64,000 nt of DNA from the NCBI RefSeq assembly GCF_001590835.1, contig NZ_LTAQ01000001.1:989496-1053495 (forward strand). The letters are read 5' to 3'. Positions within the stretch are counted from its first letter, which is position 1, and every line of letters begins with the position of its first letter. Position numbers and translations under genes: made by a program. This document shows positions 1 to 64,000 of the stretch, in pieces. The notes under the pieces are model-generated. The model was not told where the DNA came from and did not search any database. It worked only from the letters and a program-made list of their open reading frames with translations. The DNA comes from Bacillus gaemokensis. GTDB taxonomy: Bacteria; Bacillota; Bacilli; Bacillales; Bacillaceae_G.

Positions 1-128
1 CCTCCTACAAATGTTGGAAATGTAGTTGGTGCTCCAGCTACAGATGTTGGAGACCCTCCTGCCGCTCCCCCCATCAACGCCTGCATTCCACCATATCCGT
101 GCGGTACATTATTATCCATCCCTTTCAT
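1..128 (-). CDS. N-terminal part of a Gly/Ala/Pro-rich unknown protein
   Basis: The gene runs off the left edge; about 42 N-terminal codons are visible. The ATG at 128 follows GAGGTG with a 6-nt spacer. The visible protein starts MKGMDNNVPHGYGGMQALMG and continues with Gly, Ala, Pro, Ser and Thr residues and no charged stretch. It lies downstream of leuS on the same strand, after the leuS terminator. The composition is of the kind seen in small spore-surface proteins, but that is only an impression; I do not recognise the family. Confidence 0.55.
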   Translation of the reverse strand, partial: MKGMDNNVPHGYGGMQALMGGAAGGSPTSVAGAPTTFPTFVG

Positions 129-237
129 TTCTTTCACCTCTTCTTCACAATTTAGCCTACCTTTGTTATCATATTTCACCCAAAAGAATAAGTGTTTGTC
201 TATGCGTGAATTCCACTCTTTTTCAGTTGTCTCAAAA

Positions 238-267
238 AAAGAGCAGCCCCTAAAAGGACTGCTCTTT
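238..267 (-). terminator. Intrinsic terminator of leuS
   Basis: A 9-bp stem (AAAGAGCAG / CTGCTCTTT) just after the leuS stop codon, followed by a T run when read on the minus strand. Confidence 0.85.
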
Positions 268-271
268 CATA

Positions 272-2680
272 TTAATTTGCAACGATATTAACAAGTTTTC
301 CAGGAACAACAATTACTTTACGAACTGTTTTCCCTTCAATTTGTTCTTTAATTGCCTCAAGGGCAAGTTGTTCCATTTCTTCTTTTGATGCATCTTTTTT
401 CATCGTTAGTTTCGCACGAACTTTACCCATAACTTGAACAACGATTTCTACTTCATCTTCTACAAGTTTAGACTCATCAAATGTTGGCCAATTTGCATAT
501 GAGATTGTTTCACTGTGTCCAAGCTTGCTCCAAAGTTCTTCCCCAAGGTGAGGTGCAACTGGTGCAATCATTTTCACGAAACCTTCCACATATTCTTTCG
601 GAAGTGTTTCTGCTTTATATGCATCGTTAATGAACATCATCATTTGAGAAATTGCAGTGTTAAAGCGAAGTTCTGCATAGTCTTCTGTTACTTTCTTCAC
701 TGTTTGATGATACGCTTTTTCAAGCTGTTTATTAGGTGCATCTGTGATTTTCTCACTTAGCTCATCGTTATCTTGAACGAATAGGCGCCATACGCGATCT
801 AAGAAGCGACGTGCTCCGTCAAGACCATTTTCAGACCAAGCAATTGAAGCATCTAATGGTCCCATGAACATTTCGTAAAGACGAAGTGTATCTGCCCCAT
901 GACTTGCAACGATATCATCAGGATTTACAACGTTACCTTTTGATTTACTCATTTTCTCGTTGTTTTCACCTAAAATCATACCTTGGTTAAATAGTTGTTG
1001 GAATGGCTCTTTCGTTGGAACCACACCGATATCATACAATACTTTATGCCAGAAACGAGCATATAGTAAGTGAAGTACAGCGTGCTCTGCACCGCCGATA
1101 TAAATATCAACTGGAAGCCATTGTTTTACTTTTTCAGGATCTACAAGTGCTTCGCTATTGTTTGGATCGATGTAGCGCAGGTAGTACCAGCAGCTACCAG
1201 CCCATTGCGGCATTGTGTTTGTTTCACGGCGACCTTTTTTACCAGTCTCAGGGTCTACAACATTTACCCACTCTTCGATGTTTGCAAGTGGTGATTCACC
1301 TGTACCAGACGGGCGAATGTTTTCTGTTTTCGGAAGAACTAATGGTAATTCTTCTTCTTTCACAGCTGTCATTGTGCCATCTTCCCAATGGATAACTGGA
1401 ATTGGCTCACCCCAGTAACGTTGACGGCTAAATAACCAGTCACGAAGACGGTATGTTACTTTTTGATTTCCTGCGCTTGTTACTTCAAGCCATTCAATCA
1501 TTTTTACAATTGCTTCTTCTTTATTTAGACCATCAAGGAATGCTGAATTTACGTGCGCGCCATCACCAGTATGAGCTTCTTTTGTGATGTCTCCGCCTTC
1601 TACAACTTCTTTCATCTGCAGCCCGAATGTTGTTGCGAACTCATAATCACGCTCATCGTGAGCTGGAACTGCCATTACAGCACCTGTTCCATAAGTCGCA
1701 AGAACATAATCAGCAATCCAGATTGGTAATTTCTCACCGTTTACTGGGTTAACTGCATAAGCACCAGTGAATACACCTGTTTTTTCTTTTGCAAGCTCTG
1801 TACGCTCTAAATCACTTTTCGTTTTTACAGAATCAATGTACGCTTCCACTGCATCTTTTTGATCTGCAGTTGTAATTTCTGCAACAAGCGCATGCTCTGG
1901 AGCAAGTACACAGTACGTCGCACCAAATAGTGTATCAGGACGCGTTGTGAAGACTGTAAACTTCTCTTCTGTACCGTCGATGCAAAAGTGTACTTCTGCC
2001 CCTTCAGAACGACCAATCCAGTTACGCTGCATATCTTTTAAGCTTTCTGGCCAATCAAGTTCATCTAAATCTTCAAGTAGACGATCTCCATACGCTGTAA
2101 TTTTTAACATCCATTGTCTCATTGGACGACGCTCAACTGGATGTCCACCGCGCTCACTCTTACCGTCGATTACTTCTTCGTTCGCAAGTACTGTCCCAAG
2201 TGCTGGGCACCAGTTTACCGGTACTTCATCAACGTAAGCTAAACCTTTTTCAAATAGCTTTAAGAAGATCCATTGTGTCCATTTATAGTAGTTTGGATCT
2301 GTTGTATTTACTTCACGATCCCAATCATAAGAGAAACCTAATGCTTTAATTTGGTTACGGAATGTGTTAATGTTTTTCTCTGTAAATTCTGCTGGGCTGT
2401 TTCCAGTATCAAGTGCATATTGCTCCGCTGGAAGACCAAATGCATCCCATCCCATTGGATGAAGAACATTGTAACCTTGAGCACGTTTCATACGAGATAA
2501 AATATCCGTTGCTGTATACCCTTCTGGATGTCCTACGTGTAAGCCTGCACCTGACGGATATGGGAACATATCTAGTGCGTAAAATTTCGGTTTTTCTGTT
2601 TCATCTGGCGTACGGAATGTTTTATTTTCTTCCCAATACGCTTGCCACTTCTTCTCAATTTCTTGATGATTAAAGCTCAT
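272..2680 (-). CDS. leuS: Leucyl-tRNA synthetase
   Basis: Class I aminoacyl-tRNA synthetase that charges tRNA-Leu in the cytosol. The start is ATG at 2680 ([12 protein letters not shown]), preceded by GGAGGATATCTC; the longer reading from 2698 has no ribosome binding site of its own. The 802-residue length is normal for Bacillus. The HIGH-type motif HVGH is at residues 48-51, and KMSKSKGN lies near residue 575. Between them is the CP1 editing region, with TTRPDTLFG and AVPAHDERD. The C-terminal anticodon-binding and small terminal domains are complete. Expression is under a T-box leader directly upstream. Confidence 0.98.
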
Positions 2681-2725
2681 GAGATATCCTCCATTCAAAT
2701 TCTATTTATTTTCACCGCCTAAAAT

Positions 2726-3052
2726 ACAAAAAACCTCTCATCCCTAGAAAGGGACGAGAGGTTATAGATTCCCGCGGTACCACCCTAAATTAATGTAATA
2801 AAGGATGTTCAAAACGTTCGGTAAAGATCGCTACCCGATTTCTTTATCCTCCTTTTTGAACAAGCACTAATACATACATTCGCTTAGATCCGTAACGTGG
2901 ATTAACGGCAATTGCTACTAAAGATTTCACAACTGCAACTCAAAGGCGAGTTCATAACGAAACGTGGATTGACTTGCACCGACCGTCAACTCTCTAAACC
3001 AGCTTCTATTACTACTACTCCTTCTCACTGTTATTACACATATGAGTTAATT
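2726..3052 (-). promoter_or_regulatory. T-box leader of leuS (tRNA-Leu sensing)
   Basis: Read on the minus strand, the leader carries the T-box core AGGGTGGTACCGCGGGAA (complement of about 2770-2787). Next comes a strong terminator hairpin (stem around 2732-2763, CCTCTCGTCCC pairing with GGGATGAGAGG) and a U run. The region at about 2940-2955 reads GAACTCGCC, so the likely specifier is CTC (Leu) at 2950-2948. Uncharged tRNA-Leu should stabilise the antiterminator and allow leuS transcription. The outer limit near 3052 is set by the predicted transcription start. Confidence 0.92.
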
Positions 3053-3058
3053 AAATAT

Positions 3059-3087
3059 ATTCTAAAACATGTTACATGTTCCGTCAA
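3059..3087 (-). promoter_or_regulatory. SigA-type promoter of the leuS leader
   Basis: On the minus strand, TTGACG (complement of 3082-3087), a 17-bp spacer and TAGAAT (complement of 3059-3064). The spacer holds the short palindrome ACATGT twice. The -35 box lies directly at the stop codon of the upstream MFS gene, and I see no terminator between them, so some read-through from that gene into the leader is likely. Confidence 0.75.
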
Positions 3088-3088
3088 A

Positions 3089-4282
3089 CTAAACTGCAAT
3101 TTTTTCTTCTGCTGTTTCTTCAACTTTTACTCGTTTATCATAAATACTCGTTGCTATAAGCGCTACTACAAGCATTACCATGATTGCTATAAACAATACT
3201 TCCATATTGTATATGTCAACAATCGCTCCGCCGACAACAGGTCCGAACATTTTCCCAACAGTTGCTGCACTATTTACAACACCTTGATAAAAACCGAGCT
3301 TATCATTCGGTGCAAGGATGTTCGCAATTGTTGGAACTGCTGGCCATACGAATAATTCACCAATTGTTAATGTCACCATTGCAACAAGGAACATTGTAAA
3401 TTGCTGCGCTTGGCTAAGTACAATAAACGACACTGCAAAAATACCGATTCCAATCATAATTTGTTGTTTTAAAGAACGCTTCATCGCCCGAATCATCATA
3501 CTTACTAGTGGCTGTGCACAAACAATCATCGCTCCGTTTATTGTCCATAATAAACTATAATGACGAAGGCTAATATTTAACTCTTGCATATGCGTCGCAA
3601 TAGCTCCTTGCCACTGTACATATGTAACCCAGCATAAAGCATATGCGACACATACGATAAGAAGCGCCTTGAATCCTGGTGTAAGTGACCAACCTTTTGT
3701 CTTTTCTTCTTTTACTTCTACACTCTTATCTTTCTTATCTTCCATACCTCGGAATCCAATAAAAGCAATTAAGAAGAAAATAAAGTATAAAATAAAGTTC
3801 GCTAAGAAAATATAATCAAAACGATAAGAAGCAACTAAACCACCGCACGCTGTTCCAATAGCGATCCCAACGTTTTGCCCGACATACATCGCATTAAATG
3901 CTCTCCGCCCGCCTTCTGGCCAAACCGTACCAACCATCGCATACATCGACGGGAATACCATTCCAGAACCAAAGCCAATTAACGCAAGCCATACAACATA
4001 CAATGGCCAGCCATGGAAGAATACAAGACCTAAAATCGATACTAGTGTAATAACAATTCCTACTAAAATGGATTTATATCCGCCCCATTTATCAAATAAA
4101 ACACCGCCGAGTAAATTACCAATTACCCCAGTTAGTGAGTTAATCATTAATACCATTCCGGCTACAGACAATGATTTTCCTAAATGATCATGTAAATAAA
4201 TTGTATTAAAAGGCCATAAAAAAGAAGCACCCGTGACATTAATGATCATCCCAGCTACTAATAGCCATACTTTCCTTGGCAT
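3089..4282 (-). CDS. MFS transporter, DHA1-type
   Basis: A 397-residue integral membrane protein with about 12 predicted transmembrane segments, in the size range of drug/proton antiporters. The start is ATG at 4282 (MPRKVWLLVAG), chosen because GGAGGGGAAACT precedes it; the longer frame from 4357 runs into the promoter. Conserved MFS elements include the loop between TM2 and TM3, GGVLFDKWGGYKSI, which matches the G-x-x-x-D-R/K-x-G pattern, and the GP-rich segment GPVVGGAIVDIYN. The tail is charged (KRVKVEETAEEK). The substrate cannot be told. It is transcribed toward leuS from its own promoter. Confidence 0.88.
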   Translation of the reverse strand: MPRKVWLLVAGMIINVTGASFLWPFNTIYLHDHLGKSLSVAGMVLMINSLTGVIGNLLGGVLFDKWGGYKSILVGIVITLVSILGLVFFHGWPLYVVWLALIGFGSGMVFPSMYAMVGTVWPEGGRRAFNAMYVGQNVGIAIGTACGGLVASYRFDYIFLANFILYFIFFLIAFIGFRGMEDKKDKSVEVKEEKTKGWSLTPGFKALLIVCVAYALCWVTYVQWQGAIATHMQELNISLRHYSLLWTINGAMIVCAQPLVSMMIRAMKRSLKQQIMIGIGIFAVSFIVLSQAQQFTMFLVAMVTLTIGELFVWPAVPTIANILAPNDKLGFYQGVVNSAATVGKMFGPVVGGAIVDIYNMEVLFIAIMVMLVVALIATSIYDKRVKVEETAEEKIAV

Positions 4283-4328
4283 AGTTTCCCCTCCTATTCT
4301 GTTTTTTCGTTCTACCCATAATAGTAAA

Positions 4329-4357
4329 ATTGTAGTCGTTTTTATATAGGAAGGCAA
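4329..4357 (-). promoter_or_regulatory. Promoter of the 3089-4282 MFS gene
   Basis: On the minus strand, TTGCCT (complement of 4352-4357), a 17-bp spacer and TACAAT (complement of 4329-4334), about 47 bp upstream of the ATG. Confidence 0.6.
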
Positions 4358-4400
4358 CTGATTAATAGTTGATGAAATTCAGATAATAGTACCCACAACA

Positions 4401-4430
4401 AAATCCGCCTCTGCGTAGAGAGACGGATTT
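4401..4430 (-). terminator. Terminator between the two MFS genes
   Basis: Stem AAATCCG / CGGATTT directly after the stop of the 4435-5592 gene. On the minus strand the T run is short (TTTTGTTGT); the hairpin is also followed by CTTTTT on the plus strand. Confidence 0.6.
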
Positions 4431-4434
4431 CTTT

Positions 4435-5592
4435 TTAACGCTTTTTCTTTTCTTTTACATAATCTATATAAACCAAAACAGCTACAAAAATAAAGCTTAT
4501 ACTAATAATCCGGAAGATCATCTCTAAACTTATCCATTTCGCTACAATTCCTAATGCAAATGCACTAATCCCAACGCCAACATCAAAACTTGAAAAGAAG
4601 GTTGCATTTGCCGCTCCGCTTTTTTCTGCGCTAACCTTTTGCACCGCCCACGTTTGTAAACAGGGCATAACCGTTCCGTAACCTGCCCCAAATAAAATCG
4701 CTGCAATAATAAGATACAAATTATTTGTCGCATAAGATAACATAACAAACGATAGAAATCCTAATATTGCTGAGACGATAATAATCGACCAAGGCCCTTT
4801 TTTGTCGTACCATTTTCCCGTAAAGGGACGTAGTAAAGTTGAAACAATTGCATTAACTAGAAAGAATAGAAAGATGTGATCCAATCCTTTTTGTTTTCCA
4901 AAAAGAACTAAAAAAGTAAGAATCGCTCCAAAACCGAGTGTTGTAATAACTGCTAGTAACGCTTGGAACCATACTTCTTTTTCAAAGATCATCTCAAAAA
5001 AGCGAAATGGTTGTTTATCACGCTTTACAGGAGTAGGAGCATGAACAAATAAAAGCATAATAGTTGCTAGTAAACTAAGTGTTGCTGACGACAAAATTAA
5101 AATCTCAAAAGAAAAAGTATTGTAAATAAAAATCCCTATACTTGATGCAATAATAGCTCCGACCGTTGTAGAAACAGAAAAATATCCCATTCCCTCTCCT
5201 AATCGCTTACTAGGAATTAAATCTACCGCTATTGTACTATTAGCTGTTGTTGATACGCCCCATGCAGCGCCGTGAAAAATCCGTACAAGTAAAAACAGCC
5301 ATACAATATTCAGAAACGGATATATACATATAATACTTAGTAAAGCTACACTTGCGCCAATCGCTAAGCTTTTCCCTTTATTATCGATTAAATAGTATCC
5401 TACAAATGGTCTAATGAATACCGCACCTACCGTAAACAACGTTGTCACTAAGCCTACTTGAACTGAAAAGGCCTTCATACTTATTAAATAAGCTGGCAAA
5501 ATAGGGAGTATCATTTCAAACCCGATAAACACAAAAAAATTACTAAGAAATAAACAAATAAATGATCGATTAAATATTTTTTGATTTTCCAT
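4435..5592 (-). CDS. MFS efflux transporter behind a leader-peptide attenuator
   Basis: 385 residues with about 12 transmembrane segments; a major-facilitator drug-efflux type protein. The N-terminus (FIGFEMILPILPAYL) and the TM2-3 loop (RPFVGYYLIDNKGK) fit the DHA1 group. The ATG at 5592 has GCGAGG with a 9-nt spacer. That ribosome binding site is partly buried in a 10-bp hairpin whose other arm lies at the end of a 19-codon upstream ORF, so translation is probably inducible by ribosome stalling on that ORF. Antibiotic-induced expression is known for other Bacillus and staphylococcal resistance genes built this way; the inducer and substrate here are unknown. Confidence 0.88.
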   Translation of the reverse strand: MENQKIFNRSFICLFLSNFFVFIGFEMILPILPAYLISMKAFSVQVGLVTTLFTVGAVFIRPFVGYYLIDNKGKSLAIGASVALLSIICIYPFLNIVWLFLLVRIFHGAAWGVSTTANSTIAVDLIPSKRLGEGMGYFSVSTTVGAIIASSIGIFIYNTFSFEILILSSATLSLLATIMLLFVHAPTPVKRDKQPFRFFEMIFEKEVWFQALLAVITTLGFGAILTFLVLFGKQKGLDHIFLFFLVNAIVSTLLRPFTGKWYDKKGPWSIIIVSAILGFLSFVMLSYATNNLYLIIAAILFGAGYGTVMPCLQTWAVQKVSAEKSGAANATFFSSFDVGVGISAFALGIVAKWISLEMIFRIISISFIFVAVLVYIDYVKEKKKR

Positions 5593-5603
5593 ATCGTGAT
5601 TCC

Positions 5604-5636
5604 TCGCTTCTAAATTGTTTTTTAACTTAGAAGCGA
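5604..5636 (-). promoter_or_regulatory. Hairpin sequestering the MFS ribosome binding site
   Basis: Perfect 10-bp inverted repeat: TCGCTTCTAA (minus-strand reading of 5636-5627) and TTAGAAGCGA (5613-5604), with a 13-nt loop. The second arm contains the first four bases of GCGAGG, the ribosome binding site of the gene starting at 5592. The first arm overlaps the last codons of the leader ORF, so a ribosome stalled there would open the hairpin. Confidence 0.75.
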
Positions 5637-5681
5637 CCAGATCACTGAAACGTTTTTCAATTGTCTTAGTCTTTTAGCCAA
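5622..5681 (-). CDS. Leader peptide, 19 residues
   Basis: TTG start at 5681, preceded by GAGGG with an 8-nt spacer, then 19 codons and TAA. The product reads MAKRLRQLKNVSVIWSLLS. It is basic at the N-terminus and hydrophobic at the end. It ends 29 nt before the start of the MFS gene, and its last codons form one arm of the hairpin that covers the MFS ribosome binding site. A second inverted repeat (TTCAATTG / CAATTGAA, 5656-5686) includes the leader start itself. Position, ribosome binding site and hairpin overlap fit a translational attenuator; the peptide matches none that I know. Confidence 0.65.
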   Translation of the reverse strand: MAKRLRQLKNVSVIWSLLS

Positions 5682-5711
5682 TTGAATCACCCTCTCTCGT
5701 TCACATTACAA

Positions 5712-5739
5712 TCTATATCAAAACATCGTTTTAACTCAA
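5712..5739 (-). promoter_or_regulatory. Promoter of the attenuator-MFS transcript
   Basis: On the minus strand, TTGAGT (complement of 5734-5739), a 16-bp spacer and TATAGA (complement of 5712-5717). Transcription would start near 5705, giving a leader of about 113 nt before the MFS ATG, enough for the leader ORF and hairpin and little else. Confidence 0.6.
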
Positions 5740-5745
5740 AATAAA

Positions 5746-5782
5746 AATCCCGTATTAAAAATAACACTTTTAATACAGGATT
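5746..5782 (-). terminator. Terminator of the khtT-khtU operon
   Basis: Near-perfect 15-bp stem (AATCCTGTATTAAAA pairing with TTTTAATACGGGATT on the minus strand, one mismatch), followed by a T-rich tract. It lies about 120 nt beyond the khtU stop and just upstream of the next promoter. Confidence 0.75.
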
Positions 5783-5902
5783 CTACTCTATATAATCATT
5801 CTTGGCAACTTCCTTTCGTATCCATTTAAGAATGAATAACCTATCCAATTTAAAGTTTTTTGAACTAACTTCTATAACGCTGGAATCGTTCCCTTATAAA
5901 AA

Positions 5903-7126
5903 TCATCCAACTTCTTTTTTCCGTTTTGCACTTTCTTTAGAGCTCCATTTAAATATTTTGTCCAATAGAGAATATATTCTTGCAGATTCCTTCGTTAGTA
6001 AAGGCCCTAACGATGCCAATATTAAAACATATAAAGCTGAAAATGGTTTAATTGTTGCCATTAAGCCACCAGCTATTCCAATATTAGCGACAATAATGGA
6101 GAATTCTCCGCGTGATACAAGAGTTAATCCAATATTCGTAGAAGCCTTATGTGATAACCCAGCTTTACATCCAGCAATCATTCCAGCTGTAAAGTTACCG
6201 ATGATAGTTATCAAAACCGCTCCTAAAGTTAGCCAAACAGCTCCACCTAACGAAAAAGGATCTATACTTAAACCGAAGCTGAAGAAGAATATAGCTCCAA
6301 AGAAATCACGAAACGGAACGACAAGATGCTCAATGCGGTCACTATGCTCTGTTTCAGAAAAGACAAGTCCTAATAATAAAGCACCAATCGCCTCAGCAAC
6401 ATGGATTGTTTCTGAGAATCCAGCGACGAAGAACAAAATTGCGAATATTACGATAATAAAGATTTCATTAGACGAAATATCCAGCACTTTATTCAAGAAC
6501 GGCGTAGCTTTTCTAGCAATCACAAAGAATAACAACATGTATCCTAATGCAATTAAAACAGATGTCAGAGCTCCTACAAATGAAGTCGCACCTCCGAGTA
6601 CTAAGCCTGAAACGACAGATAAATATACTGCTAAAAAGATATCATCAAACATAATGATCCCTAATATTAGCTCTGTTTCTTTATTACCTGTTCTTCTCAA
6701 ATCAACAATTACTTTCGCTACAATTGCACTTGATGAGATTGTAATAATTCCGGCAATAATTAATGTTTCTAATAGAGGAAAACCCATTACATATCCATAA
6801 AGTAAACCTAATGTAAAATTAAGTGATATGTGAATAGTGCCTCCAATGGCGATTGATTTTCCTGATTTAATTAACTTTTTCATTGAGAATTCTAACCCTA
6901 AATAAAACAGGAGGAATATGACACCAATACGGCCTAGGAAAGCAATGACTTCTCCACTTTCAATGAACCTTAAGTCTATAATTCCTAAATCTGGGGCATG
7001 TGGTCCCACTAACATACCGAGGATAATGAGAAACGGAATAATCGAAAACTTTAGTCTTGCAGCAAGGATGGCCGCAAATGCCACTAATACTAACGCAGTT
7101 CCAACTTCAAAAATTAAAGTATCCAT
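5903..7126 (-). CDS. khtU: K+/H+ antiporter membrane subunit
   Basis: A 407-residue CPA2-family cation/proton antiporter with about 12-13 transmembrane segments (PF00999-type fold). It is the length of B. subtilis KhtU (YhaU), which expels potassium in exchange for protons. It starts with ATG at 7126, 3 nt after the end of khtT, so the two are translationally linked. Helix-rich segments such as GLEFSMKKLIKSGKS, AIGALLLGLVFSETEH and LVSRGEFSIIVANIGIAGG match this family. The soluble regulator KhtT upstream gates the channel in the known system. A long open frame on the opposite strand (5802-6800) is only its shadow. Confidence 0.93.
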   Translation of the reverse strand: MDTLIFEVGTALVLVAFAAILAARLKFSIIPFLIILGMLVGPHAPDLGIIDLRFIESGEVIAFLGRIGVIFLLFYLGLEFSMKKLIKSGKSIAIGGTIHISLNFTLGLLYGYVMGFPLLETLIIAGIITISSSAIVAKVIVDLRRTGNKETELILGIIMFDDIFLAVYLSVVSGLVLGGATSFVGALTSVLIALGYMLLFFVIARKATPFLNKVLDISSNEIFIIVIFAILFFVAGFSETIHVAEAIGALLLGLVFSETEHSDRIEHLVVPFRDFFGAIFFFSFGLSIDPFSLGGAVWLTLGAVLITIIGNFTAGMIAGCKAGLSHKASTNIGLTLVSRGEFSIIVANIGIAGGLMATIKPFSALYVLILASLGPLLTKESARIYSLLDKIFKWSSKESAKRKKEVG

Positions 7127-7129
7127 CGA

Positions 7130-7627
7130 CTACGAATCACCTCCTGCCGAAAGTACTTCCTTAATGATTCTTTTAATTTCGTGCCTTTCCCCTGATAATA
7201 CCAACATATCACCAGCATCAATAATAGAATCTGGGCCTGGATTAAAAAATTTCTTCATATTCTTCTTCAAAATAGCAATGACAGTTACGTTATACGTTTT
7301 TCTAATAGCTAAACTACCGATTGTTTGCTGAACCGCTGGCGCATTATTCTCCACTTTAAACCACTCAATCGATAATCCTTCAAACGCCATTTCAATCGTA
7401 TCTAAAGCTTGCGGTCTGTATACCATTCCGCCTAATATGGCAGCGATTTGTCTCGCTTCAGAGTCACGAAGAGAAATGCTTGAAACACTTTCTTCATGAT
7501 CAGCATCAAAATGATACATTTCTCTTCGCCCATCATCGTGAATAACGATAACCATTTTTTCATTACTTTTTGTTATGACTTCAAATTTACATCCGATACC
7601 CGGAAGTTCGCTTTCTCTAATATTCAT
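7130..7627 (-). CDS. khtT: K+/H+ antiporter regulatory subunit
   Basis: A 165-residue cytosolic protein ending in a TrkA-C (RCK_C) domain (about residues 85-165: NVTVIAILKKNMKKF ... DMLVLSGERHEIKRI). B. subtilis KhtT is the same length; there it binds KhtU and confers pH and c-di-AMP sensitivity. I chose ATG 7627 (MNIRESELPGIG), which has AGGAGG 7 nt upstream; an in-frame ATG at 7633 sits too close to the same site. The start MNIRESELPGIG-x-KFE closely matches KhtT as I remember it. Confidence 0.92.
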   Translation of the reverse strand: MNIRESELPGIGCKFEVITKSNEKMVIVIHDDGRREMYHFDADHEESVSSISLRDSEARQIAAILGGMVYRPQALDTIEMAFEGLSIEWFKVENNAPAVQQTIGSLAIRKTYNVTVIAILKKNMKKFFNPGPDSIIDAGDMLVLSGERHEIKRIIKEVLSAGGDS

Positions 7628-7669
7628 ATTCATGCCTCCTAAAAATTTTTTAGTTAAGGCTCTTCCCAT

Positions 7670-8236
7670 TTATAAATCTACATCAATTTCTGTTTTAAAC
7701 TTTTCATCTTTCGAGATCCCTAAATACTTTAATGTTTCTGATGGAGTCGCATGATGAAAATGCTTTTGAAGAAGCGCAATCGCTATTCCTCTTTTATACG
7801 CATGGAATCCAAATGTTTTTCGCATTGAGTTCGTTCCAATTTTACCTGGAATTCCAATCGCTTCAGCAGCACGATGAATTACACGATAAGCTTGTTGGCG
7901 CGTAATTGGATTTGATGTTTTATTAGACTGGAATACGTAATTTTTCATCTCACTAGTAGTAGATTGTACGTATTCTAAAAGCGCTTCTTTTACTTTTGTA
8001 TTTAAATAAATATCTTGTTTAAATTTTTCATCTTTCACAGGAAGAGAATAAAAATCTTTAACAGTTCCATCTTCATTTAATACATCTTCAAATTTAATGC
8101 TTAGTAGTTCTGTAATTTTTAGTCCCGTATTAATTCCAATAACAAATAATAGATAATCTCGCTGCGAATGCTCTTTTAAATATTTTTTCATAGCTTCAAT
8201 TTGCTCTATATCTTTTAATGCCTCTACAACTTCCAT
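7670..8236 (-). CDS. Short tyrosine-recombinase-like protein, active site degenerate
   Basis: 188 residues corresponding to the catalytic half of a phage-integrase/XerC-type recombinase, with no SAM-like core-binding domain in front. The nucleophile-like Tyr is present (HATPSETLKYLGI), as is the second Arg (NSMRKTF). However, the first catalytic Arg (normally G-x-R-I-S-E) is Lys in GLKITELLSI, and the His of the H-x-x-R box is Asn. Loss of two of the core residues argues against normal recombination activity. It ends 43 bp before the khtT start on the same strand and may be co-transcribed with khtTU. It may be a DNA-binding or structural derivative. Confidence 0.8.
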   Translation of the reverse strand: MEVVEALKDIEQIEAMKKYLKEHSQRDYLLFVIGINTGLKITELLSIKFEDVLNEDGTVKDFYSLPVKDEKFKQDIYLNTKVKEALLEYVQSTTSEMKNYVFQSNKTSNPITRQQAYRVIHRAAEAIGIPGKIGTNSMRKTFGFHAYKRGIAIALLQKHFHHATPSETLKYLGISKDEKFKTEIDVDL

Positions 8237-8345
8237 ACATGTATTCTCCTCATCTTATGAACGGTAATTTTTCTAACTATCTTGTTCATTTTACCTTATC
8301 ATGCTAGAGGATTTCCATGTATTATCCATTATTGAAACTTTTATG

Positions 8346-8534
8346 TTACACAACTGGCGCAATACACTTTAATATACCGAAAAATTCTGGATATTCATGA
8401 TTTGGAAATTTACTATTATACAAATATGTTACAACTAGAAAAATAACGAGAGATATGGATGAAAATAGTACAGCCTCTTTCGATCTCAACATTATACCTA
8501 TAACTTCAAGTAAAGATCCGTCTTCATTTTGCAA
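8346..8534 (-). CDS. Small single-pass membrane protein, unknown
   Basis: 62 residues from a TTG start at 8534, with AGGAGG 8 nt upstream. One hydrophobic helix lies at about residues 22-43 (AVLFSSISLVIFLVVTYLY), with a short acidic N-terminus and a C-terminal tail containing one Cys. I recognise no family. Its upstream region holds a perfect 14-bp inverted repeat, so it is probably regulated. No terminator is obvious before the recombinase-like gene, 109 bp further on. Confidence 0.6.
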   Translation of the reverse strand: MQNEDGSLLEVIGIMLRSKEAVLFSSISLVIFLVVTYLYNSKFPNHEYPEFFGILKCIAPVV

Positions 8535-8587
8535 ATGGTTTTCCTCCTTTCAGTTGCTATCATTGAATCCCTCCTTATTATTCTCTT

Positions 8588-8629
8588 TATGTTACTTAAT
8601 TATATAATATACTACAATTAAGTAACATA
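8588..8629 (-). promoter_or_regulatory. Perfect 14-bp inverted repeat in promoter region
   Basis: TATGTTACTTAATT at 8588-8601 and its exact reverse complement at 8616-8629, with a 14-bp AT-rich centre containing ATATAATAT. It sits 54 bp upstream of the TTG at 8534. Two half-sites around a -10-like core look like an operator for a dimeric repressor (ATGT/ACAT ends resemble PadR-type sites), but the regulator is not in the window. Confidence 0.6.
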
Positions 8630-8665
8630 ACAAGGGTTTTTTATCATTTTTCTGAAAACACAATA

Positions 8666-8691
8666 AAAACCGAGCATCCCTGCTCGGTTTT
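8666..8691 (-). terminator. Terminator of the first Bce-type ABC operon
   Basis: 11-bp stem AAAACCGAGCA / TGCTCGGTTTT directly after the permease stop codon. Confidence 0.85.
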
Positions 8692-8701
8692 TTTATCTTT
8701 C

Positions 8702-10552
8702 TTAGTCTTCTTTTGGAAGAACAATTCCTTTATACAATTGAACTGTAATGAAGTAATAGATCGCATAAATCACTACGAAAATAACAATCGGAAGCCAAAT
8801 ACGGAAATACGGATCAATTAAGATAAATCCGAAGATATTCATACCAACTAATACGTGAGCGATACCCACAATCGCTGGGAATAAGAATACTAAGAATAAC
8901 TCTTTATAAATGGACTTCGTTAATAACTCACGACGCACACCGATTTTACGAAGCATTTGATAACGTGTAATATCTTTTGATGCACCAGAAAGGATTTTAA
9001 ACATTAAGCAACTTGCCATCATCGCTAAGAAAGCAATTCCGAGGAAGAAGCCCATGAATACTGTTCCGCTGGCAACACCATAAAACATATCATAAGCAGC
9101 GTATTTACCATGCATCTGTTCAGCTTTTACATTTTTATATTTAGCTAGCTGCAACTCGTCTAGTTTTTTCCATTCTTTTTTATAAGATACAAAATCATCT
9201 GTTTTTCCAATGAATGCCATACCTTCTTTACCCTTTATACCATCGTACATCTTTTGATCAACGATTTTAATTGCTTGATCAGGATATAGATAGAACGGCT
9301 GGATCATTCTAAAAGCCTCTTCCCATTCTTCTGGAAGTGCTTTTGCATTCGCATCTTTTTCTTTCATCTCTCTTGAAATAGCACCTACAGGAAGTTCCTC
9401 AGAAATCTTCTTAAATTTACCAAAATTTTCTTTCCCTACACCACCGTGTACTAATGGGCGATTTGTCTCTAAGTCTTCTTTTAGATAATAAACGAACTTA
9501 TCATCTACTTTATAACGATATTCATTCTTCTCATTGAATTTAATACCATCTAATATTTTCTTTTCTTCTGCTGTTGGATTATGAATCGCTGCATCATATA
9601 TTTCAATACCATCAACAGTTTTTATAACATTATTTTTGAAAGCCATACCACCAGAAATCGCTCCTGCACCAAGTGCAATTAACATCGCTACCGTTGCAAG
9701 TACCTTTGTTAAACTATTAATACGGAAGTTAAGCTGTGCAAATGTAAAAGCATTAAGTCCTTTTTCACTGCGCTTTTTATTACTTTTTAATTTTTTAATG
9801 ATAAGCGGAAGTACAGAAGCAAATAACATGTACGTCCCTGCTGTTGTTGTAATTAACGCAATAACAATACCCATTTCTCTTAATTTTTCCATGTAAATCA
9901 TGGATGCATATCCAATTGCTAATAAGATAATTGCAAAGAATGCGATTACACCGGTCATTTTCCCTTTAACTACCACACGCTCTGTATGAGAATCTGCATG
10001 CACAAGTTGTAAGACTGAAATACGTGATAATTTAATACTGTTCATAATTGCCGATAATACAAATAATGCAAAGAAGAAAATACAAGTCACAGTGATTGAT
10101 GGAACGTAAAATCCATTGTAACCATCTGCAGTAAACTCAAGCTGCTTCATAAGTAGCTGCCCAATTCCCTGCGCAAGTCCTACACCAACTGCAATCCCAA
10201 TTACAAGAGATGCCGCTCCTAATACAATTGTTTCAATAAACATAAGCAATGTAACTTTATGTTTTTTTGCTCCTAACATCATATACATACCGAACTCTTT
10301 TTGACGAAGCGATAATAAGAACGAGTTTGCATATAAAATATAGAAGAATGTAATAATTGCTAATAAGAATGAACCTGCTTGGAATACAAATCCAATAGAT
10401 TGAATAACAGCGTTAGATTCAAGAAACGCTTTATTCAGCGCTAACGTTTGAAACATGTAAAAAATTGAAATTGACATTACAAGACCAACAAGTAAGACGA
10501 TATAATCTTTCAGCTTACTTTTTAGTCCTGACATGGAAAGCTTAAATAACAT
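8702..10552 (-). CDS. Bce-type ABC transporter permease (copy 1)
   Basis: 616 residues, FtsX-like. It has ten predicted transmembrane helices in a 1+3+4(+2) arrangement, with a large extracytoplasmic region (about residues 310-510) between the seventh and eighth helices. That is the layout of BceB/YxdM-type permeases, which detect and remove cell-wall antibiotics together with a two-component system. It starts with ATG at 10552 (MLFKLSMSGLKSKLKDY), 17 bp after the ATPase gene. It is closely related to the 11503-13356 permease; the membrane parts are nearly identical and the extracytoplasmic loop differs most. No sensor kinase or response regulator gene is adjacent. Confidence 0.93.
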   Translation of the reverse strand: MLFKLSMSGLKSKLKDYIVLLVGLVMSISIFYMFQTLALNKAFLESNAVIQSIGFVFQAGSFLLAIITFFYILYANSFLLSLRQKEFGMYMMLGAKKHKVTLLMFIETIVLGAASLVIGIAVGVGLAQGIGQLLMKQLEFTADGYNGFYVPSITVTCIFFFALFVLSAIMNSIKLSRISVLQLVHADSHTERVVVKGKMTGVIAFFAIILLAIGYASMIYMEKLREMGIVIALITTTAGTYMLFASVLPLIIKKLKSNKKRSEKGLNAFTFAQLNFRINSLTKVLATVAMLIALGAGAISGGMAFKNNVIKTVDGIEIYDAAIHNPTAEEKKILDGIKFNEKNEYRYKVDDKFVYYLKEDLETNRPLVHGGVGKENFGKFKKISEELPVGAISREMKEKDANAKALPEEWEEAFRMIQPFYLYPDQAIKIVDQKMYDGIKGKEGMAFIGKTDDFVSYKKEWKKLDELQLAKYKNVKAEQMHGKYAAYDMFYGVASGTVFMGFFLGIAFLAMMASCLMFKILSGASKDITRYQMLRKIGVRRELLTKSIYKELFLVFLFPAIVGIAHVLVGMNIFGFILIDPYFRIWLPIVIFVVIYAIYYFITVQLYKGIVLPKED

Positions 10553-10568
10553 GCTAGAACCTCCTTTC

Positions 10569-11330
10569 TTATGCTTTTTGTGTACCTAAGTCTGCAAGCA
10601 CATCTAAAATTTCTTTATAGAACGCTTCACGCGTACCACCACGGTGAATTTCTTTGTATAACTCGCCGTCTTGGATGAATAAAATACGCTGACAGTAACT
10701 TGCACTATATGGATCGTGGGTAACCATCATGATAGATACGCCTTGCTCTTCATTTAAGTTTGTCATCGCATCTAAAAGACTTGTTGCGTTTTTAGAATCA
10801 AGTGCTCCTGTTGGCTCGTCCCCTAAAATAATTGCTGGCTCATGCACAAGCGCACGCGCTGCTGCTGAACGCTGTTTTTGTCCACCAGATACTTCAGATG
10901 GGTACTTTTGCAAGATTGCTGAAATCCCTAACATTTCCGCTACCTTTTCTACTTTCGGTCCGATCTTACGTGATGGAACACCTTGAAGTGAAAGTGGCAA
11001 TGCGATGTTTTCATAAATCGATAAGTTTTCTAGTAAGTTAAAATCTTGGAAGATAAATCCTAATTTTTGAGAACGGAAATCAGATAGTTCACCTTGCTTC
11101 ATCTTCGTAATATCCGTACCTGCAATTTCAACAACGCCTCCCGTTGCTTTATCCAATGTTGAAATTACATTTAGTAATGTTGTTTTCCCTGAACCAGATG
11201 GTCCCATAATCCCAACAAATTCACCCTCTTGAATCGAGAACGATACACCTTTTAATGCGTGTGATTGGCTCTCGCCTTTTTTACCGTATACTTTTTGGAC
11301 GTTTTTAACGTCTACAACTGGTTTATTCAT
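10569..11330 (-). CDS. Bce-type ABC transporter ATPase (copy 1)
   Basis: 253 residues. Walker A is GPSGSGKTT (about 40-48), the signature is SGGQKQR (about 147), Walker B is IILGDEPTGALD (about 168-179), followed by the H-loop VTHD. It belongs to the LolD/MacB/BceA subfamily that pairs with FtsX-like permeases. The start is ATG at 11330 (MNKPVVDVKNV) with AGGAGG upstream; the longer frame to 11384 is not needed. The protein is identical in all 253 residues to the ATPase at 13373-14134, although the DNA differs at many third positions. Confidence 0.95.
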   Translation of the reverse strand: MNKPVVDVKNVQKVYGKKGESQSHALKGVSFSIQEGEFVGIMGPSGSGKTTLLNVISTLDKATGGVVEIAGTDITKMKQGELSDFRSQKLGFIFQDFNLLENLSIYENIALPLSLQGVPSRKIGPKVEKVAEMLGISAILQKYPSEVSGGQKQRSAAARALVHEPAIILGDEPTGALDSKNATSLLDAMTNLNEEQGVSIMMVTHDPYSASYCQRILFIQDGELYKEIHRGGTREAFYKEILDVLADLGTQKA

Positions 11331-11414
11331 ATATATCCTCCTACGCTTTGTTTTTCCTTTTCCTATTCTGCGCTTTTTCAGCATGATCTGCTATTGGTTA
11401 ACATTACATTTACC

Positions 11415-11428
11415 TTACATTTTTGTAA
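11415..11428 (-). promoter_or_regulatory. Inverted repeat operator, ABC operon 1
   Basis: TTACATTTTTGTAA, a perfect TTACA-N4-TGTAA palindrome 85 bp upstream of the ATG at 11330. The same 14 bases occur at 14218 and 15853 at equal distances from their genes. The form resembles boxes bound by BceR-like response regulators. Confidence 0.7.
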
Positions 11429-11434
11429 TATACA

Positions 11435-11482
11435 AAAACACCATCTATACCATATACATAAAATACAGCAAAAATGGTGTTT
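11435..11482 (-). terminator. Probable terminator of ABC operon 2
   Basis: Stem AAACACCAT / ATGGTGTTT with a long loop, followed on the minus strand by TTTTTGTA. It lies between the stop of permease copy 2 and the operator of operon 1. Confidence 0.55.
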
Positions 11483-11502
11483 CACTTTTTATTTTCAGGA
11501 GC

Positions 11503-13356
11503 TTAATCTTCTTTCGGAAGAACAATTCCTTTATATAATTGAACTGTAATGAAGTAATAAATTGCGTAAATGACTACGAAAATCAAGATTGGAAGCCATA
11601 CGCGGAAATACGGATCAATTAAAATGAACGAGAAGATATTCATACCAACTAATACATGGGCAATACCTACGATTGCTGGAAATAAGAATACTAAGAATAA
11701 TTCTTTATAGATTGACTTCGTTAATAGCTCACGGCGAACACCGATTTTACGAAGCATTTGGTATCGCGTAACATCGCTTGATGCACCTGAAAGAATCTTA
11801 AACATTAAACAACTTGCCATCATCGCTAAGAAAGCAATTCCTAAGAAGAATCCCATAAATACTGTTCCACTGGCAATTCCATAAAACCCAGTATACAATT
11901 GGTTCTTACTTTGCAAAGATTCTTCTTTAACATTTTTATATTTAACTAGTTGCAACTCGTCAATTTTTTCCCACTCTTTTTTGTACGTTACAAAATCATC
12001 TGTTTTTCCTAGTAATGCAATGCCCTCTTTACCTTGCAAACCATCGTACATTTTTTGATCTACAATTTTGATTGTTTGATCAGGGTGTACATAGAATGGT
12101 TGAATCGTTCTTAATGCACTATCCCATTCTTGTGGAATCACATTATCAGATTTTTCTTGACCGGAACTCGAAGTAGCACCTACTGGTAATTCTCCAGAAG
12201 CTCGTTTCACTTTACCAATATCTTTCATCCCTTTAACATCTTTTAAATCTTGTACTAAAGGACGACTTTTCTCTAAGTCTTCTTTTAAATAATAAACAAA
12301 TTTATCGTCTGTTTTGTAACGATATTCATTTTTCTCTTTAAATGTAATTCCATCTAAAATTTTCTTTTCTTCTGCTGTTGGGTTATGAATTCCGACATCA
12401 TAAATTGCAAAACCATCGACAGTAAGCATAACGTTATTTTTGAATGCCATACCGCCTGAAATCGCACCTGCTCCTAGAGCAACTAACATCGCTACTGTTG
12501 CAAGTACCTTTGTTAAGCTATTAATACGGAAGTTTAATTGTGCAAATGTAAAAGCATTAAGTCCTTTTTCAGTACGTTTTTTATTACTTTTTAGCTTTTT
12601 AATAATAAGCGGTAGAAACGTACCAAATAACATGTAAGTTCCTGACGTTACGGTAATTAATGCAATAATAATCCCGATTTGCGCCAACTTATCCATGTAA
12701 ACCATAGAAGCATAGCCGATTGCTAGTAGAATAATTCCAACGAATGCAGCTACAACAGTCTTTGCTCCTTTTACAGAAACACGGTCTGTTTTTGAATCTG
12801 CATGTACAAGTTGCAGAACTGTAATACGTGATAATTTGATACTATTCATAATTGCTGATAAAACAAATAGTACTAAGAAGAAAATACAAGTAACAATCAT
12901 AGATGGAACATAAAATGCATGATAGCCACCTGCAGTAAACTCAAGCTGCTGCATAAGTAACTTACCAATTACTTGTGCTAGTCCCACACCAACTGCGATA
13001 CCAACTACAAGAGATGCCGCTCCTAATACAATTGTTTCAATAAACATAAGCATTGTAACCTTATGTTTTTTTGCTCCTAACATCATATACATACCAAATT
13101 CTTTTTGACGAAGTGATAGCAAGAATGAATTCGCATATAAAATATAGAAAAATGTAATGATTGCTAATAGTACCGCACCAGCATGGAATACGAATTGAAT
13201 ACTGCTAATTACAGAATTCGCTTCAATAAACGCTTTATTCAACGCTAACGTTTGGAACATGTAAAAAATTGAAATGGACATGACAAGACCAACAAGTAAG
13301 ACGATGTAATCTTTCAGCTTACTTTTTAGTCCTGACATAGAAAGTTTAAATAACAT
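11503..13356 (-). CDS. Bce-type ABC transporter permease (copy 2)
   Basis: 617 residues, a tandem paralogue of the 8702-10552 permease. The first 30 residues are nearly the same as copy 1. The last segment, from MGFFLGIAFLAMMASCLMF to the end (LYKGIVLPKED), differs at only a few positions. Differences concentrate in the extracytoplasmic region (for example around KDVKGMKDIGKVKRASG), the part that recognises ligand in Bce-type permeases. The two copies may therefore detect different peptides. The gene follows its ATPase by 16 bp. Confidence 0.93.
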   Translation of the reverse strand: MLFKLSMSGLKSKLKDYIVLLVGLVMSISIFYMFQTLALNKAFIEANSVISSIQFVFHAGAVLLAIITFFYILYANSFLLSLRQKEFGMYMMLGAKKHKVTMLMFIETIVLGAASLVVGIAVGVGLAQVIGKLLMQQLEFTAGGYHAFYVPSMIVTCIFFLVLFVLSAIMNSIKLSRITVLQLVHADSKTDRVSVKGAKTVVAAFVGIILLAIGYASMVYMDKLAQIGIIIALITVTSGTYMLFGTFLPLIIKKLKSNKKRTEKGLNAFTFAQLNFRINSLTKVLATVAMLVALGAGAISGGMAFKNNVMLTVDGFAIYDVGIHNPTAEEKKILDGITFKEKNEYRYKTDDKFVYYLKEDLEKSRPLVQDLKDVKGMKDIGKVKRASGELPVGATSSSGQEKSDNVIPQEWDSALRTIQPFYVHPDQTIKIVDQKMYDGLQGKEGIALLGKTDDFVTYKKEWEKIDELQLVKYKNVKEESLQSKNQLYTGFYGIASGTVFMGFFLGIAFLAMMASCLMFKILSGASSDVTRYQMLRKIGVRRELLTKSIYKELFLVFLFPAIVGIAHVLVGMNIFSFILIDPYFRVWLPILIFVVIYAIYYFITVQLYKGIVLPKED

Positions 13357-13372
13357 GCCTGATCCTCCTTTC

Positions 13373-14134
13373 TTATGCTTTTTGTGTACCTAAGTCTGCA
13401 AGTACATCTAAAATTTCTTTATAGAACGCTTCACGCGTACCACCGCGGTGAATCTCTTTATATAACTCGCCGTCTTGAATGAATAAAATACGCTGACAGT
13501 AACTCGCGCTATATGGATCATGAGTAACCATCATGATTGATACACCTTGCTCTTCGTTTAAGTTTGTCATCGCATCTAAAAGACTCGTTGCATTTTTAGA
13601 ATCAAGCGCTCCTGTTGGCTCGTCTCCTAAAATGATTGCTGGTTCATGCACAAGTGCACGCGCTGCTGCTGAACGTTGTTTTTGTCCACCAGAAACTTCA
13701 GATGGATACTTTTGAAGAATTGCTGAAATTCCTAACATTTCTGCTACCTTTTCTACTTTCGGCCCAATCTTACGAGATGGAACACCTTGAAGAGAAAGTG
13801 GCAACGCAATGTTTTCATAAATTGATAGGTTTTCTAATAAGTTAAAATCTTGAAAAATGAATCCTAATTTTTGAGAACGGAAATCAGAAAGTTCTCCTTG
13901 TTTCATCTTCGTAATATCCGTACCAGCAATTTCAACAACGCCGCCCGTTGCTTTATCTAACGTTGAAATTACATTTAGTAACGTTGTTTTCCCTGAACCA
14001 GATGGTCCCATGATTCCAACAAATTCACCCTCTTGAATCGAGAATGATACACCTTTTAAGGCGTGCGATTGGCTTTCGCCCTTTTTCCCGTACACTTTTT
14101 GGACGTTTTTTACGTCTACAACTGGTTTGTTCAT
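13373..14134 (-). CDS. Bce-type ABC transporter ATPase (copy 2)
   Basis: 253 residues with the same motifs as copy 1 (GPSGSGKTT, SGGQKQR, GDEPTGALD) and the same protein sequence throughout. The ATG at 14134 is preceded by AGGAGGATAACG. Synonymous differences from copy 1 are scattered along the gene, so this is not a very recent exact duplication; either selection on the ATPase is strong or the copies are partly kept alike by gene conversion. Confidence 0.95.
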   Translation of the reverse strand: MNKPVVDVKNVQKVYGKKGESQSHALKGVSFSIQEGEFVGIMGPSGSGKTTLLNVISTLDKATGGVVEIAGTDITKMKQGELSDFRSQKLGFIFQDFNLLENLSIYENIALPLSLQGVPSRKIGPKVEKVAEMLGISAILQKYPSEVSGGQKQRSAAARALVHEPAIILGDEPTGALDSKNATSLLDAMTNLNEEQGVSIMMVTHDPYSASYCQRILFIQDGELYKEIHRGGTREAFYKEILDVLADLGTQKA

Positions 14135-14217
14135 CGTTATCCTCCTATATTTGTTTTTCCGTTTTCTATTTTGCGCCTTTTGGAAGATATCTGCTATTGG
14201 TTAACATTACATTTACC

Positions 14218-14231
14218 TTACATTTTTGTAA
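14218..14231 (-). promoter_or_regulatory. Inverted repeat operator, ABC operon 2
   Basis: TTACATTTTTGTAA, 84 bp upstream of the ATG at 14134. The flanks (GCTATTGGTTAACATTACAT) are also shared with the site at 11415, so the whole promoter was duplicated with the operon. Confidence 0.7.
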
Positions 14232-14240
14232 TATAAATAA

Positions 14241-14270
14241 AAAAGCTGAGTTTATATAGACTCAGCTTTT
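14241..14270 (-). terminator. Terminator of the VOC gene
   Basis: Perfect 10-bp stem AAAAGCTGAG / CTCAGCTTTT just beyond the stop at 14278. Confidence 0.85.
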
Positions 14271-14277
14271 CTACGCA

Positions 14278-14640
14278 TTAACCTTTTAAAACAAACTCAT
14301 TTCCTTCATTATCTTTAAAGATAGAGAACGTTCCCCAAGGCATTTCATTTGGCTCTTGCGTAAATTCCACGCCATTCTTCTTCATTTTTTCATATGTTTC
14401 TGTAATGTTTTCTGTTACGAATACGATTGATGCTTTTAACTCATTTGCATTCGGCATCATTGTTTTTGGATAGATAACTAAGTGAGAACGAGTGCCTTTT
14501 GGCCCTACTTCAATCCAGCTCGCATTTGGTCCCATTGGATCATTACGGTATACTTCAAATCCCGCTTTCTCTGTCCAAAACTCAAGTGCCTTTTGTTGAT
14601 CATCTACGTAAATCGCTACTGTACCGATATGTGCAATCAT
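14278..14640 (-). CDS. VOC family (glyoxalase/bleomycin-resistance fold) protein
   Basis: 120 residues, a single vicinal-oxygen-chelate domain with two beta-alpha-beta-beta-beta halves. The N-terminus HIGTVAIYVDDQQKALEFWTEKAGFEV and the C-terminus WGTFSIFKDNEGNEFVLKG are typical. His (HIGT) and Glu (NEFVL) can act as metal ligands. The ATG at 14640 has CGGAGG upstream. The substrate is unknown; many such small Bacillus proteins are unassigned dioxygenases or resistance-like proteins. It is monocistronic, with its own terminator. Confidence 0.88.
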   Translation of the reverse strand: MIAHIGTVAIYVDDQQKALEFWTEKAGFEVYRNDPMGPNASWIEVGPKGTRSHLVIYPKTMMPNANELKASIVFVTENITETYEKMKKNGVEFTQEPNEMPWGTFSIFKDNEGNEFVLKG

Positions 14641-14703
14641 TGTTTATTCCTCCGTTACTCTTCTTACTTAAAACTTAATTATAATGTGGAGATTCAAAAA
14701 AGC

Positions 14704-14733
14704 AAAAAACTGCTCCACAAAAAAGCAGTTTTT
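14704..14733 (-). terminator. Terminator of the DUF418 gene
   Basis: Stem AAAAACTGCT / AGCAGTTTTT between the stop at 14742 and the VOC gene. Confidence 0.8.
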
Positions 14734-14741
14734 CCAATATC

Positions 14742-15767
14742 TTATTTCTTCAAAGGCGTAACCGTCCAATACGTAATTACGCGCCAAATCCATTCAAGTG
14801 GTCCCATCTTGAAGAATTTCATCCAAATGAAACTAAAGACAATTTGAATTACGTAAATTACAATACATACGTATAGAGTCTGCATATACGTAAGGTTTCC
14901 TGTAAAGTTAAACATACTACCTGCGATTAAAATCATTGCAGTTTGCCCTACATAGTTTGTTAATGCCATGCGGCCATAGTACTTAAGTGGCGCTAGCAAC
15001 GTTTGTACTAGTTTTGTTTGTAATAATAAAATTAATAATCCTACATAAAATGCGGAGACAATCGGTCCAACAGCGATACCAATAGTCATAAATTCATTTG
15101 CTTGGTCCATATTTGGATCATCCACGCCACCTAAAATCACACTCTCAAATGGTAAGGCAGGTACTTGTTGATATTGATACCATAAACCAATTGCACTTAA
15201 AATAAACATCACTGCTGTAAACATAGCAACTTGTGTTGTTTTCTCTCTAATGTTTTCAAACACGCAGTATTGTCCAGCTGCAAGTCCTAATAAAATTAAT
15301 GGAATTGGTAAAAGTGTCTTTGCTCCTACAATCCCAATGATGATTGCTAAAACAATACCTATCACTAAGTTGATTCGTTTGTTTACTTTATAAAACGGTA
15401 AGGTAATCAATCCACAAATCGCATAAATCGTTAATGCTTCTCCTGGCTGGAACATAAAGTGAATAACTCCAAAAACAAATAATGCCACTAACCTACGTAA
15501 AAACAGAACATATCCATTTTTCCCTTTCGCAATGGCTCTTGTAATAAAGATATAGAACCCTACTCCAAATAAGAATGAAAAGATTGAGAAGAAACGACCT
15601 TCTACAAATAAGTATAAAAATCTTTGATAGCTTGCATCAACCGTATTTGGATCTGGTGTTTTGATATTAAGTAGTGCAAGAATATTTACTAAAATAATCC
15701 CCAGTAATGCAAAGCCACGAATGTAGTCTAACTCGTCAATTCGTTTGTTTGTAATATTTTTTTCCAC
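14742..15767 (-). CDS. DUF418 / YeiB-like membrane protein
   Basis: 341 residues with about eight to nine transmembrane helices. The N-terminus RIDELDYIRGFALLGIILVN is the mark of the YeiB/DUF418 family, and the C-terminus GPLEWIWRVITYW is the DUF418 end motif. The gene starts with GTG at 15767 after AGGGAG. The biochemical role of the family is not settled; it is distantly related to acyltransferase-3 membrane proteins. Its promoter carries the same 14-bp palindrome, 86 bp before the start, as both Bce-type ABC operons, so it probably belongs to the same antibiotic-stress regulon. Confidence 0.88.
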   Translation of the reverse strand: MEKNITNKRIDELDYIRGFALLGIILVNILALLNIKTPDPNTVDASYQRFLYLFVEGRFFSIFSFLFGVGFYIFITRAIAKGKNGYVLFLRRLVALFVFGVIHFMFQPGEALTIYAICGLITLPFYKVNKRINLVIGIVLAIIIGIVGAKTLLPIPLILLGLAAGQYCVFENIREKTTQVAMFTAVMFILSAIGLWYQYQQVPALPFESVILGGVDDPNMDQANEFMTIGIAVGPIVSAFYVGLLILLLQTKLVQTLLAPLKYYGRMALTNYVGQTAMILIAGSMFNFTGNLTYMQTLYVCIVIYVIQIVFSFIWMKFFKMGPLEWIWRVITYWTVTPLKK

Positions 15768-15852
15768 GCTACAACTCCCTATGCTAGTTTTAATCCTCCC
15801 TTACTTTACTGGAAAAGTAAGATTAGGCCTATCTCATAGCCTTACAGAAATC

Positions 15853-15866
15853 TTACATTTTTGTAA
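15853..15866 (-). promoter_or_regulatory. Inverted repeat operator, DUF418 gene
   Basis: TTACATTTTTGTAA, identical to the sites of both ABC operons and 86 bp upstream of the GTG at 15767. A further TTACA at 15842 and GGTTACAAAA at 15867 flank it. Confidence 0.7.
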
Positions 15867-15878
15867 GGTTACAAAATA

Positions 15879-15905
15879 AAGCCAGGTCATATTGCGACCT
15901 GGCTT
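15879..15905 (-). terminator. Terminator of the 15904-16053 gene
   Basis: 10-bp stem AAGCCAGGTC / GACCTGGCTT that overlaps the stop codon of the small gene upstream. Confidence 0.8.
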
Positions 15906-16053
15906 ACTCTGATTGCTTCGATTTTTGTGGTTGTCCTTTTTTACGATTACGCTGCTTTGCTTCAACAACTGGATCGAGTTCATTTGAAAACTCAGCGTTA
16001 TGTCCATTTTGCGTTTTTTGCTCTGGATTGTTTTGATCTGAACGCTTCGCCAT
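15904..16053 (-). CDS. Small basic hydrophilic protein, SASP-like
   Basis: 49 residues from ATG 16053 (ribosome binding site AAGGAGTG), ending at its own terminator. It is strongly hydrophilic with a basic C-terminal third (EAKQRNRKKGQPQKSKQ) and no hydrophobic segment. The middle, NAEFSNELDPVVEAKQRNRK, is reminiscent of minor small acid-soluble spore proteins of the SspO kind, but the resemblance is weak. It lies 15 bp after the ytzC-like gene and may be expressed with it. Confidence 0.65.
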   Translation of the reverse strand: MAKRSDQNNPEQKTQNGHNAEFSNELDPVVEAKQRNRKKGQPQKSKQSE

Positions 16054-16068
16054 TTCTTTCACTCCTTA

Positions 16069-16332
16069 TTAGTGCGGTGTAACAATCATTTGATGCTGTA
16101 ATTGACGAACTGCCATACGTGCACGGTTTAACTGTTCACGCTGTTCATCATTCGCATGTTGTTGCATAATTTGTAAATCATTATACGCTTGCTCTAATTG
16201 TAATTGTGCATCGGAGTATTCCATTGTGTTGTAATGCTCTTGTCTACTTCCGATATCTAATTGCTCTTTTGCATATTCTATCGCTTGCTCTGCTTGTGTA
16301 ATGTACGCTTCAAGTGATTGACGCTCTGCCAT
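16069..16332 (-). CDS. ytzC: DUF2524 family protein, YtzC-like
   Basis: 87 residues, highly helical and polar, likely a coiled-coil or helical bundle. The segment SRQEHYNTMEYSDAQLQLEQAYNDL followed by DEQREQLNRARMAVRQLQ matches YtzC of B. subtilis as I recall it, and the position next to ytqA in opposite orientation is the same as there. The function is unknown. The ATG at 16332 has GGAGGC upstream. Confidence 0.75.
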   Translation of the reverse strand: MAERQSLEAYITQAEQAIEYAKEQLDIGSRQEHYNTMEYSDAQLQLEQAYNDLQIMQQHANDEQREQLNRARMAVRQLQHQMIVTPH

Positions 16333-16395
16333 TATATAGCCTCCTTGCCTTTAGTTCCCCTTTAGTGTGTCCCTTCCATATCAACCTTATGAGTG

Positions 16396-16404
16396 TGTTA
16401 TAAT
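16396..16404 (+). promoter_or_regulatory. Extended -10 promoter of ytqA
   Basis: TGTTATAAT: a perfect TATAAT at 16399-16404 with an upstream TG. The -35 region is poor. It lies 49 bp before the ytqA start. Confidence 0.55.
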
Positions 16405-16452
16405 GGATTTTGTTTTTATATGTACGCTCTTAGATTTAGGAGGAATATAGGC

Positions 16453-17412
16453 ATGAAGGTTCAAAACCCTTTTCCATATACAAATGACAATAAACGTTAC
16501 CATACATGGAACTACCACCTGCGAAAAGAGTTCGGTGAAAAAATCTTTAAAGTTTCATTAGATGCTGGTTTTGACTGTCCGAACCGCGATGGTACAGTCG
16601 CATATGGCGGTTGTACATTTTGTAGTGCTGCTGGTTCTGGTGACTTCGCTGGTGATCGCCGCGATGATGTTGTAACGCAGTATCATGAAATGAAAGAAAA
16701 AATGCATTCGAAATGGAAAGATGGAAAGTGTATCGCTTATTTCCAAGCGTATACAAATACGCATGCTCCAGTCGAAGTGTTAAAAGAAAAATTCGAACCA
16801 CTTTTAGCTGAAAAAGACGTTGTTGGTCTTTCCATCGCAACTCGTCCAGATTGCTTACCTGACGATGTTGTCGAATATTTAGCTGATTTAAATAAACGTA
16901 CGTACCTTTGGGTCGAACTTGGACTACAAACCGTTCATGAACGCACAGCGAATCTTATTAACCGCGCTCATGACTATCCATCATACGTCGAAGGTGTAAA
17001 CAAACTTCGGAAACATGGCATTAAAGTATGTTCCCATATTATTAATGGTCTTCCTCTTGAAGACTACGATATGATGATGGAAACAGCTCGTGAAGTAGCG
17101 AAGCTTGATATCCAAGGAATTAAAATTCATTTGCTTCATTTATTAAAAGGAACGCCAATGGTGAAACAATATGAAAAAGGACAATTAGAATTCCTTTCTC
17201 TTGAAGATTACGTAAATCTCGTTGTAGACCAACTTGAGATGATTCCAGCAAATGTGATTGTGCATCGCATCACCGGTGACGGTCCTCCTGACTTAATGAT
17301 CGGTCCAATGTGGAGCTTAAATAAATGGGAAGTATTAAATTCCATTGACGCGGAATTTGTACGACGCGGAAGCTGGCAAGGAAAATATGCAACCGAGGTG
17401 AAACCAGTATGA
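16453..17412 (+). CDS. ytqA: Radical SAM protein YtqA (TIGR01212 family)
   Basis: 319 residues from ATG 16453, with AGGAGG 9 nt upstream; the longer frame has no such site. It is a radical S-adenosylmethionine enzyme with an N-terminal Cys cluster (DCPNRDGTVAYGGCTFCSAAG) for a 4Fe-4S cluster. Further on come TRPDCLPDD and the conserved LGLQT. The gene overlaps ytqB by 4 bp. As I remember recent B. subtilis work, ytqA and ytqB contribute to wobble-uridine modification (mnm5s2U) in tRNA. The YtqB step is the better supported of the two. Confidence 0.92.
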   Translation: MKVQNPFPYTNDNKRYHTWNYHLRKEFGEKIFKVSLDAGFDCPNRDGTVAYGGCTFCSAAGSGDFAGDRRDDVVTQYHEMKEKMHSKWKDGKCIAYFQAYTNTHAPVEVLKEKFEPLLAEKDVVGLSIATRPDCLPDDVVEYLADLNKRTYLWVELGLQTVHERTANLINRAHDYPSYVEGVNKLRKHGIKVCSHIINGLPLEDYDMMMETAREVAKLDIQGIKIHLLHLLKGTPMVKQYEKGQLEFLSLEDYVNLVVDQLEMIPANVIVHRITGDGPPDLMIGPMWSLNKWEVLNSIDAEFVRRGSWQGKYATEVKPV

Positions 17413-17981
17413 AATTAGAACGTGTACTACCATTTGCACGCACATTGCTGCAAACAGCTGTCAAAGAAGACGATTATGCCGTAGATGCAACACTTGGTAA
17501 CGGTCATGATACTTGTTTCTTAGCAGAGATTGTTGGAGACAATGGAAGAGTATTTGGATTTGACATTCAGCGTGAAGCGATTGAAAGTTCTGCCGCTCGC
17601 CTAAAAGAAAAAGGATTAGAAAAACGAACTGTTCTCGTTCATGATAGTCACGATACTTTATTAGCGGTATTGCCAGAAGAGGCAAAAGGAAAAGTAACTG
17701 GAGCTATTTTCAACTTAGGTTACCTACCTGGCGGTGACAAGCATATCGTGACAAAACCAAACTCAACAATAGCTGCCATCGAACAATTATTAGAAGTAAT
17801 GGCACCAGAAGGCATCATTGTCCTTGTCATTTATCATGGGCATCCAGAAGGACAAGTGGAGCGCGATGCTGTTCTGCAATTTGCCGAAGAGCTTGACCAA
17901 AAACAAGCGCATGTACTTCGTTACGGATTCATTAACCAACAAAATAACCCGCCATTTATTGTAGCAATTGAAAAGCGCTAA
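17409..17981 (+). CDS. mnmM: SAM-dependent methyltransferase YtqB / MnmM
   Basis: 190 residues, class I Rossmann-fold methyltransferase. Motif I is DATLGNGHDTCF (about residues 23-34), the acidic loop is VFGFDIQ, and the motif IV region is GAIFNLGYLPGGDK. B. subtilis YtqB (MnmM) methylates nm5s2U to mnm5s2U at position 34 of tRNA. Its start ATGA overlaps the ytqA stop, so the two are translationally coupled. The gene ends in a repeat-borne terminator. Confidence 0.92.
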   Translation: MKLERVLPFARTLLQTAVKEDDYAVDATLGNGHDTCFLAEIVGDNGRVFGFDIQREAIESSAARLKEKGLEKRTVLVHDSHDTLLAVLPEEAKGKVTGAIFNLGYLPGGDKHIVTKPNSTIAAIEQLLEVMAPEGIIVLVIYHGHPEGQVERDAVLQFAEELDQKQAHVLRYGFINQQNNPPFIVAIEKR

Positions 17982-18063
17982 ATATATCGGCGCTTTTTTC
18001 AATATATCGACCGTTCGACAGAAATCGATAAAAAGACGTGCACATATGCATGTCTTTTTTATT
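17982..18063 (+). repeat. Iteron-terminator repeat, copy A (2 units)
   Basis: Two units of about 20 bp beginning ATATATCGGCG and ATATATCGACCG, then GACAGAAATCGAT and a terminator hairpin (AAAAGACGTGCA / TGCATGTCTTTT, 18031-18058). The first unit also pairs with the ytqB end (AAAAGCGC / GCGCTTTT, 17971-17998), giving a second terminator. Related copies lie at 20440 and 22208. Confidence 0.75.
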
Positions 18064-18128
18064 GTCTCAAGAATAAAACCTACCATATAATGGATATATA
18101 AATTCTAAACAGAAGGAAGGCCATTATT

Positions 18129-19022
18129 TTGTTATTAGAACTAAAGGAGATTACAAAGAAATATGATAAGCAACTTATACTAGAAAACATTCATTTATCT
18201 ATTCCAAAGGGACAAACAGTTGCCATTATCGGCGGAAATGGTACCGGAAAAAGCACTTTACTCAAAATGATTGCTGGATTTATTGCTCCTACAGCAGGAA
18301 CAATCGAAAAACAATTAGATATGAAAATCGGATATGTACCTGAGCATTTTCCAGAAGACATTCGTTTTACGCTCGAAGATTATTTGTACCATCTCGGCCG
18401 TATTCAAGGTCTATCGAAAGAGTATTTACAAAACAAAATCCCTTCACTACTAGAAACTTTTCATTTACAACATGCCCATCATTCCATTATAAGAAATTTT
18501 TCCAAAGGAATGAAGCAAAAAACTGGTATTATACAAGCACTCCTGAGTGCTGTTGATTTATTAGTTTTAGACGAACCTCTTTCTGGACTTGATCCAAACT
18601 CCCAACAAGAACTTGAACATATACTCCTTACCTTAAAAGAGCAGGGCCTTACCATTCTCTTCACATGTCATGAAAAACAACTATTAGAAAACTTTGCTGA
18701 CCGAATCGTAACATTAGCTAACCATACCATTACAGCGGATAAACTTTTAACATCTGATACACTCCCGACAGAACACATCTACATAGAGACAACTGTACCA
18801 CACACATTTTCTATCTCAGAATTACAGAAACAATCTGGCTACATACATGTTACATATAACGAAGACCAAAACCTTATTCAATTACAAATTGAAAAGACTT
18901 GTACAAATGACATACTTCAATATTTATTACATAACAACGCGTCCATCACATTGCTACAACCTAAATTCCTAAACCGAAAGAAGGATCTCTATGATTGCAC
19001 TCATTCGTTACAATTTTCTTGA
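18129..19022 (+). CDS. ABC transporter ATP-binding protein
   Basis: 297 residues from a TTG start at 18129 (ribosome binding site GAAGG). Walker A is GGNGTGKST, the signature region FSKGMKQK replaces the usual LSGGQ and is common in ABC-2 exporters, and Walker B is LLVLDEPLSGLD. After the nucleotide-binding domain comes an extra C-terminal region of about 80 residues with no known motif. It overlaps the following permease gene by 32 bp, so they form one exporter. The substrate is unknown. Confidence 0.9.
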   Translation: MLLELKEITKKYDKQLILENIHLSIPKGQTVAIIGGNGTGKSTLLKMIAGFIAPTAGTIEKQLDMKIGYVPEHFPEDIRFTLEDYLYHLGRIQGLSKEYLQNKIPSLLETFHLQHAHHSIIRNFSKGMKQKTGIIQALLSAVDLLVLDEPLSGLDPNSQQELEHILLTLKEQGLTILFTCHEKQLLENFADRIVTLANHTITADKLLTSDTLPTEHIYIETTVPHTFSISELQKQSGYIHVTYNEDQNLIQLQIEKTCTNDILQYLLHNNASITLLQPKFLNRKKDLYDCTHSLQFS

Positions 19023-19683
19023 TTATACAAAGTCGTACAAGTATGTTCCACCAATTGCGATGTATATCGTAAGTTTACTTTTTGTCTATACTTACAAACC
19101 AAATCCAATTGTTGCAACGTATTTAGAAACTGCACTTACGCTCTACTTACTTTCAGCTTGGATTACGATTACACTATTTCATACAGAAGATCCTGTTCAG
19201 GAACAAATTACGCTTTCTCATACAAAAAAAATACTAGCTTTATACATTGGTAAATATGTAACAGTCTTGCTCATTTGTAGCGTTCTATCTCTCATATCTG
19301 TTATATATCCAATTGCCTTTCAGATGTTTAAAGAAAAAATAACAGTCTCATTATTTATCACGGGTCTCCTTGCACACATTTCTTTATCTATACTTGGTAT
19401 TTCCATCGCAACATTATTTACAAGAAACATCATTAAAAAAGCAAGTACAGCTTGGCTTAGCCTTTCTTTTGTATTACTTATAACAATTGCGTCCATTCGT
19501 CTCAAAAAAGAAATGCCGGAATTATTATGGTTTTTTCCACCTATCGACAGTTTTATGATGCTTGCACAATATGAGCACCATTTGCTTGTTCACGTGCTCC
19601 GGCTTACTGCATGGGCATTTGCATATTCTGTTGTATTAATAGGAGTGTTTCTTTATCTTGTTCGAAAAAGAAGGAACATGTAG
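18991..19683 (+). CDS. ABC-2-type transporter membrane protein
   Basis: 230 residues with about six transmembrane helices, starting inside the ATPase gene (ATG 18991 after GAAGGATCTCT). It belongs with the ATPase upstream as a two-gene exporter. The early segment YTKSYKYVPPIAMYIVSLLFVYTY matches no family I know by name. No terminator is seen before the racemase gene. Confidence 0.85.
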   Translation: MIALIRYNFLDYTKSYKYVPPIAMYIVSLLFVYTYKPNPIVATYLETALTLYLLSAWITITLFHTEDPVQEQITLSHTKKILALYIGKYVTVLLICSVLSLISVIYPIAFQMFKEKITVSLFITGLLAHISLSILGISIATLFTRNIIKKASTAWLSLSFVLLITIASIRLKKEMPELLWFFPPIDSFMMLAQYEHHLLVHVLRLTAWAFAYSVVLIGVFLYLVRKRRNM

Positions 19684-19736
19684 ATCGGAACAAGAATTTC
19701 TAAATTTAGATTAATAAATTAGGGGGATTTACAACG

Positions 19737-20417
19737 ATGATCGGAATACTAGCAGGAATGGGTCCAAAATCAACAGGTCCATTCGTTGATACAGTAGTTG
19801 AACAATGCCAAAAGATATACGACGCAAAGCACGATATGGATTTCCCACATATGATGATTTATTCCTGTCCAACACCTTTTTATATGGATAGACCGATTGA
19901 TCATAAAGCTATGGAGAGGGCTATTATAACTGGCGCACAAAAACTTGAAAGTACAGGTGTTGATTTTATCGCCATGCCATGCAATACAGCGCATCTATAT
20001 TTTAATCAGTTACAAGACTCGGTTTCAGTTCCCATTTTAAATATGGCAGATGAGACGATAAAAGAAATACCAAATCATGTGAAAAAAATAACCCTTTTAG
20101 CAACTGATGTGACCGTTCAATCTGGCATCTATCAAGATGGGATTTCAAAACGCGGTATAGATTATATACATAAAGACAACTGGCAAACGGATATCACTAA
20201 AATAATATCAAAAATAAAAGCAGGAAACCTAAGCGAAGCAAGTGAATTATGGCATACACTTTGTATAGAATTAGCTGAAGCAGTAGATGCCGTTATTATA
20301 GCGTGTACAGATTTGAATGTTGTATCGGGTGCAGAAATACATAACCTTTGCTTTGTGGATTCAGCGTCTTGTCTTGCGAAGGCGGTTGTCCATAAATATT
20401 TGTCTATTCGATCATAA
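19737..20417 (+). CDS. Aspartate/glutamate racemase family protein
   Basis: 226 residues. The two catalytic cysteines of the family are present in MPCNTAH (about residue 82) and IIACTDLN (about 188). The N-terminus MIGILAGMGPKSTGPFVD is the usual GGMGP-type start of RacX-like aspartate racemases. It interconverts L- and D-amino acids by two-base catalysis; the substrate is not certain. It has its own ribosome binding site (GGGGGATTTACAACG) and stands 53 bp after the ABC pair. Confidence 0.9.
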   Translation: MIGILAGMGPKSTGPFVDTVVEQCQKIYDAKHDMDFPHMMIYSCPTPFYMDRPIDHKAMERAIITGAQKLESTGVDFIAMPCNTAHLYFNQLQDSVSVPILNMADETIKEIPNHVKKITLLATDVTVQSGIYQDGISKRGIDYIHKDNWQTDITKIISKIKAGNLSEASELWHTLCIELAEAVDAVIIACTDLNVVSGAEIHNLCFVDSASCLAKAVVHKYLSIRS

Positions 20418-20439
20418 ATTACATACTAATCCCTCACGC

Positions 20440-20570
20440 CGCTAAATATATCAGCGTTTTTTGCATTATATCGACCGTTTCTTCAAATATATCGGCGATT
20501 CGACACAACATATCGACCGTTCGACAGAAATCGATAGAAAAAGACGTGTAGCATATACACGTCTTTTTCC
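20440..20570 (+). repeat. Iteron-terminator repeat, copy B (4 units)
   Basis: Four units of about 20-21 bp, alternating ATATATCRGCG-type and ATATCGACCG-type starts. They end in GACAGAAATCGAT and a hairpin (AAAAGACGTGTA / TACACGTCTTTT, about 20538-20568). The hairpin stem differs from copy A, but the pairing is kept. It terminates the racemase gene. Confidence 0.75.
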
Positions 20571-20684
20571 CATGCCCCCTAATACTTTTAATTTTTTTCA
20601 CAATTCTCTCAAAATAATCACACTTAATATCGATATATTAAATAGGTATTTTATTCATACAAGGAAGGTTAGGGGAATTATAAT

Positions 20685-21995
20685 ATGAAAAGTAATCGAT
20701 CGCTTCATTACATTTTCTGGAGGTGGCATTTTTACGCGGGTCTCTTTATGACACCACTTCTTATTACTTTATCACTCAGCGGAATTGGTTATTTATTTCG
20801 AGAGGACGTTGAAAATTTTATTTATAAAGATTTATATTTCGGAAATAGCCAGCAAATGGAATCTCTGTCCATGACTGAATCCGTTTCACTAATAGAAAAG
20901 AAATATCTCCATTATAACGTTACGAAAATTAGTTATTTTAAAGATGCTCACAATACAAGACTAACAATGGCAAATGAATATACAGGTGACCAAAAATATG
21001 TTTATTTAGATAAACATAACCAAATTGTTGGTGATCAAAATGCGAATGAAACATTCGCAAATATAATGCGAGAACTACACAGCTCTCTGCTAGTTGGCGG
21101 AACTGTTGTGAACTACTTAGTCGAATTAGCCGCTTGCTGGACAATCTTTTTAATTGTAACTGGTTTATATATGAGTATAAAACGGTTCAAGAACACTCCG
21201 ATATCAAACGCCAGGGAGCGATCCAAAAGATTTCACAGCATCATCGGGATTATATTTACAATTCCACTCATTCTTTTAGTACTAACAGGATTACCTTGGT
21301 CCGCTTTCATGGGAAAACAAATTTATAACGTAGCAACTTCCAATGAATCACTGGGTTATCCGAAATTATATATGGCACCGCCAGAATCTAAATTTAAAGA
21401 ATTACCATGGGCGACTAGACAAGAAACGCCTCCACAATCAAATGTAACTGAGCAGGTCGCTCTTTCAATCGATGACCTAGAAAAGAAGATTCAAATTGAA
21501 AAACCTTATGTAGTTTCATTACCAAGTGATCCAAAAGGCGTATTCACAGTTTCAAAATCTAGCGGTTCTGGTATTACAGGAATGCACGTATCACCGAACG
21601 AAGAAATCACTGCTTATTTTGAACAATATAGCGGCACTCTCATTTCAAAAATTGACTATCGTGACTATGGATTATTTGCACAGTGGTTCTCCTATGGTAT
21701 CCCGCTTCATGAAGGACATTTATTCGGATGGCCCAACAAAATATTATGCTTACTTACAACTTCATCCCTTTTATTCCTCATTTATTTCGGGGTTAAAATG
21801 TGGTTAGCAAGAAAACCAAAAGGGAAGCTAGCGGCACCACCAAAACAAAAAGATAAGAAAAGCATATTCGCTTTCATACTTATTATGATTCTATTAGGTA
21901 TTGCAATGCCTTTATTTGGTTTATCTGTGCTTATCATTTTCATAGTTGAATTTTTACTATATCTATTCTCTAAAATAAATCGACATCAAATATAA
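20685..21995 (+). CDS. PepSY-associated membrane protein (PiuB-like)
   Basis: 436 residues. The N-terminus LHYIFWRWHFYAGLFMTPLLI is the hallmark of PepSY-TM proteins, with four main transmembrane helices and two extracytoplasmic PepSY-like regions (about residues 40-130 and 240-330). A further hydrophobic pair lies at the C-terminus. The family is often iron-regulated or linked to reductase functions. I saw no clear Fur box upstream, so I do not assign a role. The ATG at 20685 has AGGGGAATTATAAT before it. Confidence 0.88.
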   Translation: MKSNRSLHYIFWRWHFYAGLFMTPLLITLSLSGIGYLFREDVENFIYKDLYFGNSQQMESLSMTESVSLIEKKYLHYNVTKISYFKDAHNTRLTMANEYTGDQKYVYLDKHNQIVGDQNANETFANIMRELHSSLLVGGTVVNYLVELAACWTIFLIVTGLYMSIKRFKNTPISNARERSKRFHSIIGIIFTIPLILLVLTGLPWSAFMGKQIYNVATSNESLGYPKLYMAPPESKFKELPWATRQETPPQSNVTEQVALSIDDLEKKIQIEKPYVVSLPSDPKGVFTVSKSSGSGITGMHVSPNEEITAYFEQYSGTLISKIDYRDYGLFAQWFSYGIPLHEGHLFGWPNKILCLLTTSSLLFLIYFGVKMWLARKPKGKLAAPPKQKDKKSIFAFILIMILLGIAMPLFGLSVLIIFIVEFLLYLFSKINRHQI

Positions 21996-22034
21996 AAAAG
22001 CATGTGTACAAGTTTTCTTGTACACATGCTTTTT
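21995..22034. terminator. Bidirectional terminator
   Basis: 16-bp stem AAAAAGCATGTGTACA with a short loop and T runs on both sides, between the convergent genes ending at 21995 and 22033. Confidence 0.88.
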
Positions 22035-22200
22035 ATTTATGACTCAATTTTTTCTTTTTCTCACAAATTAAAAAGAAAACATCACCAATAATAATAATCC
22101 CTATAATAGCCTGAGCTACATAATCCATTTTCGTTGGGCCACCAGCTCTATTCATCATTATGTATATTCCAATAATGAATGAGATAGAAAGACAAAACAT
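22033..22200 (-). CDS. Small two-helix membrane protein, 5' end disturbed by a repeat
   Basis: 55 residues if started at ATG 22200: two hydrophobic helices (FCLSISFIIGIYIMM and QAIIGIIIIGDVFFLI) and a basic tail. There is no ribosome binding site before 22200. The open frame continues to 22311 only because it runs through iteron repeat copy C, which encodes non-natural-looking sequence. The repeat has probably cut off the original promoter or N-terminus. It may be a dead gene. Confidence 0.4.
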   Translation of the reverse strand: MFCLSISFIIGIYIMMNRAGGPTKMDYVAQAIIGIIIIGDVFFLICEKKKKLSHK

Positions 22201-22207
22201 GCTACGA

Positions 22208-22352
22208 TGGTATATCAGCGATTTTTGCATTATATCGACCGCTTCTTCAAATATATCAGCGATTTTTTCGATATATCGGCGATTCGACACAATATATCGA
22301 CCGCTCGACAAAAATCAACAAAAAAGACGTGCACGAAATGCACGTCTTTTTC
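22208..22352 (+). repeat. Iteron-terminator repeat, copy C (5 units)
   Basis: Five units of 20-21 bp starting with WTATATCRGCG or WTATATCGACCG, then a terminator hairpin (AAAAAGACGTGCA / TGCACGTCTTTTT, 22321-22351). That hairpin also serves ytpB on the minus strand. Same orientation as copies A and B. Confidence 0.78.
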
Positions 22353-22359
22353 TATTTCA

Positions 22360-23421
22360 TCACTGCGCCATTTTCTTTCGGTACATCTTCCCGTTCCAAT
22401 AGAAGAATCGTGAAGTGAAGCCTCCGTATTTCACAATGCGCCGTGCCATATGTTGCATATTCTTTTGCTCTGATACCTTTTGATCTGACAAATAAATTCC
22501 GAGTAGCCCGCGGCTAATAAGACGATGAAACTTCGCATGAGGTAAATCCCCAATGCTTCTTTCTGCTTCTTTCACAAAATGCTTCATTCGCTCTAATATG
22601 GTTTGCTCATTCTCATAATAGCTACAGAAATTTAAATCCCCACCAATTCGATCTTCTTCTTGATCAATGAAATAATCAAGTAAAATATGAAGGCCTTGTA
22701 CGTAAGGGAAATAACCTTGTTTAATCTTCGCAATATCTTCATCAAGTAATTCATCATGAAACGCATACGCCACGAGACAAAAGATGCCAAGTGTTGATCC
22801 TGCACATGCTGAAAATTCAAACCAGCTCATTGGTGGTACATTTTCCTTGTGAGCCTCAAACCATGTTTGTAAGCGTGGTTCTCGCTCTTCTAATTTCACA
22901 TGCTTATGAATTTGCAAATCACAGTAATAACAAGCAAGTTCATGAAGAATGGGAGCAATCTTATCATAATGCTTTGTCTTCCTTAGTACGTCTTGACATG
23001 TTTCAACAAGCTCATCTAAATAACCACCGTCATCCTGATCATCACGATAACGATAGTAATTACTTCCTTCACTTTCAGGCGTTAGTGCTGTTAACATCGA
23101 TTCATGCAATGCCGCAAAATCATTCGGATCAAGCGATGTACTACGGTCACATAAGTTATCTAAGTAATCACTAATCGTCTGATACGCCACAATAAAACGA
23201 ATACATTCCTCTCGGTGTTCATTAGCAAGCAGCGCTAAAATACCACCACCTTCACAATGAAACGTTTTATTCTCAATACTTGCAATGGCTTGACTATGAA
23301 GCTCGTCATTCGGAATATGGTAGGCACGCTCTTTCCACATCGCTAGCTCATGGTGTACAACCGGAAACACATCACGGTATACTTTCGCCATGAGCGTTAT
23401 GGGATTACTCGGTACGTTCAC
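22360..23421 (-). CDS. ytpB: Tetraprenyl-beta-curcumene synthase family (DUF2600)
   Basis: About 353 residues, all-helical. B. subtilis YtpB cyclises C35 heptaprenyl diphosphate to tetraprenyl-beta-curcumene, a precursor of spore-associated sesquarterpenes. The acidic segment AYQTISDYLDNLCDR probably supplies Mg-diphosphate ligands. The start is uncertain: ATG 23433 sits directly against its AGAGGAG, while GTG 23421 (MNVPSNPITLM) has AAGGA closer to normal spacing and aligns better with the B. subtilis N-terminus as I recall it. It lies beside ytpA and ytoA as in B. subtilis. Confidence 0.9.
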   Translation of the reverse strand: MNVPSNPITLMAKVYRDVFPVVHHELAMWKERAYHIPNDELHSQAIASIENKTFHCEGGGILALLANEHREECIRFIVAYQTISDYLDNLCDRSTSLDPNDFAALHESMLTALTPESEGSNYYRYRDDQDDGGYLDELVETCQDVLRKTKHYDKIAPILHELACYYCDLQIHKHVKLEEREPRLQTWFEAHKENVPPMSWFEFSACAGSTLGIFCLVAYAFHDELLDEDIAKIKQGYFPYVQGLHILLDYFIDQEEDRIGGDLNFCSYYENEQTILERMKHFVKEAERSIGDLPHAKFHRLISRGLLGIYLSDQKVSEQKNMQHMARRIVKYGGFTSRFFYWNGKMYRKKMAQ

Positions 23422-23457
23422 TTCTTCCTTCATCTCCTCTATTAAATGTCCAAATCA

Positions 23458-24261
23458 TTATTTATTTGTTTCTATTATGTTATTTACATGTATTTCAGTA
23501 AATGCTTTGATATAATTAAAAATTTCATCTCGCTCATACTCATTTAATAACTCATGATAACAGTTTGACCATTCTTTATATGCCTTATCACTAACCTTTA
23601 AGTTATCAAACCATTTACGGACACGTGTTTTATCTACAAGTTTATCCTCACATGCCTGCATTAGCAAGAGCGGAACGTCTGGAAATTCATCTATTTTTTC
23701 ATGAGCAATCTGGATAGATTTTATCAATTCACTATACCAACGAACTGACACCTTGCGCAAGAACAATGAATCATTTTCCATCGCATCCCGAACTTCTTTA
23801 TTTCGCGTTGACATTTCTACTGTAAGATTAGTTTGAAATTGGAGTTTCGGCGTGAAGATATTTAGCACCTTTGAAATAGCACGGAGCGGAGCGGCAGGTG
23901 TGGCTAAGGCTCCTAAGCATGGCGAGCTTAATATAATACCATCTATATCATCCCTCTTCGTTTCTTCCATCATTCGAATGACAACAAGACCGCCCATACT
24001 ATGTCCAAATAAAAAAATAGGTAACCGATACTTTCTTGCTTCTTTCACCCATAATTTTATTTCTTCTATATATTCATCAAATGAGTCAATATGTCCTCTA
24101 TTTCTTGAAGTCGTTCCATGAGCTGGAAGGTCTCCCATGACAACATGATAACCAAAATGATTCCACATTTCTGCAATGGCCTCGTAACGTCCATGATATT
24201 CCATCGCACCGTGTACAATCACAATTACAGCTTTTGCTGCTTCTGCTTCATAGTTCCACAT
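23458..24261 (-). CDS. ytpA: Alpha/beta hydrolase, lysophospholipase-like
   Basis: 267 residues from ATG 24261 (MWNYEAEAAKAV), chosen because GGAGGAG lies 7 nt upstream. The frame extends to 24303 without a good site. The nucleophile elbow is GHSMGG (Ser at about residue 96), the acid is in the MQACEDKLVDK region, and the His is in NCYHELLNE near the end. B. subtilis YtpA has phospholipase-type activity linked to the antibiotic bacilysocin. It is divergent from ytoA, with only 74 bp between the starts. Confidence 0.93.
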   Translation of the reverse strand: MWNYEAEAAKAVIVIVHGAMEYHGRYEAIAEMWNHFGYHVVMGDLPAHGTTSRNRGHIDSFDEYIEEIKLWVKEARKYRLPIFLFGHSMGGLVVIRMMEETKRDDIDGIILSSPCLGALATPAAPLRAISKVLNIFTPKLQFQTNLTVEMSTRNKEVRDAMENDSLFLRKVSVRWYSELIKSIQIAHEKIDEFPDVPLLLMQACEDKLVDKTRVRKWFDNLKVSDKAYKEWSNCYHELLNEYERDEIFNYIKAFTEIHVNNIIETNK

Positions 24262-24335
24262 ACGAAACTCCTCCGTTTCACTCTTTTTCATAATTTGATA
24301 CACTAAAGCTAGTTTCTAGGAAAGGAAGATTTTAC

Positions 24336-24848
24336 ATGATATATCCTTACAAAGATAAAAATCCGAAAATTGCGAGTAGTGCTTTTATCGCTGACTACGT
24401 GACGATTACAGGCGACGTCACAATTGGCGAAGAATCAAGTATTTGGTTTAACACAGTTATTCGTGGTGATGTTTCTCAGACAATTATTGGAGATAGAGTA
24501 AATGTACAAGATCAATGTACACTTCACCAAAGTCCAAAGTATCCCCTTATTTTAGAAGATGATGTTACTGTTGGACATCAAGTTATTTTACATAGTTGTA
24601 CCTTAAAAAAAGATGCTTTAATCGGAATGGGATCCATTATTTTAGACGGCGCTGAAATTGGTGAGGGTGCATTTATCGGTGCTGGCAGTTTAGTTTCACA
24701 AGGGAAACAAATCCCGCCTAATACACTAGCGTTCGGTCGCCCTGCAAAAGTCATCCGTGAATTAACAGAAGAAGACAGAAAAGATATGGAACGTATTCGC
24801 AAACAGTATGTTGAAAAAGGGCAGTACTATAAATCCCTGCAAAAATAG
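24336..24848 (+). CDS. ytoA: Gamma-carbonic-anhydrase-like hexapeptide protein
   Basis: 170 residues forming a left-handed beta helix of hexapeptide repeats (ITGDVTIGEESSIWFNTVIRGD and onward), with a C-terminal helix. Metal-ligand-type histidines are in CTLHQSP and VGHQVILHSC. It is of the gamma carbonic anhydrase/PaaY/YrdA group; B. subtilis YtoA is uncharacterised in detail. The ATG at 24336 has AAGGAAG upstream and the gene ends at a clear terminator. Confidence 0.92.
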   Translation: MIYPYKDKNPKIASSAFIADYVTITGDVTIGEESSIWFNTVIRGDVSQTIIGDRVNVQDQCTLHQSPKYPLILEDDVTVGHQVILHSCTLKKDALIGMGSIILDGAEIGEGAFIGAGSLVSQGKQIPPNTLAFGRPAKVIRELTEEDRKDMERIRKQYVEKGQYYKSLQK

Positions 24849-24856
24849 TTTCAATC

Positions 24857-24882
24857 GCTGCCACCAAAATGGCAGCTTTTTT
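24857..24882 (+). terminator. Terminator of ytoA
   Basis: Stem GCTGCCA / TGGCAGC followed by TTTTTT. Confidence 0.85.
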
Positions 24883-24992
24883 AATTTGCATCCACACATT
24901 TTCTTTACAAAACCTTATTATTCCCTCAATAAAATCTTATTAAAATAGAAGAGAATATCTCAATATATATGTAAATGAGGGGGAAAGAGTTC

Positions 24993-25535
24993 ATGAAAGT
25001 TAGACCCGTCAACTCCTTATATAGAATAGAATGTTACATTTTCAAAGGAATTAATCGTTACTTTGATCAAAAAACATTAAATATCTTTTTCCGTACCGTT
25101 ACACATATTGGTGGTGCAACCTTTTCTATCTCGCTAGCGCTGTGCTTTCTTATCTTTTCAAAAGATTTCCTACATGATGCAGCAATTGCGGCCGCATGTT
25201 CATTAGCTATTAGCCATATTCCAGTACAGATATTAAAAAGATGCTATCCGCGGAAACGACCTTATTTAACAATCCAAGATGCAAAATATCCACTGCATCC
25301 ATTAACGGACCATTCTTTCCCGTCTGGTCATACAACAGCCGTTTTTTCTGTTTTCGTTCCATTTATTTGCTTTAATCCAAGCCTGATTTTTTTGTTACTT
25401 CCAATCGCAATTATTGTTGGAATTTCGCGTATTTATCTTGGGCTTCATTATCCATCTGATGTATTTGTAGGTATGTGCCTTGGTACATGTTCTGGCATTA
25501 TCTCTTTTTATCAATTCATTCCACTTTTCATGTAA
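24993..25535 (+). CDS. PAP2 family phosphatase
   Basis: 180 residues, about six transmembrane helices. The three phosphatase motifs are intact: KRCYPRKRP (C1), PSGHTTAV (C2) and SRIYLGLHYPSD (C3). It is likely a lipid or undecaprenyl-phosphate phosphatase acting at the outer membrane face. I chose ATG 24993, preceded by GAGGGGGAAAGAG, over the in-frame ATG 24975. It is followed after 12 bp by a glycosyltransferase gene, suggesting a joint role in envelope lipid metabolism. Confidence 0.92.
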   Translation: MKVRPVNSLYRIECYIFKGINRYFDQKTLNIFFRTVTHIGGATFSISLALCFLIFSKDFLHDAAIAAACSLAISHIPVQILKRCYPRKRPYLTIQDAKYPLHPLTDHSFPSGHTTAVFSVFVPFICFNPSLIFLLLPIAIIVGISRIYLGLHYPSDVFVGMCLGTCSGIISFYQFIPLFM

Positions 25536-25547
25536 AGGAGAGATTGG

Positions 25548-26693
25548 ATGAGAGTCGCCATATTTACTGATACATTTACACCGCAAGTAAACGGTGTTGC
25601 GAAAACATTAGATCGTTTAACTCGCTATTTTCAAAAACAAAATATCGCTTATTCTGTGTTTGCGCCGCAGCATACAGCAGAAGATAACTTCGTAGCAAAT
25701 GTGAGTAAAATGAGAAGTATCCCGCTGAAAATATTGTATCCAGAATGCCGCTTTGCTTTTCCTACCCCGCGTATTAAAAGGGATCTTCTTAACTTTCAGC
25801 CTGATATCATTCATATTGCTACTCCTTTTAACATGGGGCTGTGCGGCTTGTATTACGCTAAAAAACTAAATATTCCACTTGTCGGTTCTTACCACACTGA
25901 TTTTGATGCGTATTTGCAATATTATAAAATCGAATTTTTCTCCAATATGCTATGGAACTATTTGAAATGGTTTCATAGTAGTATGCAAAAAAACTTTGTT
26001 CCTTCTCCTGAAACTTTACAGCAATTAACCCAAAAGGGATTTCAAAATTTATATATTTGGGGACGTGGGATCGACTGTTCCCTCTTCCATCCAGCTTACA
26101 ATAAAGACCTATTCCGAAAAAAATATAATATTACCGCTCCTTTCATTCTTTCCTACGTCGGACGGATCGCACGTGAAAAAGATATTGAAACGCTTCGTAC
26201 ACTTATTCATACAACAATAAAAGAACGTAGCGATGATATTCATTGGCTCATTGCTGGAGATGGCCCCCTTGCTGCAGAATTACATGAAACCGTACCACCA
26301 ACAAACGTGACCTTTACAGGATATTTGCAAGGAGAACACTTAGCAGAAGCGTATGCCTGCTCTGACATTATGGTGTTTCCATCAGCTACAGAAACATTTG
26401 GCAATGTCGTTCTTGAATCTCTCGCTTGCGGGACACCAGTAATTGGTGCGAATAGCGGTGGTGTAAAAAATATTATCGCAAACGGAAAAACAGGTTTCCT
26501 CTGCGTACCAAAAAACACGGACTCATTTTTGTCTTCTATTTATCAATTACTAAATCATAACGAACTGCGGAAACAAATGAGTGCAGCAGCTTGTATCTAT
26601 GCCGCTACACAAAGCTGGGATGAGATTTCCAATGATTTATTGGAACAATATGAAGACGTGTTGCATCAAAATAACGCAGAATTACTTGCCTAA
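25548..26693 (+). CDS. Glycosyltransferase family 4, lipid- or glycan-directed
   Basis: 381 residues, GT-B fold. The N-terminal domain begins MRVAIFTDTFTPQVNGVAKT, the usual start of the alpha-mannosyl/glucosyl-diacylglycerol transferase group. The C-terminal GT4 domain carries the E-x7-E motif (SATETFGNVVLES). It has ribosome binding site AAAGGAGAG and follows a PAP2 phosphatase in an operon, as in many Bacillus. It is related to proteins that glycosylate diacylglycerol or other envelope lipids; the acceptor is unproven. Confidence 0.9.
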   Translation: MRVAIFTDTFTPQVNGVAKTLDRLTRYFQKQNIAYSVFAPQHTAEDNFVANVSKMRSIPLKILYPECRFAFPTPRIKRDLLNFQPDIIHIATPFNMGLCGLYYAKKLNIPLVGSYHTDFDAYLQYYKIEFFSNMLWNYLKWFHSSMQKNFVPSPETLQQLTQKGFQNLYIWGRGIDCSLFHPAYNKDLFRKKYNITAPFILSYVGRIAREKDIETLRTLIHTTIKERSDDIHWLIAGDGPLAAELHETVPPTNVTFTGYLQGEHLAEAYACSDIMVFPSATETFGNVVLESLACGTPVIGANSGGVKNIIANGKTGFLCVPKNTDSFLSSIYQLLNHNELRKQMSAAACIYAATQSWDEISNDLLEQYEDVLHQNNAELLA

Positions 26694-26722
26694 TAACTAG
26701 AACCACCTAGCTAGTCAGTAAA

Positions 26723-26754
26723 AAAATCACAAGGACATTTTCTTGTGATTTTTT
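26723..26754 (+). terminator. Terminator of the PAP2-GT operon
   Basis: 12-bp stem AAAAATCACAAG / CTTGTGATTTTT. Confidence 0.88.
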
Positions 26755-26844
26755 AATTGGAACAGCAATAATATTTCCTAAAATATAAATATTCCAATTC
26801 AAAACTGTTGCATTGACTGAAAAAATCTTGCATGATAATATTTT

Positions 26845-26883
26845 ATTGAACGGTCAATCAAAAAATTAATCATTCAATCAAAA
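26845..26883 (+). promoter_or_regulatory. Probable TetR operator with direct repeats
   Basis: TTGAACGGTCAA at 26846-26857 has palindromic ends (TTGA/TCAA). TCAATCAAAA is repeated exactly at 26854-26863 and 26874-26883, 20 bp apart. It lies just before the ribosome binding site of a two-gene unit whose second gene is a TetR regulator, so self-control is likely. Confidence 0.5.
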
Positions 26884-26896
26884 TGGAGGTTTTTTT

Positions 26897-27376
26897 ATGA
26901 ATAACAGTACTGAAAACAAGACGAACGATATAGCCCCAAGTTGGTTACTTCCTTTTCTGCCTTTCATTAGTGCAATTTTTGGAGGTTCCTCCCTATGGTA
27001 TACTTGGTTTAAATATAGTGATAGAATATACCAACCTGAATTTTATTGGTATGATTGGATAAGACCTATCTTGCTTGTAATTATGGGAATTCTTCTTCTA
27101 ACAGCAACTTTATTGTTCATTCTAGATAAATCATCTGCAAACAATATGTGTAAGCTCGGATTCTCAATGATTCCATTTATTCTCTTTTCAAATTTAGTTA
27201 TTTTTCTATTTAAAATAAGCAAAAAGGCTTTCGATTACATGATCCAAGGAAATAGGATCCCTTCTTTTAACATCTCTTATCCAAGTCCAATCGATAAAAT
27301 TATACTCATTGCATTAGTGATGATAATCGTTAGAAAAATTCTCACTAATGGACCGAAAACTAAAAACAGTAATTGA
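26897..27376 (+). CDS. Membrane protein of unknown function, with TetR partner
   Basis: 159 residues with four hydrophobic segments: about residues 17-35, 50-75, 85-105 and 132-148. Tryptophan and tyrosine are frequent (WYTWFKYSD ... FYWYDWIRP). Ribosome binding site TGGAGG. I do not recognise the family. The TetR gene follows 10 bp later, which usually means the regulator controls this gene. Confidence 0.75.
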   Translation: MNNSTENKTNDIAPSWLLPFLPFISAIFGGSSLWYTWFKYSDRIYQPEFYWYDWIRPILLVIMGILLLTATLLFILDKSSANNMCKLGFSMIPFILFSNLVIFLFKISKKAFDYMIQGNRIPSFNISYPSPIDKIILIALVMIIVRKILTNGPKTKNSN

Positions 27377-27386
27377 GGCGATATAC

Positions 27387-28010
27387 ATGAAAGAAGAACA
27401 TAAATCTGAAGGAAAACAGTCTTTTATAGCCGAAGCGAGACGCGTACAAATTATTGAGGCAGCCATCCGAACGCTGGATGAGATTGGGTACGTAAAAGCG
27501 AGCCTTTCACAAATTGCCAAAAGAGCGGGTATTAGTACGGCACTCATTTCCTATCACTTTCAAGATAAAGACGATTTAATGAATCACCTGTTAATGAAAC
27601 TTTTAGAAAGTTCGAAAGCATATATTTTAGAACGCGTACAACGAGAAAATACACCTGGGGAGAAACTTAACACGTTCATTGTCGCTAGCTTAGCTTACCA
27701 AGGTACACATCACACTCGTAATGCTGCTTTATTAGAGATTATCTTTAATGCAAGAACGCCCGATAATATTCCATATTATAAATTAGATGATGACGAAGAA
27801 GATCCAATCATGTTTGAATTACAGCAAATACTACGTGACGGGCAAGAAAAAGGAGAATTTGGTGACTTCCATATAGGTGTCATGGCGAATATGATTCAAG
27901 GTGCGATTGGCGAATATATGCTAAACACCCCTCTTACAAAAAAAGTCGATCTCGAAACATACAGCAGCGAACTCGTTACGATTATTAGTAAAACAACAAA
28001 AAAGGTATGA
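27387..28010 (+). CDS. TetR/AcrR family transcriptional regulator
   Basis: 207 residues from ATG 27387 (GAGG 9 nt upstream); an earlier in-frame ATG at 27348 lies inside the upstream gene. The HTH is in the N-terminal region: EAAIRTLDEIGYVKASLSQI followed by AKRAGISTALISYHFQDKDDL. The C-terminal ligand domain is long and includes an acidic stretch DDDEEDP. It is co-transcribed with the membrane protein upstream and probably binds the repeats at 26845-26883. Confidence 0.93.
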   Translation: MKEEHKSEGKQSFIAEARRVQIIEAAIRTLDEIGYVKASLSQIAKRAGISTALISYHFQDKDDLMNHLLMKLLESSKAYILERVQRENTPGEKLNTFIVASLAYQGTHHTRNAALLEIIFNARTPDNIPYYKLDDDEEDPIMFELQQILRDGQEKGEFGDFHIGVMANMIQGAIGEYMLNTPLTKKVDLETYSSELVTIISKTTKKV

Positions 28011-28032
28011 CTGCATAATGTCATACCTTTTT
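27999..28032. terminator. Bidirectional terminator between tetR and mobA
   Basis: 12-bp stem AAAAAGGTATGA / TCATACCTTTTT, which overlaps the 3' ends of both convergent genes. Confidence 0.85.
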
Positions 28033-28620
28033 CTTATTAAGTAACTGTCTATACTCTTCTTTTGTATTTACATTAAAAAACCATTCTTTCGGAGCATTCA
28101 ATTCGTCTCCTATCACATACTTTACATTACACTGTGATAAAAGTTGGCCCATACTTCGCTTTTCAATCTGTAACAACGTATATATTTTCTCTTTCACGCT
28201 CTGGTGATACGCTGCTAATAATGGCTGTTTCCGTCCATCTATAATTGGTACAATTACCTCGTATTTATCACTAATTTGTCCTACTAAACTCGTAATCCAC
28301 TCACTTGAAACGTTTGGTGTATCACAAGGAGAAACGATATACCACTCTGCTTCAATGTGTTCCATCCCCGATACAATACCAACAAGCGGTCCGTCTCCTT
28401 GATAAGAAGGAACATCTTCTATAACAGGAATTTCTACTAAATTAGTAATTCTTTCTTTTATATCAGGATGACTGACCAGAACGACATCTTGTAAGGCATT
28501 CTGCACCACTTTAACAACATGTTCAATAAAAGTATGCCCTTGCCAACTTGCTAATGCTTTTGGTTCACCAAAGCGCCTCGACATTCCACCTGCTAATACA
28601 ATTCCAGCTATTTTTTTCAT
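28021..28620 (-). CDS. mobA: Molybdenum cofactor guanylyltransferase
   Basis: 199 residues. The nucleotidyltransferase motif [15 protein letters not shown] is at residues 9-23, and the metal-binding Asp region is VSPCDTPN. It attaches GMP to molybdopterin to give the bis-MGD or MGD cofactor. It overlaps moaB by 4 bp, so both are in one operon. B. subtilis has the mob/mog genes elsewhere; here they form a small stand-alone pair. Confidence 0.92.
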
Positions 28621-29126
28621 TGCCGATGTAGCTCAAATGTAACGTGCCCTAACTCTGGTAAAATCAATTTATTCATCGCAAGGCGAACTGCACCGCTAGA
28701 ACCTGGCATCGAAAAGACAACTTTCCTTCCAATTGTTCCGCCAATTGCCCTACTTAACATCGCAGCGCTTCCGATATCTTCTAAATAACTAATCATTCGA
28801 AACAACTCACCAAAGCCAACGATTTCCTTATCTAATAATGCCGAAACAGCCTCAATCGTCACATCACGCTTTGTAATACCTGTTCCTCCGTTTGTTAATA
28901 CAACATCAACATCTTCTTGATGATAACCAGATAATACAGCCTCCTGAATACTTTCTTTATCATCTTTCACAATTTCATAAGCTTTCACCTGATGCCCAGC
29001 TTCTATTAATAATTCTTTTAATAACGTACCACTCTTATCTGTTTCTTCTGTACGTGTATCAGAAACCGTAATAATTTTACAACGCACTTCTTTCGGTGCT
29101 TGCTTTTTATGTTCTGTTACGCTCAT
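28617..29126 (-). CDS. moaB: Molybdenum cofactor biosynthesis protein MoaB/MogA family
   Basis: 169 residues, MoCF-binding fold: [15 protein letters not shown] at the start, [13 protein letters not shown] in the active loop and [14 protein letters not shown] in the C-terminal part. It adenylylates molybdopterin before molybdate insertion in the MogA-type reaction. ATG 29126 follows AAGGGGAGAAGAAGA. It is the first gene of the moaB-mobA operon. Confidence 0.92.
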
Positions 29127-29513
29127 TCTTCTTCTCCCCTTCTAATGAACTACTTATCATTTTATCATATTGCATAGAAACTCTATTAAATAAACGAAGT
29201 ATCATGATACAATATAAGTATAAATAGACATAAAAAGGAATTTTTTATACTTCAAACTTTATTTTATCAACTAAAGAGATCAGTATCGTAGATTCCATTT
29301 CTAATTCTCTTCATCATATTCCAAATCATTGCTTATAGCTTACATATTAAATTTTTTAAAACTATACACCTTCATGTCAGACGGCTCCGCCCGTTATTAT
29401 GTAACAAGTACTGCTATTCCCCTCGCGCTTGCCTATTTATTTAATTAGATTTGGAAACGTACAAAACATTCTAATGCACACTAAATAAATTTTCATAATT
29501 AGGAGGTTCATTC
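29127..29513. other. 387-bp spacer, mostly non-coding
   Basis: It contains divergent promoter-like AT-rich sequence around 29200-29225 (TATCATGATACAATATAAG). There is also a 24-codon reading frame at 29374-29448 (MSDGSARYYVTSTAIPLALA...), more GC-rich than its surroundings but without a ribosome binding site; it could be the end of a lost gene. Nothing else is recognisable. Confidence 0.4.
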
Positions 29514-29693
29514 ATGAAACTTTATCAAAAACTCACAACAGTATTTATCCTTCTATTTATCGCTTCCATCAGCTCTGGGATGGCGTTAAAGGATGTTGTC
29601 CCATATTCAGCAATTGGTGGCTGGGGATTTGCAACGCTATTTTTACTATGCAGTGCCTTTTGTGCCGGAAAAGCACGTCAAAGGAAAGGGTGA
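29514..29693 (+). CDS. Small two-helix membrane protein
   Basis: 59 residues. The N-terminus MKLYQKLTTVFILLFIASIS is a signal-anchor-like helix, followed by a second helix (WGFATLFLLCSAFCA) and a basic tail. The ribosome binding site AGGAGG lies 8 nt before the ATG. The next gene starts 6 bp after its stop, so the two are co-translated. Family unknown. Confidence 0.72.
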   Translation: MKLYQKLTTVFILLFIASISSGMALKDVVPYSAIGGWGFATLFLLCSAFCAGKARQRKG

Positions 29694-29699
29694 TGAACA

Positions 29700-29897
29700 A
29701 TGTTTCGTAAAAAGCCAATACTTTGTAAGGCGTGTGATAAAGAAATAGAAACGTATGAAAAAGCATGGATTCATATGCCATTTCCTGCAAGCGGGATGAC
29801 AAATATTAAGAAGTATATTGAGCTTGAAGGAGAAGTGTATTGTAGTGCATGTGCTGGAGTAGTTGAAAAGCGAAATAATGAAGTGAAACTTGAATAA
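29700..29897 (+). CDS. Small zinc-ribbon-like protein with a repeat-encoded C-terminus
   Basis: 65 residues. Two CxxC pairs (CKAC at residues 9-12, CSAC near 50) could hold one zinc ion. It starts with ATG 29700, 6 bp after the preceding gene. Its last four codons and stop (Val-Lys-Leu-Glu-stop) lie inside the left end of a bcr1-type repeat that begins at 29883, so the original C-terminus was probably replaced when the element inserted. Function unknown. Confidence 0.75.
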   Translation: MFRKKPILCKACDKEIETYEKAWIHMPFPASGMTNIKKYIELEGEVYCSACAGVVEKRNNEVKLE

Positions 29898-29977
29898 GTG
29901 GGGGCTTTATCTCCCACCTAACTTCTTTGCTTTCAACGGACTTTGAGGTGGGGGTATTACTACCCGGAAATAGTGGA
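29883..29977 (+). repeat. bcr1-type repeat, internally shortened
   Basis: The left end GTGAAACTTGAATAAGTGGGG resembles the bcr1 left end at 56518. The middle TCTCCCACCTAACTTCTTTGC is identical to 56590-56610. The right end ends in AGTGGA before ATAAA (29978-29982), and ATGAA (29878-29882) lies on the left. That is a one-mismatch version of the ATAAA target duplication seen at 56513/56661. About 50 bp shorter than the full element. Confidence 0.75.
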
Positions 29978-29986
29978 ATAAAAATA

Positions 29987-30020
29987 GAAAAAGCTTTGCG
30001 TCTTCGCGCAAAGCTTTTTC
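29987..30020 (-). terminator. Terminator of metK
   Basis: 14-bp stem GAAAAAGCTTTGCG / CGCAAAGCTTTTTC beside the bcr1 element. Confidence 0.88.
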
Positions 30021-30028
30021 TTCCTATA

Positions 30029-31228
30029 TTATAGACCAGCTTGCTCTTTTAAAGCTGCTGCTTTGTCTGTACGTTCCCATGAAAGGTCTACATCAGTACG
30101 TCCAAAGTGGCCGTAAGCTGCTGTTTGTTTGTAAATTGGGCGACGTAAGTCTAACATTTTGATGATACCAGCTGGGCGAAGATCGAAGTTGTTACGAACT
30201 AGTTCTACTAATACGTCTTCAGATACTTTACCTGTCCCGAATGTATCAACTGAAATTGATACTGGCTGTGCTACACCAATTGCGTATGCAAGTTGTACTT
30301 CTGCTTTCTCAGCAAGACCAGCTGCTACGATGTTTTTCGCAACATAACGAGCTGCATATGCTGCAGAACGGTCAACTTTTGTTGCATCCTTACCAGAGAA
30401 TGCACCGCCGCCGTGACGAGCATATCCACCGTAAGTATCAACGATAATTTTACGTCCTGTTAAACCAGCATCCCCTTGTGGTCCACCGATTACGAAGCGG
30501 CCAGTTGGGTTAATAAAGAATTTCGTTTCTTCATCCATTAACTCTGCTGGTACTACAGATTTGATTACGTGTTCTTTTAGGTCGCTATCGATTTGTTCCC
30601 ATGTAACATCAGGGTGATGCTGTGTAGAAATTACAATTGTATCAACGCGAACTGGTTTACCATTTTCATCATACTCAACTGTAACTTGTGTTTTACCGTC
30701 TGGACGTAAATATTCTAATGTTTCATCTTTACGAACTTCCGTTAAACGACGAGCTAATTTGTGAGCAAGTGAGATTGGAAGTGGCATTAATTCTTTCGTT
30801 TCATTACATGCAAAACCAAACATTAAACCTTGGTCTCCTGCACCAATTGCCTCAATCTCAGCGTCAGTCATTTGACCTTCACGCGCCTCTAACGCTTGGT
30901 CAACACCCATAGCGATGTCCGCAGATTGCTCATCGATAGATGTTAAAACTGCACAAGTTTCTGCATCGAATCCGTATTTTGCACGAGTATAACCGATACC
31001 TTGAATTGTTTCACGAACGATTTTTGGAATGTCTACATAAGTAGAAGTCGTAATTTCCCCCGCTACCAATACTAAACCAGTTGTTACTGTTGTTTCACAA
31101 GCTACACGTGCATTTGCGTCTTTTGCTAAGATCGCATCTAAAATTGAATCAGAAATTTGGTCACAAATTTTATCTGGATGTCCTTCAGTTACAGACTCAG
31201 ATGTGAACAGATGACGTTTTTTTGTCAT
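30029..31228 (-). CDS. metK: S-adenosylmethionine synthetase
   Basis: 399 residues, normal length. It makes SAM from methionine and ATP. Signature motifs are [12 protein letters not shown] (about residues 118-129) and [19 protein letters not shown] (about 266-284). The N-terminal active-site His lies in [14 protein letters not shown] 31228 follows AGGGAGG. It is controlled by a SAM-I riboswitch directly upstream. It is divergent from pckA, as in B. subtilis. Confidence 0.98.
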
Positions 31229-31330
31229 GTGGTAAACCTCCCTACAGTAGTTGTATATATTGTACGGAACTCATCCTTAATTTGCCACAAACTGCGACAT
31301 TCATATATTCTCCCACACAAGTATAAAGAA

Positions 31331-31361
31331 AAACCTTTCCTATTATATAGAGGAAAGGTTT
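31331..31361 (-). terminator. Expression-platform terminator of the metK riboswitch
   Basis: Stem AAACCTTTCCT / AGGAAAGGTTT followed by T residues, between the aptamer and the metK start. It forms when SAM is bound. Confidence 0.88.
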
Positions 31362-31395
31362 AATTTGCTACTTGCATACTGCTTTTTGCCCTTTG

Positions 31396-31516
31396 CTCTT
31401 ATCGTTCGAGACCATTAGCCTCGCACAGGTTTTAGCACCTATTCACTTGTTTTTACCATACAAGTGAGGTTGCTGGGCTTCATCGGGCCTGTCCCTCCGC
31501 CAGCTCGGGATAAGAG
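31396..31516 (-). promoter_or_regulatory. SAM-I (S-box) riboswitch aptamer
   Basis: Minus-strand reading: P1 closes CTCTTATC with GATAAGAG. Conserved pieces follow: GAGGGACAGGCCCGATGAAGC, CAGCAACC, GGTGCTAAAACCTG and the final GAACGATAAGAG. All core S-box elements are present. It switches metK transcription off when SAM is plentiful. Confidence 0.95.
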
Positions 31517-31533
31517 AGTATCCGTCCCAACCT

Positions 31534-31562
31534 ATACTAAAGAAATGATATTTATTTGTCAA
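31534..31562 (-). promoter_or_regulatory. Promoter of the metK riboswitch transcript
   Basis: On the minus strand, TTGACA (complement of 31557-31562), a 17-bp spacer and TAGTAT (complement of 31534-31539). Confidence 0.75.
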
Positions 31563-31744
31563 TTAATATTCACACTTTCTTACAAGTTTTTCGCATTTTG
31601 TGCCGAATGAAATATAAATAAGAAAATAATACATTCACACAAACAAAAATAAATAAATAGTATACATTATTTATATGATTGTGTTATACTCTTGGTGGGG
31701 ATTACGAGAAATATTTCATTAATTGAAAAGGATGGTATATAAAT

Positions 31745-33331
31745 ATGAGTACTGTGAATGTCCAAATTGGTTTACATGAATTACTGAACGGGAGCAATGC
31801 ACAGATTCAACTAAGCGTTCCACAATTAGTGGAAAAGGTGTTAATGAGAAATGAAGGGAAATTAACTTCTACTGGTGCAGTTTCTGCTTCAACAGGAAAA
31901 TATACAGGACGTTCTCCTAAAGATAAATTCATTGTGAAAGAAGATTCGGTTGCAGATAAGATTGCTTGGGGACCTGTGAATCAACCGATTTCTGAAGAAC
32001 ATTTTAATAAATTATATACAAAAGTATTAGAATATTTAAAAGAAAAAGAAGAATTATTCGTATTTAAAGGGTTTGCTGGTGCTGACCGTAACTATCGTCT
32101 TCCAATTCAAGTTGTTAACGAATACGCATGGCATAATTTGTTCGTACATCAATTATTTATTCGTCCAACTGAAGAAGAGGAAAAAAATCATGAAGCTGAG
32201 TTTACAATTGTTTCTGCACCAAACTTTAAAGCAGATCCAGCAATTGACGGCACAAATTCCGAAGCATTTATTATGGTTTCCTTTGAAAAACGCATCGTAT
32301 TAATCGGTGGTACTGAATACGCTGGAGAAATGAAAAAATCTATCTTCTCCATTATGAACTTCTTACTTCCAGAACAAGACATTCTTTCTATGCACTGCTC
32401 TTCAAACGTAGGTGAAGAAGGTGACGTAGCATTATTCTTCGGTTTATCTGGAACAGGTAAAACAACATTATCCGCTGATCCAAACCGTAAATTAATCGGT
32501 GACGATGAGCATGGCTGGTCGGATAACGGTGTATTCAATATTGAAGGCGGTTGCTATGCGAAATGTATCAATCTTTCTGAAGAGAAAGAACCACAAATCT
32601 TTAATGCAATTACATTTGGATCTGTATTAGAAAACGTTGTGATTGATAATCACACACGAATCGCAGATTATAACGATACAGCATTAACAGAAAATACTCG
32701 TGCTGCATACCCAATTCATGCGATTGATAATATCGTAGTGCCAAGTGTTGCAGGACATCCAAATACAATTATTTTCTTAACTGCTGATGCATCTGGTGTA
32801 TTACCTCCAATCAGTAAACTAAACAAAGAGCAAGCTATGTATCATTTTTTAAGCGGTTACACTAGTAAACTAGCTGGAACAGAGCGCGGTGTTACATCTC
32901 CACAAGCGACATTCTCTACTTGCTTCGGTTCACCATTCTTACCACTCGATGCATCTCGCTATGCTGAAATGCTTGGTGAAAAGATTGAGAAACATGATGC
33001 AAAAGTATTCTTAGTGAACACTGGTTGGACTGGTGGCGAATACGGCGTTGGAAAACGTATGAACTTAGGTTACACTCGCGCAATGGTACAATCTGCATTA
33101 AACGGCGAGCTTGATAACGCTGAAACAGTGAAACATGACATCTTCGGCCTTGAAGTACCACTTCATGTACCAGGTGTACCTGATGAAGTATTACTTCCTG
33201 AACAAACATGGGCTGATAAAGATGCTTACAAAGCAAAAGCAATTGAGCTTGCAGGCAAATTCAAAGAAAACTTCAAAAAGTTCGATAGCGTTTCTGACAA
33301 CATTATCAACCTTGGCGGTCCAATCGCTTAA
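31745..33331 (+). CDS. pckA: Phosphoenolpyruvate carboxykinase (ATP)
   Basis: 528 residues. It converts oxaloacetate and ATP to PEP, ADP and CO2 in gluconeogenesis. The kinase-1a P-loop is [11 protein letters not shown] (near residue 240), and the metal/substrate region is [16 protein letters not shown]. The PEPCK-type sequence [11 protein letters not shown] follows. The ATG at 31745 has AAAAGGATGGTATATAAAT upstream. It is divergent from metK. Catabolite control through CcpN or CcpA is known for Bacillus pckA; I did not see a decisive operator here. Confidence 0.98.
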
Positions 33332-33453
33332 GTTTCACCTTTACTGCTTGAATGACCCTTTACTCATATGAATAAGTGTGTTGTAACCAAAAGTTTCGCG
33401 TACTCACCGACAAAACCCAATGCGGCTTTACAGGTTACACATACTTACATAAA

Positions 33454-33486
33454 AAAGAAGCTTACGCTAAAAACGTAAGCTTCTTT
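33454..33486 (+). terminator. Terminator of pckA
   Basis: 13-bp stem AAAGAAGCTTACG / CGTAAGCTTCTTT. The next 180 bp up to 33665 hold no gene I can support; short frames on both strands there lack starts with ribosome binding sites. Confidence 0.88.
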
Positions 33487-33665
33487 CTTTTCTATATATC
33501 CATTTTGATTTTCCAACATATAAGTCGCTGCTATAAAAATAAATGGGGATCTCCACTCTTTTCTCTCTTTATTTTCACATGGCATGGGGCGAAAAAAGGA
33601 CCTGTCCGCTTCTATCCATGGTCGGATGCTCTCTCCCACCTAAAAGAAACGGTTTTTGTATTTAT

Positions 33666-34037
33666 CTATTTCTTCTCATCTTTCATACTGTAATACCCTA
33701 AATTAATAACAATTAAGAAATAACCACCCATAATACCAACAGCAAATGCCCACATTACCATATGATGCTCAATCTCATACATAATAATTGCACCGAGTAT
33801 CGCTGCTGCAAAGCGATTAAACATACCGAGCGTTGGTGCCTTCGTCTTTTTTACAATACTATCTCCAAGCTTTTCAATACGTCTTCCTAAAATCCAAACA
33901 CAATACATACTAACAACCAATCCAATTCCTACACCTAAAAAATGTGCAGAAAAAGGTGTCATTGCCCAGCCTAAAAGCATTATGCCTAGCAAATAATACA
34001 TTTGGATTTTAAAAGCCTTTAGTGACATACTAATCAT
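33666..34037 (-). CDS. Four-helix membrane protein, ATP synthase subunit I-like
   Basis: 123 residues with four transmembrane helices in two pairs (MYYLLGIMLLGWAMTPF, FLGVGIGLVVSMYCVWILG, NRFAAAILGAIIMYEI, MWAFAVGIMGGYFLIVIN) and a charged linker (RRIEKLGDSIVKKTKA). The arrangement is like AtpI/ATP synthase I, although the gene is away from an atp operon. ATG 34037 is preceded by AAAAGGGGAATTGC. Role uncertain. Confidence 0.65.
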   Translation of the reverse strand: MISMSLKAFKIQMYYLLGIMLLGWAMTPFSAHFLGVGIGLVVSMYCVWILGRRIEKLGDSIVKKTKAPTLGMFNRFAAAILGAIIMYEIEHHMVMWAFAVGIMGGYFLIVINLGYYSMKDEKK

Positions 34038-34298
34038 GCAATTCCCCTTTTCCATTATCATCTTATCTACATATCATCAGACTTCATCTGTTACATTCAA
34101 AGTGAAAACAACATACATACTGTTTTTATATTGTTAAAATATTTTTCAGAAATAATAATTATACAAGATTTTTAATGTAAAGGCAGGATTTTTTGTGACG
34201 TTTTTGCAAACATTTTTTCATAGATTTACAAAAAATTGATATCAATCTATAAATATCTGGATATGATGTAGTAAGTACACAATAAAGGGGGGCATCTA

Positions 34299-34520
34299 AT
34301 GATTTATTTTTTAATGGCTCTCATTCATTTCATTGTCCCTGCACTTATAGGGGTAACTTTATATTGGTACACAAAAAGACATAGTATCTTCTATGCTGTC
34401 CTCGGCGTTCTTCTCCCTGGCATTATTCTCATTGCACTATTCCGCATGCCATTTCTCAACCTAATTCCACTTATTACTGCTATTTTATTTCTCATATTTT
34501 TGCCGAAAATAAAAAAATAG
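34299..34520 (+). CDS. Small membrane protein, unknown
   Basis: 73 residues that are almost all hydrophobic, with about three helices and a basic C-terminus (PKIKK). The ribosome binding site GGGGGG lies 6 nt before ATG 34299. It may be a short member of a two- or three-helix stress-protein group. I do not recognise it. Confidence 0.65.
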   Translation: MIYFLMALIHFIVPALIGVTLYWYTKRHSIFYAVLGVLLPGIILIALFRMPFLNLIPLITAILFLIFLPKIKK

Positions 34521-34555
34521 GAAAGCAGATCATGATTGATCTGTTTTCCTATTTT
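34515..34555. terminator. Bidirectional terminator
   Basis: Long stem AAAATAGGAAA-CAGATCA / TGATCTG-TTTCCTATTTT between convergent genes. Confidence 0.8.
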
Positions 34556-34809
34556 GATATATGTTCTGACGCGACAAGTTCTGCTTCAAATTTTTCAGAC
34601 TTTACAAACCATAACCCGAGAAAGATAATTACTCCTCCAATGATTTGCTGTAGCGAAATCTGCTCCTTCGCCCATGCTGCCGCAATCATACGCAGTGCTG
34701 TAAATTCAATTGCTGTGAACTCCTCGAGTCCGTATTTTGCGATCGTATAATTTATACCCCAAATGATAACAACAATTAAAAATAATAATTCAATTCCCCA
34801 TTTTCTCAT
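34549..34809 (-). pseudogene. EamA/DMT transporter with internal deletion
   Basis: 86 residues. The first 40 (MRKWGIELLFLIVVIIWGIN through FTAIEFTALRMIAA) are the start of an EamA-type exporter: TM1 and the conserved W-G-x-N and R of TM2. The next part (AKEQISLQQIIGGVIIFLGLWFV) is the very end of such a protein, which normally comes some 200 residues later. The reading frame is kept, so a single in-frame deletion of most of the gene explains it. The ribosome binding site GGAGGGG and the terminator are intact. It is unlikely to transport anything. Confidence 0.8.
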
Positions 34810-34887
34810 GTCCAATCCCCTCCACAAAGATAACTATACAGAAAATTCAATCTAACGCGCATTTAATTAACTGAAAAACTTCATAAG

Positions 34888-34914
34888 AAAAAGGAGCGTG
34901 CGATGCGCTCCTTC
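34888..34914 (-). terminator. Terminator of the Fe-S-type gene
   Basis: Stem AAGGAGCG / CGCTCCTT, 9 bp after the stop at 34923. Confidence 0.75.
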
Positions 34915-34922
34915 TTTATTAG

Positions 34923-35246
34923 CTATACTCGAATATGAAGTTTCATGTTTGGATTATAAAATTGACTCGGGCTTTTCAATTGAAAATGCCCCCCTGATTC
35001 ATGTAAATCAACAGTCAACTTATCATCCATAAAAACAAGCTTTGTTCGGTCTGCGATAAACTGTAATTTGTTTGATTCAATGTCTACATCACGTTCATCT
35101 TTTTCTGATACAGCCACTAAATCGATAATCCCACTCATCACACAGCCGCATCCTTCATTATCATAAAATAACTTTATATAATTCGCTTCACTTGGAATCG
35201 TATCCATAATCTTTTTATATGCTACATCTGTTACAGTAACGTACAT
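34923..35246 (-). CDS. HesB/IscA-fold iron-sulfur biosynthesis family protein (YqkB-like)
   Basis: 107 residues from ATG 35246 (ribosome binding site AGGAGG); the frame extends to 35273 without need. One Cys pair (EGCGCVMSG) is conserved; the two further C-terminal Cys of true A-type carriers are lacking, as in YqkB. Other family features are IESNKLQFIADRTKLVFMDDKLTVD and LKSPSQFYNPNMKL. It is probably not a classical Fe-S scaffold. Confidence 0.82.
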   Translation of the reverse strand: MYVTVTDVAYKKIMDTIPSEANYIKLFYDNEGCGCVMSGIIDLVAVSEKDERDVDIESNKLQFIADRTKLVFMDDKLTVDLHESGGHFQLKSPSQFYNPNMKLHIRV

Positions 35247-35373
35247 ATACCGTTTCCTCCTACCTCTATACATAGTTCTTATATTGTACCATTCTTTTTA
35301 TGGATTCTATCCATTTGTTGTATACAGAAAATTAAGACTAATATACAATATATGTGATAAAGGAGGATATATT

Positions 35374-36291
35374 ATGCCAGATTTAAAAGCAGTACAACAC
35401 GCACTAGATCATTTATTCCAACTTGAAAAATATGAAAAAGACAGTGCCTTCAGTCGCTTTATTCCAGCTGTATATGATCCAATCGATTTCCCATGGCAAC
35501 AATTTTTTGAAGCAGATTTTGTAGATACCTTTAACGGACTTATGATAAAAGGCGCTGAAACTGTAAACACAGTCTTTTTAGCTGTATTCCCAACAGATGA
35601 TGTCCTTGAAAAATTCATCTCACAGTCCCAGCCAGGCGATTTACTTTTTATGCATCATCCAATTGTAATGGAATGCGGTGACCCTCTAGGGAAATCTGGA
35701 AGTGGATTTGTACCAATTCCAGCTCATTACTTACAAGCTATACAAGATAAAGAGCTTTCTATTTATACATGCCATGTCCCAATGGATCATCATCAAACAT
35801 ACGGGACAAGCGTTGCAATTGCAAAAGCATTAGATGCTACTGTAATTGATGGATTTGCTTATGATGGCAAAGATATACCTTGTGGACTCATTTGCGAAAT
35901 ACCTGAAACGACAACACAAAATCTCGAACAACATCTAAAAGAACTCTTCCATATTCCATATGTAGACTTCGAAGGAAAAAACCATGATTCTATCAAAAAA
36001 ATTGCACTTATCGCTGGATGTGGTGATAAAGTAGATTTACTTAAAGAAGCCGAAGAAAAGGGCGCTGAGGCCTATATTACTGGAGAAATTCATTGTCATA
36101 TTGATAATGAATACGGCAGGTACAAATATTCACTAATTATGGATTATGTAAAAGAGACAAATATGTCGCTCATTGGTGTATCACATTCAGCTTCTGAATA
36201 TTTAGTGAAGAAAACATTAATGCGTGATTGGTTTATAGCAAACTTTGATGTAGATTTAGTTTTGCTTCCGCAGAAAAAGTGGTGGTATTAA
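35374..36291 (+). CDS. NIF3-like dinuclear metal centre protein
   Basis: 305 residues from ATG 35374, with AAAGGAGG 8 nt upstream; the longer frame is not used. His pairs that bind the two metals are in LLFMHHPIVMECGD, CHVPMDHHQTYG and GVSHSASE. This family assembles into toroidal hexamers, and its biochemical role is not firmly known. It differs from the housekeeping YqfO type in lacking the inserted PII-like domain (about 370 residues there). Confidence 0.85.
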   Translation: MPDLKAVQHALDHLFQLEKYEKDSAFSRFIPAVYDPIDFPWQQFFEADFVDTFNGLMIKGAETVNTVFLAVFPTDDVLEKFISQSQPGDLLFMHHPIVMECGDPLGKSGSGFVPIPAHYLQAIQDKELSIYTCHVPMDHHQTYGTSVAIAKALDATVIDGFAYDGKDIPCGLICEIPETTTQNLEQHLKELFHIPYVDFEGKNHDSIKKIALIAGCGDKVDLLKEAEEKGAEAYITGEIHCHIDNEYGRYKYSLIMDYVKETNMSLIGVSHSASEYLVKKTLMRDWFIANFDVDLVLLPQKKWWY

Positions 36292-36322
36292 AAAGGATTC
36301 GTTCATTACACGAATCCTTTTT
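36290..36322 (+). terminator. Terminator of the NIF3-like gene
   Basis: 12-bp stem AAAAAGGATTCG / CGAATCCTTTTT that begins at the stop codon. Confidence 0.88.
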
Positions 36323-36329
36323 GTTCTCT

Positions 36330-36575
36330 TTAATGCTTTATCATTTTTAGCTTAACCCTTTTTACACGCGATTTTCTTTCTGCTATTTTGTTAAACAACC
36401 GCCATAAGGGAACATATATTAAAATAAATATGGCGTATCCGGCTAAAACTTTTGGCCCAAAAATTCCGGTATCCGGTATATTGTACTTAAAAGCAATCAA
36501 ATCCACTAAAAATTCTTTTATTAATGTAGCAAAAAATACTGTAAAAAACAGTGACCAAGCTCCTCTGAATACAAA
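36330..36575 (-). pseudogene. Startless fragment of a membrane protein gene
   Basis: An 81-codon open frame reads FVFRGAWSLFFTVFFATLIK near its start and ends RLFNKIAERKSRVKRVKLKM-IKH. It has two hydrophobic helices with a loop (DTGIFGPKVLAGYAIFILIYVPLW) and a basic tail, the usual inside-positive pattern. No ATG or good alternative start with a ribosome binding site exists; a TAA stop in frame precedes it. It looks like the 3' part of a decayed gene. Family unknown. Confidence 0.5.
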
Positions 36576-36660
36576 TTATGCTAACAAAGTTATTTATATA
36601 CATTTTATACTTTCTGTTTCGTTATTCACAAGAAGATTTTCCAAAATAGTAATCTTATAT

Positions 36661-36698
36661 AAAAAGAGACATGTAGCTACACTTACATGTCTCTTTTT
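36661..36698 (-). terminator. Terminator of the HAD gene at 36683
   Basis: 15-bp stem AAAAAGAGACATGTA / TACATGTCTCTTTTT overlapping the gene's last codons. Confidence 0.85.
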
Positions 36699-37309
36699 AT
36701 TATGCTCAAAATCTCATTCGTGGTTTGAAAAACATAATCCGCTTCTTCAAATCCAATTGTGGTTTTCGCTCCCCATAACGCTAAACCAAATTTTACTCCC
36801 GCTTCTTTTGCACATTGTAAATCATATAGAGAATCACCTATATACACTGCTTCTTTAGCATCAACATTCAATCTTTGTAAGCATGTTACTAACGGTTCTG
36901 GATGCGGTTTATGGTTGTCTGTATCTTCCACACAAATGGAATGTTCAAAGTATGAATGTAGTCCGAATGGTTCGAAATCATCGATAAACTCCTGTCTCGT
37001 TTTCGAGGTGACAATTCCTGTTTGAATATTATATGTAGATACTATTCTTATCACTTCTGCAATTCCTTCGAAGACTGCTACTTCATTCTTAAATCCCGTC
37101 ATATTTTGTATCCATTTCTTATGAACTTCTTCTATATTCATTACGCTTAATTTCTTTAGGGCTACTTTTCCTGGAATCCCTAATGCAAATCTCAATTCTT
37201 CTAAAGAGCAGTGTATTCCTTCTTCTTGCAACGTTTTTTGCAATGAATATAACACGGCCTTTTCCGTATCTAGAATCGTTCCATCAATATCAAAAATAAT
37301 CCCCTTCAT
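36683..37309 (-). CDS. HAD superfamily phosphatase
   Basis: 208 residues. Motif I is FDIDGTILDTE (Asp at residues 7 and 9), motif II is in GIVTSKTRQEF, the motif III Lys is in DNHKPHPEP, and motif IV is YIGDSLYDL. A helical cap sits between residues 17 and 80. It resembles PpaX/PGMB-type HAD-IA phosphatases; the substrate is unknown. The ribosome binding site is GGGGGATACAAAG. It lies 24 bp after the DeoR-family gene on the same strand and is probably expressed with it. Confidence 0.9.
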   Translation of the reverse strand: MKGIIFDIDGTILDTEKAVLYSLQKTLQEEGIHCSLEELRFALGIPGKVALKKLSVMNIEEVHKKWIQNMTGFKNEVAVFEGIAEVIRIVSTYNIQTGIVTSKTRQEFIDDFEPFGLHSYFEHSICVEDTDNHKPHPEPLVTCLQRLNVDAKEAVYIGDSLYDLQCAKEAGVKFGLALWGAKTTIGFEEADYVFQTTNEILSIIKRDM

Positions 37310-37333
37310 CTTTGTATCCCCCTTTGCCTTTTA

Positions 37334-38092
37334 CTACTCTCCCAGCATTACTTCAATGCCGTAATTTTTCACTACACCACCTAAACAATCCGGAACGCTA
37401 TCGTTTGTAATAATTGTATCGATCGCTTCTAGTTGCAACGCTTTGAAATTTTGCCGCTGATTAAACTTGGTAGCATCAATAAGTAAAAATACTTCATTCG
37501 TTTGTTTCACTAACTCTCGCTTAAAATAAATATCTTCTTCAAATGCATAGTAAACACCATCTTCCGTAAGTCCAGGTGCTCCAATAAATACTTTGTCAAA
37601 ATGATAATCCTTTAACTTTTCCATCGCAGCAAATCCCGTTACATGACGAGATTGCTTATTTAATTGTCCACCTAAAATATGAATATTTACGTTAGTAGTG
37701 CTCGCTAAACGGTTCACCGTATCAATAGAATTTGTCACAACTGTCACATTATTTGCCTCTAAAAAAGATGCCATACAATTAACAGTGGTTGAAACATCAA
37801 GATAAATAATTTCATTGTCTTTTACTAAAGAGGCTGCTTTTTGACCAATACCCTCTTTATACTCAGCCTCTTTTCCTTCACGATTTAAATAATCCGAAAT
37901 TTTATGATGAAAAGAAGGTATAGCTACCCCACCATGCGTCCGAACCATCGCTGTTTCATTTGTTAGTTTGACAATATCTCTTCGCGCTGTATCCCTTGAG
38001 ACATAAAACAATTCACACATCATTTTTAAGCTCATTGTTTTATGCTCATTCAAATATTCTGTGATTTTTATTAATCGTTCATCTTGATTCAT
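37334..38092 (-). CDS. DeoR family transcriptional regulator
   Basis: 252 residues. The N-terminal winged HTH (HKTMSLKMMCELFYVSRDTA then RRDIVKL) carries the DeoR signature, and the C-terminal DeoRC sugar-phosphate sensor domain has YLDVSTTVNCMAS, VTNSIDTVNRLA and IGAPGLTEDGVYY. It is transcribed divergently from a HAD gene and with a second HAD gene downstream. That suggests control of phosphosugar turnover. Its likely operator lies in the intergenic space. Confidence 0.93.
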   Translation of the reverse strand: MNQDERLIKITEYLNEHKTMSLKMMCELFYVSRDTARRDIVKLTNETAMVRTHGGVAIPSFHHKISDYLNREGKEAEYKEGIGQKAASLVKDNEIIYLDVSTTVNCMASFLEANNVTVVTNSIDTVNRLASTTNVNIHILGGQLNKQSRHVTGFAAMEKLKDYHFDKVFIGAPGLTEDGVYYAFEEDIYFKRELVKQTNEVFLLIDATKFNQRQNFKALQLEAIDTIITNDSVPDCLGGVVKNYGIEVMLGE

Positions 38093-38119
38093 TTTATCAC
38101 CCGATTATATTTACTTTTC

Positions 38120-38183
38120 AGTATTTTTAAGTTATTTTAAGTATATCATAAGTAAAAACACTTAAAAATACTTATTTTAACTT
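38120..38183. promoter_or_regulatory. Inverted repeats, probable DeoR operator
   Basis: AGTATTTTTAAGT at 38120-38132 and its exact reverse complement at 38160-38172 (13-bp arms). A second, looser pair follows the same rhythm (AAGTTATTTTAAGTAT / ACTTATTTTAACTT). The site lies between the deoR start at 38092 and the divergent HAD gene at 38236, so it may serve both. Confidence 0.65.
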
Positions 38184-38235
38184 AATTCTAAATATCAAAG
38201 GCTTCATCAACCAATATGTTTTAAGGAGTGGGAAA

Positions 38236-38889
38236 ATGCTACGCACAATTATTCTAGATTTTGATGGAACATTAGCTGATACATTGCCCTTATGCTATTA
38301 TTCATTTCAAAATGTATTTCAAGAGTTTGATAATCAAACTTTAACCGAATCAGATATTCTTTCCATGTTTGGTCCAAGTGAGGTTGGGATTATTCATTCT
38401 AACTTGATTTCACACAATAAAGAAGCTGCCACCGAAAAATATTATAAATGGTATACTGAAAAACATCATGAGTACGTAGACAAAAATATGGAAATAGCTA
38501 ATCTTTTAATAGATTTAAAGAAAAGAGGATTTCAGCTAGCCATCGTAACAGGAAAAGCTCGAAGAAGTTTAGATATTTCTTTGGAGACACTGGAGTTAAG
38601 CACCCTATTTGACTGCATGATTACCGGAGATGACGTTATAAATCCAAAGCCCGATCCTGAGGGGATTTCCCACATCTTAAAAGCATTGAACATAACAAAG
38701 GAACAAGCATTATTCATAGGAGATAGCGATGCAGATATACTTGCAGGGAAGCAAGCTGGTGTACTGACAATTGGCGTTCAATGGTTGCGAAACTATCAGT
38801 CTCCGGATTTCTCTATACAACCAGATTATTTAATAAAAAGCATAACGGATTTTGTTTCTTTACTTGATACAGAACTAACCACCGTATGA
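38236..38889 (+). CDS. HAD superfamily hydrolase (HAD-IA)
   Basis: 217 residues. Motif I is LDFDGTLADTLPL, motif II is AIVTGKARRS, the motif III region is DDVINPKPDPEGI, and motif IV is FIGDSDADILAG. It has a cap domain of the phosphoglycolate phosphatase type. The ribosome binding site AAGGAG lies before ATG 38236. It is divergent from deoR and shares the repeat-rich intergenic region, so it may be a DeoR target. Substrate unknown. Confidence 0.9.
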   Translation: MLRTIILDFDGTLADTLPLCYYSFQNVFQEFDNQTLTESDILSMFGPSEVGIIHSNLISHNKEAATEKYYKWYTEKHHEYVDKNMEIANLLIDLKKRGFQLAIVTGKARRSLDISLETLELSTLFDCMITGDDVINPKPDPEGISHILKALNITKEQALFIGDSDADILAGKQAGVLTIGVQWLRNYQSPDFSIQPDYLIKSITDFVSLLDTELTTV

Positions 38890-38891
38890 AA

Positions 38892-38931
38892 AGAAAAGTA
38901 CATCACTCTCAGCTAAGTGATGTACTTTTCT
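38892..38931. terminator. Bidirectional terminator
   Basis: 16-bp stem AGAAAAGTACATCACT / AGTGATGTACTTTTCT between the convergent HAD and hxlR-type genes. Confidence 0.85.
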
Positions 38932-39277
38932 TTTTATCTTCTTCCACCAAATCTAAAACATTCCATGAGTCCCCCCACGTTCTCATCGCATCAAAAATAG
39001 GACGAAGTGTTTGTCCTTTTTCTGATAAAGAATATTCCACATGAGGTGGCATTGTTGAATAAACCGTTCTGTCTATAATGTTTTCATTCTCTAGTTCTTT
39101 TAAACGTAACGAAAGTGTTCTTGGACTAATACCACTTAGTGATTTTTCTAATTCTGCAAATCGTTTTGGGCCATAAAATAAGTCTCGTAAAATGAGAAAC
39201 GTCCACTTACCACCGATTACACTCATTGTTTTTTCAATAGAACACTTCGATATATGTTGCTCTTCTTTTCCGCACAT
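38909..39277 (-). CDS. HxlR family transcriptional regulator
   Basis: 122 residues, winged HTH of the HxlR/MarR-like class: CSIEKTMSVIGGKWTFLILR, then GPKRFAELEKSLSGISPRTLS and the wing DRTVYSTMPPHVEYSLSEKG. Cys near the N-terminus (C2, C12) are typical of redox- or electrophile-responsive members. I chose ATG 39277 (9 nt from AAGGGG) over ATG 39286. It is divergent from an EmrB-type pump that it most likely controls. Confidence 0.9.
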   Translation of the reverse strand: MCGKEEQHISKCSIEKTMSVIGGKWTFLILRDLFYGPKRFAELEKSLSGISPRTLSLRLKELENENIIDRTVYSTMPPHVEYSLSEKGQTLRPIFDAMRTWGDSWNVLDLVEEDKKKSTSLS

Positions 39278-39405
39278 TGTATTCATCCCCTTAACTATAC
39301 AAAAGTAAAGTAGCTATATAAAAAATCAGTACTTCCATAAATAAAGCACTTTATTTATTATAGTGTTTAGGAAAATATTAGTAAATACAAATAGGGGGAT
39401 TGGAC

Positions 39406-40782
39406 ATGGTAACACATTCAGCAACGAATTTAGAAACAAATCAAATGAAATCTTCTAGCATGATTATTTTACTTGCACTTGCAATAGGCTTTATTATGGC
39501 AACGCTTGATGTAACTGTTGTGAACATTGCAATTTCTAACATTCAGGAAAATTTACATATGGGGATTTCTAGTGCAACTTGGGTTGTCGATGGGTATATT
39601 TTATCATTTGCATCTTTACTACTTATCGGCGGATCACTTGCGAATCGCTATGGCGCGAAACATATGTATTTAATTGGATTAGTATGCTTCGTGTTCGCTT
39701 CTCTTTTCTGCTCTATCGCAAGCTCTGGAAATACTCTTGTGGCTGCACGGATTTTGCAAGGTATAGGCGCAGCACTATTTATGCCGAGTTCTCTTAGTCT
39801 TCTGGCTACTTCTTATCCGAACGAAAAACAACGCGCAAAAATATTTGGCCTATGGTCCGCTATCGTTTCAGTTACTTCAGGCATTGGCCCTTTCATCGGT
39901 GGTGTATTAGTCCACACATTCGGATGGAGAAGCATTTTTGTCATTAATTTACCAATTGGCATCATCGGGATTTTTCTGGCTTACTACGTTGTTTCTACCT
40001 CATCACGCCAGCAAGTCAAACTAAATCTTTTCAACCACGGATTAGGTGTAATCACTTTAGCTTGCCTAGCTTTTAGTCTTATTGAAGGCCCTTCCTATGG
40101 GTGGACATCGCCACAAATACTAGGTGGATTCCTTATCACAATTATAGTGGCCAATTTATTTATCACTGCTGAGCGTACTTCAAAACACCCAATTATTCCA
40201 TTGGCATTATTTCATGACCAACGATTTTCATCTGCAAACATTGTCGGCTTTTTCATTAACTTTTCCTTGTTTGGTGGCATCTTCATGTTTGGATTATTTC
40301 TTCAACACACACGAGGCGCTACTCCTTTTCTAGCTGGTCTTCAACTATTACCGATGATGGCTGTCTTTGTAGTTGGCAATTTATTGTTTGCAAAACTAGC
40401 AATTCGATTCGGTTCTAAGTCACCAATGCTCATTTCCTTACTCGTTGCTAGTCTTGGTTCGTTTTTATTACTTTTCATTTCTCCAAGTATGCCTTACTGG
40501 TTAGTGGCAACCATTTACGCCATCGTAAATCTTGGTATTGGTGTCTCCGTTCCAGCTATGACTGCAATTGTGATACAGACGGCTGGTCGTGAACATGGAA
40601 ATATAGCAGGCGCTACTTTAAATGTGAATCGTCAAATTGGCGCATTAGTTGGTGTGGCATTCATGGGGATTATCTTGCATGAATCTGTAACGTGGTATGC
40701 GGGAGCAAAATATAGTTTCTTAGCTATGGGGATTTCCTATCTTATCGCATCTTTTCTTGTTTGGCGGTTTATAAAAAAATAA
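39406..40782 (+). CDS. MFS multidrug transporter, DHA2 (EmrB/QacA) type
   Basis: 458 residues with 14 predicted transmembrane helices. The family motif LDVTVVNIAISNI in TM1 and the TM2-3 loop (GSLANRYGAKHMYL) are present, as is motif C (SGIGPFIGGVLV) in TM5. It starts at ATG 39406, 7 nt after GGGGG. An in-frame TTG at 39400 is too close. It is divergent from the HxlR regulator, a usual arrangement for inducible drug efflux. Confidence 0.93.
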   Translation: MVTHSATNLETNQMKSSSMIILLALAIGFIMATLDVTVVNIAISNIQENLHMGISSATWVVDGYILSFASLLLIGGSLANRYGAKHMYLIGLVCFVFASLFCSIASSGNTLVAARILQGIGAALFMPSSLSLLATSYPNEKQRAKIFGLWSAIVSVTSGIGPFIGGVLVHTFGWRSIFVINLPIGIIGIFLAYYVVSTSSRQQVKLNLFNHGLGVITLACLAFSLIEGPSYGWTSPQILGGFLITIIVANLFITAERTSKHPIIPLALFHDQRFSSANIVGFFINFSLFGGIFMFGLFLQHTRGATPFLAGLQLLPMMAVFVVGNLLFAKLAIRFGSKSPMLISLLVASLGSFLLLFISPSMPYWLVATIYAIVNLGIGVSVPAMTAIVIQTAGREHGNIAGATLNVNRQIGALVGVAFMGIILHESVTWYAGAKYSFLAMGISYLIASFLVWRFIKK

Positions 40783-40787
40783 CCATT

Positions 40788-40827
40788 AAATAAGAAAGAG
40801 AGAGGCCTGTTTCCCTCTTTCTTATTT
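40788..40827. terminator. Bidirectional terminator
   Basis: Stem AAATAAGAAAGAGAG / CTCTTTCTTATTT between the MFS pump and the histidine kinase gene. Confidence 0.8.
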
Positions 40828-42049
40828 ATCCTTGGATGGGCAACTTAATCTCCACCGTAGTTCCCACTCCAACCTCACTCTCAAATTGTATTTTTCCTTT
40901 ATGTTCTTTAATAATTTTATCTGTTATCATCAATCCTAAGCCTGTCCCACTTTCTTTCGTTGTATAAAAAGCTTCACTAAGCTTCGGGATTTTATCTTTC
41001 GGAATACCGCACCCTTCATCCTTAATCTGAATGATCATCTCATCTTTTAGCGTGACCCGAATAACAATTATTCCACCTTCCGGCATGGCTTCAATCGCAT
41101 TTTTTATTAGATTTAAAAACACTTGCTTCAATCGCTGTTCATTACATGCTATAGAAGGTAATTCTTTACTATAAACAGCGTGTATTTTAATTCCTTGCTC
41201 TAAAGCTGATTGTTCAATAATTCTGATCACATACGACAGAATTTCTTTTATATTATGAGTTCCAGATTCTGTTAACTTAAATTTTTCAAACTCCATAAGT
41301 TCGGTAGCAATCGTATCGATTCTTTCAATTTCTTGCGTCATAATTTCACTATACATTTTATCTTCAGGGTACTTCTCTGCTTGCTGTGTAACAAATTGTT
41401 TTAACGTAAATAATGGCCGGCGAATTTTATGTCCAATAACCGTTGCCATCTTCCCAATAACAACCATTTTCTCTGTCTTTTGAATTTCTTCATACATCAT
41501 TTCGATCGTACGAATATAGGAGTGGAATCGTGATAATATAATCCAACATACGATAGCAAACACACTACAAAGAGCTATTGGAATTGCAACAATAAAAGAT
41601 TGTACAACAAATCCCATGAGTGCATATTTTCCAACAATCCCTCCTGCCACTAACCAAAAATACCTTTTATTCACAAAGATTGGTGCGAACATAATGAAAA
41701 AGCCTTCTACTATATTTCCACCATCAAACTCAGCATCATTTCCGTAATAAATCATAATATTATGAATCAAATCTAACACGTTATACCCTATAAAAATAAT
41801 ATACTTCACTATATACGGATTCTTTCGTTTCATAAAGTATATTCCTACAAAAAATAACAAGATCATAAAAATATACAACCATATACCTAGACCACCTTCA
41901 GGAAACTCTGAAGGATTTTGAAAATTTTCTAGTTTTGGTGAAATATAGTAGGCAGCGATATCATACATAAAAAAAATAGCAAAAAATAAGCTTAAAAATA
42001 TTTTTAATGCCTTCACTTCTTCTTTTTCTAATATATAGGCCTTGTCCAT
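40826..42049 (-). CDS. Orphan sensor histidine kinase with altered H-box
   Basis: 407 residues. About six transmembrane helices fill the first 185 residues, with no extracytoplasmic sensor domain of size. A HisKA-type segment follows (VIGHKIRRPLFTLKQF), then an intact HATPase_c: N box NLIKNAIEAM, G1 DEGCGIP, F EAFYTTKESGTGLGL. In the H-box, the usual acidic residue after the phospho-accepting His (H-E/D) is Lys, and Asn-Pro is Arg-Pro. Its neighbour at 42127 is a paralogue with a normal H-box. No response regulator gene is nearby. ATG 42049 follows AAAGGAGCTGTCAT. Confidence 0.9.
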   Translation of the reverse strand: MDKAYILEKEEVKALKIFLSLFFAIFFMYDIAAYYISPKLENFQNPSEFPEGGLGIWLYIFMILLFFVGIYFMKRKNPYIVKYIIFIGYNVLDLIHNIMIYYGNDAEFDGGNIVEGFFIMFAPIFVNKRYFWLVAGGIVGKYALMGFVVQSFIVAIPIALCSVFAIVCWIILSRFHSYIRTIEMMYEEIQKTEKMVVIGKMATVIGHKIRRPLFTLKQFVTQQAEKYPEDKMYSEIMTQEIERIDTIATELMEFEKFKLTESGTHNIKEILSYVIRIIEQSALEQGIKIHAVYSKELPSIACNEQRLKQVFLNLIKNAIEAMPEGGIIVIRVTLKDEMIIQIKDEGCGIPKDKIPKLSEAFYTTKESGTGLGLMITDKIIKEHKGKIQFESEVGVGTTVEIKLPIQG

Positions 42050-42126
42050 ATGACAGCTCCTTTATTCACGGCAGACATGCTATAAATTAAGTTTTATCCT
42101 GCTATTTGCGGGTACTCCTTCACTGA

Positions 42127-43368
42127 TTAAAATTTCACTTTATCTAACGTAACATAACTTTCACGCTTTCTAGGGAGGATAATCTCCACTTTTGTGCCTT
42201 CGGTTTGTTCACTCGAAATATGTAATCCTCCAAGATGCTCTTCAATAATTCGCTTTGCCACAGTAAGCCCTAAACCAATTCCATCTTGCTTTGTTGTATA
42301 AAAGGCTTCTGTTACCAGTTCTAAATCTTCTTTTTCGATACCATAGCCATTATCTATCATGCTTACCACTACATAATCTCGGCTTTTATTTTCGATTCGT
42401 ATTTCTAGCTTTCCGCCACGTGACATTGCTTCAACCGCGTTCCTTATCACATATAGAAAAACTCCTTTTAATTTACGATAATCACATTCTATTTCTACTT
42501 GACTATCTTCCGGATCATAAATGAGTTGAATCTGCTTCTCCTCCATTTTCGGATGTATCTCTTTCACCGCACTCGATACAACCTCAGCAATAACATGACT
42601 GTTATATATAGAAGGTTTACAAGTTGCAATCGCCATTAACTTACTTATCATATTGTTCATATACTCAATTTCATGAATCATATTTTCATATACTGGATCC
42701 TCTGCATGTTTCTCTTTTTGCAATTGCGTAAACCCTTTTAATGAGGCAAGTGGATTTTTAATTTCATGTCCAACTGATGCAGCCATTTTCCCAACTACCG
42801 CTAACTTTTGTGCACTTCCAACCTCTGTTACACTTCTCTTGATAGCTGAAAGGTATTGCAGAAATCGATTCAATATGAGATAGGATACAAAGAATAAAAG
42901 ACTATATATAACAAGTGGCATAAACGATTTCATTTCTCCTAATATCATCGTAAACACAATATATTTTCCAATGATGAGGAGATATATACAAAACAAATAT
43001 CGTTTGCTCAAAAAAATAGGTACAAACAAAATCAGTACAAATTCAATTATATTTCCATCATCAAACGCTACTTTATTATGAATTGCATACCAACACAAAT
43101 TAAAGCTCTCTGCGCACATATAAGCTAATACATATAAATACTTTATAATATGAGCCTGTCCTTTTTTAAAGTAATAAACACTAAAGCCTATTAATCCAAC
43201 TCCACATACAATTTTTAGAACCATCACATACGGATTCATAAATAGCATGGACTGTTTGAGCGTAATAGAATACACTGTTTCATATACAATTAAGGCTATA
43301 TGTAGCACCCATAAAAAAATTTTAGCATTTTTCTTTTCTTCTCGAGACGGTATAAAGCTATCTTGCAC
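42127..43368 (-). CDS. Orphan sensor histidine kinase, sporulation-kinase-like
   Basis: 413 residues with the same layout as the kinase at 40826: about six N-terminal helices, an H-box (SVGHEIKNPLASLKGFTQL) and a HATPase_c domain (RNAVEAMSRGG, DNGYGIEKEDL, EAFYTTKQDGIGLGL). The HEIKNP box with downstream Q-L is close to KinB/KinD-type kinases that feed the sporulation phosphorelay, which need no adjacent regulator. Tandem copies point to duplication. The start ATG is at 43368. Confidence 0.9.
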   Translation of the reverse strand: MQDSFIPSREEKKNAKIFLWVLHIALIVYETVYSITLKQSMLFMNPYVMVLKIVCGVGLIGFSVYYFKKGQAHIIKYLYVLAYMCAESFNLCWYAIHNKVAFDDGNIIEFVLILFVPIFLSKRYLFCIYLLIIGKYIVFTMILGEMKSFMPLVIYSLLFFVSYLILNRFLQYLSAIKRSVTEVGSAQKLAVVGKMAASVGHEIKNPLASLKGFTQLQKEKHAEDPVYENMIHEIEYMNNMISKLMAIATCKPSIYNSHVIAEVVSSAVKEIHPKMEEKQIQLIYDPEDSQVEIECDYRKLKGVFLYVIRNAVEAMSRGGKLEIRIENKSRDYVVVSMIDNGYGIEKEDLELVTEAFYTTKQDGIGLGLTVAKRIIEEHLGGLHISSEQTEGTKVEIILPRKRESYVTLDKVKF

Positions 43369-43604
43369 TTTAACACCCCTTCAAAAGCATCCAATTATAT
43401 TATCAATATCATTTATTATAATAAACGATATTAATATATAAACAAAGACTAATTCAATAAATAGGAAGAAACCCACCCTTTTTATAACAATACATCTATT
43501 TTTTTTACAAATAAAACGAAATAAAAAAGAAAAGAGCATATTTTGAAACAAGATTAATCAAAACATGTTCTTAACATATTCAATTAAATAATCCTTTTTA
43601 TAAA

Positions 43605-43665
43605 GTGAAACTTTAATCAGTGGGAGGCTTCATCCCCCACTGATTACCCGCCCGCGAATAGCGGA
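43605..43665 (+). repeat. Miniature bcr1 derivative (61 bp)
   Basis: The left end GTGAAACTTTAATCAGTGGG is the same as in the full element at 56518. The right end ACCCGCCCGCGAATAGCGGA matches the other end, and the middle is missing. It is flanked by ATAAA on both sides (43600-43604 and 43666-43670), the same 5-bp duplication as the full copy, so ends and duplication survived the deletion. Confidence 0.8.
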
Positions 43666-43668
43666 ATA

Positions 43669-43702
43669 AAAAACGTGTAGAAATTAGTTTCTACACGTTT
43701 TT
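43669..43702. terminator. Orphan terminator hairpin beside the miniature bcr1
   Basis: 15-bp stem AAAAACGTGTAGAAA / TTTCTACACGTTTTT. No gene ends here on either strand. The 43369-43861 space otherwise holds only the bcr1 derivative and the next terminator; a small RNA ending here is possible but unproven. Confidence 0.6.
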
Positions 43703-43784
43703 TTATAGAAGAAAAATAATAATATGCTCCCTTCGCTATTCTTGGCATCACCCAAATAACAAAACTTGTATTCCATATCTAATA

Positions 43785-43822
43785 AAAATACGCCAGGTGC
43801 CTTTTGGCACCTGGCGTATTTT
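43785..43822 (-). terminator. Terminator of the polysaccharide deacetylase gene
   Basis: Perfect 17-bp stem AAAATACGCCAGGTGCC / GGCACCTGGCGTATTTT. Confidence 0.88.
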
Positions 43823-43861
43823 ATTAACTTGATGGCTCTGAGTTATCTTTTTATTTTTATA

Positions 43862-44707
43862 TTATAGACGATGATCCTTCTGGAAATTAAGATGGAAATG
43901 CTCAGCATCATTATATACACCAAATTCATATCCTTTTTCCTTATAAAACTTAATAATTTCCGGAAGTGCTTGTAATGTTTGCGGTTTTTCATGCATCAGA
44001 ACAACTTCTACATCATCAGTCGTTCCCTTTTTAACATTTTCTATAATTTGATTTGGATTACCTTGTAATTTCCAATCATAAGAATCAATTGTCCAGTCCC
44101 AAACTTTCATTCCAGCTTCTACAATTTGATTTCGAATGTCTTCACTTTTTAATCCTGGAGCAGAACCATATGGTGGACGTACTAACTTTGGATCTGTACC
44201 TGTAATATCACGGATAAGCGCTAATGCCTCTTTCATCTCTGGAACAAATTGTCCATTTGTGTATAACTTGTTACTATTATGCGTCATACTATGTGCACCA
44301 ACATAATGTCCTTCTTTTGTTGCTCGTTTTACATTCTCTTGAAAACTTGTGTTTTGTAAATTACTTCCTTGCATAAAGAACGTGGCTTTAATATCCTGCT
44401 CTTTTAATACATCTAAAAATTGACTCGTTAATGTACTAGGACCATCATCGAATGTTAAGTAAACAACTTTTCCCACTGGTTTTCCATCTGGTCTTTTTTC
44501 TTTTTTTGGTTGTGTTTCCTTTTTCTTTTCTTGTTGCTCCGTGGCAACTTGTTTACTATTCCCCTCAGCTATTCCTTTTGCAGGAGAAGAATTAAACTTT
44601 CCTATTACAAAAAACATGAGAACAGCAACTGTTAGGACAGCACCTAACGATACGATTGCCTTGATTATTCCGCCTTTTTTATTACTTTTCCGTGATTCTT
44701 TCATCAT
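43862..44707 (-). CDS. Polysaccharide deacetylase (NodB domain), membrane-anchored
   Basis: 281 residues. A single N-terminal signal-anchor helix (IVSLGAVLTVAVLMFFVIG) follows a basic start. A linker rich in Lys/Gln/Glu leads to the NodB domain: TFDDGPSTLT (catalytic base and metal Asp), HSMTHN (two metal His), RPPYGSAPG and the C-terminal VVLMHEKPQ. It probably removes N-acetyl groups from peptidoglycan or another wall polymer outside the membrane. Its upstream region shares a conserved sequence with the amidase (47783) and muramidase (45157) genes. Confidence 0.92.
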   Translation of the reverse strand: MMKESRKSNKKGGIIKAIVSLGAVLTVAVLMFFVIGKFNSSPAKGIAEGNSKQVATEQQEKKKETQPKKEKRPDGKPVGKVVYLTFDDGPSTLTSQFLDVLKEQDIKATFFMQGSNLQNTSFQENVKRATKEGHYVGAHSMTHNSNKLYTNGQFVPEMKEALALIRDITGTDPKLVRPPYGSAPGLKSEDIRNQIVEAGMKVWDWTIDSYDWKLQGNPNQIIENVKKGTTDDVEVVLMHEKPQTLQALPEIIKFYKEKGYEFGVYNDAEHFHLNFQKDHRL

Positions 44708-44806
44708 TTATCTATCCTTTCTCCATCATTTCTATATAAAAATCTGGCTTTGATTAATTTATTATTTTTTAACCTCGCCCTTACAATGAATAGATTAATA
44801 GAAATA

Positions 44807-44850
44807 GATAAATATAAAATGCAGATAATGTCGAGATAAATTAAAGAATA
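44807..44850 (-). promoter_or_regulatory. Shared wall-enzyme upstream element, deacetylase copy
   Basis: Minus-strand reading ATTCTTTAATTTATCTCGAC then ATTATCTGCATTTTATATTTATC: TTATC-like units about 11 bp apart, a pattern used by OmpR-family regulators. Closely matched at 48528-48570 and, for the TGCATTTTATCTTTATC half, at 44986-45002. Confidence 0.5.
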
Positions 44851-44985
44851 AAAAAACATGAAAAAGCTTTCCCCTCTGCACCGATTTCACCCCTTGTTTA
44901 CCTGCCTACACTCCGCAAATCTAATTTACTTCCATTAACTTACAAGGATTTTTACACTTTTATAGAAATAGCATAATATTAAAAA

Positions 44986-45002
44986 TGCATTTTATCTTTA
45001 TC
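44986..45002 (+). promoter_or_regulatory. Shared wall-enzyme upstream element, muramidase copy
   Basis: TGCATTTTATCTTTATC, identical to the minus-strand sequence upstream of the amidase gene and one base different from that upstream of the deacetylase. It is about 170 bp before the likely ATG at 45157. The rest of the 44708-45102 spacer holds no gene. Confidence 0.45.
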
Positions 45003-45049
45003 TCTTTATAGTAAACTCATTACTTATAAGAAATGCTTGTGATTATTAA

Positions 45050-45095
45050 GTAGAATTTCTATCAGTGAGATTCTTACTGCTCGCCAATAGCGGGA
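45050..45095 (+). repeat. Decayed bcr1-like relic
   Basis: GTAGAATTTCTATCAGTGAG then CTTACTGCTCGCCAATAGCG and GGATACA follow the same order as the miniature copy at 43605 (GTGAAACTTTAATCAGTGGG ... CGCGAATAGCGGAATAAA) with many changes. No clear target duplication. Confidence 0.45.
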
Positions 45096-45156
45096 TACAT
45101 AAGTGAAAAATTTTTTTCAAAAAAACAACGTAAAAGGAGGAAGTGCAGAATCCTGC

Positions 45157-45825
45157 ATGAAAAGTCTGATGAAAAATTTGAGTAAAAAACGAATCTTTAT
45201 GTTTTTCTTTATTGGTATTTTTTGTTTCTTACTACTACTACTTGCTTTACTATATAAGAATCACATTACCAATACTCAAAACAATAAGGAGTTCACGATT
45301 GAAAAACGTTTATTACAACATGAACCTACTATAAAAAAAGAATTAGAAAAATATAATTTAAGCGACAAAACAACGATTTTATTAGGAATTATGTATCAAG
45401 AAAGTAGAGGCGAAGGTACAGATCCTATGCAATCTTCTGAATCACTTGGGCTAAAGCCAAATGAAATTCAAGATATAAACTTGAGCATCGAACAAGGTAT
45501 AAAACACTTTGTTAAAATGTACAAATATGGAATACAAAAAAATTTGGGCATAGATACGATCATTCAAAGCTATAATATGGGCCCAGGATATATTGATTTT
45601 ATTGCCAATCAAGAGGGTAAACAACATTCCGAAGAATTAGCTAAACAGTTTTCTAAAGAAAAAGTCGATCAAAGTCCAGATCTGTATACTTGTGGTGGAA
45701 ATAAAAAAAACTTCAGGTATCCATATTGTTATGGTGATTTCACATACGCAACAAAAGTTAATGCAAAAACCAAAGTTGTTGAAGAGTTCCTTCGCAAACA
45801 ACAAGATCAAAACCATAATTCGTAA
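45157..45825 (+). CDS. Lysozyme-like (CwlT-type) muramidase, membrane-anchored
   Basis: About 222 residues. A transmembrane anchor (IFMFFFIGIFCFLLLLLALLY) is followed by a lysozyme-like domain: ILLGIMYQESRGEGTDPMQS with the catalytic-type Glu, SIEQGIKHF and SYNMGPGYIDF. This is the N-acetylmuramidase/lytic domain found in CwlT of Tn916-type elements, without the second NlpC domain. The start is uncertain: AAAGGAGG lies 16 nt before ATG 45157, the frame continues to GTG 45103 without a binding site, and ATG 45169 is also possible. Confidence 0.85.
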   Translation: MKSLMKNLSKKRIFMFFFIGIFCFLLLLLALLYKNHITNTQNNKEFTIEKRLLQHEPTIKKELEKYNLSDKTTILLGIMYQESRGEGTDPMQSSESLGLKPNEIQDINLSIEQGIKHFVKMYKYGIQKNLGIDTIIQSYNMGPGYIDFIANQEGKQHSEELAKQFSKEKVDQSPDLYTCGGNKKNFRYPYCYGDFTYATKVNAKTKVVEEFLRKQQDQNHNS

Positions 45826-45847
45826 TACGTTTTAACTTTGCACATAA

Positions 45848-45891
45848 TTAAACCCTGTACATAATTACTCTATTTTATGTACAGGGTTTAA
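45848..45891 (+). terminator. Terminator of the muramidase gene
   Basis: 17-bp stem TTAAACCCTGTACATAA / TTATGTACAGGGTTTAA. Confidence 0.85.
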
Positions 45892-45892
45892 T

Positions 45893-46100
45893 TTGTTAAT
45901 TTTCTCAACCAGTATCTGTTGTTGTTTATAAGGAAAATCTATTCCAAAATATTTCTCAGAAAACTGTAAGATCTATACAACTTGAAATCCTTTAAAAATA
46001 TTAGGATTCTTAATAAGCGTTCATTTAACTGGCAATGATTTAGTTTCAAAATTAAAAGCACATGTTACTATTGATAGAATACTAAACAAACTATTCTATA
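45893..46100 (-). pseudogene. Fragment of a metallophosphoesterase gene
   Basis: In one minus-strand frame this reads AFNFETKSLPVK-stop-TLIKNPNIFKGFQVV-stop-ILQFSEKYFGIDFPYKQQQ then ILVEKINK. It aligns without gaps to AFHFETKSL...NDIENPNIPEGFHGAK, IVQFSDTHFGPNFSHEQQQ and MLVDEINK of the intact gene at 55126-56085. Upstream codons keep a hydrophobic anchor-like stretch. Two stop codons and loss of the FSDTH metal motif show it is dead. It ends abruptly at the muramidase terminator. Confidence 0.85.
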
Positions 46101-46114
46101 GCAGGTGAAATAAT

Positions 46115-47461
46115 ATGTATGATGTTACAATCATCGGCGCGGGAGTAAGCGCTGTTTTCATGGCTTATGCATTAGCTCAAAGCGAGCAAAACATTTTAGT
46201 TCTTGATAAAGGAAAACCGTTAGAACATAGAAATTGCCCTTTGGATCAAGGAGAATTATGTAATTGTAATGCATGTGATAAATATTTTGGCTTTGGGGGT
46301 TTAGGAAAATCTGAAGGCAAGTTTAATTACACAAATGGCTTTGGGGGGGAACTAGAACAAAAAATAGGTAGAGAAGTTTTTATGCAACTAATGGATGAAG
46401 TAGACAAGATCCTATGTCGTTTTGGTGGAGACTCCGTTACAAAATATTCAACAGAGAATTTTAATCTTATAAAAAGAGCTGAAGTATGTGGCTTACAGAT
46501 GTTAACAACCAAAGTAAGACACTTAGGTACTGCACTTTCAACGAGGATTTTTCAACAGCTCTATAAAGTTCTATGTAACAAGATAGATATCCAATTTCAC
46601 ATAGATGTACAAGATATCATTCAACAAAACCAATTTTTCACAATTACCACAGATCAAGGAGTTATCCATTCTAAGCAAGTGGTATTTGCAACTGGACGTT
46701 CTGGAACGGATTGGTTAAAAGAAAAATGCTCTTCTCTTGGGATTGTGCAGGACCAAACTCGTGTGGATTTAGGCATTCGAGTAGAGATGAAAGAACATCA
46801 GTTACGCTCGATATTAAAAAACACATTTGAAACCAAACTTTCTTATCAACATGAAAATTTCATAGCAACTACGTATTGTATGAATCCTAAAGGACGTATT
46901 ATTCGTAAGTATGAAGAAGGCTTAATTATGCCTGATGGTCAAAACTTTCGAGAACAGATAAATGGCACTTCTAACTTAAATTTCACTTTATTTATCCCGC
47001 GCTATTTTTCCACTCTCATAGAGGCAAATTTATATGCACGTACAATTATTAAAGGAATTAATCAGGGCCGGGATAGAATTATTGTACAGCGCTTAGGCGA
47101 TTTACTTAAGGGGCAACCTACATCTGCGAAAATGATGATATATAATCGTGTACAGCCTACACTACAAGGAGACTATGGCAATCTTTCGAATGAGATTCCT
47201 CTATTATATATCGAAGTACTACAAGCGTTCTTATCCCGCTTAGAACAATTCATCGAAGAACCTATCGATGAGGACACTTTACTTTATGGAATCGATGGAA
47301 AGTTTTATGCCCCTATGATTAAAACCAATGAAAATTTTGAAACAAATGTAAAGGGTTTGTATATGATTGGAGATTGTTCAGGCATTACTCATTCATTATC
47401 TCAAGCAGCAGCAAGTGGACTTTATGTCGGGAAATATTTATCTAATATTTCATTATCGTAA
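46115..47461 (+). CDS. FAD-dependent dehydrogenase, COG2509-like
   Basis: 448 residues. An N-terminal dinucleotide-binding motif (IIGAGVSAVFMAYAL) is followed by a Cys-rich insertion with four cysteines (NCPLDQGELCNCNACDKYFG) and GFGGLGKSEGKFN. At the C-terminus is the second FAD contact, GLYMIGDCSGITHSLSQAA. This Cys cluster plus GFGG-G sequence is characteristic of the uncharacterised COG2509 dehydrogenases, where a metal or Fe-S site is suspected. Ribosome binding site GCAGGTG. Substrate unknown; the gene stands alone. Confidence 0.82.
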   Translation: MYDVTIIGAGVSAVFMAYALAQSEQNILVLDKGKPLEHRNCPLDQGELCNCNACDKYFGFGGLGKSEGKFNYTNGFGGELEQKIGREVFMQLMDEVDKILCRFGGDSVTKYSTENFNLIKRAEVCGLQMLTTKVRHLGTALSTRIFQQLYKVLCNKIDIQFHIDVQDIIQQNQFFTITTDQGVIHSKQVVFATGRSGTDWLKEKCSSLGIVQDQTRVDLGIRVEMKEHQLRSILKNTFETKLSYQHENFIATTYCMNPKGRIIRKYEEGLIMPDGQNFREQINGTSNLNFTLFIPRYFSTLIEANLYARTIIKGINQGRDRIIVQRLGDLLKGQPTSAKMMIYNRVQPTLQGDYGNLSNEIPLLYIEVLQAFLSRLEQFIEEPIDEDTLLYGIDGKFYAPMIKTNENFETNVKGLYMIGDCSGITHSLSQAAASGLYVGKYLSNISLS

Positions 47462-47717
47462 TCACAGACTAATTAATAGGTATAGATTGCATAATAAGGA
47501 CTCATTTTCTACCATAAACTACTTCTGAGATTACTCTAGAAATACAATAAATAGAGCTTCTCTTTTACACATGATTTCACTTGTATCCTTTGTAAATATA
47601 GTAAAATAAATAAACTTTCGCCATAACATTTAGAAAGGTGATAAGAATTGGGGGTACTTCATCATTTAGCTGAGAAAAACCACGTATTTTGACAAGAACC
47701 TTAAATGGCAACTTACA
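47462..47717. other. Non-coding spacer after the FAD enzyme
   Basis: No gene is supported. A 14-codon frame from TTG 47648 after AAAGGTGATAAGAA (MGVLHHLAEKNHVF) has a fair ribosome binding site but no other sign of being real. Confidence 0.4.
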
Positions 47718-47767
47718 AAAAAATACTATTCTTCCTAAAGTATATTACAGAAAGAATAGTATTTTTT
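47718..47767 (-). terminator. Terminator of the amidase gene
   Basis: 16-bp stem AAAAAATACTATTCTT / AAGAATAGTATTTTTT. Confidence 0.85.
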
Positions 47768-47782
47768 AATTTAGACGTTCCG

Positions 47783-48466
47783 TTAACTCGTAAAATATTT
47801 AATAATACCATCAACAATACCTTTTTTCGATTTTGTTTGGAATTCTTCTGAATTCATTCTTTTTTCATCACTTTCATTTGAAGTAAAGCCTAGCTCAATT
47901 AAAATTGCCGGTACAGGGTTTTCTCTTAACACAAGATAATCACTACCTTTTGCACCTCTATCTCGAGTATCTACATTTTGATTAAAAATAGCTTTTTGTA
48001 CTATTTTTGCTAACTTCTTATCTCCTCTTTTATTAGATCCATAATGAGTTGTTATTCCTTTCACATTTGTATCCTCAAAAGCATCATGATGAATACTGAT
48101 ATATAGGTCCGCTGAATAATCTTTAGCTATCTTTACGCGTGCTTGTAATTCCTCTTTTTGCTTCGTCTCTGAAAGTAAGCTAGTATCCTTTTCACGTGTC
48201 AAAATAACTTTCGCATCCGTTCTTTCTTCTAACTCTTTTTTTATATTCTGGGCTACTTTTAAATTAAGGTCTTTTTCTATTGTCCCATCTTTTTTCCCTT
48301 TTGTGCCTCTATCTCTTCCACCATGGCCAGGATCAATTACAATTGTTTTTCCTTTTAAACGCAAATCATCAGCTGTTACTTGTTTATGTGCTTCCACCTT
48401 ATACAAAAAGAAACTTGCACCTATTAATGTTAGTATAAATAAAAGACATATAGTCATTTTTTTCAT
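47783..48466 (-). CDS. N-acetylmuramoyl-L-alanine amidase (Amidase_3)
   Basis: 227 residues from ATG 48466 (AAGGAGG 9 nt upstream). A signal or anchor helix (MTICLLFILTLIGASFFLY) leads to the zinc amidase domain: IVIDPGHGGRDRG (zinc His), a metal Glu in GTIEKDLNL, ISIHHDAF (second His) and the catalytic Glu in LIELGFTSN. It cleaves the bond between muramic acid and L-Ala in peptidoglycan. It lacks separate SH3 or SPOR binding domains. Similar in size to CwlD, which acts in spore cortex formation, but I would not assign that role. Confidence 0.93.
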   Translation of the reverse strand: MKKMTICLLFILTLIGASFFLYKVEAHKQVTADDLRLKGKTIVIDPGHGGRDRGTKGKKDGTIEKDLNLKVAQNIKKELEERTDAKVILTREKDTSLLSETKQKEELQARVKIAKDYSADLYISIHHDAFEDTNVKGITTHYGSNKRGDKKLAKIVQKAIFNQNVDTRDRGAKGSDYLVLRENPVPAILIELGFTSNESDEKRMNSEEFQTKSKKGIVDGIIKYFTS

Positions 48467-48515
48467 CAAAATAATCCTCCTTATCAAGTTTTCTATCAAC
48501 TATCTAAAGAAAATA

Positions 48516-48740
48516 TTAATAAAGCCTGATAAAGATAAAATGCAAATAATATGGAAGTAAGTTAAAGAATAATAAAGAAACTAAATATGTGCTGGATGGG
48601 AAACGTAAAACATATATTTTTCCCCATGTCGCGTTATATCCTCTTTGCCCGTTATAAACTGCAAAACAAAGATCATCATCTATTGGTAATTTTCGAAAAG
48701 ACCATTCATTGTAAAAATAACCTCCCTGACTATCGCTAAA
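48516..48740 (-). pseudogene. Startless open frame, probable gene relic
   Basis: 74 codons without a start: FSDSQGGYFYNEWSFRKLP then DDDLCFAVYNGQRGYNATWG and a hydrophobic C-terminal part. In the same frame upstream, past two stops, is VSGERCSICPTYR. The polar first half looks protein-like, but the last third overlaps the shared upstream element of the amidase gene (48528-48570), so coding there is doubtful. No family recognised. Confidence 0.3.
48528..48570 (-). promoter_or_regulatory. Shared wall-enzyme upstream element, amidase copy
   Basis: Minus-strand reading ATTCTTTAACTTACTTCCAT then ATTATTTGCATTTTATCTTTATC, nearly the same as the region upstream of the deacetylase gene. Units of TTAnnT recur every 11 bp. 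About 62-104 bp before the amidase ATG. Confidence 0.5.
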
Positions 48741-48922
48741 CTAGAGACGATACTACCGATAAGTAGGACATATAGAACAGCGCTCACCACTAACAAGGAA
48801 TGAAAATTCACATAATTCTCACAAACATTCCCGTAAAAATGATTCGATTTGTTCTATACTAAACTTATAAGTAATACTCCCTGTTTGAACTGTTTGATCT
48901 GATTACCCCGTTATCCAGATAT

Positions 48923-48958
48923 AAAAAAGAACTTGTAGATTTCTACAAGTTCTTTTTT
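48923..48958 (-). terminator. Terminator of the LTA-synthase-like gene
   Basis: 17-bp stem AAAAAAGAACTTGTAGA / TCTACAAGTTCTTTTTT. It is nearly the same hairpin as the one at 51508. Confidence 0.85.
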
Positions 48959-49022
48959 ATATCTTCAATGTCTACTTAAAACCTAAATCTATCTTCCTGT
49001 TCATACGTATCCCGTCATTAAT

Positions 49023-51089
49023 TTATGAAAATAATATATCTTTACTATATTGTTTCCCAACTAATAAATCATATTGAATGAGCTCATATTGTTTTAACAT
49101 TTCCTTTTGCTTATCCGTTAAGTTTTCGATAACTTCCCCTTTACCATTCACTTTCAATTCATCTCTAAGCACCGGTACCTCCTTATGCAATTCTGATAAA
49201 AACTGATAAAATGGTGATTTATTAATTCCTGCATAATCAAAGACAAGATTTGAAAAGTAAATAGGACTTACCATTCCTAGATTATCATTTGGCAGGTTGT
49301 AATTCCCATAAATCAATAAAGGAGTCTCTGCCATAGCTAATCTTTCGTTTATTGTTTTTTCATTTTTTATATATCCCGCTTCTTTATAAATAGACTTATT
49401 CACTCCTAATGACGGAAGATGGTCTCCAAAAAAGACAAGTAACGTAGGCCTATCCAAATCATTAATTTGCTCTATTAAATATTGAAGTGCTTCATCTGAA
49501 CGCCTTAAACCTTCTGTATATGTTTCTAGTTCAGCCGCTGAATCTTCCGTTAACCCACTAATTTTTATTTTTGTTTCTCCAAATTTACCTGGAGTAAATG
49601 GAAAATGATTTTGCATCGTTACCGCATGAATAAATGTAGGTTTTTTTGCTTTATTTAACTCGTCTATTATTTCTTTACTCATGGATAAATCGCTAATATA
49701 ATCTCCATCTATATCTGTATTTTTCATCGTATCTTGTGCATTAAAATTATCAAACCCTAAAGTATCATATACATTATCTCGTTTAAAGAAGGTGCGGCCA
49801 AACGCATGAATTGCTTTCGCTTGATATCCATCATTCTTCAATTCACTTACGATAGATGGAATTGAGTTTTGATTTGTAACAACTTGCTGATACGGTATAG
49901 AACCTGGTTTCAAAAAACTCATTGAATAACTTGTTAATGCTTCAAATTCAGTATTAGCAGTATTGCCTCCAAATGTAGGTGAAATAGTTTGTCCACCTGG
50001 GAAGTTCTCTATATAATGATGTAAGTTTGACACAGGGTCCTCGCTAAATGAAAGGTTCGTTAATTTTATCGGATCCCAAAAGGCCTCGCTCATTATAAAT
50101 ATAACGTTAGGTTTCTCGGCTTGTTTTTCATTCACTGTTTGACTTTTATATTGTTTTTTTATATTATTTGCAATTTGAACGATATTATCTTTTGAATATT
50201 CTTTTGGCTTCTCAGCAACTGTTGTATCTAAATTACTGATAAACCCTAAAACTAGACCATTTTCAGCATAGTTTCCATTTTGATCCCACAAAATGAAATT
50301 TACATCCCATTTTTGAAAAAGTTTGTTCATAAATGTATTTGTATAATTTGCATAACCGTAAAGTATACAAATAGAACCTAGTATCAAAAGAACTCTTACA
50401 CCAAGATGAATTTTTACAGTTACAATATGTTTCCGAAGGTACATTAATACTACAATGCATCCCCCAATACAACCGATTCCCACCAATATATATTTCAAAC
50501 TGAAATAATCCATAACCATTGGTATAACTGATTGCATATGTCCAATCTGTGTAAAATCCGACGGATAAAGGGGATCTCCTCTAAAAATAAGTTTATAATA
50601 ATTTACAACAGCTACAATAGCAAAGGAACAGCTAGTTAAAACAACACTCAAGAAAAGTTTCCCCAACACATTATACATAAAGATATACACTACATAAATT
50701 AGCACTAAACTTAACGTAAAATGTCCAATATGCCTATATATCCAACTAATTGTCTCTAAAAAATTTAGATTACTCTGCATAAGTACATACAGTAAACTCA
50801 TTGTATGCGCTATCAAAAATAATTTTATATATACACGAGCGATTGATATTGATCTCTCTCTAATAGCATTTCTCGAAAACGTTACATACAATGCAATTCC
50901 CCATAAGAGAAGGACCATAATACTTAACGGAAGCTTTTGATTTAAAAATTCCTCAACCATATCTAGTTGTAATAATTTAAAAACGGCAAATAGCAAGGTT
51001 ACTGATAAAAATGCCAACATGCTACTAAAGATGATTTGAATGAATGCGTTGTTTTTCCTTGGACTATAAAATGAAAACTCATACTTCAA
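49023..51089 (-). CDS. LTA synthase / phosphoglycerol transferase family sulfatase
   Basis: 688 residues. Several N-terminal transmembrane helices (about residues 15-275) precede an extracellular sulfatase-type domain (about 325-630): NVIFIMSEAFWDP, the nucleophile Thr in FGGNTANTEFE, HAVTMQNHFPF and FGDHLPSLG. This is the layout of LtaS-like enzymes that transfer glycerol phosphate from phosphatidylglycerol. It is longer at both ends than LtaS itself (about 650), so it may act on another acceptor, as MdoB-type proteins do. It sits in an envelope gene island. Confidence 0.88.
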   Translation of the reverse strand: MKYEFSFYSPRKNNAFIQIIFSSMLAFLSVTLLFAVFKLLQLDMVEEFLNQKLPLSIMVLLLWGIALYVTFSRNAIRERSISIARVYIKLFLIAHTMSLLYVLMQSNLNFLETISWIYRHIGHFTLSLVLIYVVYIFMYNVLGKLFLSVVLTSCSFAIVAVVNYYKLIFRGDPLYPSDFTQIGHMQSVIPMVMDYFSLKYILVGIGCIGGCIVVLMYLRKHIVTVKIHLGVRVLLILGSICILYGYANYTNTFMNKLFQKWDVNFILWDQNGNYAENGLVLGFISNLDTTVAEKPKEYSKDNIVQIANNIKKQYKSQTVNEKQAEKPNVIFIMSEAFWDPIKLTNLSFSEDPVSNLHHYIENFPGGQTISPTFGGNTANTEFEALTSYSMSFLKPGSIPYQQVVTNQNSIPSIVSELKNDGYQAKAIHAFGRTFFKRDNVYDTLGFDNFNAQDTMKNTDIDGDYISDLSMSKEIIDELNKAKKPTFIHAVTMQNHFPFTPGKFGETKIKISGLTEDSAAELETYTEGLRRSDEALQYLIEQINDLDRPTLLVFFGDHLPSLGVNKSIYKEAGYIKNEKTINERLAMAETPLLIYGNYNLPNDNLGMVSPIYFSNLVFDYAGINKSPFYQFLSELHKEVPVLRDELKVNGKGEVIENLTDKQKEMLKQYELIQYDLLVGKQYSKDILFS

Positions 51090-51114
51090 TTTTTCCCTCT
51101 CTCCTTTACATAAA

Positions 51115-51260
51115 GTGAAACTTTAATCAGTGGGGTTTTCTCTATCCCCCACTGATTATTAGCCTTCACCAATCGGGCTTTTTTGAATATTATTTCCTAC
51201 ATAACAACTTGTCTTTTGTTAAAGTTTGAGATGGGGGGATTAATCCACAAATAGTGAAGT
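51115..51260 (+). repeat. bcr1-type repeat, diverged full-length copy
   Basis: The left half, GTGAAACTTTAATCAGTGGGG through CCCCCACTGATTATTAG and CCAATCGGGCTTTT, is almost identical to 56518 onward. The right half is strongly changed (GTTTGAGATGGGGGGATTAA...). ATAAA precedes it at 51110-51114; the right copy is blurred. It lies directly upstream of the LTA-synthase-like gene. Confidence 0.75.
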
Positions 51261-51507
51261 AAGCCATCCGCACTAATATATTTATATACTATTTTATCTC
51301 TACTAACTTCTATTATATATATGTATTCTTAACTTTTTCTTAAAATATAAATTGTCTATACATACATTTTATACAATATTTACTACTAACTCAAACCGTT
51401 TGCCTGTCTATCATTCCTAACAAGATAATTATACAAATATCACCATTCCCCCCAAATATATGTCGTTTATTGAATTCGTTATTGACTCTCTTATCTTTAC
51501 TTGGACT

Positions 51508-51544
51508 AAAAAAGAACTTGTAGCATATCTACAAGTTCTTTTTT
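51508..51544 (-). terminator. Terminator of the OatA-like gene
   Basis: 15-bp stem AAAAAAGAACTTGTA / TACAAGTTCTTTTTT, abutting the stop codon at 51546. Confidence 0.85.
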
Positions 51545-51545
51545 T

Positions 51546-53345
51546 CTATTGTTTCAGCTGATTCACAACAAGTGAAGCATATGCTTCTGCACCCATTTTC
51601 GTTAAATGTACGCCATCTGGTTCAAAGTATGTTTTATTTCCAGCACTTGCTGAATGCCAATCGACTAGCTTCACATTTGGGTAATTTGCTGCTACTTCTT
51701 TTAGCTTTCCATTCACCAGTGATTCCCATGGACGTGGTACCCGCGTATTAACGAGCACAATTTTGCGTTCATTCCCAATTAATTGTATCAGTGATTCCAA
51801 TTGTGCATTGGTAAATGCTCCATTTGTACCTAATCCAATAATGACTTGATTTCCTAAATTCCCTTCATTTTTCAATTTCTCTACCGCAGTAATTGCTTTA
51901 GACATTTGCCGGCCTATTTGTGCATCAATCCTAATAGTAGGGAATGCATTTTTTAAATATGGCGAGACATCAATCATAATAGAATCTCCAACTGCTGTAA
52001 CTGTTAGCGGTTCTTCTGGCTTTGCAGGTACAACTTCTTGTTCCTCTTTATTTTGAGGTGGTTCCTCTCTTACGACAGTTGGACGTGTAGGCTCCTCTTG
52101 CTTCACTGTTTCTGCCACTTCTTTCTTCGGATTACTCTTTGCTTGCCCAGCCGTTGTTAAACCAAAAACAGCTACTGTAGAAATGAATAGTGCGCTTACT
52201 AAAGCTAGCTTACCACCTAATGCCAAATTTCTTATTCTCCAACCCTTGAAATTAAAATTCTTCAGTGCCCCTTGGCGTATTGGATTTTCAATAAACTTCC
52301 ACGAAATTTGTGCAACAAATATAATAAGTATAAATTGTAAAATCGCCCTTGTAAGCTGAAATTCTCCCGTACTTACTTGTGGGTTTGTCAATGTAATAAT
52401 TGGATAATGCCAAAGATATATTCCATATGATCGTACACCCATCCAGCGTAAAGGCCTAAACTTTAGAAATTTAGTAATTCTGCTTGCAGGATGCGCAAGA
52501 TTCGCCACTAACAAAGCAGTCGCGACCGATAAAAGAACCATTCCTCCTCGGTATAGAAAAGGATCATACTGATTCGTCTTCCAAAACATCACGAGAATGA
52601 TGATTAGAGAAATTCCGCCTATAATGTCCAAAACGAGACGTGCTGGCGGCAAAATTTTATAAGCAAGCCTTCTACTTGGCCAAATGAAAGCCAAAACCGC
52701 ACCTATTAGTAAAGAAAAGGCTCTTGTGTCCGTCCCATAATAAATTCTGCTTGGATCAGCTCCTGGTTCATACATCATTCCCATCGCTAATGCTGAAGCT
52801 GCCACTCCGAAAATAATGAACCAAACAATACGTGACTGTTTTTTTATGTATCGAAATGCTAAGGCAATGACAAAGGGCCAGATAACATAGAACTGTTCTT
52901 CAACTGCTAACGACCAAAAATGATTTAACGGAGAAAGCTGGCTAAAGCTTTCGAAATATGATAGTTTGTGGTAAATATACCACCAGTTACTGACATATAA
53001 TAAACCAGCAAGTGAGTCCCCGCGCATCTTTCCTAACAAAGAACTATGGAACAGTGTAATCCATGCCAAAACGACTACGAGCATAACAAGCATCCCTGGA
53101 AGTAATCGCTTTGCTCTACTTAACCAAAAATTCTTTAAATTAATTCTCTCATTTCTCATCCATTCAGCAACAAGAAGATCCGTAATTAAATAGCCAGAAA
53201 GAACAAAAAATACTGTAACACCTAGAAACCCTCCAGGCATCCAATTAAAATTAATATGATACAAAATAACCCCTAGTATCGCTAGGCCTCTTAGACTGTC
53301 CAACCCAACCATATATCGATTATTTTTTTTTATCGGTACGGGCAT
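51546..53345 (-). CDS. OatA-type peptidoglycan or glycan O-acetyltransferase
   Basis: 599 residues in two parts. The N-terminal acyltransferase-3 domain (about residues 10-380, ten helices) begins YMVGLDSLRGLAILGVILYH. A Pro/Glu-rich linker follows (EEPTRPTVVREEPPQNKEE). The extracellular SGNH hydrolase-like domain has GDSIMIDV (Ser), GLGTNG and DGVHLTKMGAEAYA (Asp-x-x-His). This is the OatA layout that acetylates muramic acid and confers lysozyme resistance. It starts at ATG 53345 after GGGGGTGG. Confidence 0.92.
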   Translation of the reverse strand: MPVPIKKNNRYMVGLDSLRGLAILGVILYHINFNWMPGGFLGVTVFFVLSGYLITDLLVAEWMRNERINLKNFWLSRAKRLLPGMLVMLVVVLAWITLFHSSLLGKMRGDSLAGLLYVSNWWYIYHKLSYFESFSQLSPLNHFWSLAVEEQFYVIWPFVIALAFRYIKKQSRIVWFIIFGVAASALAMGMMYEPGADPSRIYYGTDTRAFSLLIGAVLAFIWPSRRLAYKILPPARLVLDIIGGISLIIILVMFWKTNQYDPFLYRGGMVLLSVATALLVANLAHPASRITKFLKFRPLRWMGVRSYGIYLWHYPIITLTNPQVSTGEFQLTRAILQFILIIFVAQISWKFIENPIRQGALKNFNFKGWRIRNLALGGKLALVSALFISTVAVFGLTTAGQAKSNPKKEVAETVKQEEPTRPTVVREEPPQNKEEQEVVPAKPEEPLTVTAVGDSIMIDVSPYLKNAFPTIRIDAQIGRQMSKAITAVEKLKNEGNLGNQVIIGLGTNGAFTNAQLESLIQLIGNERKIVLVNTRVPRPWESLVNGKLKEVAANYPNVKLVDWHSASAGNKTYFEPDGVHLTKMGAEAYASLVVNQLKQ

Positions 53346-53635
53346 TCACAGCCACCCCCTATATCCATCTAAAAATTCTGTAAATATATCCCCTATGAAA
53401 TTCTAGTAATCATCACTTTCTATTTCATAACTAGAAAGTATAAAAGGAGCACAAAATAAAAGCTGTAAAATATGACAAAGTAGATTAAGGTAGATTCTCA
53501 TTTTTCAAGGTTTTATACATAGCACATAAAATTTTATCATGTTCTTTACTACCATGAAATAGTTTGTTCAAACGAAAATTACATAAGATACAAAATCCAA
53601 TTGTATAATTGCTAATTTTTAGGTCAATGTATTTA

Positions 53636-53644
53636 TGATATAAT
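53636..53644 (+). promoter_or_regulatory. Extended -10 promoter of the GT39-like gene
   Basis: TGATATAAT: TATAAT at 53639-53644 with TG one base upstream; the -35 is poor. The rest of the 53346-53726 spacer is AT-rich and holds no gene I can support. Confidence 0.5.
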
Positions 53645-53726
53645 GCTATTATGTTTTAGATAGGCTTACTTATTTTAGGACTTAATCTTGAAATAATAAT
53701 GGAATGATTAGCAAAGGAGATGCTTA

Positions 53727-54983
53727 TTGTTGTTAGCAAAATTTAAAAGTTTACCTAAAGTGGTATATGTAATTTTAGCGCTTTCTTTCCTCCTGCATGT
53801 TTTTTGTTTAGTAAAACAACCAGGGTTAGATGGAGAATTAGTTAAAACAACATATGGCGCTAATGATGCCTTTAACTATTCGTTAACAGCGGAACAATTA
53901 TTGAAGCATGGTGTATTCGGTTATGTTTATTTAGAACCTAGTGAAGTACCTGGTAAAAATGCATACATAACACCTGGTCAGCCGCTATTATTAGCTGGTG
54001 CAATGATTATTTCCGATGTAACAACACTTCCCTATTACTATGTAGCAACTGTCATTAACATGTTGCTTAACATCGGTACGCTATTATTAGTATTTTTAAT
54101 TGGAAGAGAATTATTTAATAAGGATATTTATGGAATTGTCGCTAGTATTTTATACGCTGTTTATCCGAGTAACTATACATACTTCCGCACATTATTAACA
54201 GAAGTACCTTCGATTTTCTTATTAAGTTTAAGTGTGTATGTATTTGTTCTTGCGTGGAAATACAATAAAGTGAAATTCCATATATGGTTCGGAATTGTTG
54301 TATCAATTTTACTTATGTTCCGTCCAAACCCAGCTCCAATGTTGCTGATCCCTGTTCTTGTTGTCCTATTCACATATGGATTTAAAGAATCTATCAAGAT
54401 CGGTTTATTATGGTTTATTGGACCATTCTTTATTATTGGTGCATGGGTCGTTCGTAACTACTTAGCATTCCACCAATTTATTTTGTTCTCAACACAAAGT
54501 GCGGACCCATTAATCGCAGGTGCTGATCCATTTAACAAAATTGGCTATGAGAACGTAGTAAACCAGATGAAAGCAACTGGACAAACAGATAAAAGTGAAT
54601 ATGCGAAACAATTAATCAAAAATGGATTTAAGTCAGATTTCACTTATTGGTTCTCTTGGTTTACTGTCGGGAAGACAATCGAGTTATTCAAAACTGCTCC
54701 TGCTGTGGATCAATACCGCATTCATAACTTTATGCAGCTTTGTCATAGAGTCTTTATCTTCAGTACATTCTTAAGTGCTTTCTGCTTTATGCTTAACTCA
54801 TTTAAACATAAGCGCGTAATGATGTTAGTAGCTAGTTCAGTTATTTACATCGCGTTCTCAAATTTATTCCTAGCAATTAACCGCTACGGATTTTTCATTA
54901 ATCCTCTTATGTGCTTAATTCTTGCATATGGATTAATTTATGTAGGGTCGAAACTTCCATTTTTCAATGCAAAACGTGTGTAA
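53727..54983 (+). CDS. Glycosyltransferase family 39-like membrane protein
   Basis: 418 residues with about ten transmembrane helices. The first extracytoplasmic loop (DGELVKTTYGANDAFNYSL) holds acidic residues as in GT-C enzymes of the PMT/ArnT kind that use polyprenyl-phosphate sugars, and PGQPLLLAG and YPSNYTYFRTLLTEVPS are typical further motifs. The start is TTG 53727 with AAAGGAG 7 nt upstream. It lies in the envelope island; donor and acceptor are unknown. Confidence 0.82.
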   Translation: MLLAKFKSLPKVVYVILALSFLLHVFCLVKQPGLDGELVKTTYGANDAFNYSLTAEQLLKHGVFGYVYLEPSEVPGKNAYITPGQPLLLAGAMIISDVTTLPYYYVATVINMLLNIGTLLLVFLIGRELFNKDIYGIVASILYAVYPSNYTYFRTLLTEVPSIFLLSLSVYVFVLAWKYNKVKFHIWFGIVVSILLMFRPNPAPMLLIPVLVVLFTYGFKESIKIGLLWFIGPFFIIGAWVVRNYLAFHQFILFSTQSADPLIAGADPFNKIGYENVVNQMKATGQTDKSEYAKQLIKNGFKSDFTYWFSWFTVGKTIELFKTAPAVDQYRIHNFMQLCHRVFIFSTFLSAFCFMLNSFKHKRVMMLVASSVIYIAFSNLFLAINRYGFFINPLMCLILAYGLIYVGSKLPFFNAKRV

Positions 54984-54990
54984 TATAAAT

Positions 54991-55042
54991 AGAAACAGAA
55001 CAAGAGGTTGTCCAACAATGGACAACCTCTTGTTCTGTTTCT
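54991..55042. terminator. Strong bidirectional terminator
   Basis: Perfect 23-bp stem (AGAAACAGAACAAGAGGTTG then TCC, and its complement) with a 6-nt loop. Confidence 0.92.
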
Positions 55043-55125
55043 AATGATCCTTCGTTAAAATCCTCTGTAAAACTAAACAAAGGCTTTCTTTTCTTAAATA
55101 GCAGAATCTTATATGATTCACTTCA

Positions 55126-56085
55126 TCATGTTTTCTTTAATACAAAAATAGAAAGTTCAGGCTTACTAAAAAAACGCACTGGCATTCTAGTTGTACCGAT
55201 ACCACGATTTACATACAACTGCATGGGTTTACTTTTCCCTTTCAATGAATACATTCCTTCTACATATTCGTTCGCTAGTGAGGTCGTAATGAGTGGCCCA
55301 ATAAACGGAATCTGTACTTGCCCACCATGGCTATGACCAGATAGTTGAAGATCCACTGGATATTCAACTATTCGCTCTACAACATCTGGTTCATGCACTA
55401 ATAGTAAGTTAAAATCCTCTTTGCTGAGCTGCTGAAGAGTTTGCTGAATTTTTGGTTTTCCAAGTAAGAAATCATCCAGACCAGAAATGGTAATATAGTC
55501 ACCATTTGTAGCTTTAACCTTTTTCATTTCATTATTCAAAACGGTAAATCCTGCCTTCTCCATATACCGTTTGTATAAGTACCCCCCGCCACCTCCTCGG
55601 TCGTGATTGCCAAACACTGCATATTTCCCAAGAGGTGCTGTGATTTGAGATAGAATGGTTTGTGACTCTGCCCTTTCTGCAGCATACTCTCCAAATTTAT
55701 CAATTAAATCACCTGTAAAAACGACAATATCAGGCTTTAGCTTATTAATTTCATCTACTAACATTTGTTGCTGTTCATGCGAGAAATTTGGTCCAAAATG
55801 TGTATCTGAAAACTGCACAATCTTCGCGCCATGAAAACCTTCTGGAATATTTGGATTCTCAATATCATTCCATGTAATTGACAAAGATTTTGTTTCGAAA
55901 TGAAAAGCGTATATATAAATTGTTATTGGCAGCATGCATAGCATGAGAAAGATGATACATATTCTTCTGAACTTCAATAAGGAGCTACCGCCTGTTCTTT
56001 CTTTCAAAGGAGATATTTTCTCATTCGATTTGATTTTATTTGTAGAAAATCTATCTTTACGAGAATGTTCTAAGTTCGCTTTCAT
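55126..56085 (-). CDS. Membrane-anchored metallophosphoesterase (YkuE-like)
   Basis: 319 residues. A basic N-terminus is followed by one helix (ICIIFLMLCMLPITIYIYAF) and a calcineurin-like domain: FSDTHFG, GDLIDKFG, GNHDRGGGGG, VHEPD and GHSHGGQVQIP cover all five metal motifs. B. subtilis YkuE-type proteins are Tat-exported or membrane-held; no twin-Arg export motif is evident here. The substrate is unknown. A decayed relative of its N-terminal part lies at 45893-46100. Confidence 0.9.
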   Translation of the reverse strand: MKANLEHSRKDRFSTNKIKSNEKISPLKERTGGSSLLKFRRICIIFLMLCMLPITIYIYAFHFETKSLSITWNDIENPNIPEGFHGAKIVQFSDTHFGPNFSHEQQQMLVDEINKLKPDIVVFTGDLIDKFGEYAAERAESQTILSQITAPLGKYAVFGNHDRGGGGGYLYKRYMEKAGFTVLNNEMKKVKATNGDYITISGLDDFLLGKPKIQQTLQQLSKEDFNLLLVHEPDVVERIVEYPVDLQLSGHSHGGQVQIPFIGPLITTSLANEYVEGMYSLKGKSKPMQLYVNRGIGTTRMPVRFFSKPELSIFVLKKT

Positions 56086-56276
56086 ATTTCCACCTCTAAA
56101 ATTATCTTCATAAAAAAATACTACTTGAAAGACTGTTGTATCATTTCTATGTTACAAACGTATGTCTTTTCGGACAAATTGAGATGCATCTTATAAAGAG
56201 TAGCATTTTGGGTACCCTATCGTTCTTCTGCTATACTTATGAACATTCTTCTTAGAAAAATGTGCGTAAATCAAAG

Positions 56277-56306
56277 AAGAGGCTACCCCTTTTTGGATAG
56301 CCTCTT
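56277..56306. terminator. Terminator left from the ywbE relic
   Basis: 9-bp stem AAGAGGCTA / TAGCCTCTT just downstream of the fragment at 56313. Confidence 0.65.
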
Positions 56307-56312
56307 TGCTTA

Positions 56313-56396
56313 TCAACCTACACTTTGAACCCGGCCAATTTGACCATCTTGTAATCGTACTTTAATTCCATAAGTATGCTTAAAGTTGTTAATTAC
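56313..56396 (-). pseudogene. C-terminal relic of a ywbE (DUF2196) gene
   Basis: 27 codons and a stop: VINNFKHTYGIKVRLQDGQI then GRVQSVG. YwbE proteins end with a very similar HGIKVRL-DGQIGRV segment. A stop codon two codons upstream and no start show it is only a fragment, yet its terminator is still in place. The surrounding 56086-56512 spacer holds nothing else I can name. Confidence 0.65.
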
Positions 56397-56517
56397 CGAG
56401 TACTATACGAGGGAAAAATCCAAATCTGCCATATGATACATACAATCAATATAAATATAAAATCAGTAACATCTATTTTAGGGCCTTTCTTTACATGCAT
56501 ATCCAACCACATATAAA

Positions 56518-56660
56518 GTGAAACTTTAATCAGTGGGGGTTTTCATCCCCACTGATTATTAGTTGAACCAATCGGGCTTTTACGGGCAGTTTATCTCCCA
56601 CCTAACTTCTTTGCTTTCGCTGAATTTTGAGGTGGGAGTATTACTGCCCGTTAATGCGGG
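56518..56660 (+). repeat. bcr1-type repeat, full-length
   Basis: 143 bp between two perfect ATAAA repeats (56513-56517 and 56661-56665). Internal inverted repeats include CAGTGGGGG...CCCCACTG, TCTCCCACCT...AGGTGGGAG and ACGGGCAG...CTGCCCGT, which would give several hairpins. Sequence, length and 5-bp duplication fit bcr1 of the B. cereus group as I remember it from the literature. Confidence 0.85.
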
Positions 56661-56780
56661 ATAAATTGGTTTTATTCCTTTATATTTATACACATTCTTC
56701 TTTGCAAATCGATACGTAAGAATCTGTAATATCATAAAACCTGCTACAAATATAAATAAGAAAACTAGAAAGTCAATCAC
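56580..56780 (-). CDS. Short membrane protein with bcr1-encoded C-terminal tail
   Basis: 66 residues from GTG 56780. The first 38 (a hydrophobic helix, then YRFAKKNVYKYKGIKP) are native. From about residue 39 (IYPALTGSNTPTSKFSESKE...) the sequence is read out of the bcr1 element on its minus strand and stops within it. The insertion either cut a longer gene or replaced its last codons. It starts one base after the stop of the gene upstream, without a good ribosome binding site of its own. Confidence 0.55.
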   Translation of the reverse strand: MIDFLVFLFIFVAGFMILQILTYRFAKKNVYKYKGIKPIYPALTGSNTPTSKFSESKEVRWEINCP

Positions 56781-56781
56781 T

Positions 56782-57078
56782 CTATTTCTGCACTGCTTTC
56801 TCTAAAATACCATTCTCCAAAATCCATTCTTCAAACTTAGCACTACCAAATTCCCAGCTTAAGTCATTGGCATGTACAGAAAATACGTAATATCCCGCAT
56901 ATTCATCCATATATCCCTCTTCCTGCACCTGTACTTGCGGAATTCCATAAAACGCAAAGTTAAAAAAAACGTCCCACACATCTTCATGTTTTCTCTTATA
57001 AGCAATCGATTCCACATCAAATTCATCTCCGAAATAATCAAGATGTAAATGCAGGCTATCATCATATTCATATTTCAT
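56782..57078 (-). CDS. DUF3986-like small protein
   Basis: 98 residues from ATG 57078 (AAGGGG 8 nt upstream; ATG 57084 is nearer). Acidic, Tyr/Phe/Trp-rich, with no membrane helix: MKYEYDDSLHLHLDYFGDEF ... FEEWILENGILEKA. I believe it is a DUF3986 family member, small proteins largely confined to the B. cereus group with no known role. It is coupled to the truncated membrane protein gene at 56780. Confidence 0.6.
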   Translation of the reverse strand: MKYEYDDSLHLHLDYFGDEFDVESIAYKRKHEDVWDVFFNFAFYGIPQVQVQEEGYMDEYAGYYVFSVHANDLSWEFGSAKFEEWILENGILEKAVQK

Positions 57079-57199
57079 TTTCATCACCCCTTATATTTGT
57101 ACTTCTTTATTATCCAAAAAATTCCTCCTATATCCACTCACACTTGGGCACTTCCCTCCATATCATAGAAGTAGATTGATTTCTAGGAGGTGTCCTATA

Positions 57200-58204
57200 T
57201 TGAAAAAATTCATAGCTGTTTTTTGTATACTTGTACTTACTGTTTTTACATTTGTAGCGTGTAATAAAAAAGATGATACGAAGCAACAGACGCAAAAAAT
57301 CCACATTGGTGAAGTGACACATTCCCTCTTCTACGCACCGCTATATGTTGGGATTGAAAAAGGATTCTTTAAGGATGAAGGTTTAGACATTGACCTGCAA
57401 ACGACAGCTGGTGGCGATAAAACGATGACTGCCCTTTTATCTGGAGGAATTGATATTGCACTCGTTGGTTCTGAAACATCCATTTATGTTCATCAGCAAG
57501 GAGCAAAAGATCCGATTATTAACTTTGCACAGCTGACGCAAACGGATGGTACATTTCTCGTTTCACGTAAAAAGTTAGACTCCTTTAATTGGAACAATGT
57601 GAAGGGCGTTACTTTCCTCGGTCAACGTAAAGGCGGAATGCCACAAATGGTTGGGGAATACGTTTTGAAGAAAAATAGTATTGATCCTCATAAGGATACA
57701 AATTTAATTCAAAACATTGAGTTTGCCAATATTGCCAATGCCTTCGCATCTGGTACAGGAGAGTTTGTCCAACTCTTTGAACCAACAGCGAGTATTTTTG
57801 AAAAAGAAGGAAAAGGTTATATCGTTGCTTCTTTTGGAGCTGAATCAGGAACTGTTCCTTACACAACCTTTATGGCAAAAGAAAGTTTTTTGAAGAAAGA
57901 TAAAGCAGCAGCAGAAAAATTCACACGTGCACTATATAAAGCGCAGCAATGGGTCGATACACATAGCCCAGAAGAAATTGCTACAGCTGTTACACCACTT
58001 TTTAAAGATACTGCAAAAGATATTACGGTAAAAGTAATTGAACGCTATAAAAAACAACATTCCTATGCGACAAATCCATTATTAGATGCGGAAGAATGGA
58101 AACAACTACAAACGATCATGAAAGAGGCTGGGGAATTACAAAAAGAAGTTCCACATGAGGCGCTGGTCAATACAAAAATTGCCGAAAGCGTTATTAAGAA
58201 ATAG
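57200..58204 (+). CDS. ytlA: ABC transporter substrate-binding lipoprotein (SsuA/NMT1-like)
   Basis: 334 residues from TTG 57200, with AGGAGG 9 nt upstream. The signal peptide ends in a lipobox (VFTFVAC, Cys about residue 21). The mature part is an NMT1/SsuA-type binding protein: HIGEVTHSLFYAPLYVGIEK, GGDKTMTALLSGGIDIALVG and FLVSRKKL. First of a three-gene importer. Its place between pckA and ytkD matches the B. subtilis ytlA-ytlC-ytlD genes; the ligand is probably an aromatic sulfonate, pyrimidine or similar organic compound but is not shown. Confidence 0.88.
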   Translation: MKKFIAVFCILVLTVFTFVACNKKDDTKQQTQKIHIGEVTHSLFYAPLYVGIEKGFFKDEGLDIDLQTTAGGDKTMTALLSGGIDIALVGSETSIYVHQQGAKDPIINFAQLTQTDGTFLVSRKKLDSFNWNNVKGVTFLGQRKGGMPQMVGEYVLKKNSIDPHKDTNLIQNIEFANIANAFASGTGEFVQLFEPTASIFEKEGKGYIVASFGAESGTVPYTTFMAKESFLKKDKAAAEKFTRALYKAQQWVDTHSPEEIATAVTPLFKDTAKDITVKVIERYKKQHSYATNPLLDAEEWKQLQTIMKEAGELQKEVPHEALVNTKIAESVIKK

Positions 58205-58215
58205 AGGCGAATACG

Positions 58216-58980
58216 ATGAGTTTCTTACAAATATGTAACGTTTCCCACTGCTTTTTTGCAAAAGAAAATGCACGGCTCGTCCTCGAGGATATAAACTTAC
58301 ACGTAGAAGAAGGAGAATTCGTTTCCTTTCTTGGCCCAAGCGGTTGCGGAAAAACAACGCTTCTTTCTATTATTGCAGGACTGTTAAAACCAATTGAAGG
58401 CATTGTTTTTCTAGAAGATGAACCGATCATTAAATCAACTTCCTCAATGGGATATATGCTCCAGCAAGATTACTTGTTTCCTTGGAAAACGATTGAAGAA
58501 AATATAATGCTCGGATTGCATATTACGAAAACATACGGAGTAAAAACGAAAGAACATACATTACAGCTTTTACAGCAAGTTGGCTTACATGAAGTAGAAA
58601 AACAATACCCGCGCGAACTATCTGGTGGTATGCGCCAGCGAGCTGCACTCGTTCGAACACTCGCAACAAATCCGAAAATCCTTTTGCTGGATGAACCATT
58701 TTCCGCACTCGACTATCAAACGAAATTAAAATTAGAAGAGCTTGTCTTCTCATTACTACAAACATATAAGAAAACATCATTGCTCGTTACGCACGATATT
58801 GAAGAGGCCATTGCGATGAGTGATCGAATCTACTTACTTCAAGCTAAGCCAGGAAAAATCGCAAAGACTTTCATTGTACCAGAAAGTATCCGCTCCTTAT
58901 CACCATTAAAAGCACGGCATCACCCTGATTTCCCAGCCCTCTTTCAAGACATATGGAAGGAGCTGGAACGCCTTGGATAA
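58216..58980 (+). CDS. ytlC: ABC transporter ATPase (SsuB/TauB-like)
   Basis: 254 residues. Walker A is GPSGCGKTT (about residues 39-47), the Q-loop is [12 protein letters not shown], the signature is LSGGMRQR, Walker B is [12 protein letters not shown], and the H-loop is VTHDIEEA. Of the nitrate/sulfonate/taurine group. It starts 11 bp after the binding-protein gene and overlaps the permease gene by 8 bp. Confidence 0.92.
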
Positions 58981-59779
58981 CATCAAACAACTACACGCAC
59001 AGTTTCGAAAAAAAGAACGGCAGCGTACATGGGCAGCGCGACTCTTACAATTACTCCTTCTCATTCTCTTCTTTGCATTATGGGAAATCTCTAGTAAACA
59101 GGAGTGGATTGATCCTTTACTCTTTAGCTCTCCTTCAAGCATTTGGGAGTTGTTCGTAAGTAAATGGGGGGATGGATCACTTTGGGTTCACATATGGACG
59201 ACACTACTTGAAACAGGCGTCGGCTTTCTTCTTGGCACATTGCTTGGAACAATTATCGCAACGCTCCTCTGGTGGATACCACTTCTTGCCCGCGTATTAG
59301 ATCCTTATCTTGTTGTGCTAAATGCAATGCCGAAAGTAGCACTCGGTCCGATTATTATCGTTATTTTCGGTCCAAACATTTCATCTTCCATCGCAATGGG
59401 CGTAATTATTTCCATTATCATCACCATTCTCGTTATTTACAGCGCATTCCAAGAAGTTGATTCTAATTATATAAAAGTAATGGATACATTTGGTGCGAAT
59501 AAGTGGCAGTGCTATCGGCGAGTAATTTTACCGTCTTCCTTCCCAGCAATCATTTCAACGTTAAAAGTAAATGTTGGATTATCATGGGTCGGTGTTATTT
59601 TCGGAGAACTCCTCGTTTCAAAAGAAGGACTCGGTTATTTAATTAGCTACGGATTCCAAGTCTTTAACTTTACACTTGTACTACTAAGTGTGTTACTGAC
59701 ATGTGTCCTTGCCACTCTTATGTATGTATTTGTTGAAGGATTTGAGAAATTAATTGTAGGAAAACGAAAAAGAAGCTGA
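58973..59779 (+). CDS. ytlD: ABC transporter permease (SsuC/TauC-like)
   Basis: 268 residues from a TTG start (58973) inside the ATPase gene. About six transmembrane helices; the EAA-type coupling loop is [20 protein letters not shown]. The N-terminus is basic and cytosolic. It completes the importer with the lipoprotein and ATPase upstream. Confidence 0.92.
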
Positions 59780-59815
59780 CTCTAAACAACATACCGGGGT
59801 CAGCTCTTTCTTCTT
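59774..59815 (+). terminator. Terminator of the ytl-type operon
   Basis: Stem AGCTGAC / GTCAGCT with an 18-nt loop, followed by a T-rich tract. Confidence 0.65.
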
Positions 59816-59827
59816 TTTATACACTAT

Positions 59828-60055
59828 TTATTTCTGATCACATACTTTTGTATCGTTAATCACAGCATTCCCTTTAATCGTGACCGTATGAAAACAATCT
59901 TTCACACGCACTGTTACAATATTATCTTGTCGATCTACAATATGATACGCATCAAAATGTTGATTTAATGCACTCCGAATTTGTTCTCCTTCGAAAATCG
60001 GAACCCCATGAGACATTACCCAAATAAGACCAGCAATAGCAAGAATGGTTTTCAA
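59828..60055 (-). CDS. Small exported or membrane-anchored protein, unknown
   Basis: 75 residues from TTG 60055, with AAGGAGG 7 nt upstream; the frame extends to 60118 without need. The N-terminus MKTILAIAGLIWVMSHGVP is a short signal-like helix. The rest is a small alpha/beta unit with two Cys (VKDCFHT and KVCDQK) that could form a disulfide outside the cell. No family recognised. Confidence 0.65.
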   Translation of the reverse strand: MKTILAIAGLIWVMSHGVPIFEGEQIRSALNQHFDAYHIVDRQDNIVTVRVKDCFHTVTIKGNAVINDTKVCDQK

Positions 60056-60182
60056 ACGATCTACCTCCTTGAGAATGAATTCATTGCATCTACAACATGT
60101 ATATTGTAATTGTGTCAATTTTGTGACAAATTTCTTTTTATACCTATTCTATTAGAAATTTCTAGTTCCTCCTTCTACATGA

Positions 60183-60216
60183 AAAAAGCAACCTAGTTAT
60201 ATCTCGGTTGCTTTTT
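60183..60216 (-). terminator. Terminator of the metallopeptidase lipoprotein gene
   Basis: Stem AAAAAGCAACC / GGTTGCTTTTT, 9 bp after the stop at 60225. Confidence 0.85.
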
Positions 60217-60224
60217 ACTGCTTA

Positions 60225-61349
60225 TTATTCTTTTACTTTCCGTGATATCTCATATAATCCAGACAACACTTCCGCTCTCATTTTTACAAGCTCAGGGAAC
60301 TGATAGAAGAACGCAATCTTTTTATACTTCATTTCTGTTCCTTCTTTCACTTTCTTTGAATCTTGTAAAATGAATGCTGTAAATGTATCTGCAATATCTT
60401 CTGCTACATTCGTTGTTCCGTACTCGGAAACAAATTGATCATGCTTATCTTTGAAAAATTGTATTTGCGCCTCTTCATTTGTTTCAATTTGCCTTTCTTT
60501 CCATTCCTGTTCAATCGGTTTCCAGAAAGATTCATGAAATTTATTAATATACGAATCAGCCTTTGCGCACCCTTCTTGTAAGAACAGATTTTTACATTTA
60601 TTTTGATAAGATGAAATGTCTTTATCATCTTCAAATGCTTTTAAATACTTTTTATCTACCGGAATTTGTTTATTGCTTAGCGTCAATACGTGCGCTGTCT
60701 CATGAATTAATGTCTTCATCACTTCATCTATATTCACACCTGAATCGAGCGTATCTAAGCTTAACACCCACTCTTTTGGATTCTCCATACTAGGAGTTAC
60801 ATGGGCAACGATTCCATCATATCCATCTGTCACAATATCGAACTCTTTTATATTATCACGATATTTAGAAGGAATTAACGTCCGATAAATCTCCCATAGC
60901 GTTTCATGATAATCCTTATCCTCATGCTGCTTGATTATCTCTTCCTTCGCTTCTTTATCATCTGCAAACACTTTATTTAAACGCTTCTTATCTAGTTTTT
61001 CAAAATAAGGATCTATGATGTCTTCCTCATCAATATAGTAAGATGCTAAAAAGAAATAATTTTCATCATCATTTTTCTTCTTTTCAGCTTCCTTAATACC
61101 TTCTACCTTCCCAGGATTCTCTTCTGTACCTCCTTCCGATTCTTCTACATTTTCCCCTGGCTCTTCCAGACGAGAAAGACTTTCCATCTTCTTATGTACT
61201 TTTTGAATCATCTCATCTCCAAGCTTTATACATTCTTCTTCTGTTTTACAACTCTCTTTCTTCTCGGCAACATCTACCTCTTTACTACAGCCTGCCATAA
61301 AGCCAATCACCATCATAAGACATGCTAACTTTCCATAAAACTTTCCCAT
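60225..61349 (-). CDS. Putative zinc metallopeptidase lipoprotein (HExxH)
   Basis: 374 residues from ATG 61349 (GGAGG 5 nt upstream). Lipobox VIGFMAGC with Cys near residue 21. A long charged, Lys/Glu-rich region (about 25-160) follows, then a domain with HETAH (near residue 214) in the setting VMKTLIHETAHVLTLSNKQ, a zinc-peptidase-type helix. A possible third ligand Glu lies further on (ESFWKPIEQEWKE or TNVAEDIADTF). Cys pairs (CKNLFLQEGC) may be disulfides. I cannot assign a named family; it would act on the outer membrane face. Confidence 0.75.
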   Translation of the reverse strand: MGKFYGKLACLMMVIGFMAGCSKEVDVAEKKESCKTEEECIKLGDEMIQKVHKKMESLSRLEEPGENVEESEGGTEENPGKVEGIKEAEKKKNDDENYFFLASYYIDEEDIIDPYFEKLDKKRLNKVFADDKEAKEEIIKQHEDKDYHETLWEIYRTLIPSKYRDNIKEFDIVTDGYDGIVAHVTPSMENPKEWVLSLDTLDSGVNIDEVMKTLIHETAHVLTLSNKQIPVDKKYLKAFEDDKDISSYQNKCKNLFLQEGCAKADSYINKFHESFWKPIEQEWKERQIETNEEAQIQFFKDKHDQFVSEYGTTNVAEDIADTFTAFILQDSKKVKEGTEMKYKKIAFFYQFPELVKMRAEVLSGLYEISRKVKE

Positions 61350-61451
61350 ATAAACCTCCATCATTCCATTCTACAAAAATATCATAATCATTTTTTTGAA
61401 AATATGCGATAATTATTTATAGGGATTTTTTTACTTGTAAGGGGGACTATG

Positions 61452-62129
61452 ATGATACGTGCTGCGTTGTTTGATTTAGATGGAACATTATTAAATCGCC
61501 GTCAATCTTTGGAGTGTTTTATTAGCGATCAATATGATCGTTATGCGGGGCATTTTACTAGCATCAATAAAACTGAATACTGCTCCTGTTTTATGGAGCT
61601 CGATAATAATGGATACACTGGGAAAGATAAAGTATATTCTACCTTGCTCAAAGAATATAACATTACTCATCTAACACCTGAACAACTCCTACATGACTAC
61701 GTAACAAAATTTTCAAACCACTGCATTCCTTTTCCAAATATGCATGAACTACTACAGCAATTACAAAAGAAGAATATCAAAATAGGGATTATCACAAATG
61801 GCATGACCGAATTTCAAATGAGTAATATTCGTGCTTTACAGTTACATACGTATACAAACACCATTCTTGTTTCAGAAGCAGAAGGCATTAAGAAGCCAAA
61901 TCCTGCTATCTTTGAGCGTGCTCTTCAGAGGTTAAACGTCCCAGCAGAAGAATGTATTTATGTTGGAGATCATCCTAAAAATGATGTAATTGGTGCTGAA
62001 AATGCTGGGATTTCTGCGGTTTGGAAGAAGGATTTGTTTTGGGGTAATTTTGAACATTCTCGTGTGGCCCTGGATTTGCTGGAGGTACTTTCGTTTGTAA
62101 AGCTTGAACAAATAAGATACGAACCTTAA
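61452..62129 (+). CDS. HAD superfamily hydrolase (YjjG/HAD-IA-like)
   Basis: 225 residues. Motif I is LFDLDGTLLNRRQ, motif II is GIITNGMTEFQ, motif III is EGIKKPNPAIF, and motif IV is YVGDHPKNDVIGAENAG. A four-helix cap lies between residues 20 and 95. Of two adjacent ATGs, 61452 is better spaced from GGGGG (6 nt). This is the third HAD phosphatase of the window; substrate unknown. Confidence 0.9.
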   Translation: MIRAALFDLDGTLLNRRQSLECFISDQYDRYAGHFTSINKTEYCSCFMELDNNGYTGKDKVYSTLLKEYNITHLTPEQLLHDYVTKFSNHCIPFPNMHELLQQLQKKNIKIGIITNGMTEFQMSNIRALQLHTYTNTILVSEAEGIKKPNPAIFERALQRLNVPAEECIYVGDHPKNDVIGAENAGISAVWKKDLFWGNFEHSRVALDLLEVLSFVKLEQIRYEP

Positions 62130-62145
62130 TTCAAAGGAGGCAAAC

Positions 62146-62225
62146 ATGGACAAAAAGGTAAAGGTATCTTTACTTTAAATTGTATAGAAAACCCTAAAAA
62201 ATACAAAGATATATTTACACCTTAA
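62146..62225 (+). pseudogene. Frameshifted mini-gene relic
   Basis: A good ribosome binding site (AAAGGAGGCAAAC) precedes ATG 62146, but the frame stops after 10 codons. Shifting by one base at the AAAAAGG run restores a 26-codon reading (MDKK / GKGIFTLNCIENPKKYKDIF then TP-stop). It may be the stump of a lost gene in the ytkD-HAD spacer, or a chance site. Confidence 0.3.
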
Positions 62226-62264
62226 TTTAGAAAAATAACTAAAATTCATTTCGTGAAATAAAAA

Positions 62265-62303
62265 AGAAATCGGCCCCTTTACTTCGTAAAACAGCCGATT
62301 TCT
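62265..62303 (-). terminator. Terminator of ytkD
   Basis: 10-bp stem AGAAATCGGC / GCCGATTTCT overlapping the ytkD stop codon, with a minus-strand T run. Confidence 0.85.
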
Positions 62304-62758
62304 TCTATATGTTTCATCGTACGCGCTAATACATCATCGCGCATAATAAAGCTAAATTTCCTATCAACTTTAATGTTATCAGGGATGTCTTCTAATAAAA
62401 CTGACCCTTTCGTTTCTTCATAGTGCGTATGCTCTTCAACTGCACTAATTGTTGCAAAATAAATGTTTTTAATGATTATTTTGTCTTTTCCAGATACTTT
62501 GTATTGTCCTAAGTAAGTTAAATCAGAAACAATACCGCCGGTTTCTTCATGAACCTCTCGAACTGCCGCCTCTTCCGGTGTCTCCCCAATTTCTACTTTT
62601 CCCCCTGGAAATTCAAGACCGCGGCGTAAATGATGCGTTAATAACCATTGATCCCCGTACCGGCATACAACCCAAACATGCTTTGGCTCAGGAGAAAATG
62701 GATAACGTTCAAACGATAATTGTACAGTGTTGTGGTAATAATCTTTAAATTTGTACAT
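62279..62758 (-). CDS. ytkD: NUDIX hydrolase YtkD
   Basis: 159 residues. The Nudix box is intact: GGKVEIGETPEEAAVREVHE then ETGG (about residues 51-74; G-x5-E-x7-R-E-x2-E-E-x-G pattern). Start MYKFKDYYHNTVQLSF and the segment YLGQYKVSGKDKIIIKNIYFA closely resemble B. subtilis YtkD, which hydrolyses 8-oxo-dGTP and other nucleoside triphosphates. The position after the ytl-type importer also matches B. subtilis. Confidence 0.93.
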   Translation of the reverse strand: MYKFKDYYHNTVQLSFERYPFSPEPKHVWVVCRYGDQWLLTHHLRRGLEFPGGKVEIGETPEEAAVREVHEETGGIVSDLTYLGQYKVSGKDKIIIKNIYFATISAVEEHTHYEETKGSVLLEDIPDNIKVDRKFSFIMRDDVLARTMKHIEEIGCFTK

Positions 62759-62842
62759 GCCATTACTCCCCTATTGATGGTTACAAGTTTTTCCTACCAC
62801 AAATTGTAGCATATTCTCGCTTTTCTGCATAATGTTATCCAA

Positions 62843-63160
62843 CTATAATCCATTGATTATTCCCATTTGCGCGACTAATTCTTTTGTTTCATGATTTCCT
62901 AAGTTATAAATCATCTCATACGCCTTCTGTAACTGTTCATCATACCGGTCATTATTAGAATCATGATGATACTCAACATACGGAACATGCGAACGCACAA
63001 AGGAACCAAGATCTTCACGATACGCTTGATCAAAATATTCCCGGAGTTGAATAATCTCCTCATCATTTGCTTGAATTTCAAAACTATACGTATCTGCTGT
63101 TTTCACTTGCGAAATTTGACCGTTTCCTACTGATATATAGTATGTTTTCTTATTATCCAT
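62843..63160 (-). CDS. Small soluble protein, unknown
   Basis: 105 residues from ATG 63160 (AAAGGAGG upstream); an in-frame extension to 63205 is not needed. MDNKKTYYISVGNGQISQVK then TADTYSFEIQANDEEIIQLR suggests a short beta sheet followed by helices; the C-terminal half is helical and acidic, with HHDSNNDRYDEQLQKAYEM. No membrane segment. I do not recognise the family with certainty. Confidence 0.75.
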   Translation of the reverse strand: MDNKKTYYISVGNGQISQVKTADTYSFEIQANDEEIIQLREYFDQAYREDLGSFVRSHVPYVEYHHDSNNDRYDEQLQKAYEMIYNLGNHETKELVAQMGIINGL

Positions 63161-63267
63161 GTAGCGCCCTCCTTTCACTCTTTTAATTTCTATTGTTTTC
63201 AACAATTACAAAATTATGTAAAACGAAACTTCGTTTAATGATAAAATAAAGAAAAGGAGGGTTCTGC

Positions 63268-63417
63268 GTGATTAAAATATTAATTATTGGAGTCATTATT
63301 GTCATTCTCGTGTTAGTGCTCTCTGTGCTAACGATTAATAAAGGCTATTCTTATAAACATTCGGTTGATCAGCCGGAGGACAATCCTTATCTGGCACATA
63401 AAAAGGAGGATCAATAA
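63268..63417 (+). CDS. ytzI: YtzI-like small membrane protein
   Basis: 49 residues from GTG 63268 (AAAGGAGG 9 nt upstream). One helix (IKILIIGVIIVILVLVLSVL) is followed by TINKGYSYKHSVDQPEDNPY and a charged tail. The segment KGYSYKHSVD is what I recall from the YtzI family of Bacillus. The next gene starts two bases after its stop. Confidence 0.7.
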   Translation: MIKILIIGVIIVILVLVLSVLTINKGYSYKHSVDQPEDNPYLAHKKEDQ

Positions 63418-63418
63418 T

Positions 63419-63649
63419 ATGGTTCGTATACTACGCCTCCTAACTGCTTTCATTGTCATTATCGTATCTTTGTATAGTCTATTTACACATAAGGATTCAT
63501 TTCTTACACTTTCACAATTTTTCTTAGGAGCTTTAATGTTCATAATCGCGATTGAACAAATACAAAAGCAGGATAAAAGTACTGGATTAACTTGCATTGT
63601 TGCAGGAGTTTTCGTGTGGGGTGTTCTCGCAATAAAGTATATTATGTAA
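63419..63649 (+). CDS. DUF3953-like two/three-helix membrane protein, copy 1
   Basis: 76 residues from ATG 63419, with GGAGG provided by the end of the ytzI-like gene. Helices: MVRILRLLTAFIVIIVSLYS, then LSQFFLGALMFIIAIEQI and TGLTCIVAGVFVWGVLAIKY. The pattern of a short first helix, a G-x2-M-F-I-I-A-I-E-Q-I second helix and a G-containing third repeats in the next gene, so these are tandem paralogues. Confidence 0.72.
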   Translation: MVRILRLLTAFIVIIVSLYSLFTHKDSFLTLSQFFLGALMFIIAIEQIQKQDKSTGLTCIVAGVFVWGVLAIKYIM

Positions 63650-63677
63650 CAAGCATTTGCTTACGGAGGAATATAGT

Positions 63678-63908
63678 ATGTTAAAAATAGTTCGAATTAC
63701 ATTTGCACTCATCGCATTAGCCCTAGCTATCTACAGCCTTATTATAGATAACAGAACTATTATGCCTTACATGCTTATTACTTTAGGATTCATGGCTTTC
63801 GCGATAAGTTTGGAAGAACTGAACAAACACCATAAAATAAGTGGAACAATTGGCTTCTTAGCTGGATTCGGAGCTTTATTTCTCGCTTTATCGGATTTAC
63901 TTCGCTAA
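63678..63908 (+). CDS. DUF3953-like membrane protein, copy 2
   Basis: 76 residues from ATG 63678 (ACGGAGG upstream), the same length as copy 1. It has the same plan: IVRITFALIALALAIYSLI, then YMLITLGFMAFAISLEEL and TIGFLAGFGALFLALSDLL. Only modest identity to copy 1, so the duplication is old. Function unknown. Confidence 0.72.
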   Translation: MLKIVRITFALIALALAIYSLIIDNRTIMPYMLITLGFMAFAISLEELNKHHKISGTIGFLAGFGALFLALSDLLR

Positions 63909-63935
63909 TGTGAACTTTCAAAGGGGGGGAATGAA

Positions 63936-64000
63936 ATGCTAACTGGATTACGTATTTTTTTCGGCCTTCTAACAATCGCTATCGGGATCTACTATTATTT
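63936..64000 (+). CDS. Third DUF3953-like membrane protein, cut by window end
   Basis: ATG 63936 after a run of seven G, then LTGLRIFFGLLTIAIGIYYY, the start expected for another member of the tandem family. The rest lies beyond the window. Confidence 0.55.
   Translation, partial: MLTGLRIFFGLLTIAIGIYYY

What the first reader, a model, noticed from the sequence alone, without database searches (positions are those of the whole stretch)
5604..5739. Leader-peptide translational attenuator upstream of an MFS efflux gene
A compact unit of promoter (5712-5739), a 19-codon ORF with its own ribosome binding site (TTG 5681 to TAA 5622) and a perfect 10-bp hairpin. One hairpin arm is formed by the last leader codons; the other covers part of the GCGAGG ribosome binding site of the efflux gene. 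This is the logic of erm, cat and similar drug-inducible genes: a ribosome stalled late in the leader frees the downstream site. I know of no such leader described for this gene. Seen: sequence, pairing and reading frame. Inferred: induction by a ribosome-targeting drug.
Basis: partly seen in the sequence, partly recalled or inferred. Interest (0 to 1): 0.8.

Follow-up and report, generated by a model that had tools for sequence, protein, structure and literature searches.

The report
Drug-sensing leader before efflux pump
A tiny gene and an RNA hairpin in front of a membrane pump gene very probably act as a switch that turns the pump on when an antibiotic, most likely of the chloramphenicol kind, stalls ribosomes; the same switch sits in front of an unrelated gene that resembles a chloramphenicol-inactivating enzyme in other bacteria.

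Summary
In detail: a 19-codon leader (TTG 5681 to TAA 5622, minus strand) with its own ribosome binding site, and a hairpin between its last codons and the pump's ribosome binding site. Of 23 loci found by pump protein, 21 have intact leader plus hairpin across many Bacillales genera, one has a broken leader and a broken pump, one remote relative (42%) has none. The same hairpin and a recognisable leader precede a CatB-like acetyltransferase elsewhere: 18 of 18 orthologues, 0 of 4 distant homologues. Residue 12 is Ala or Ser in 53 of 53 leaders, the kind of residue chloramphenicol needs in the penultimate position (PMC8987054 passages). A ribosome with codon 13 in its P site cuts the predicted cost of opening the ribosome-binding region from about 14 to about 2-5 kcal/mol in 53 of 53, although the two gene families read the hairpin arm in different frames. 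Best reading: translational attenuation induced by phenicols, controlling an undescribed phenicol exporter. The attenuator is well supported; drug and substrate are inferred; nothing was measured. The claimed promoter is weak, and conservation inside the Bacillus cereus group could not be tested.

The parts
5622..5681 (-). leader ORF, 19 codons, MAKRLRQLKNVSVIWSLLS, TTG start, TAA stop
   Evidence: read directly; frame intact in 21 of 23 related loci; pN/pS 0.44 in this frame against 1.03 and 1.20 in the other two, 24 distinct pump leaders, codons 2-12
5687..5696 (-). ribosome binding site of the leader, GAGAGGGTGA
   Evidence: in the first 10 columns of alignment A1 (22 sequences) 7 positions are invariant and one more is 90% or more
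5643..5648 (-). codons 12-13 (TCA GTG, Ser-Val): predicted drug stall, Ser in the penultimate position, Val codon in the P site
   Evidence: Ala or Ser at 12 in 53 of 53 leaders; hairpin energy lost over codons 12-13; the stall itself is inferred
5624..5636 (-). 5' arm of inner stem (codons 16-19)
   Evidence: CGCTTCT invariant in 22 of 22
5604..5616 (-). 3' arm of inner stem, runs into the pump's ribosome binding site
5639..5645 (-). 5' arm of outer stem (codons 13-15) that covers the ribosome binding site; consensus GUUCC:GGAAU in relatives
5596..5603 (-). 3' arm of outer stem (GG, bulged A, ATCAC)
5601..5605 (-). ribosome binding site of the efflux gene, GAGGA
   Evidence: in 28 pump-type predicted folds the letters G, A, G, G of GAGG are paired in 100, 14, 86 and 96%
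4435..5592 (-). MFS transporter, 385 aa, the regulated gene
   Evidence: Pfam MFS_1 168.5 bits; no NCBIfam model reaches its cut-off; only PDB sequence matches at E up to 1e-5 are NorA, residues 8-222
5712..5739 (-). possible promoter TTGAGT-16-TATAGA, weak and untested
   Evidence: read; not listed by the consensus scan
5744..5784 (-). intrinsic terminator downstream of the Kef-type antiporter gene, which suggests that leader and pump form a separate unit
   Evidence: one found, 0.1 expected

Best explanation
The leader and hairpin form a translational attenuator. Without drug the hairpin formed by leader codons 13-19 and the pump's ribosome binding site keeps pump translation low. When a phenicol (chloramphenicol-type drug) is present, the ribosome translating the leader stops with Ser12 (Ala12 in some relatives) as penultimate residue and codon 13 in its P site; the stopped ribosome covers the outer arm and part of the inner arm, the hairpin opens and the pump is made. 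The pump would be a phenicol exporter. Shown here: leader, hairpin, their conservation, the shared module on a CatB-like gene, and geometry by prediction. Inferred: the stall, the drug class and the pump's substrate.
For: 1) 21 of 23 loci with a related pump have an intact leader and hairpin; the one with a broken leader also has a broken pump frame; the one without is only 42% identical. 2) 0 of 29 pump paralogues looked at (42-46% identity) have it; these are the best 30 matches in 199 genomes less the one orthologue, which has it. 3) Same hairpin plus related leader before a CatB-like acetyltransferase: 18 of 18 orthologues at 73-100% identity and 0 of 4 at 50-52% in 197 genomes. Its best NCBIfam hit is type B chloramphenicol acetyltransferase, ahead of Vat, for 4 of 4 proteins scanned, and its best PDB match is a chloramphenicol acetyltransferase. 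4) Residue 12 is Ser or Ala in 53 of 53 leaders; chloramphenicol arrests best with Ala, to a lesser extent Ser or Thr, in the penultimate position, the Ala dependence also in B. subtilis (PMC8987054 passages). 5) The arm GCTTCTAA starts 47 nt after the leader start in 28 pump leaders and 46 nt in 25 CatB-type leaders, so the arm is read in two frames while its distance to codon 12 is kept within one base. 6) Predicted cost of opening the ribosome-binding region: pump type 14.3 free, 15.9 and 16.5 with the P site at codon 5 or 8, 12.3 at 10, 4.3 at 12, 1.5 at 13, lower than free in 28 of 28 at 13; CatB type 13.3 free, 4.5 at 13, lower in 25 of 25. 7) pN/pS in codons 2-12 is 0.44 (pump) and 0.19 (CatB type) in frame and 0.92-1.20 out of frame.
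Against: Nothing was measured. The register is not sharp: GAGG of pump leaders is already freer with the P site at codon 10 (mean unpaired 0.69 against 0.27 free) and the hairpin stays open for all later codons, so the geometry alone does not single out codon 13. In CatB-type RNAs the GAGG core is mostly unpaired without a ribosome (mean 0.70) and, with upstream RNA allowed to pair, rises at codon 13 in only 4 of 25 (mean 0.38); with downstream RNA alone in 10 of 25; one search showed the same for 11 of 12. Block there would have to be steric, by the stem beside the site. Stem pairs are nearly all invariant, so covariation is slight: 25 pairs, 2 with any double change, one of these (columns 72/88) broken in 5 of 22. 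Pump-only shuffle control of pN/pS is weak, 29 of 300 as low. CatB-like scores are below NCBIfam's cut-off. No tie of this pump to phenicols is known to me.
Confidence: 0.66

Rival explanations
1. Same attenuator, but the inducer is another 50S drug (streptogramin A, lincosamide, pleuromutilin or similar), with the CatB-like gene a Vat-like streptogramin A acetyltransferase.
For: CatB-type and Vat-type models both match the partner gene and neither cut-off is met; such drugs induce other attenuators, e.g. bmrCD by lincomycin (PMC4191407 passages).
Against: CatB scores above Vat for 4 of 4 proteins scanned; best PDB match is a chloramphenicol acetyltransferase; Ala/Ser at 12 fits the phenicol rule.
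Confidence: 0.18
2. Macrolide-induced attenuator, with stalls at a Lys/Arg-X-Lys/Arg motif near the leader start, as in ermD-type leaders (recalled).
For: K-R-L-R in the window and R-R-L-K-x-x-K in most CatB-type leaders.
Against: Position 4 is Asn or Asp in 11 of 28 pump leaders, so that motif is not kept. With the P site at codon 5 or 8 the cost of opening the pump's ribosome-binding region does not fall (15.9 and 16.5 against 14.3 free). Neither gene type resembles a known macrolide gene.
Confidence: 0.04
3. No drug sensing: plain translational coupling, in which ordinary translation of the leader opens the hairpin for the pump.
For: The leader stop lies at the end of the 5' arm, so every leader ribosome should open the hairpin briefly.
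Against: Does not explain the kept peptide (A/S at 12 in 53 of 53) nor the sharing with a CatB-like gene; all 7 pattern hits in 348 genomes were before a pump (4) or a CatB-like gene (3).
Confidence: 0.08
4. Transcription attenuation: the hairpin is a terminator.
For: Known for bmrCD in B. subtilis (PMC4191407 passages).
Against: The hairpin is followed by GGAATCACG, not by a run of T; the scan of 5500-5900 finds one terminator, at 5784-5744.
Confidence: 0.03

Closest known systems
cat-86 and related plasmid cat attenuators of Gram-positive bacteria
   Same: Short leader on which a chloramphenicol-stalled ribosome induces the downstream gene (cat-86: PMC4191407 passages); opening of a hairpin over the ribosome binding site is recalled.
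   Different: Leader here is mostly 17-19 residues (14 in L033, 22 in L001), about 9 in cat (recalled); no sequence comparison with cat leaders was run; it controls an MFS pump or a CatB-like enzyme, not CatA.
ermC and other erm leaders
   Same: Translational attenuation by a drug-stalled leader ribosome (PMC4191407 and PMC10219788 passages).
   Different: One hairpin dominates here and no alternative pairing set was worked out; a different drug is expected; the target is a pump.
bmrB-bmrCD of Bacillus subtilis and its B. cereus counterpart BC0870/BC0871
   Same: Leader-peptide control of a drug pump by 50S antibiotics (PMC4191407 and PMC5417439 passages).
   Different: Transcription termination there, ribosome-binding-site hairpin here; ABC pump there, MFS here.
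cmlA-type phenicol exporters with leader peptide (recalled, no call)
   Same: Phenicol exporter under leader-peptide translational attenuation.
   Different: No sequence comparison was made; different organisms.

Membership tests
drug-inducible translational attenuator (erm/cat kind) | translated short leader ORF with own ribosome binding site | tested here: met
   frame-specific constraint; translation itself not measured
drug-inducible translational attenuator (erm/cat kind) | hairpin that masks the ribosome binding site of the downstream gene | tested here: met
   by prediction for the pump type; in the CatB type the site lies beside the stem and is mostly unpaired
drug-inducible translational attenuator (erm/cat kind) | ribosome stalled in the leader frees the downstream ribosome binding site | tested here: inconclusive
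   by prediction the opening cost falls in 28 of 28 and 25 of 25 at codon 13, and GAGG becomes freer in 28 of 28 pump types but only 4 of 25 CatB types; no stall was measured
drug-inducible translational attenuator (erm/cat kind) | drug-dependent stall and induction | not testable with these tools
   no expression or toeprint data
chloramphenicol-type (cat) leader | Ala, Ser or Thr as penultimate residue at the stall | tested here: inconclusive
   Ser/Ala at 12 in 53 of 53, rule from PMC8987054 passages; that the stall is there is inferred
erm macrolide leader | conserved Lys/Arg-X-Lys/Arg stall motif placed to open the hairpin (recalled) | tested here: not met
   position 4 Asn or Asp in 11 of 28 pump leaders; P site at codon 5 or 8 does not lower the opening cost in the pump type
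transcription attenuator (bmrB kind) | intrinsic terminator in the leader | tested here: not met
type B chloramphenicol acetyltransferase (partner gene in relatives) | NCBIfam NF000490 score at or above 350 | tested here: not met
   186-214 bits for 4 proteins: CatB-like, not filed as CatB
phenicol exporter | exports phenicols | not testable with these tools
   matches name no phenicol exporter

The most novel reading that the evidence does not exclude
A portable phenicol-sensing cassette, a family of short leaders with V-A/S at 11-12 and one fixed hairpin, has been fitted to two unrelated resistance genes, a new family of MFS phenicol exporters and a CatB-like acetyltransferase, and moves with them through Bacillales bacteria.
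Probability: 0.57. Interest if true: 0.7.

Novelty: new member of a known kind. Interest (0 to 1): 0.6.

Why it matters
It gives an uncharacterised MFS pump a concrete inducer and substrate class to test, could explain why such a pump looks silent in drug tests without the right inducer, and adds a leader family whose two gene partners let the likely stall region be read from comparison alone.

Tried and rejected
Terminator reading: rejected, no T run after the hairpin. Rfam family: none above gathering score. Macrolide motif: rejected on conservation and geometry. BC4707 of B. cereus as this very gene: considered; PMC3353944 passages gave no leuS or neighbour name, so not established. CatU of Paenibacillus LC231 as the CatB-like partner: considered (PMC5155152 passages: CatU acetylates chloramphenicol), but its sequence was not compared. 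Comparison within the B. cereus group: not possible; one search gave nothing above 80% protein identity and nothing of note above 73% DNA identity over the neighbouring antiporter gene (four hits of 28-45 bases aside). Plasmid copies: 33 records match the pump, none at 60% or more; no leader match. The CatB-like protein has 15 plasmid records at 60-80% identity; I did not look at their upstream DNA. Weak model hits L034, L057, L058, L059 and pattern hits L049-L052 have no such leader or gene and were set aside as chance; L028 and L029 (E about 0.5) likewise.

Literature, open-access library only, subscription papers mostly missing: searches (8 of 9 papers listed; 2; 0; 0; 20 of 59 listed; 1) listed no title or abstract on this leader. 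Searches served other ends. Of papers, only passages were read (PMC3353944, PMC5155152, PMC8987054, PMC5417439, PMC4191407, PMC10219788); none was read whole.

Rows dropped: L021 (broken), L022 (no leader), repeat copies of the same places (L024-L027, L046, L054-L056, L060, L073, L103, L104, L111, L114, L115). Its extractor demanded Val at 11 and the 46/47-nt offset, so these two are conditioned; by my count against the loci seen, which did not demand them in that form, no hairpin locus was lost. One search used 21 of 28 pump and 12 of 25 CatB-type sequences; one search repeated it on all 53. One search looked at 30 of the matches; the others there (33-45% identity) were not looked at. In one search the row for the window carries an index slip (its pump length is wrong) and was not used.

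Full report
Observation. On the minus strand the window carries TTG 5681 to TAA 5622, a 19-codon frame preceded by GAGAGGGTGA, then a hairpin, then GCGAGGAATCACGATATG, the start of a 385-residue MFS gene (5592-4435). The minimum-energy fold adds an outer stem made by codons 13-15 that encloses the ribosome binding site; the 136-nt segment folds at -32.1 kcal/mol, z -4.4, 0 of 200 shuffles as stable. An intrinsic terminator (5784-5744) lies between the upstream antiporter gene and the leader, so leader and pump probably form their own unit. The proposed promoter is weak and not listed by the scan.

Conservation with the pump. A scan of the genome collection with the pump protein gave 23 loci. 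21 have an intact leader and hairpin, in Peribacillus, Neobacillus, Viridibacillus, Psychrobacillus, Bacillus atrophaeus, Virgibacillus, Cytobacillus, Sporosarcina, Siminovitchia, Lysinibacillus, Oceanobacillus and Paenibacillus; L021 has a broken leader and a pump frame that stops after 69 codons; L022, 42% identical, has none. Of the best 30 pump matches fetched from 199 genomes, the one orthologue (79%) has the element and 29 paralogues (42-46%) do not; further matches of 33-45% were not looked at. The consensus structure of 22 sequences has the inner stem, whose first 9 pairs are kept in 22 of 22 and vary in one pair only, and the outer stem GUUCC:GGAAU over the ribosome binding site.

A second gene with the same element. 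A covariance model of the element found, besides pumps, weak matches with the same hairpin before an unrelated gene: 2 of 6 matches in 398 genomes of the class of G001 (three were pumps, one chance) and 7 of 8 in 245 genomes of the family of G220 (one pump). A hairpin pattern that asks for no leader, in 348 genomes of the order of G001, matched 7, reversed control 0: four before the pump and three before the second gene. In the viral collection it matched 5 stretches, one with this second gene and four unrelated. The model in 348 genomes of the order of G002, a sample that overlaps the previous one, gave four pumps, one CatB-type and three chance matches. The second gene scores best against type B chloramphenicol acetyltransferase (206.8 and 213.6 bits, cut-off 350) ahead of the Vat streptogramin A family (151.7 and 158.6, cut-off 300) (likewise two more proteins), and its best PDB sequence match is a chloramphenicol acetyltransferase. 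In 197 genomes of the family of G220, 18 of 18 orthologues (73-100%) have the leader and hairpin, 0 of 4 homologues at 50-52% do.

The leader peptide. Pump leaders mostly read M-x-K-x-L-R-Q-Y/L-R/K-N-V-S-V-F-Q-x-L-L-x; CatB-type leaders mostly M-V/I-R-R-L-K-R/K-F/L-K-N-V-A-T-A-x-x-F (28 and 25 leaders, 24 and 24 distinct in nucleotides). Residue 12 is Ser in 26 and Ala in 2 pump leaders, Ala in 25 of 25 CatB-type leaders. In codons 2-12 pN/pS is 0.44 and 0.19 in frame and 0.92-1.20 in the other frames; column-permuted nulls were as low in 29 of 300 (pump, weak), 0 of 300 (CatB type) and 0 of 300 (both). So the frame is under protein-level constraint.

The register. GCTTCTAA starts 47 nt after the start codon in pump leaders and 46 nt in CatB-type leaders, so the arm is translated as Leu-Leu in one and, in 24 of 25 of the other, as x-Phe while keeping its nucleotides: the arm is kept as RNA, the residues before it as peptide. 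If the ribosome's edge lies 15 nt after the first P-site base (assumption), the structure left downstream is -13.3, -4.7 and -0.5 kcal/mol for codons 11, 12 and 13 (pump) and -14.7, -7.1, -2.2 (CatB type). The cost of opening the ribosome-binding region falls from 14.3 free to 1.5 at codon 13 in the pump type, lower in 28 of 28, and from 13.3 to 4.5 in the CatB type, lower in 25 of 25; for the window itself from 11.6 to 1.8. Codon 13 in the P site means that residue 12 is penultimate. Chloramphenicol and linezolid arrest best with Ala, to a lesser extent Ser or Thr, as penultimate residue; Ala dependence of chloramphenicol is reported also for B. subtilis (PMC8987054, passages). Linezolid is synthetic (recalled), so a phenicol is the natural candidate. 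A stall at codon 5 or 8, where a macrolide motif would put it, does not lower the cost in the pump type (15.9 and 16.5).

Against. No induction, stall or transport was measured. The register is not unique: in the pump type GAGG is already freer at codon 10 (0.69 unpaired against 0.27), and later codons keep the hairpin open. In the CatB type the GAGG core is mostly unpaired to begin with (0.70) and becomes freer at codon 13 in only 4 of 25, or 10 of 25 if upstream RNA is left out, so control there would have to act through the stem beside the site. Stem pairs barely vary, so covariation is slight. The CatB-like proteins fall below the NCBIfam cut-off. The species of the window is not established, and no close relative was met in the genomes searched.

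Verdict. A real, widely conserved leader-peptide attenuator, very probably translational, most likely phenicol-induced, in front of an uncharacterised MFS pump. The mechanism is of a known kind; this leader family and its pairing with two unrelated genes did not appear in the listings of my searches.

Noticed in passing
L021, about 2890-3210: Peribacillus frigoritolerans RU293 copy in which both the leader frame and the pump frame are broken: joint decay.
   Followed up: partly
L053:236-356: A contig of the viral collection carries the CatB-like gene with the same leader and hairpin, so the unit may travel with phages or the contig may include host DNA.
   Followed up: no
L032:1501-1530 and other CatB-type loci: A small predicted helix encloses the leader start codon in CatB-type leaders (columns 6-11 with 20-25 of alignment A2); possible second control point.
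   Followed up: no
window 3089-4357: A second, different MFS gene lies directly downstream of the regulated pump on the same strand; whether it is co-transcribed is unknown.
   Followed up: no
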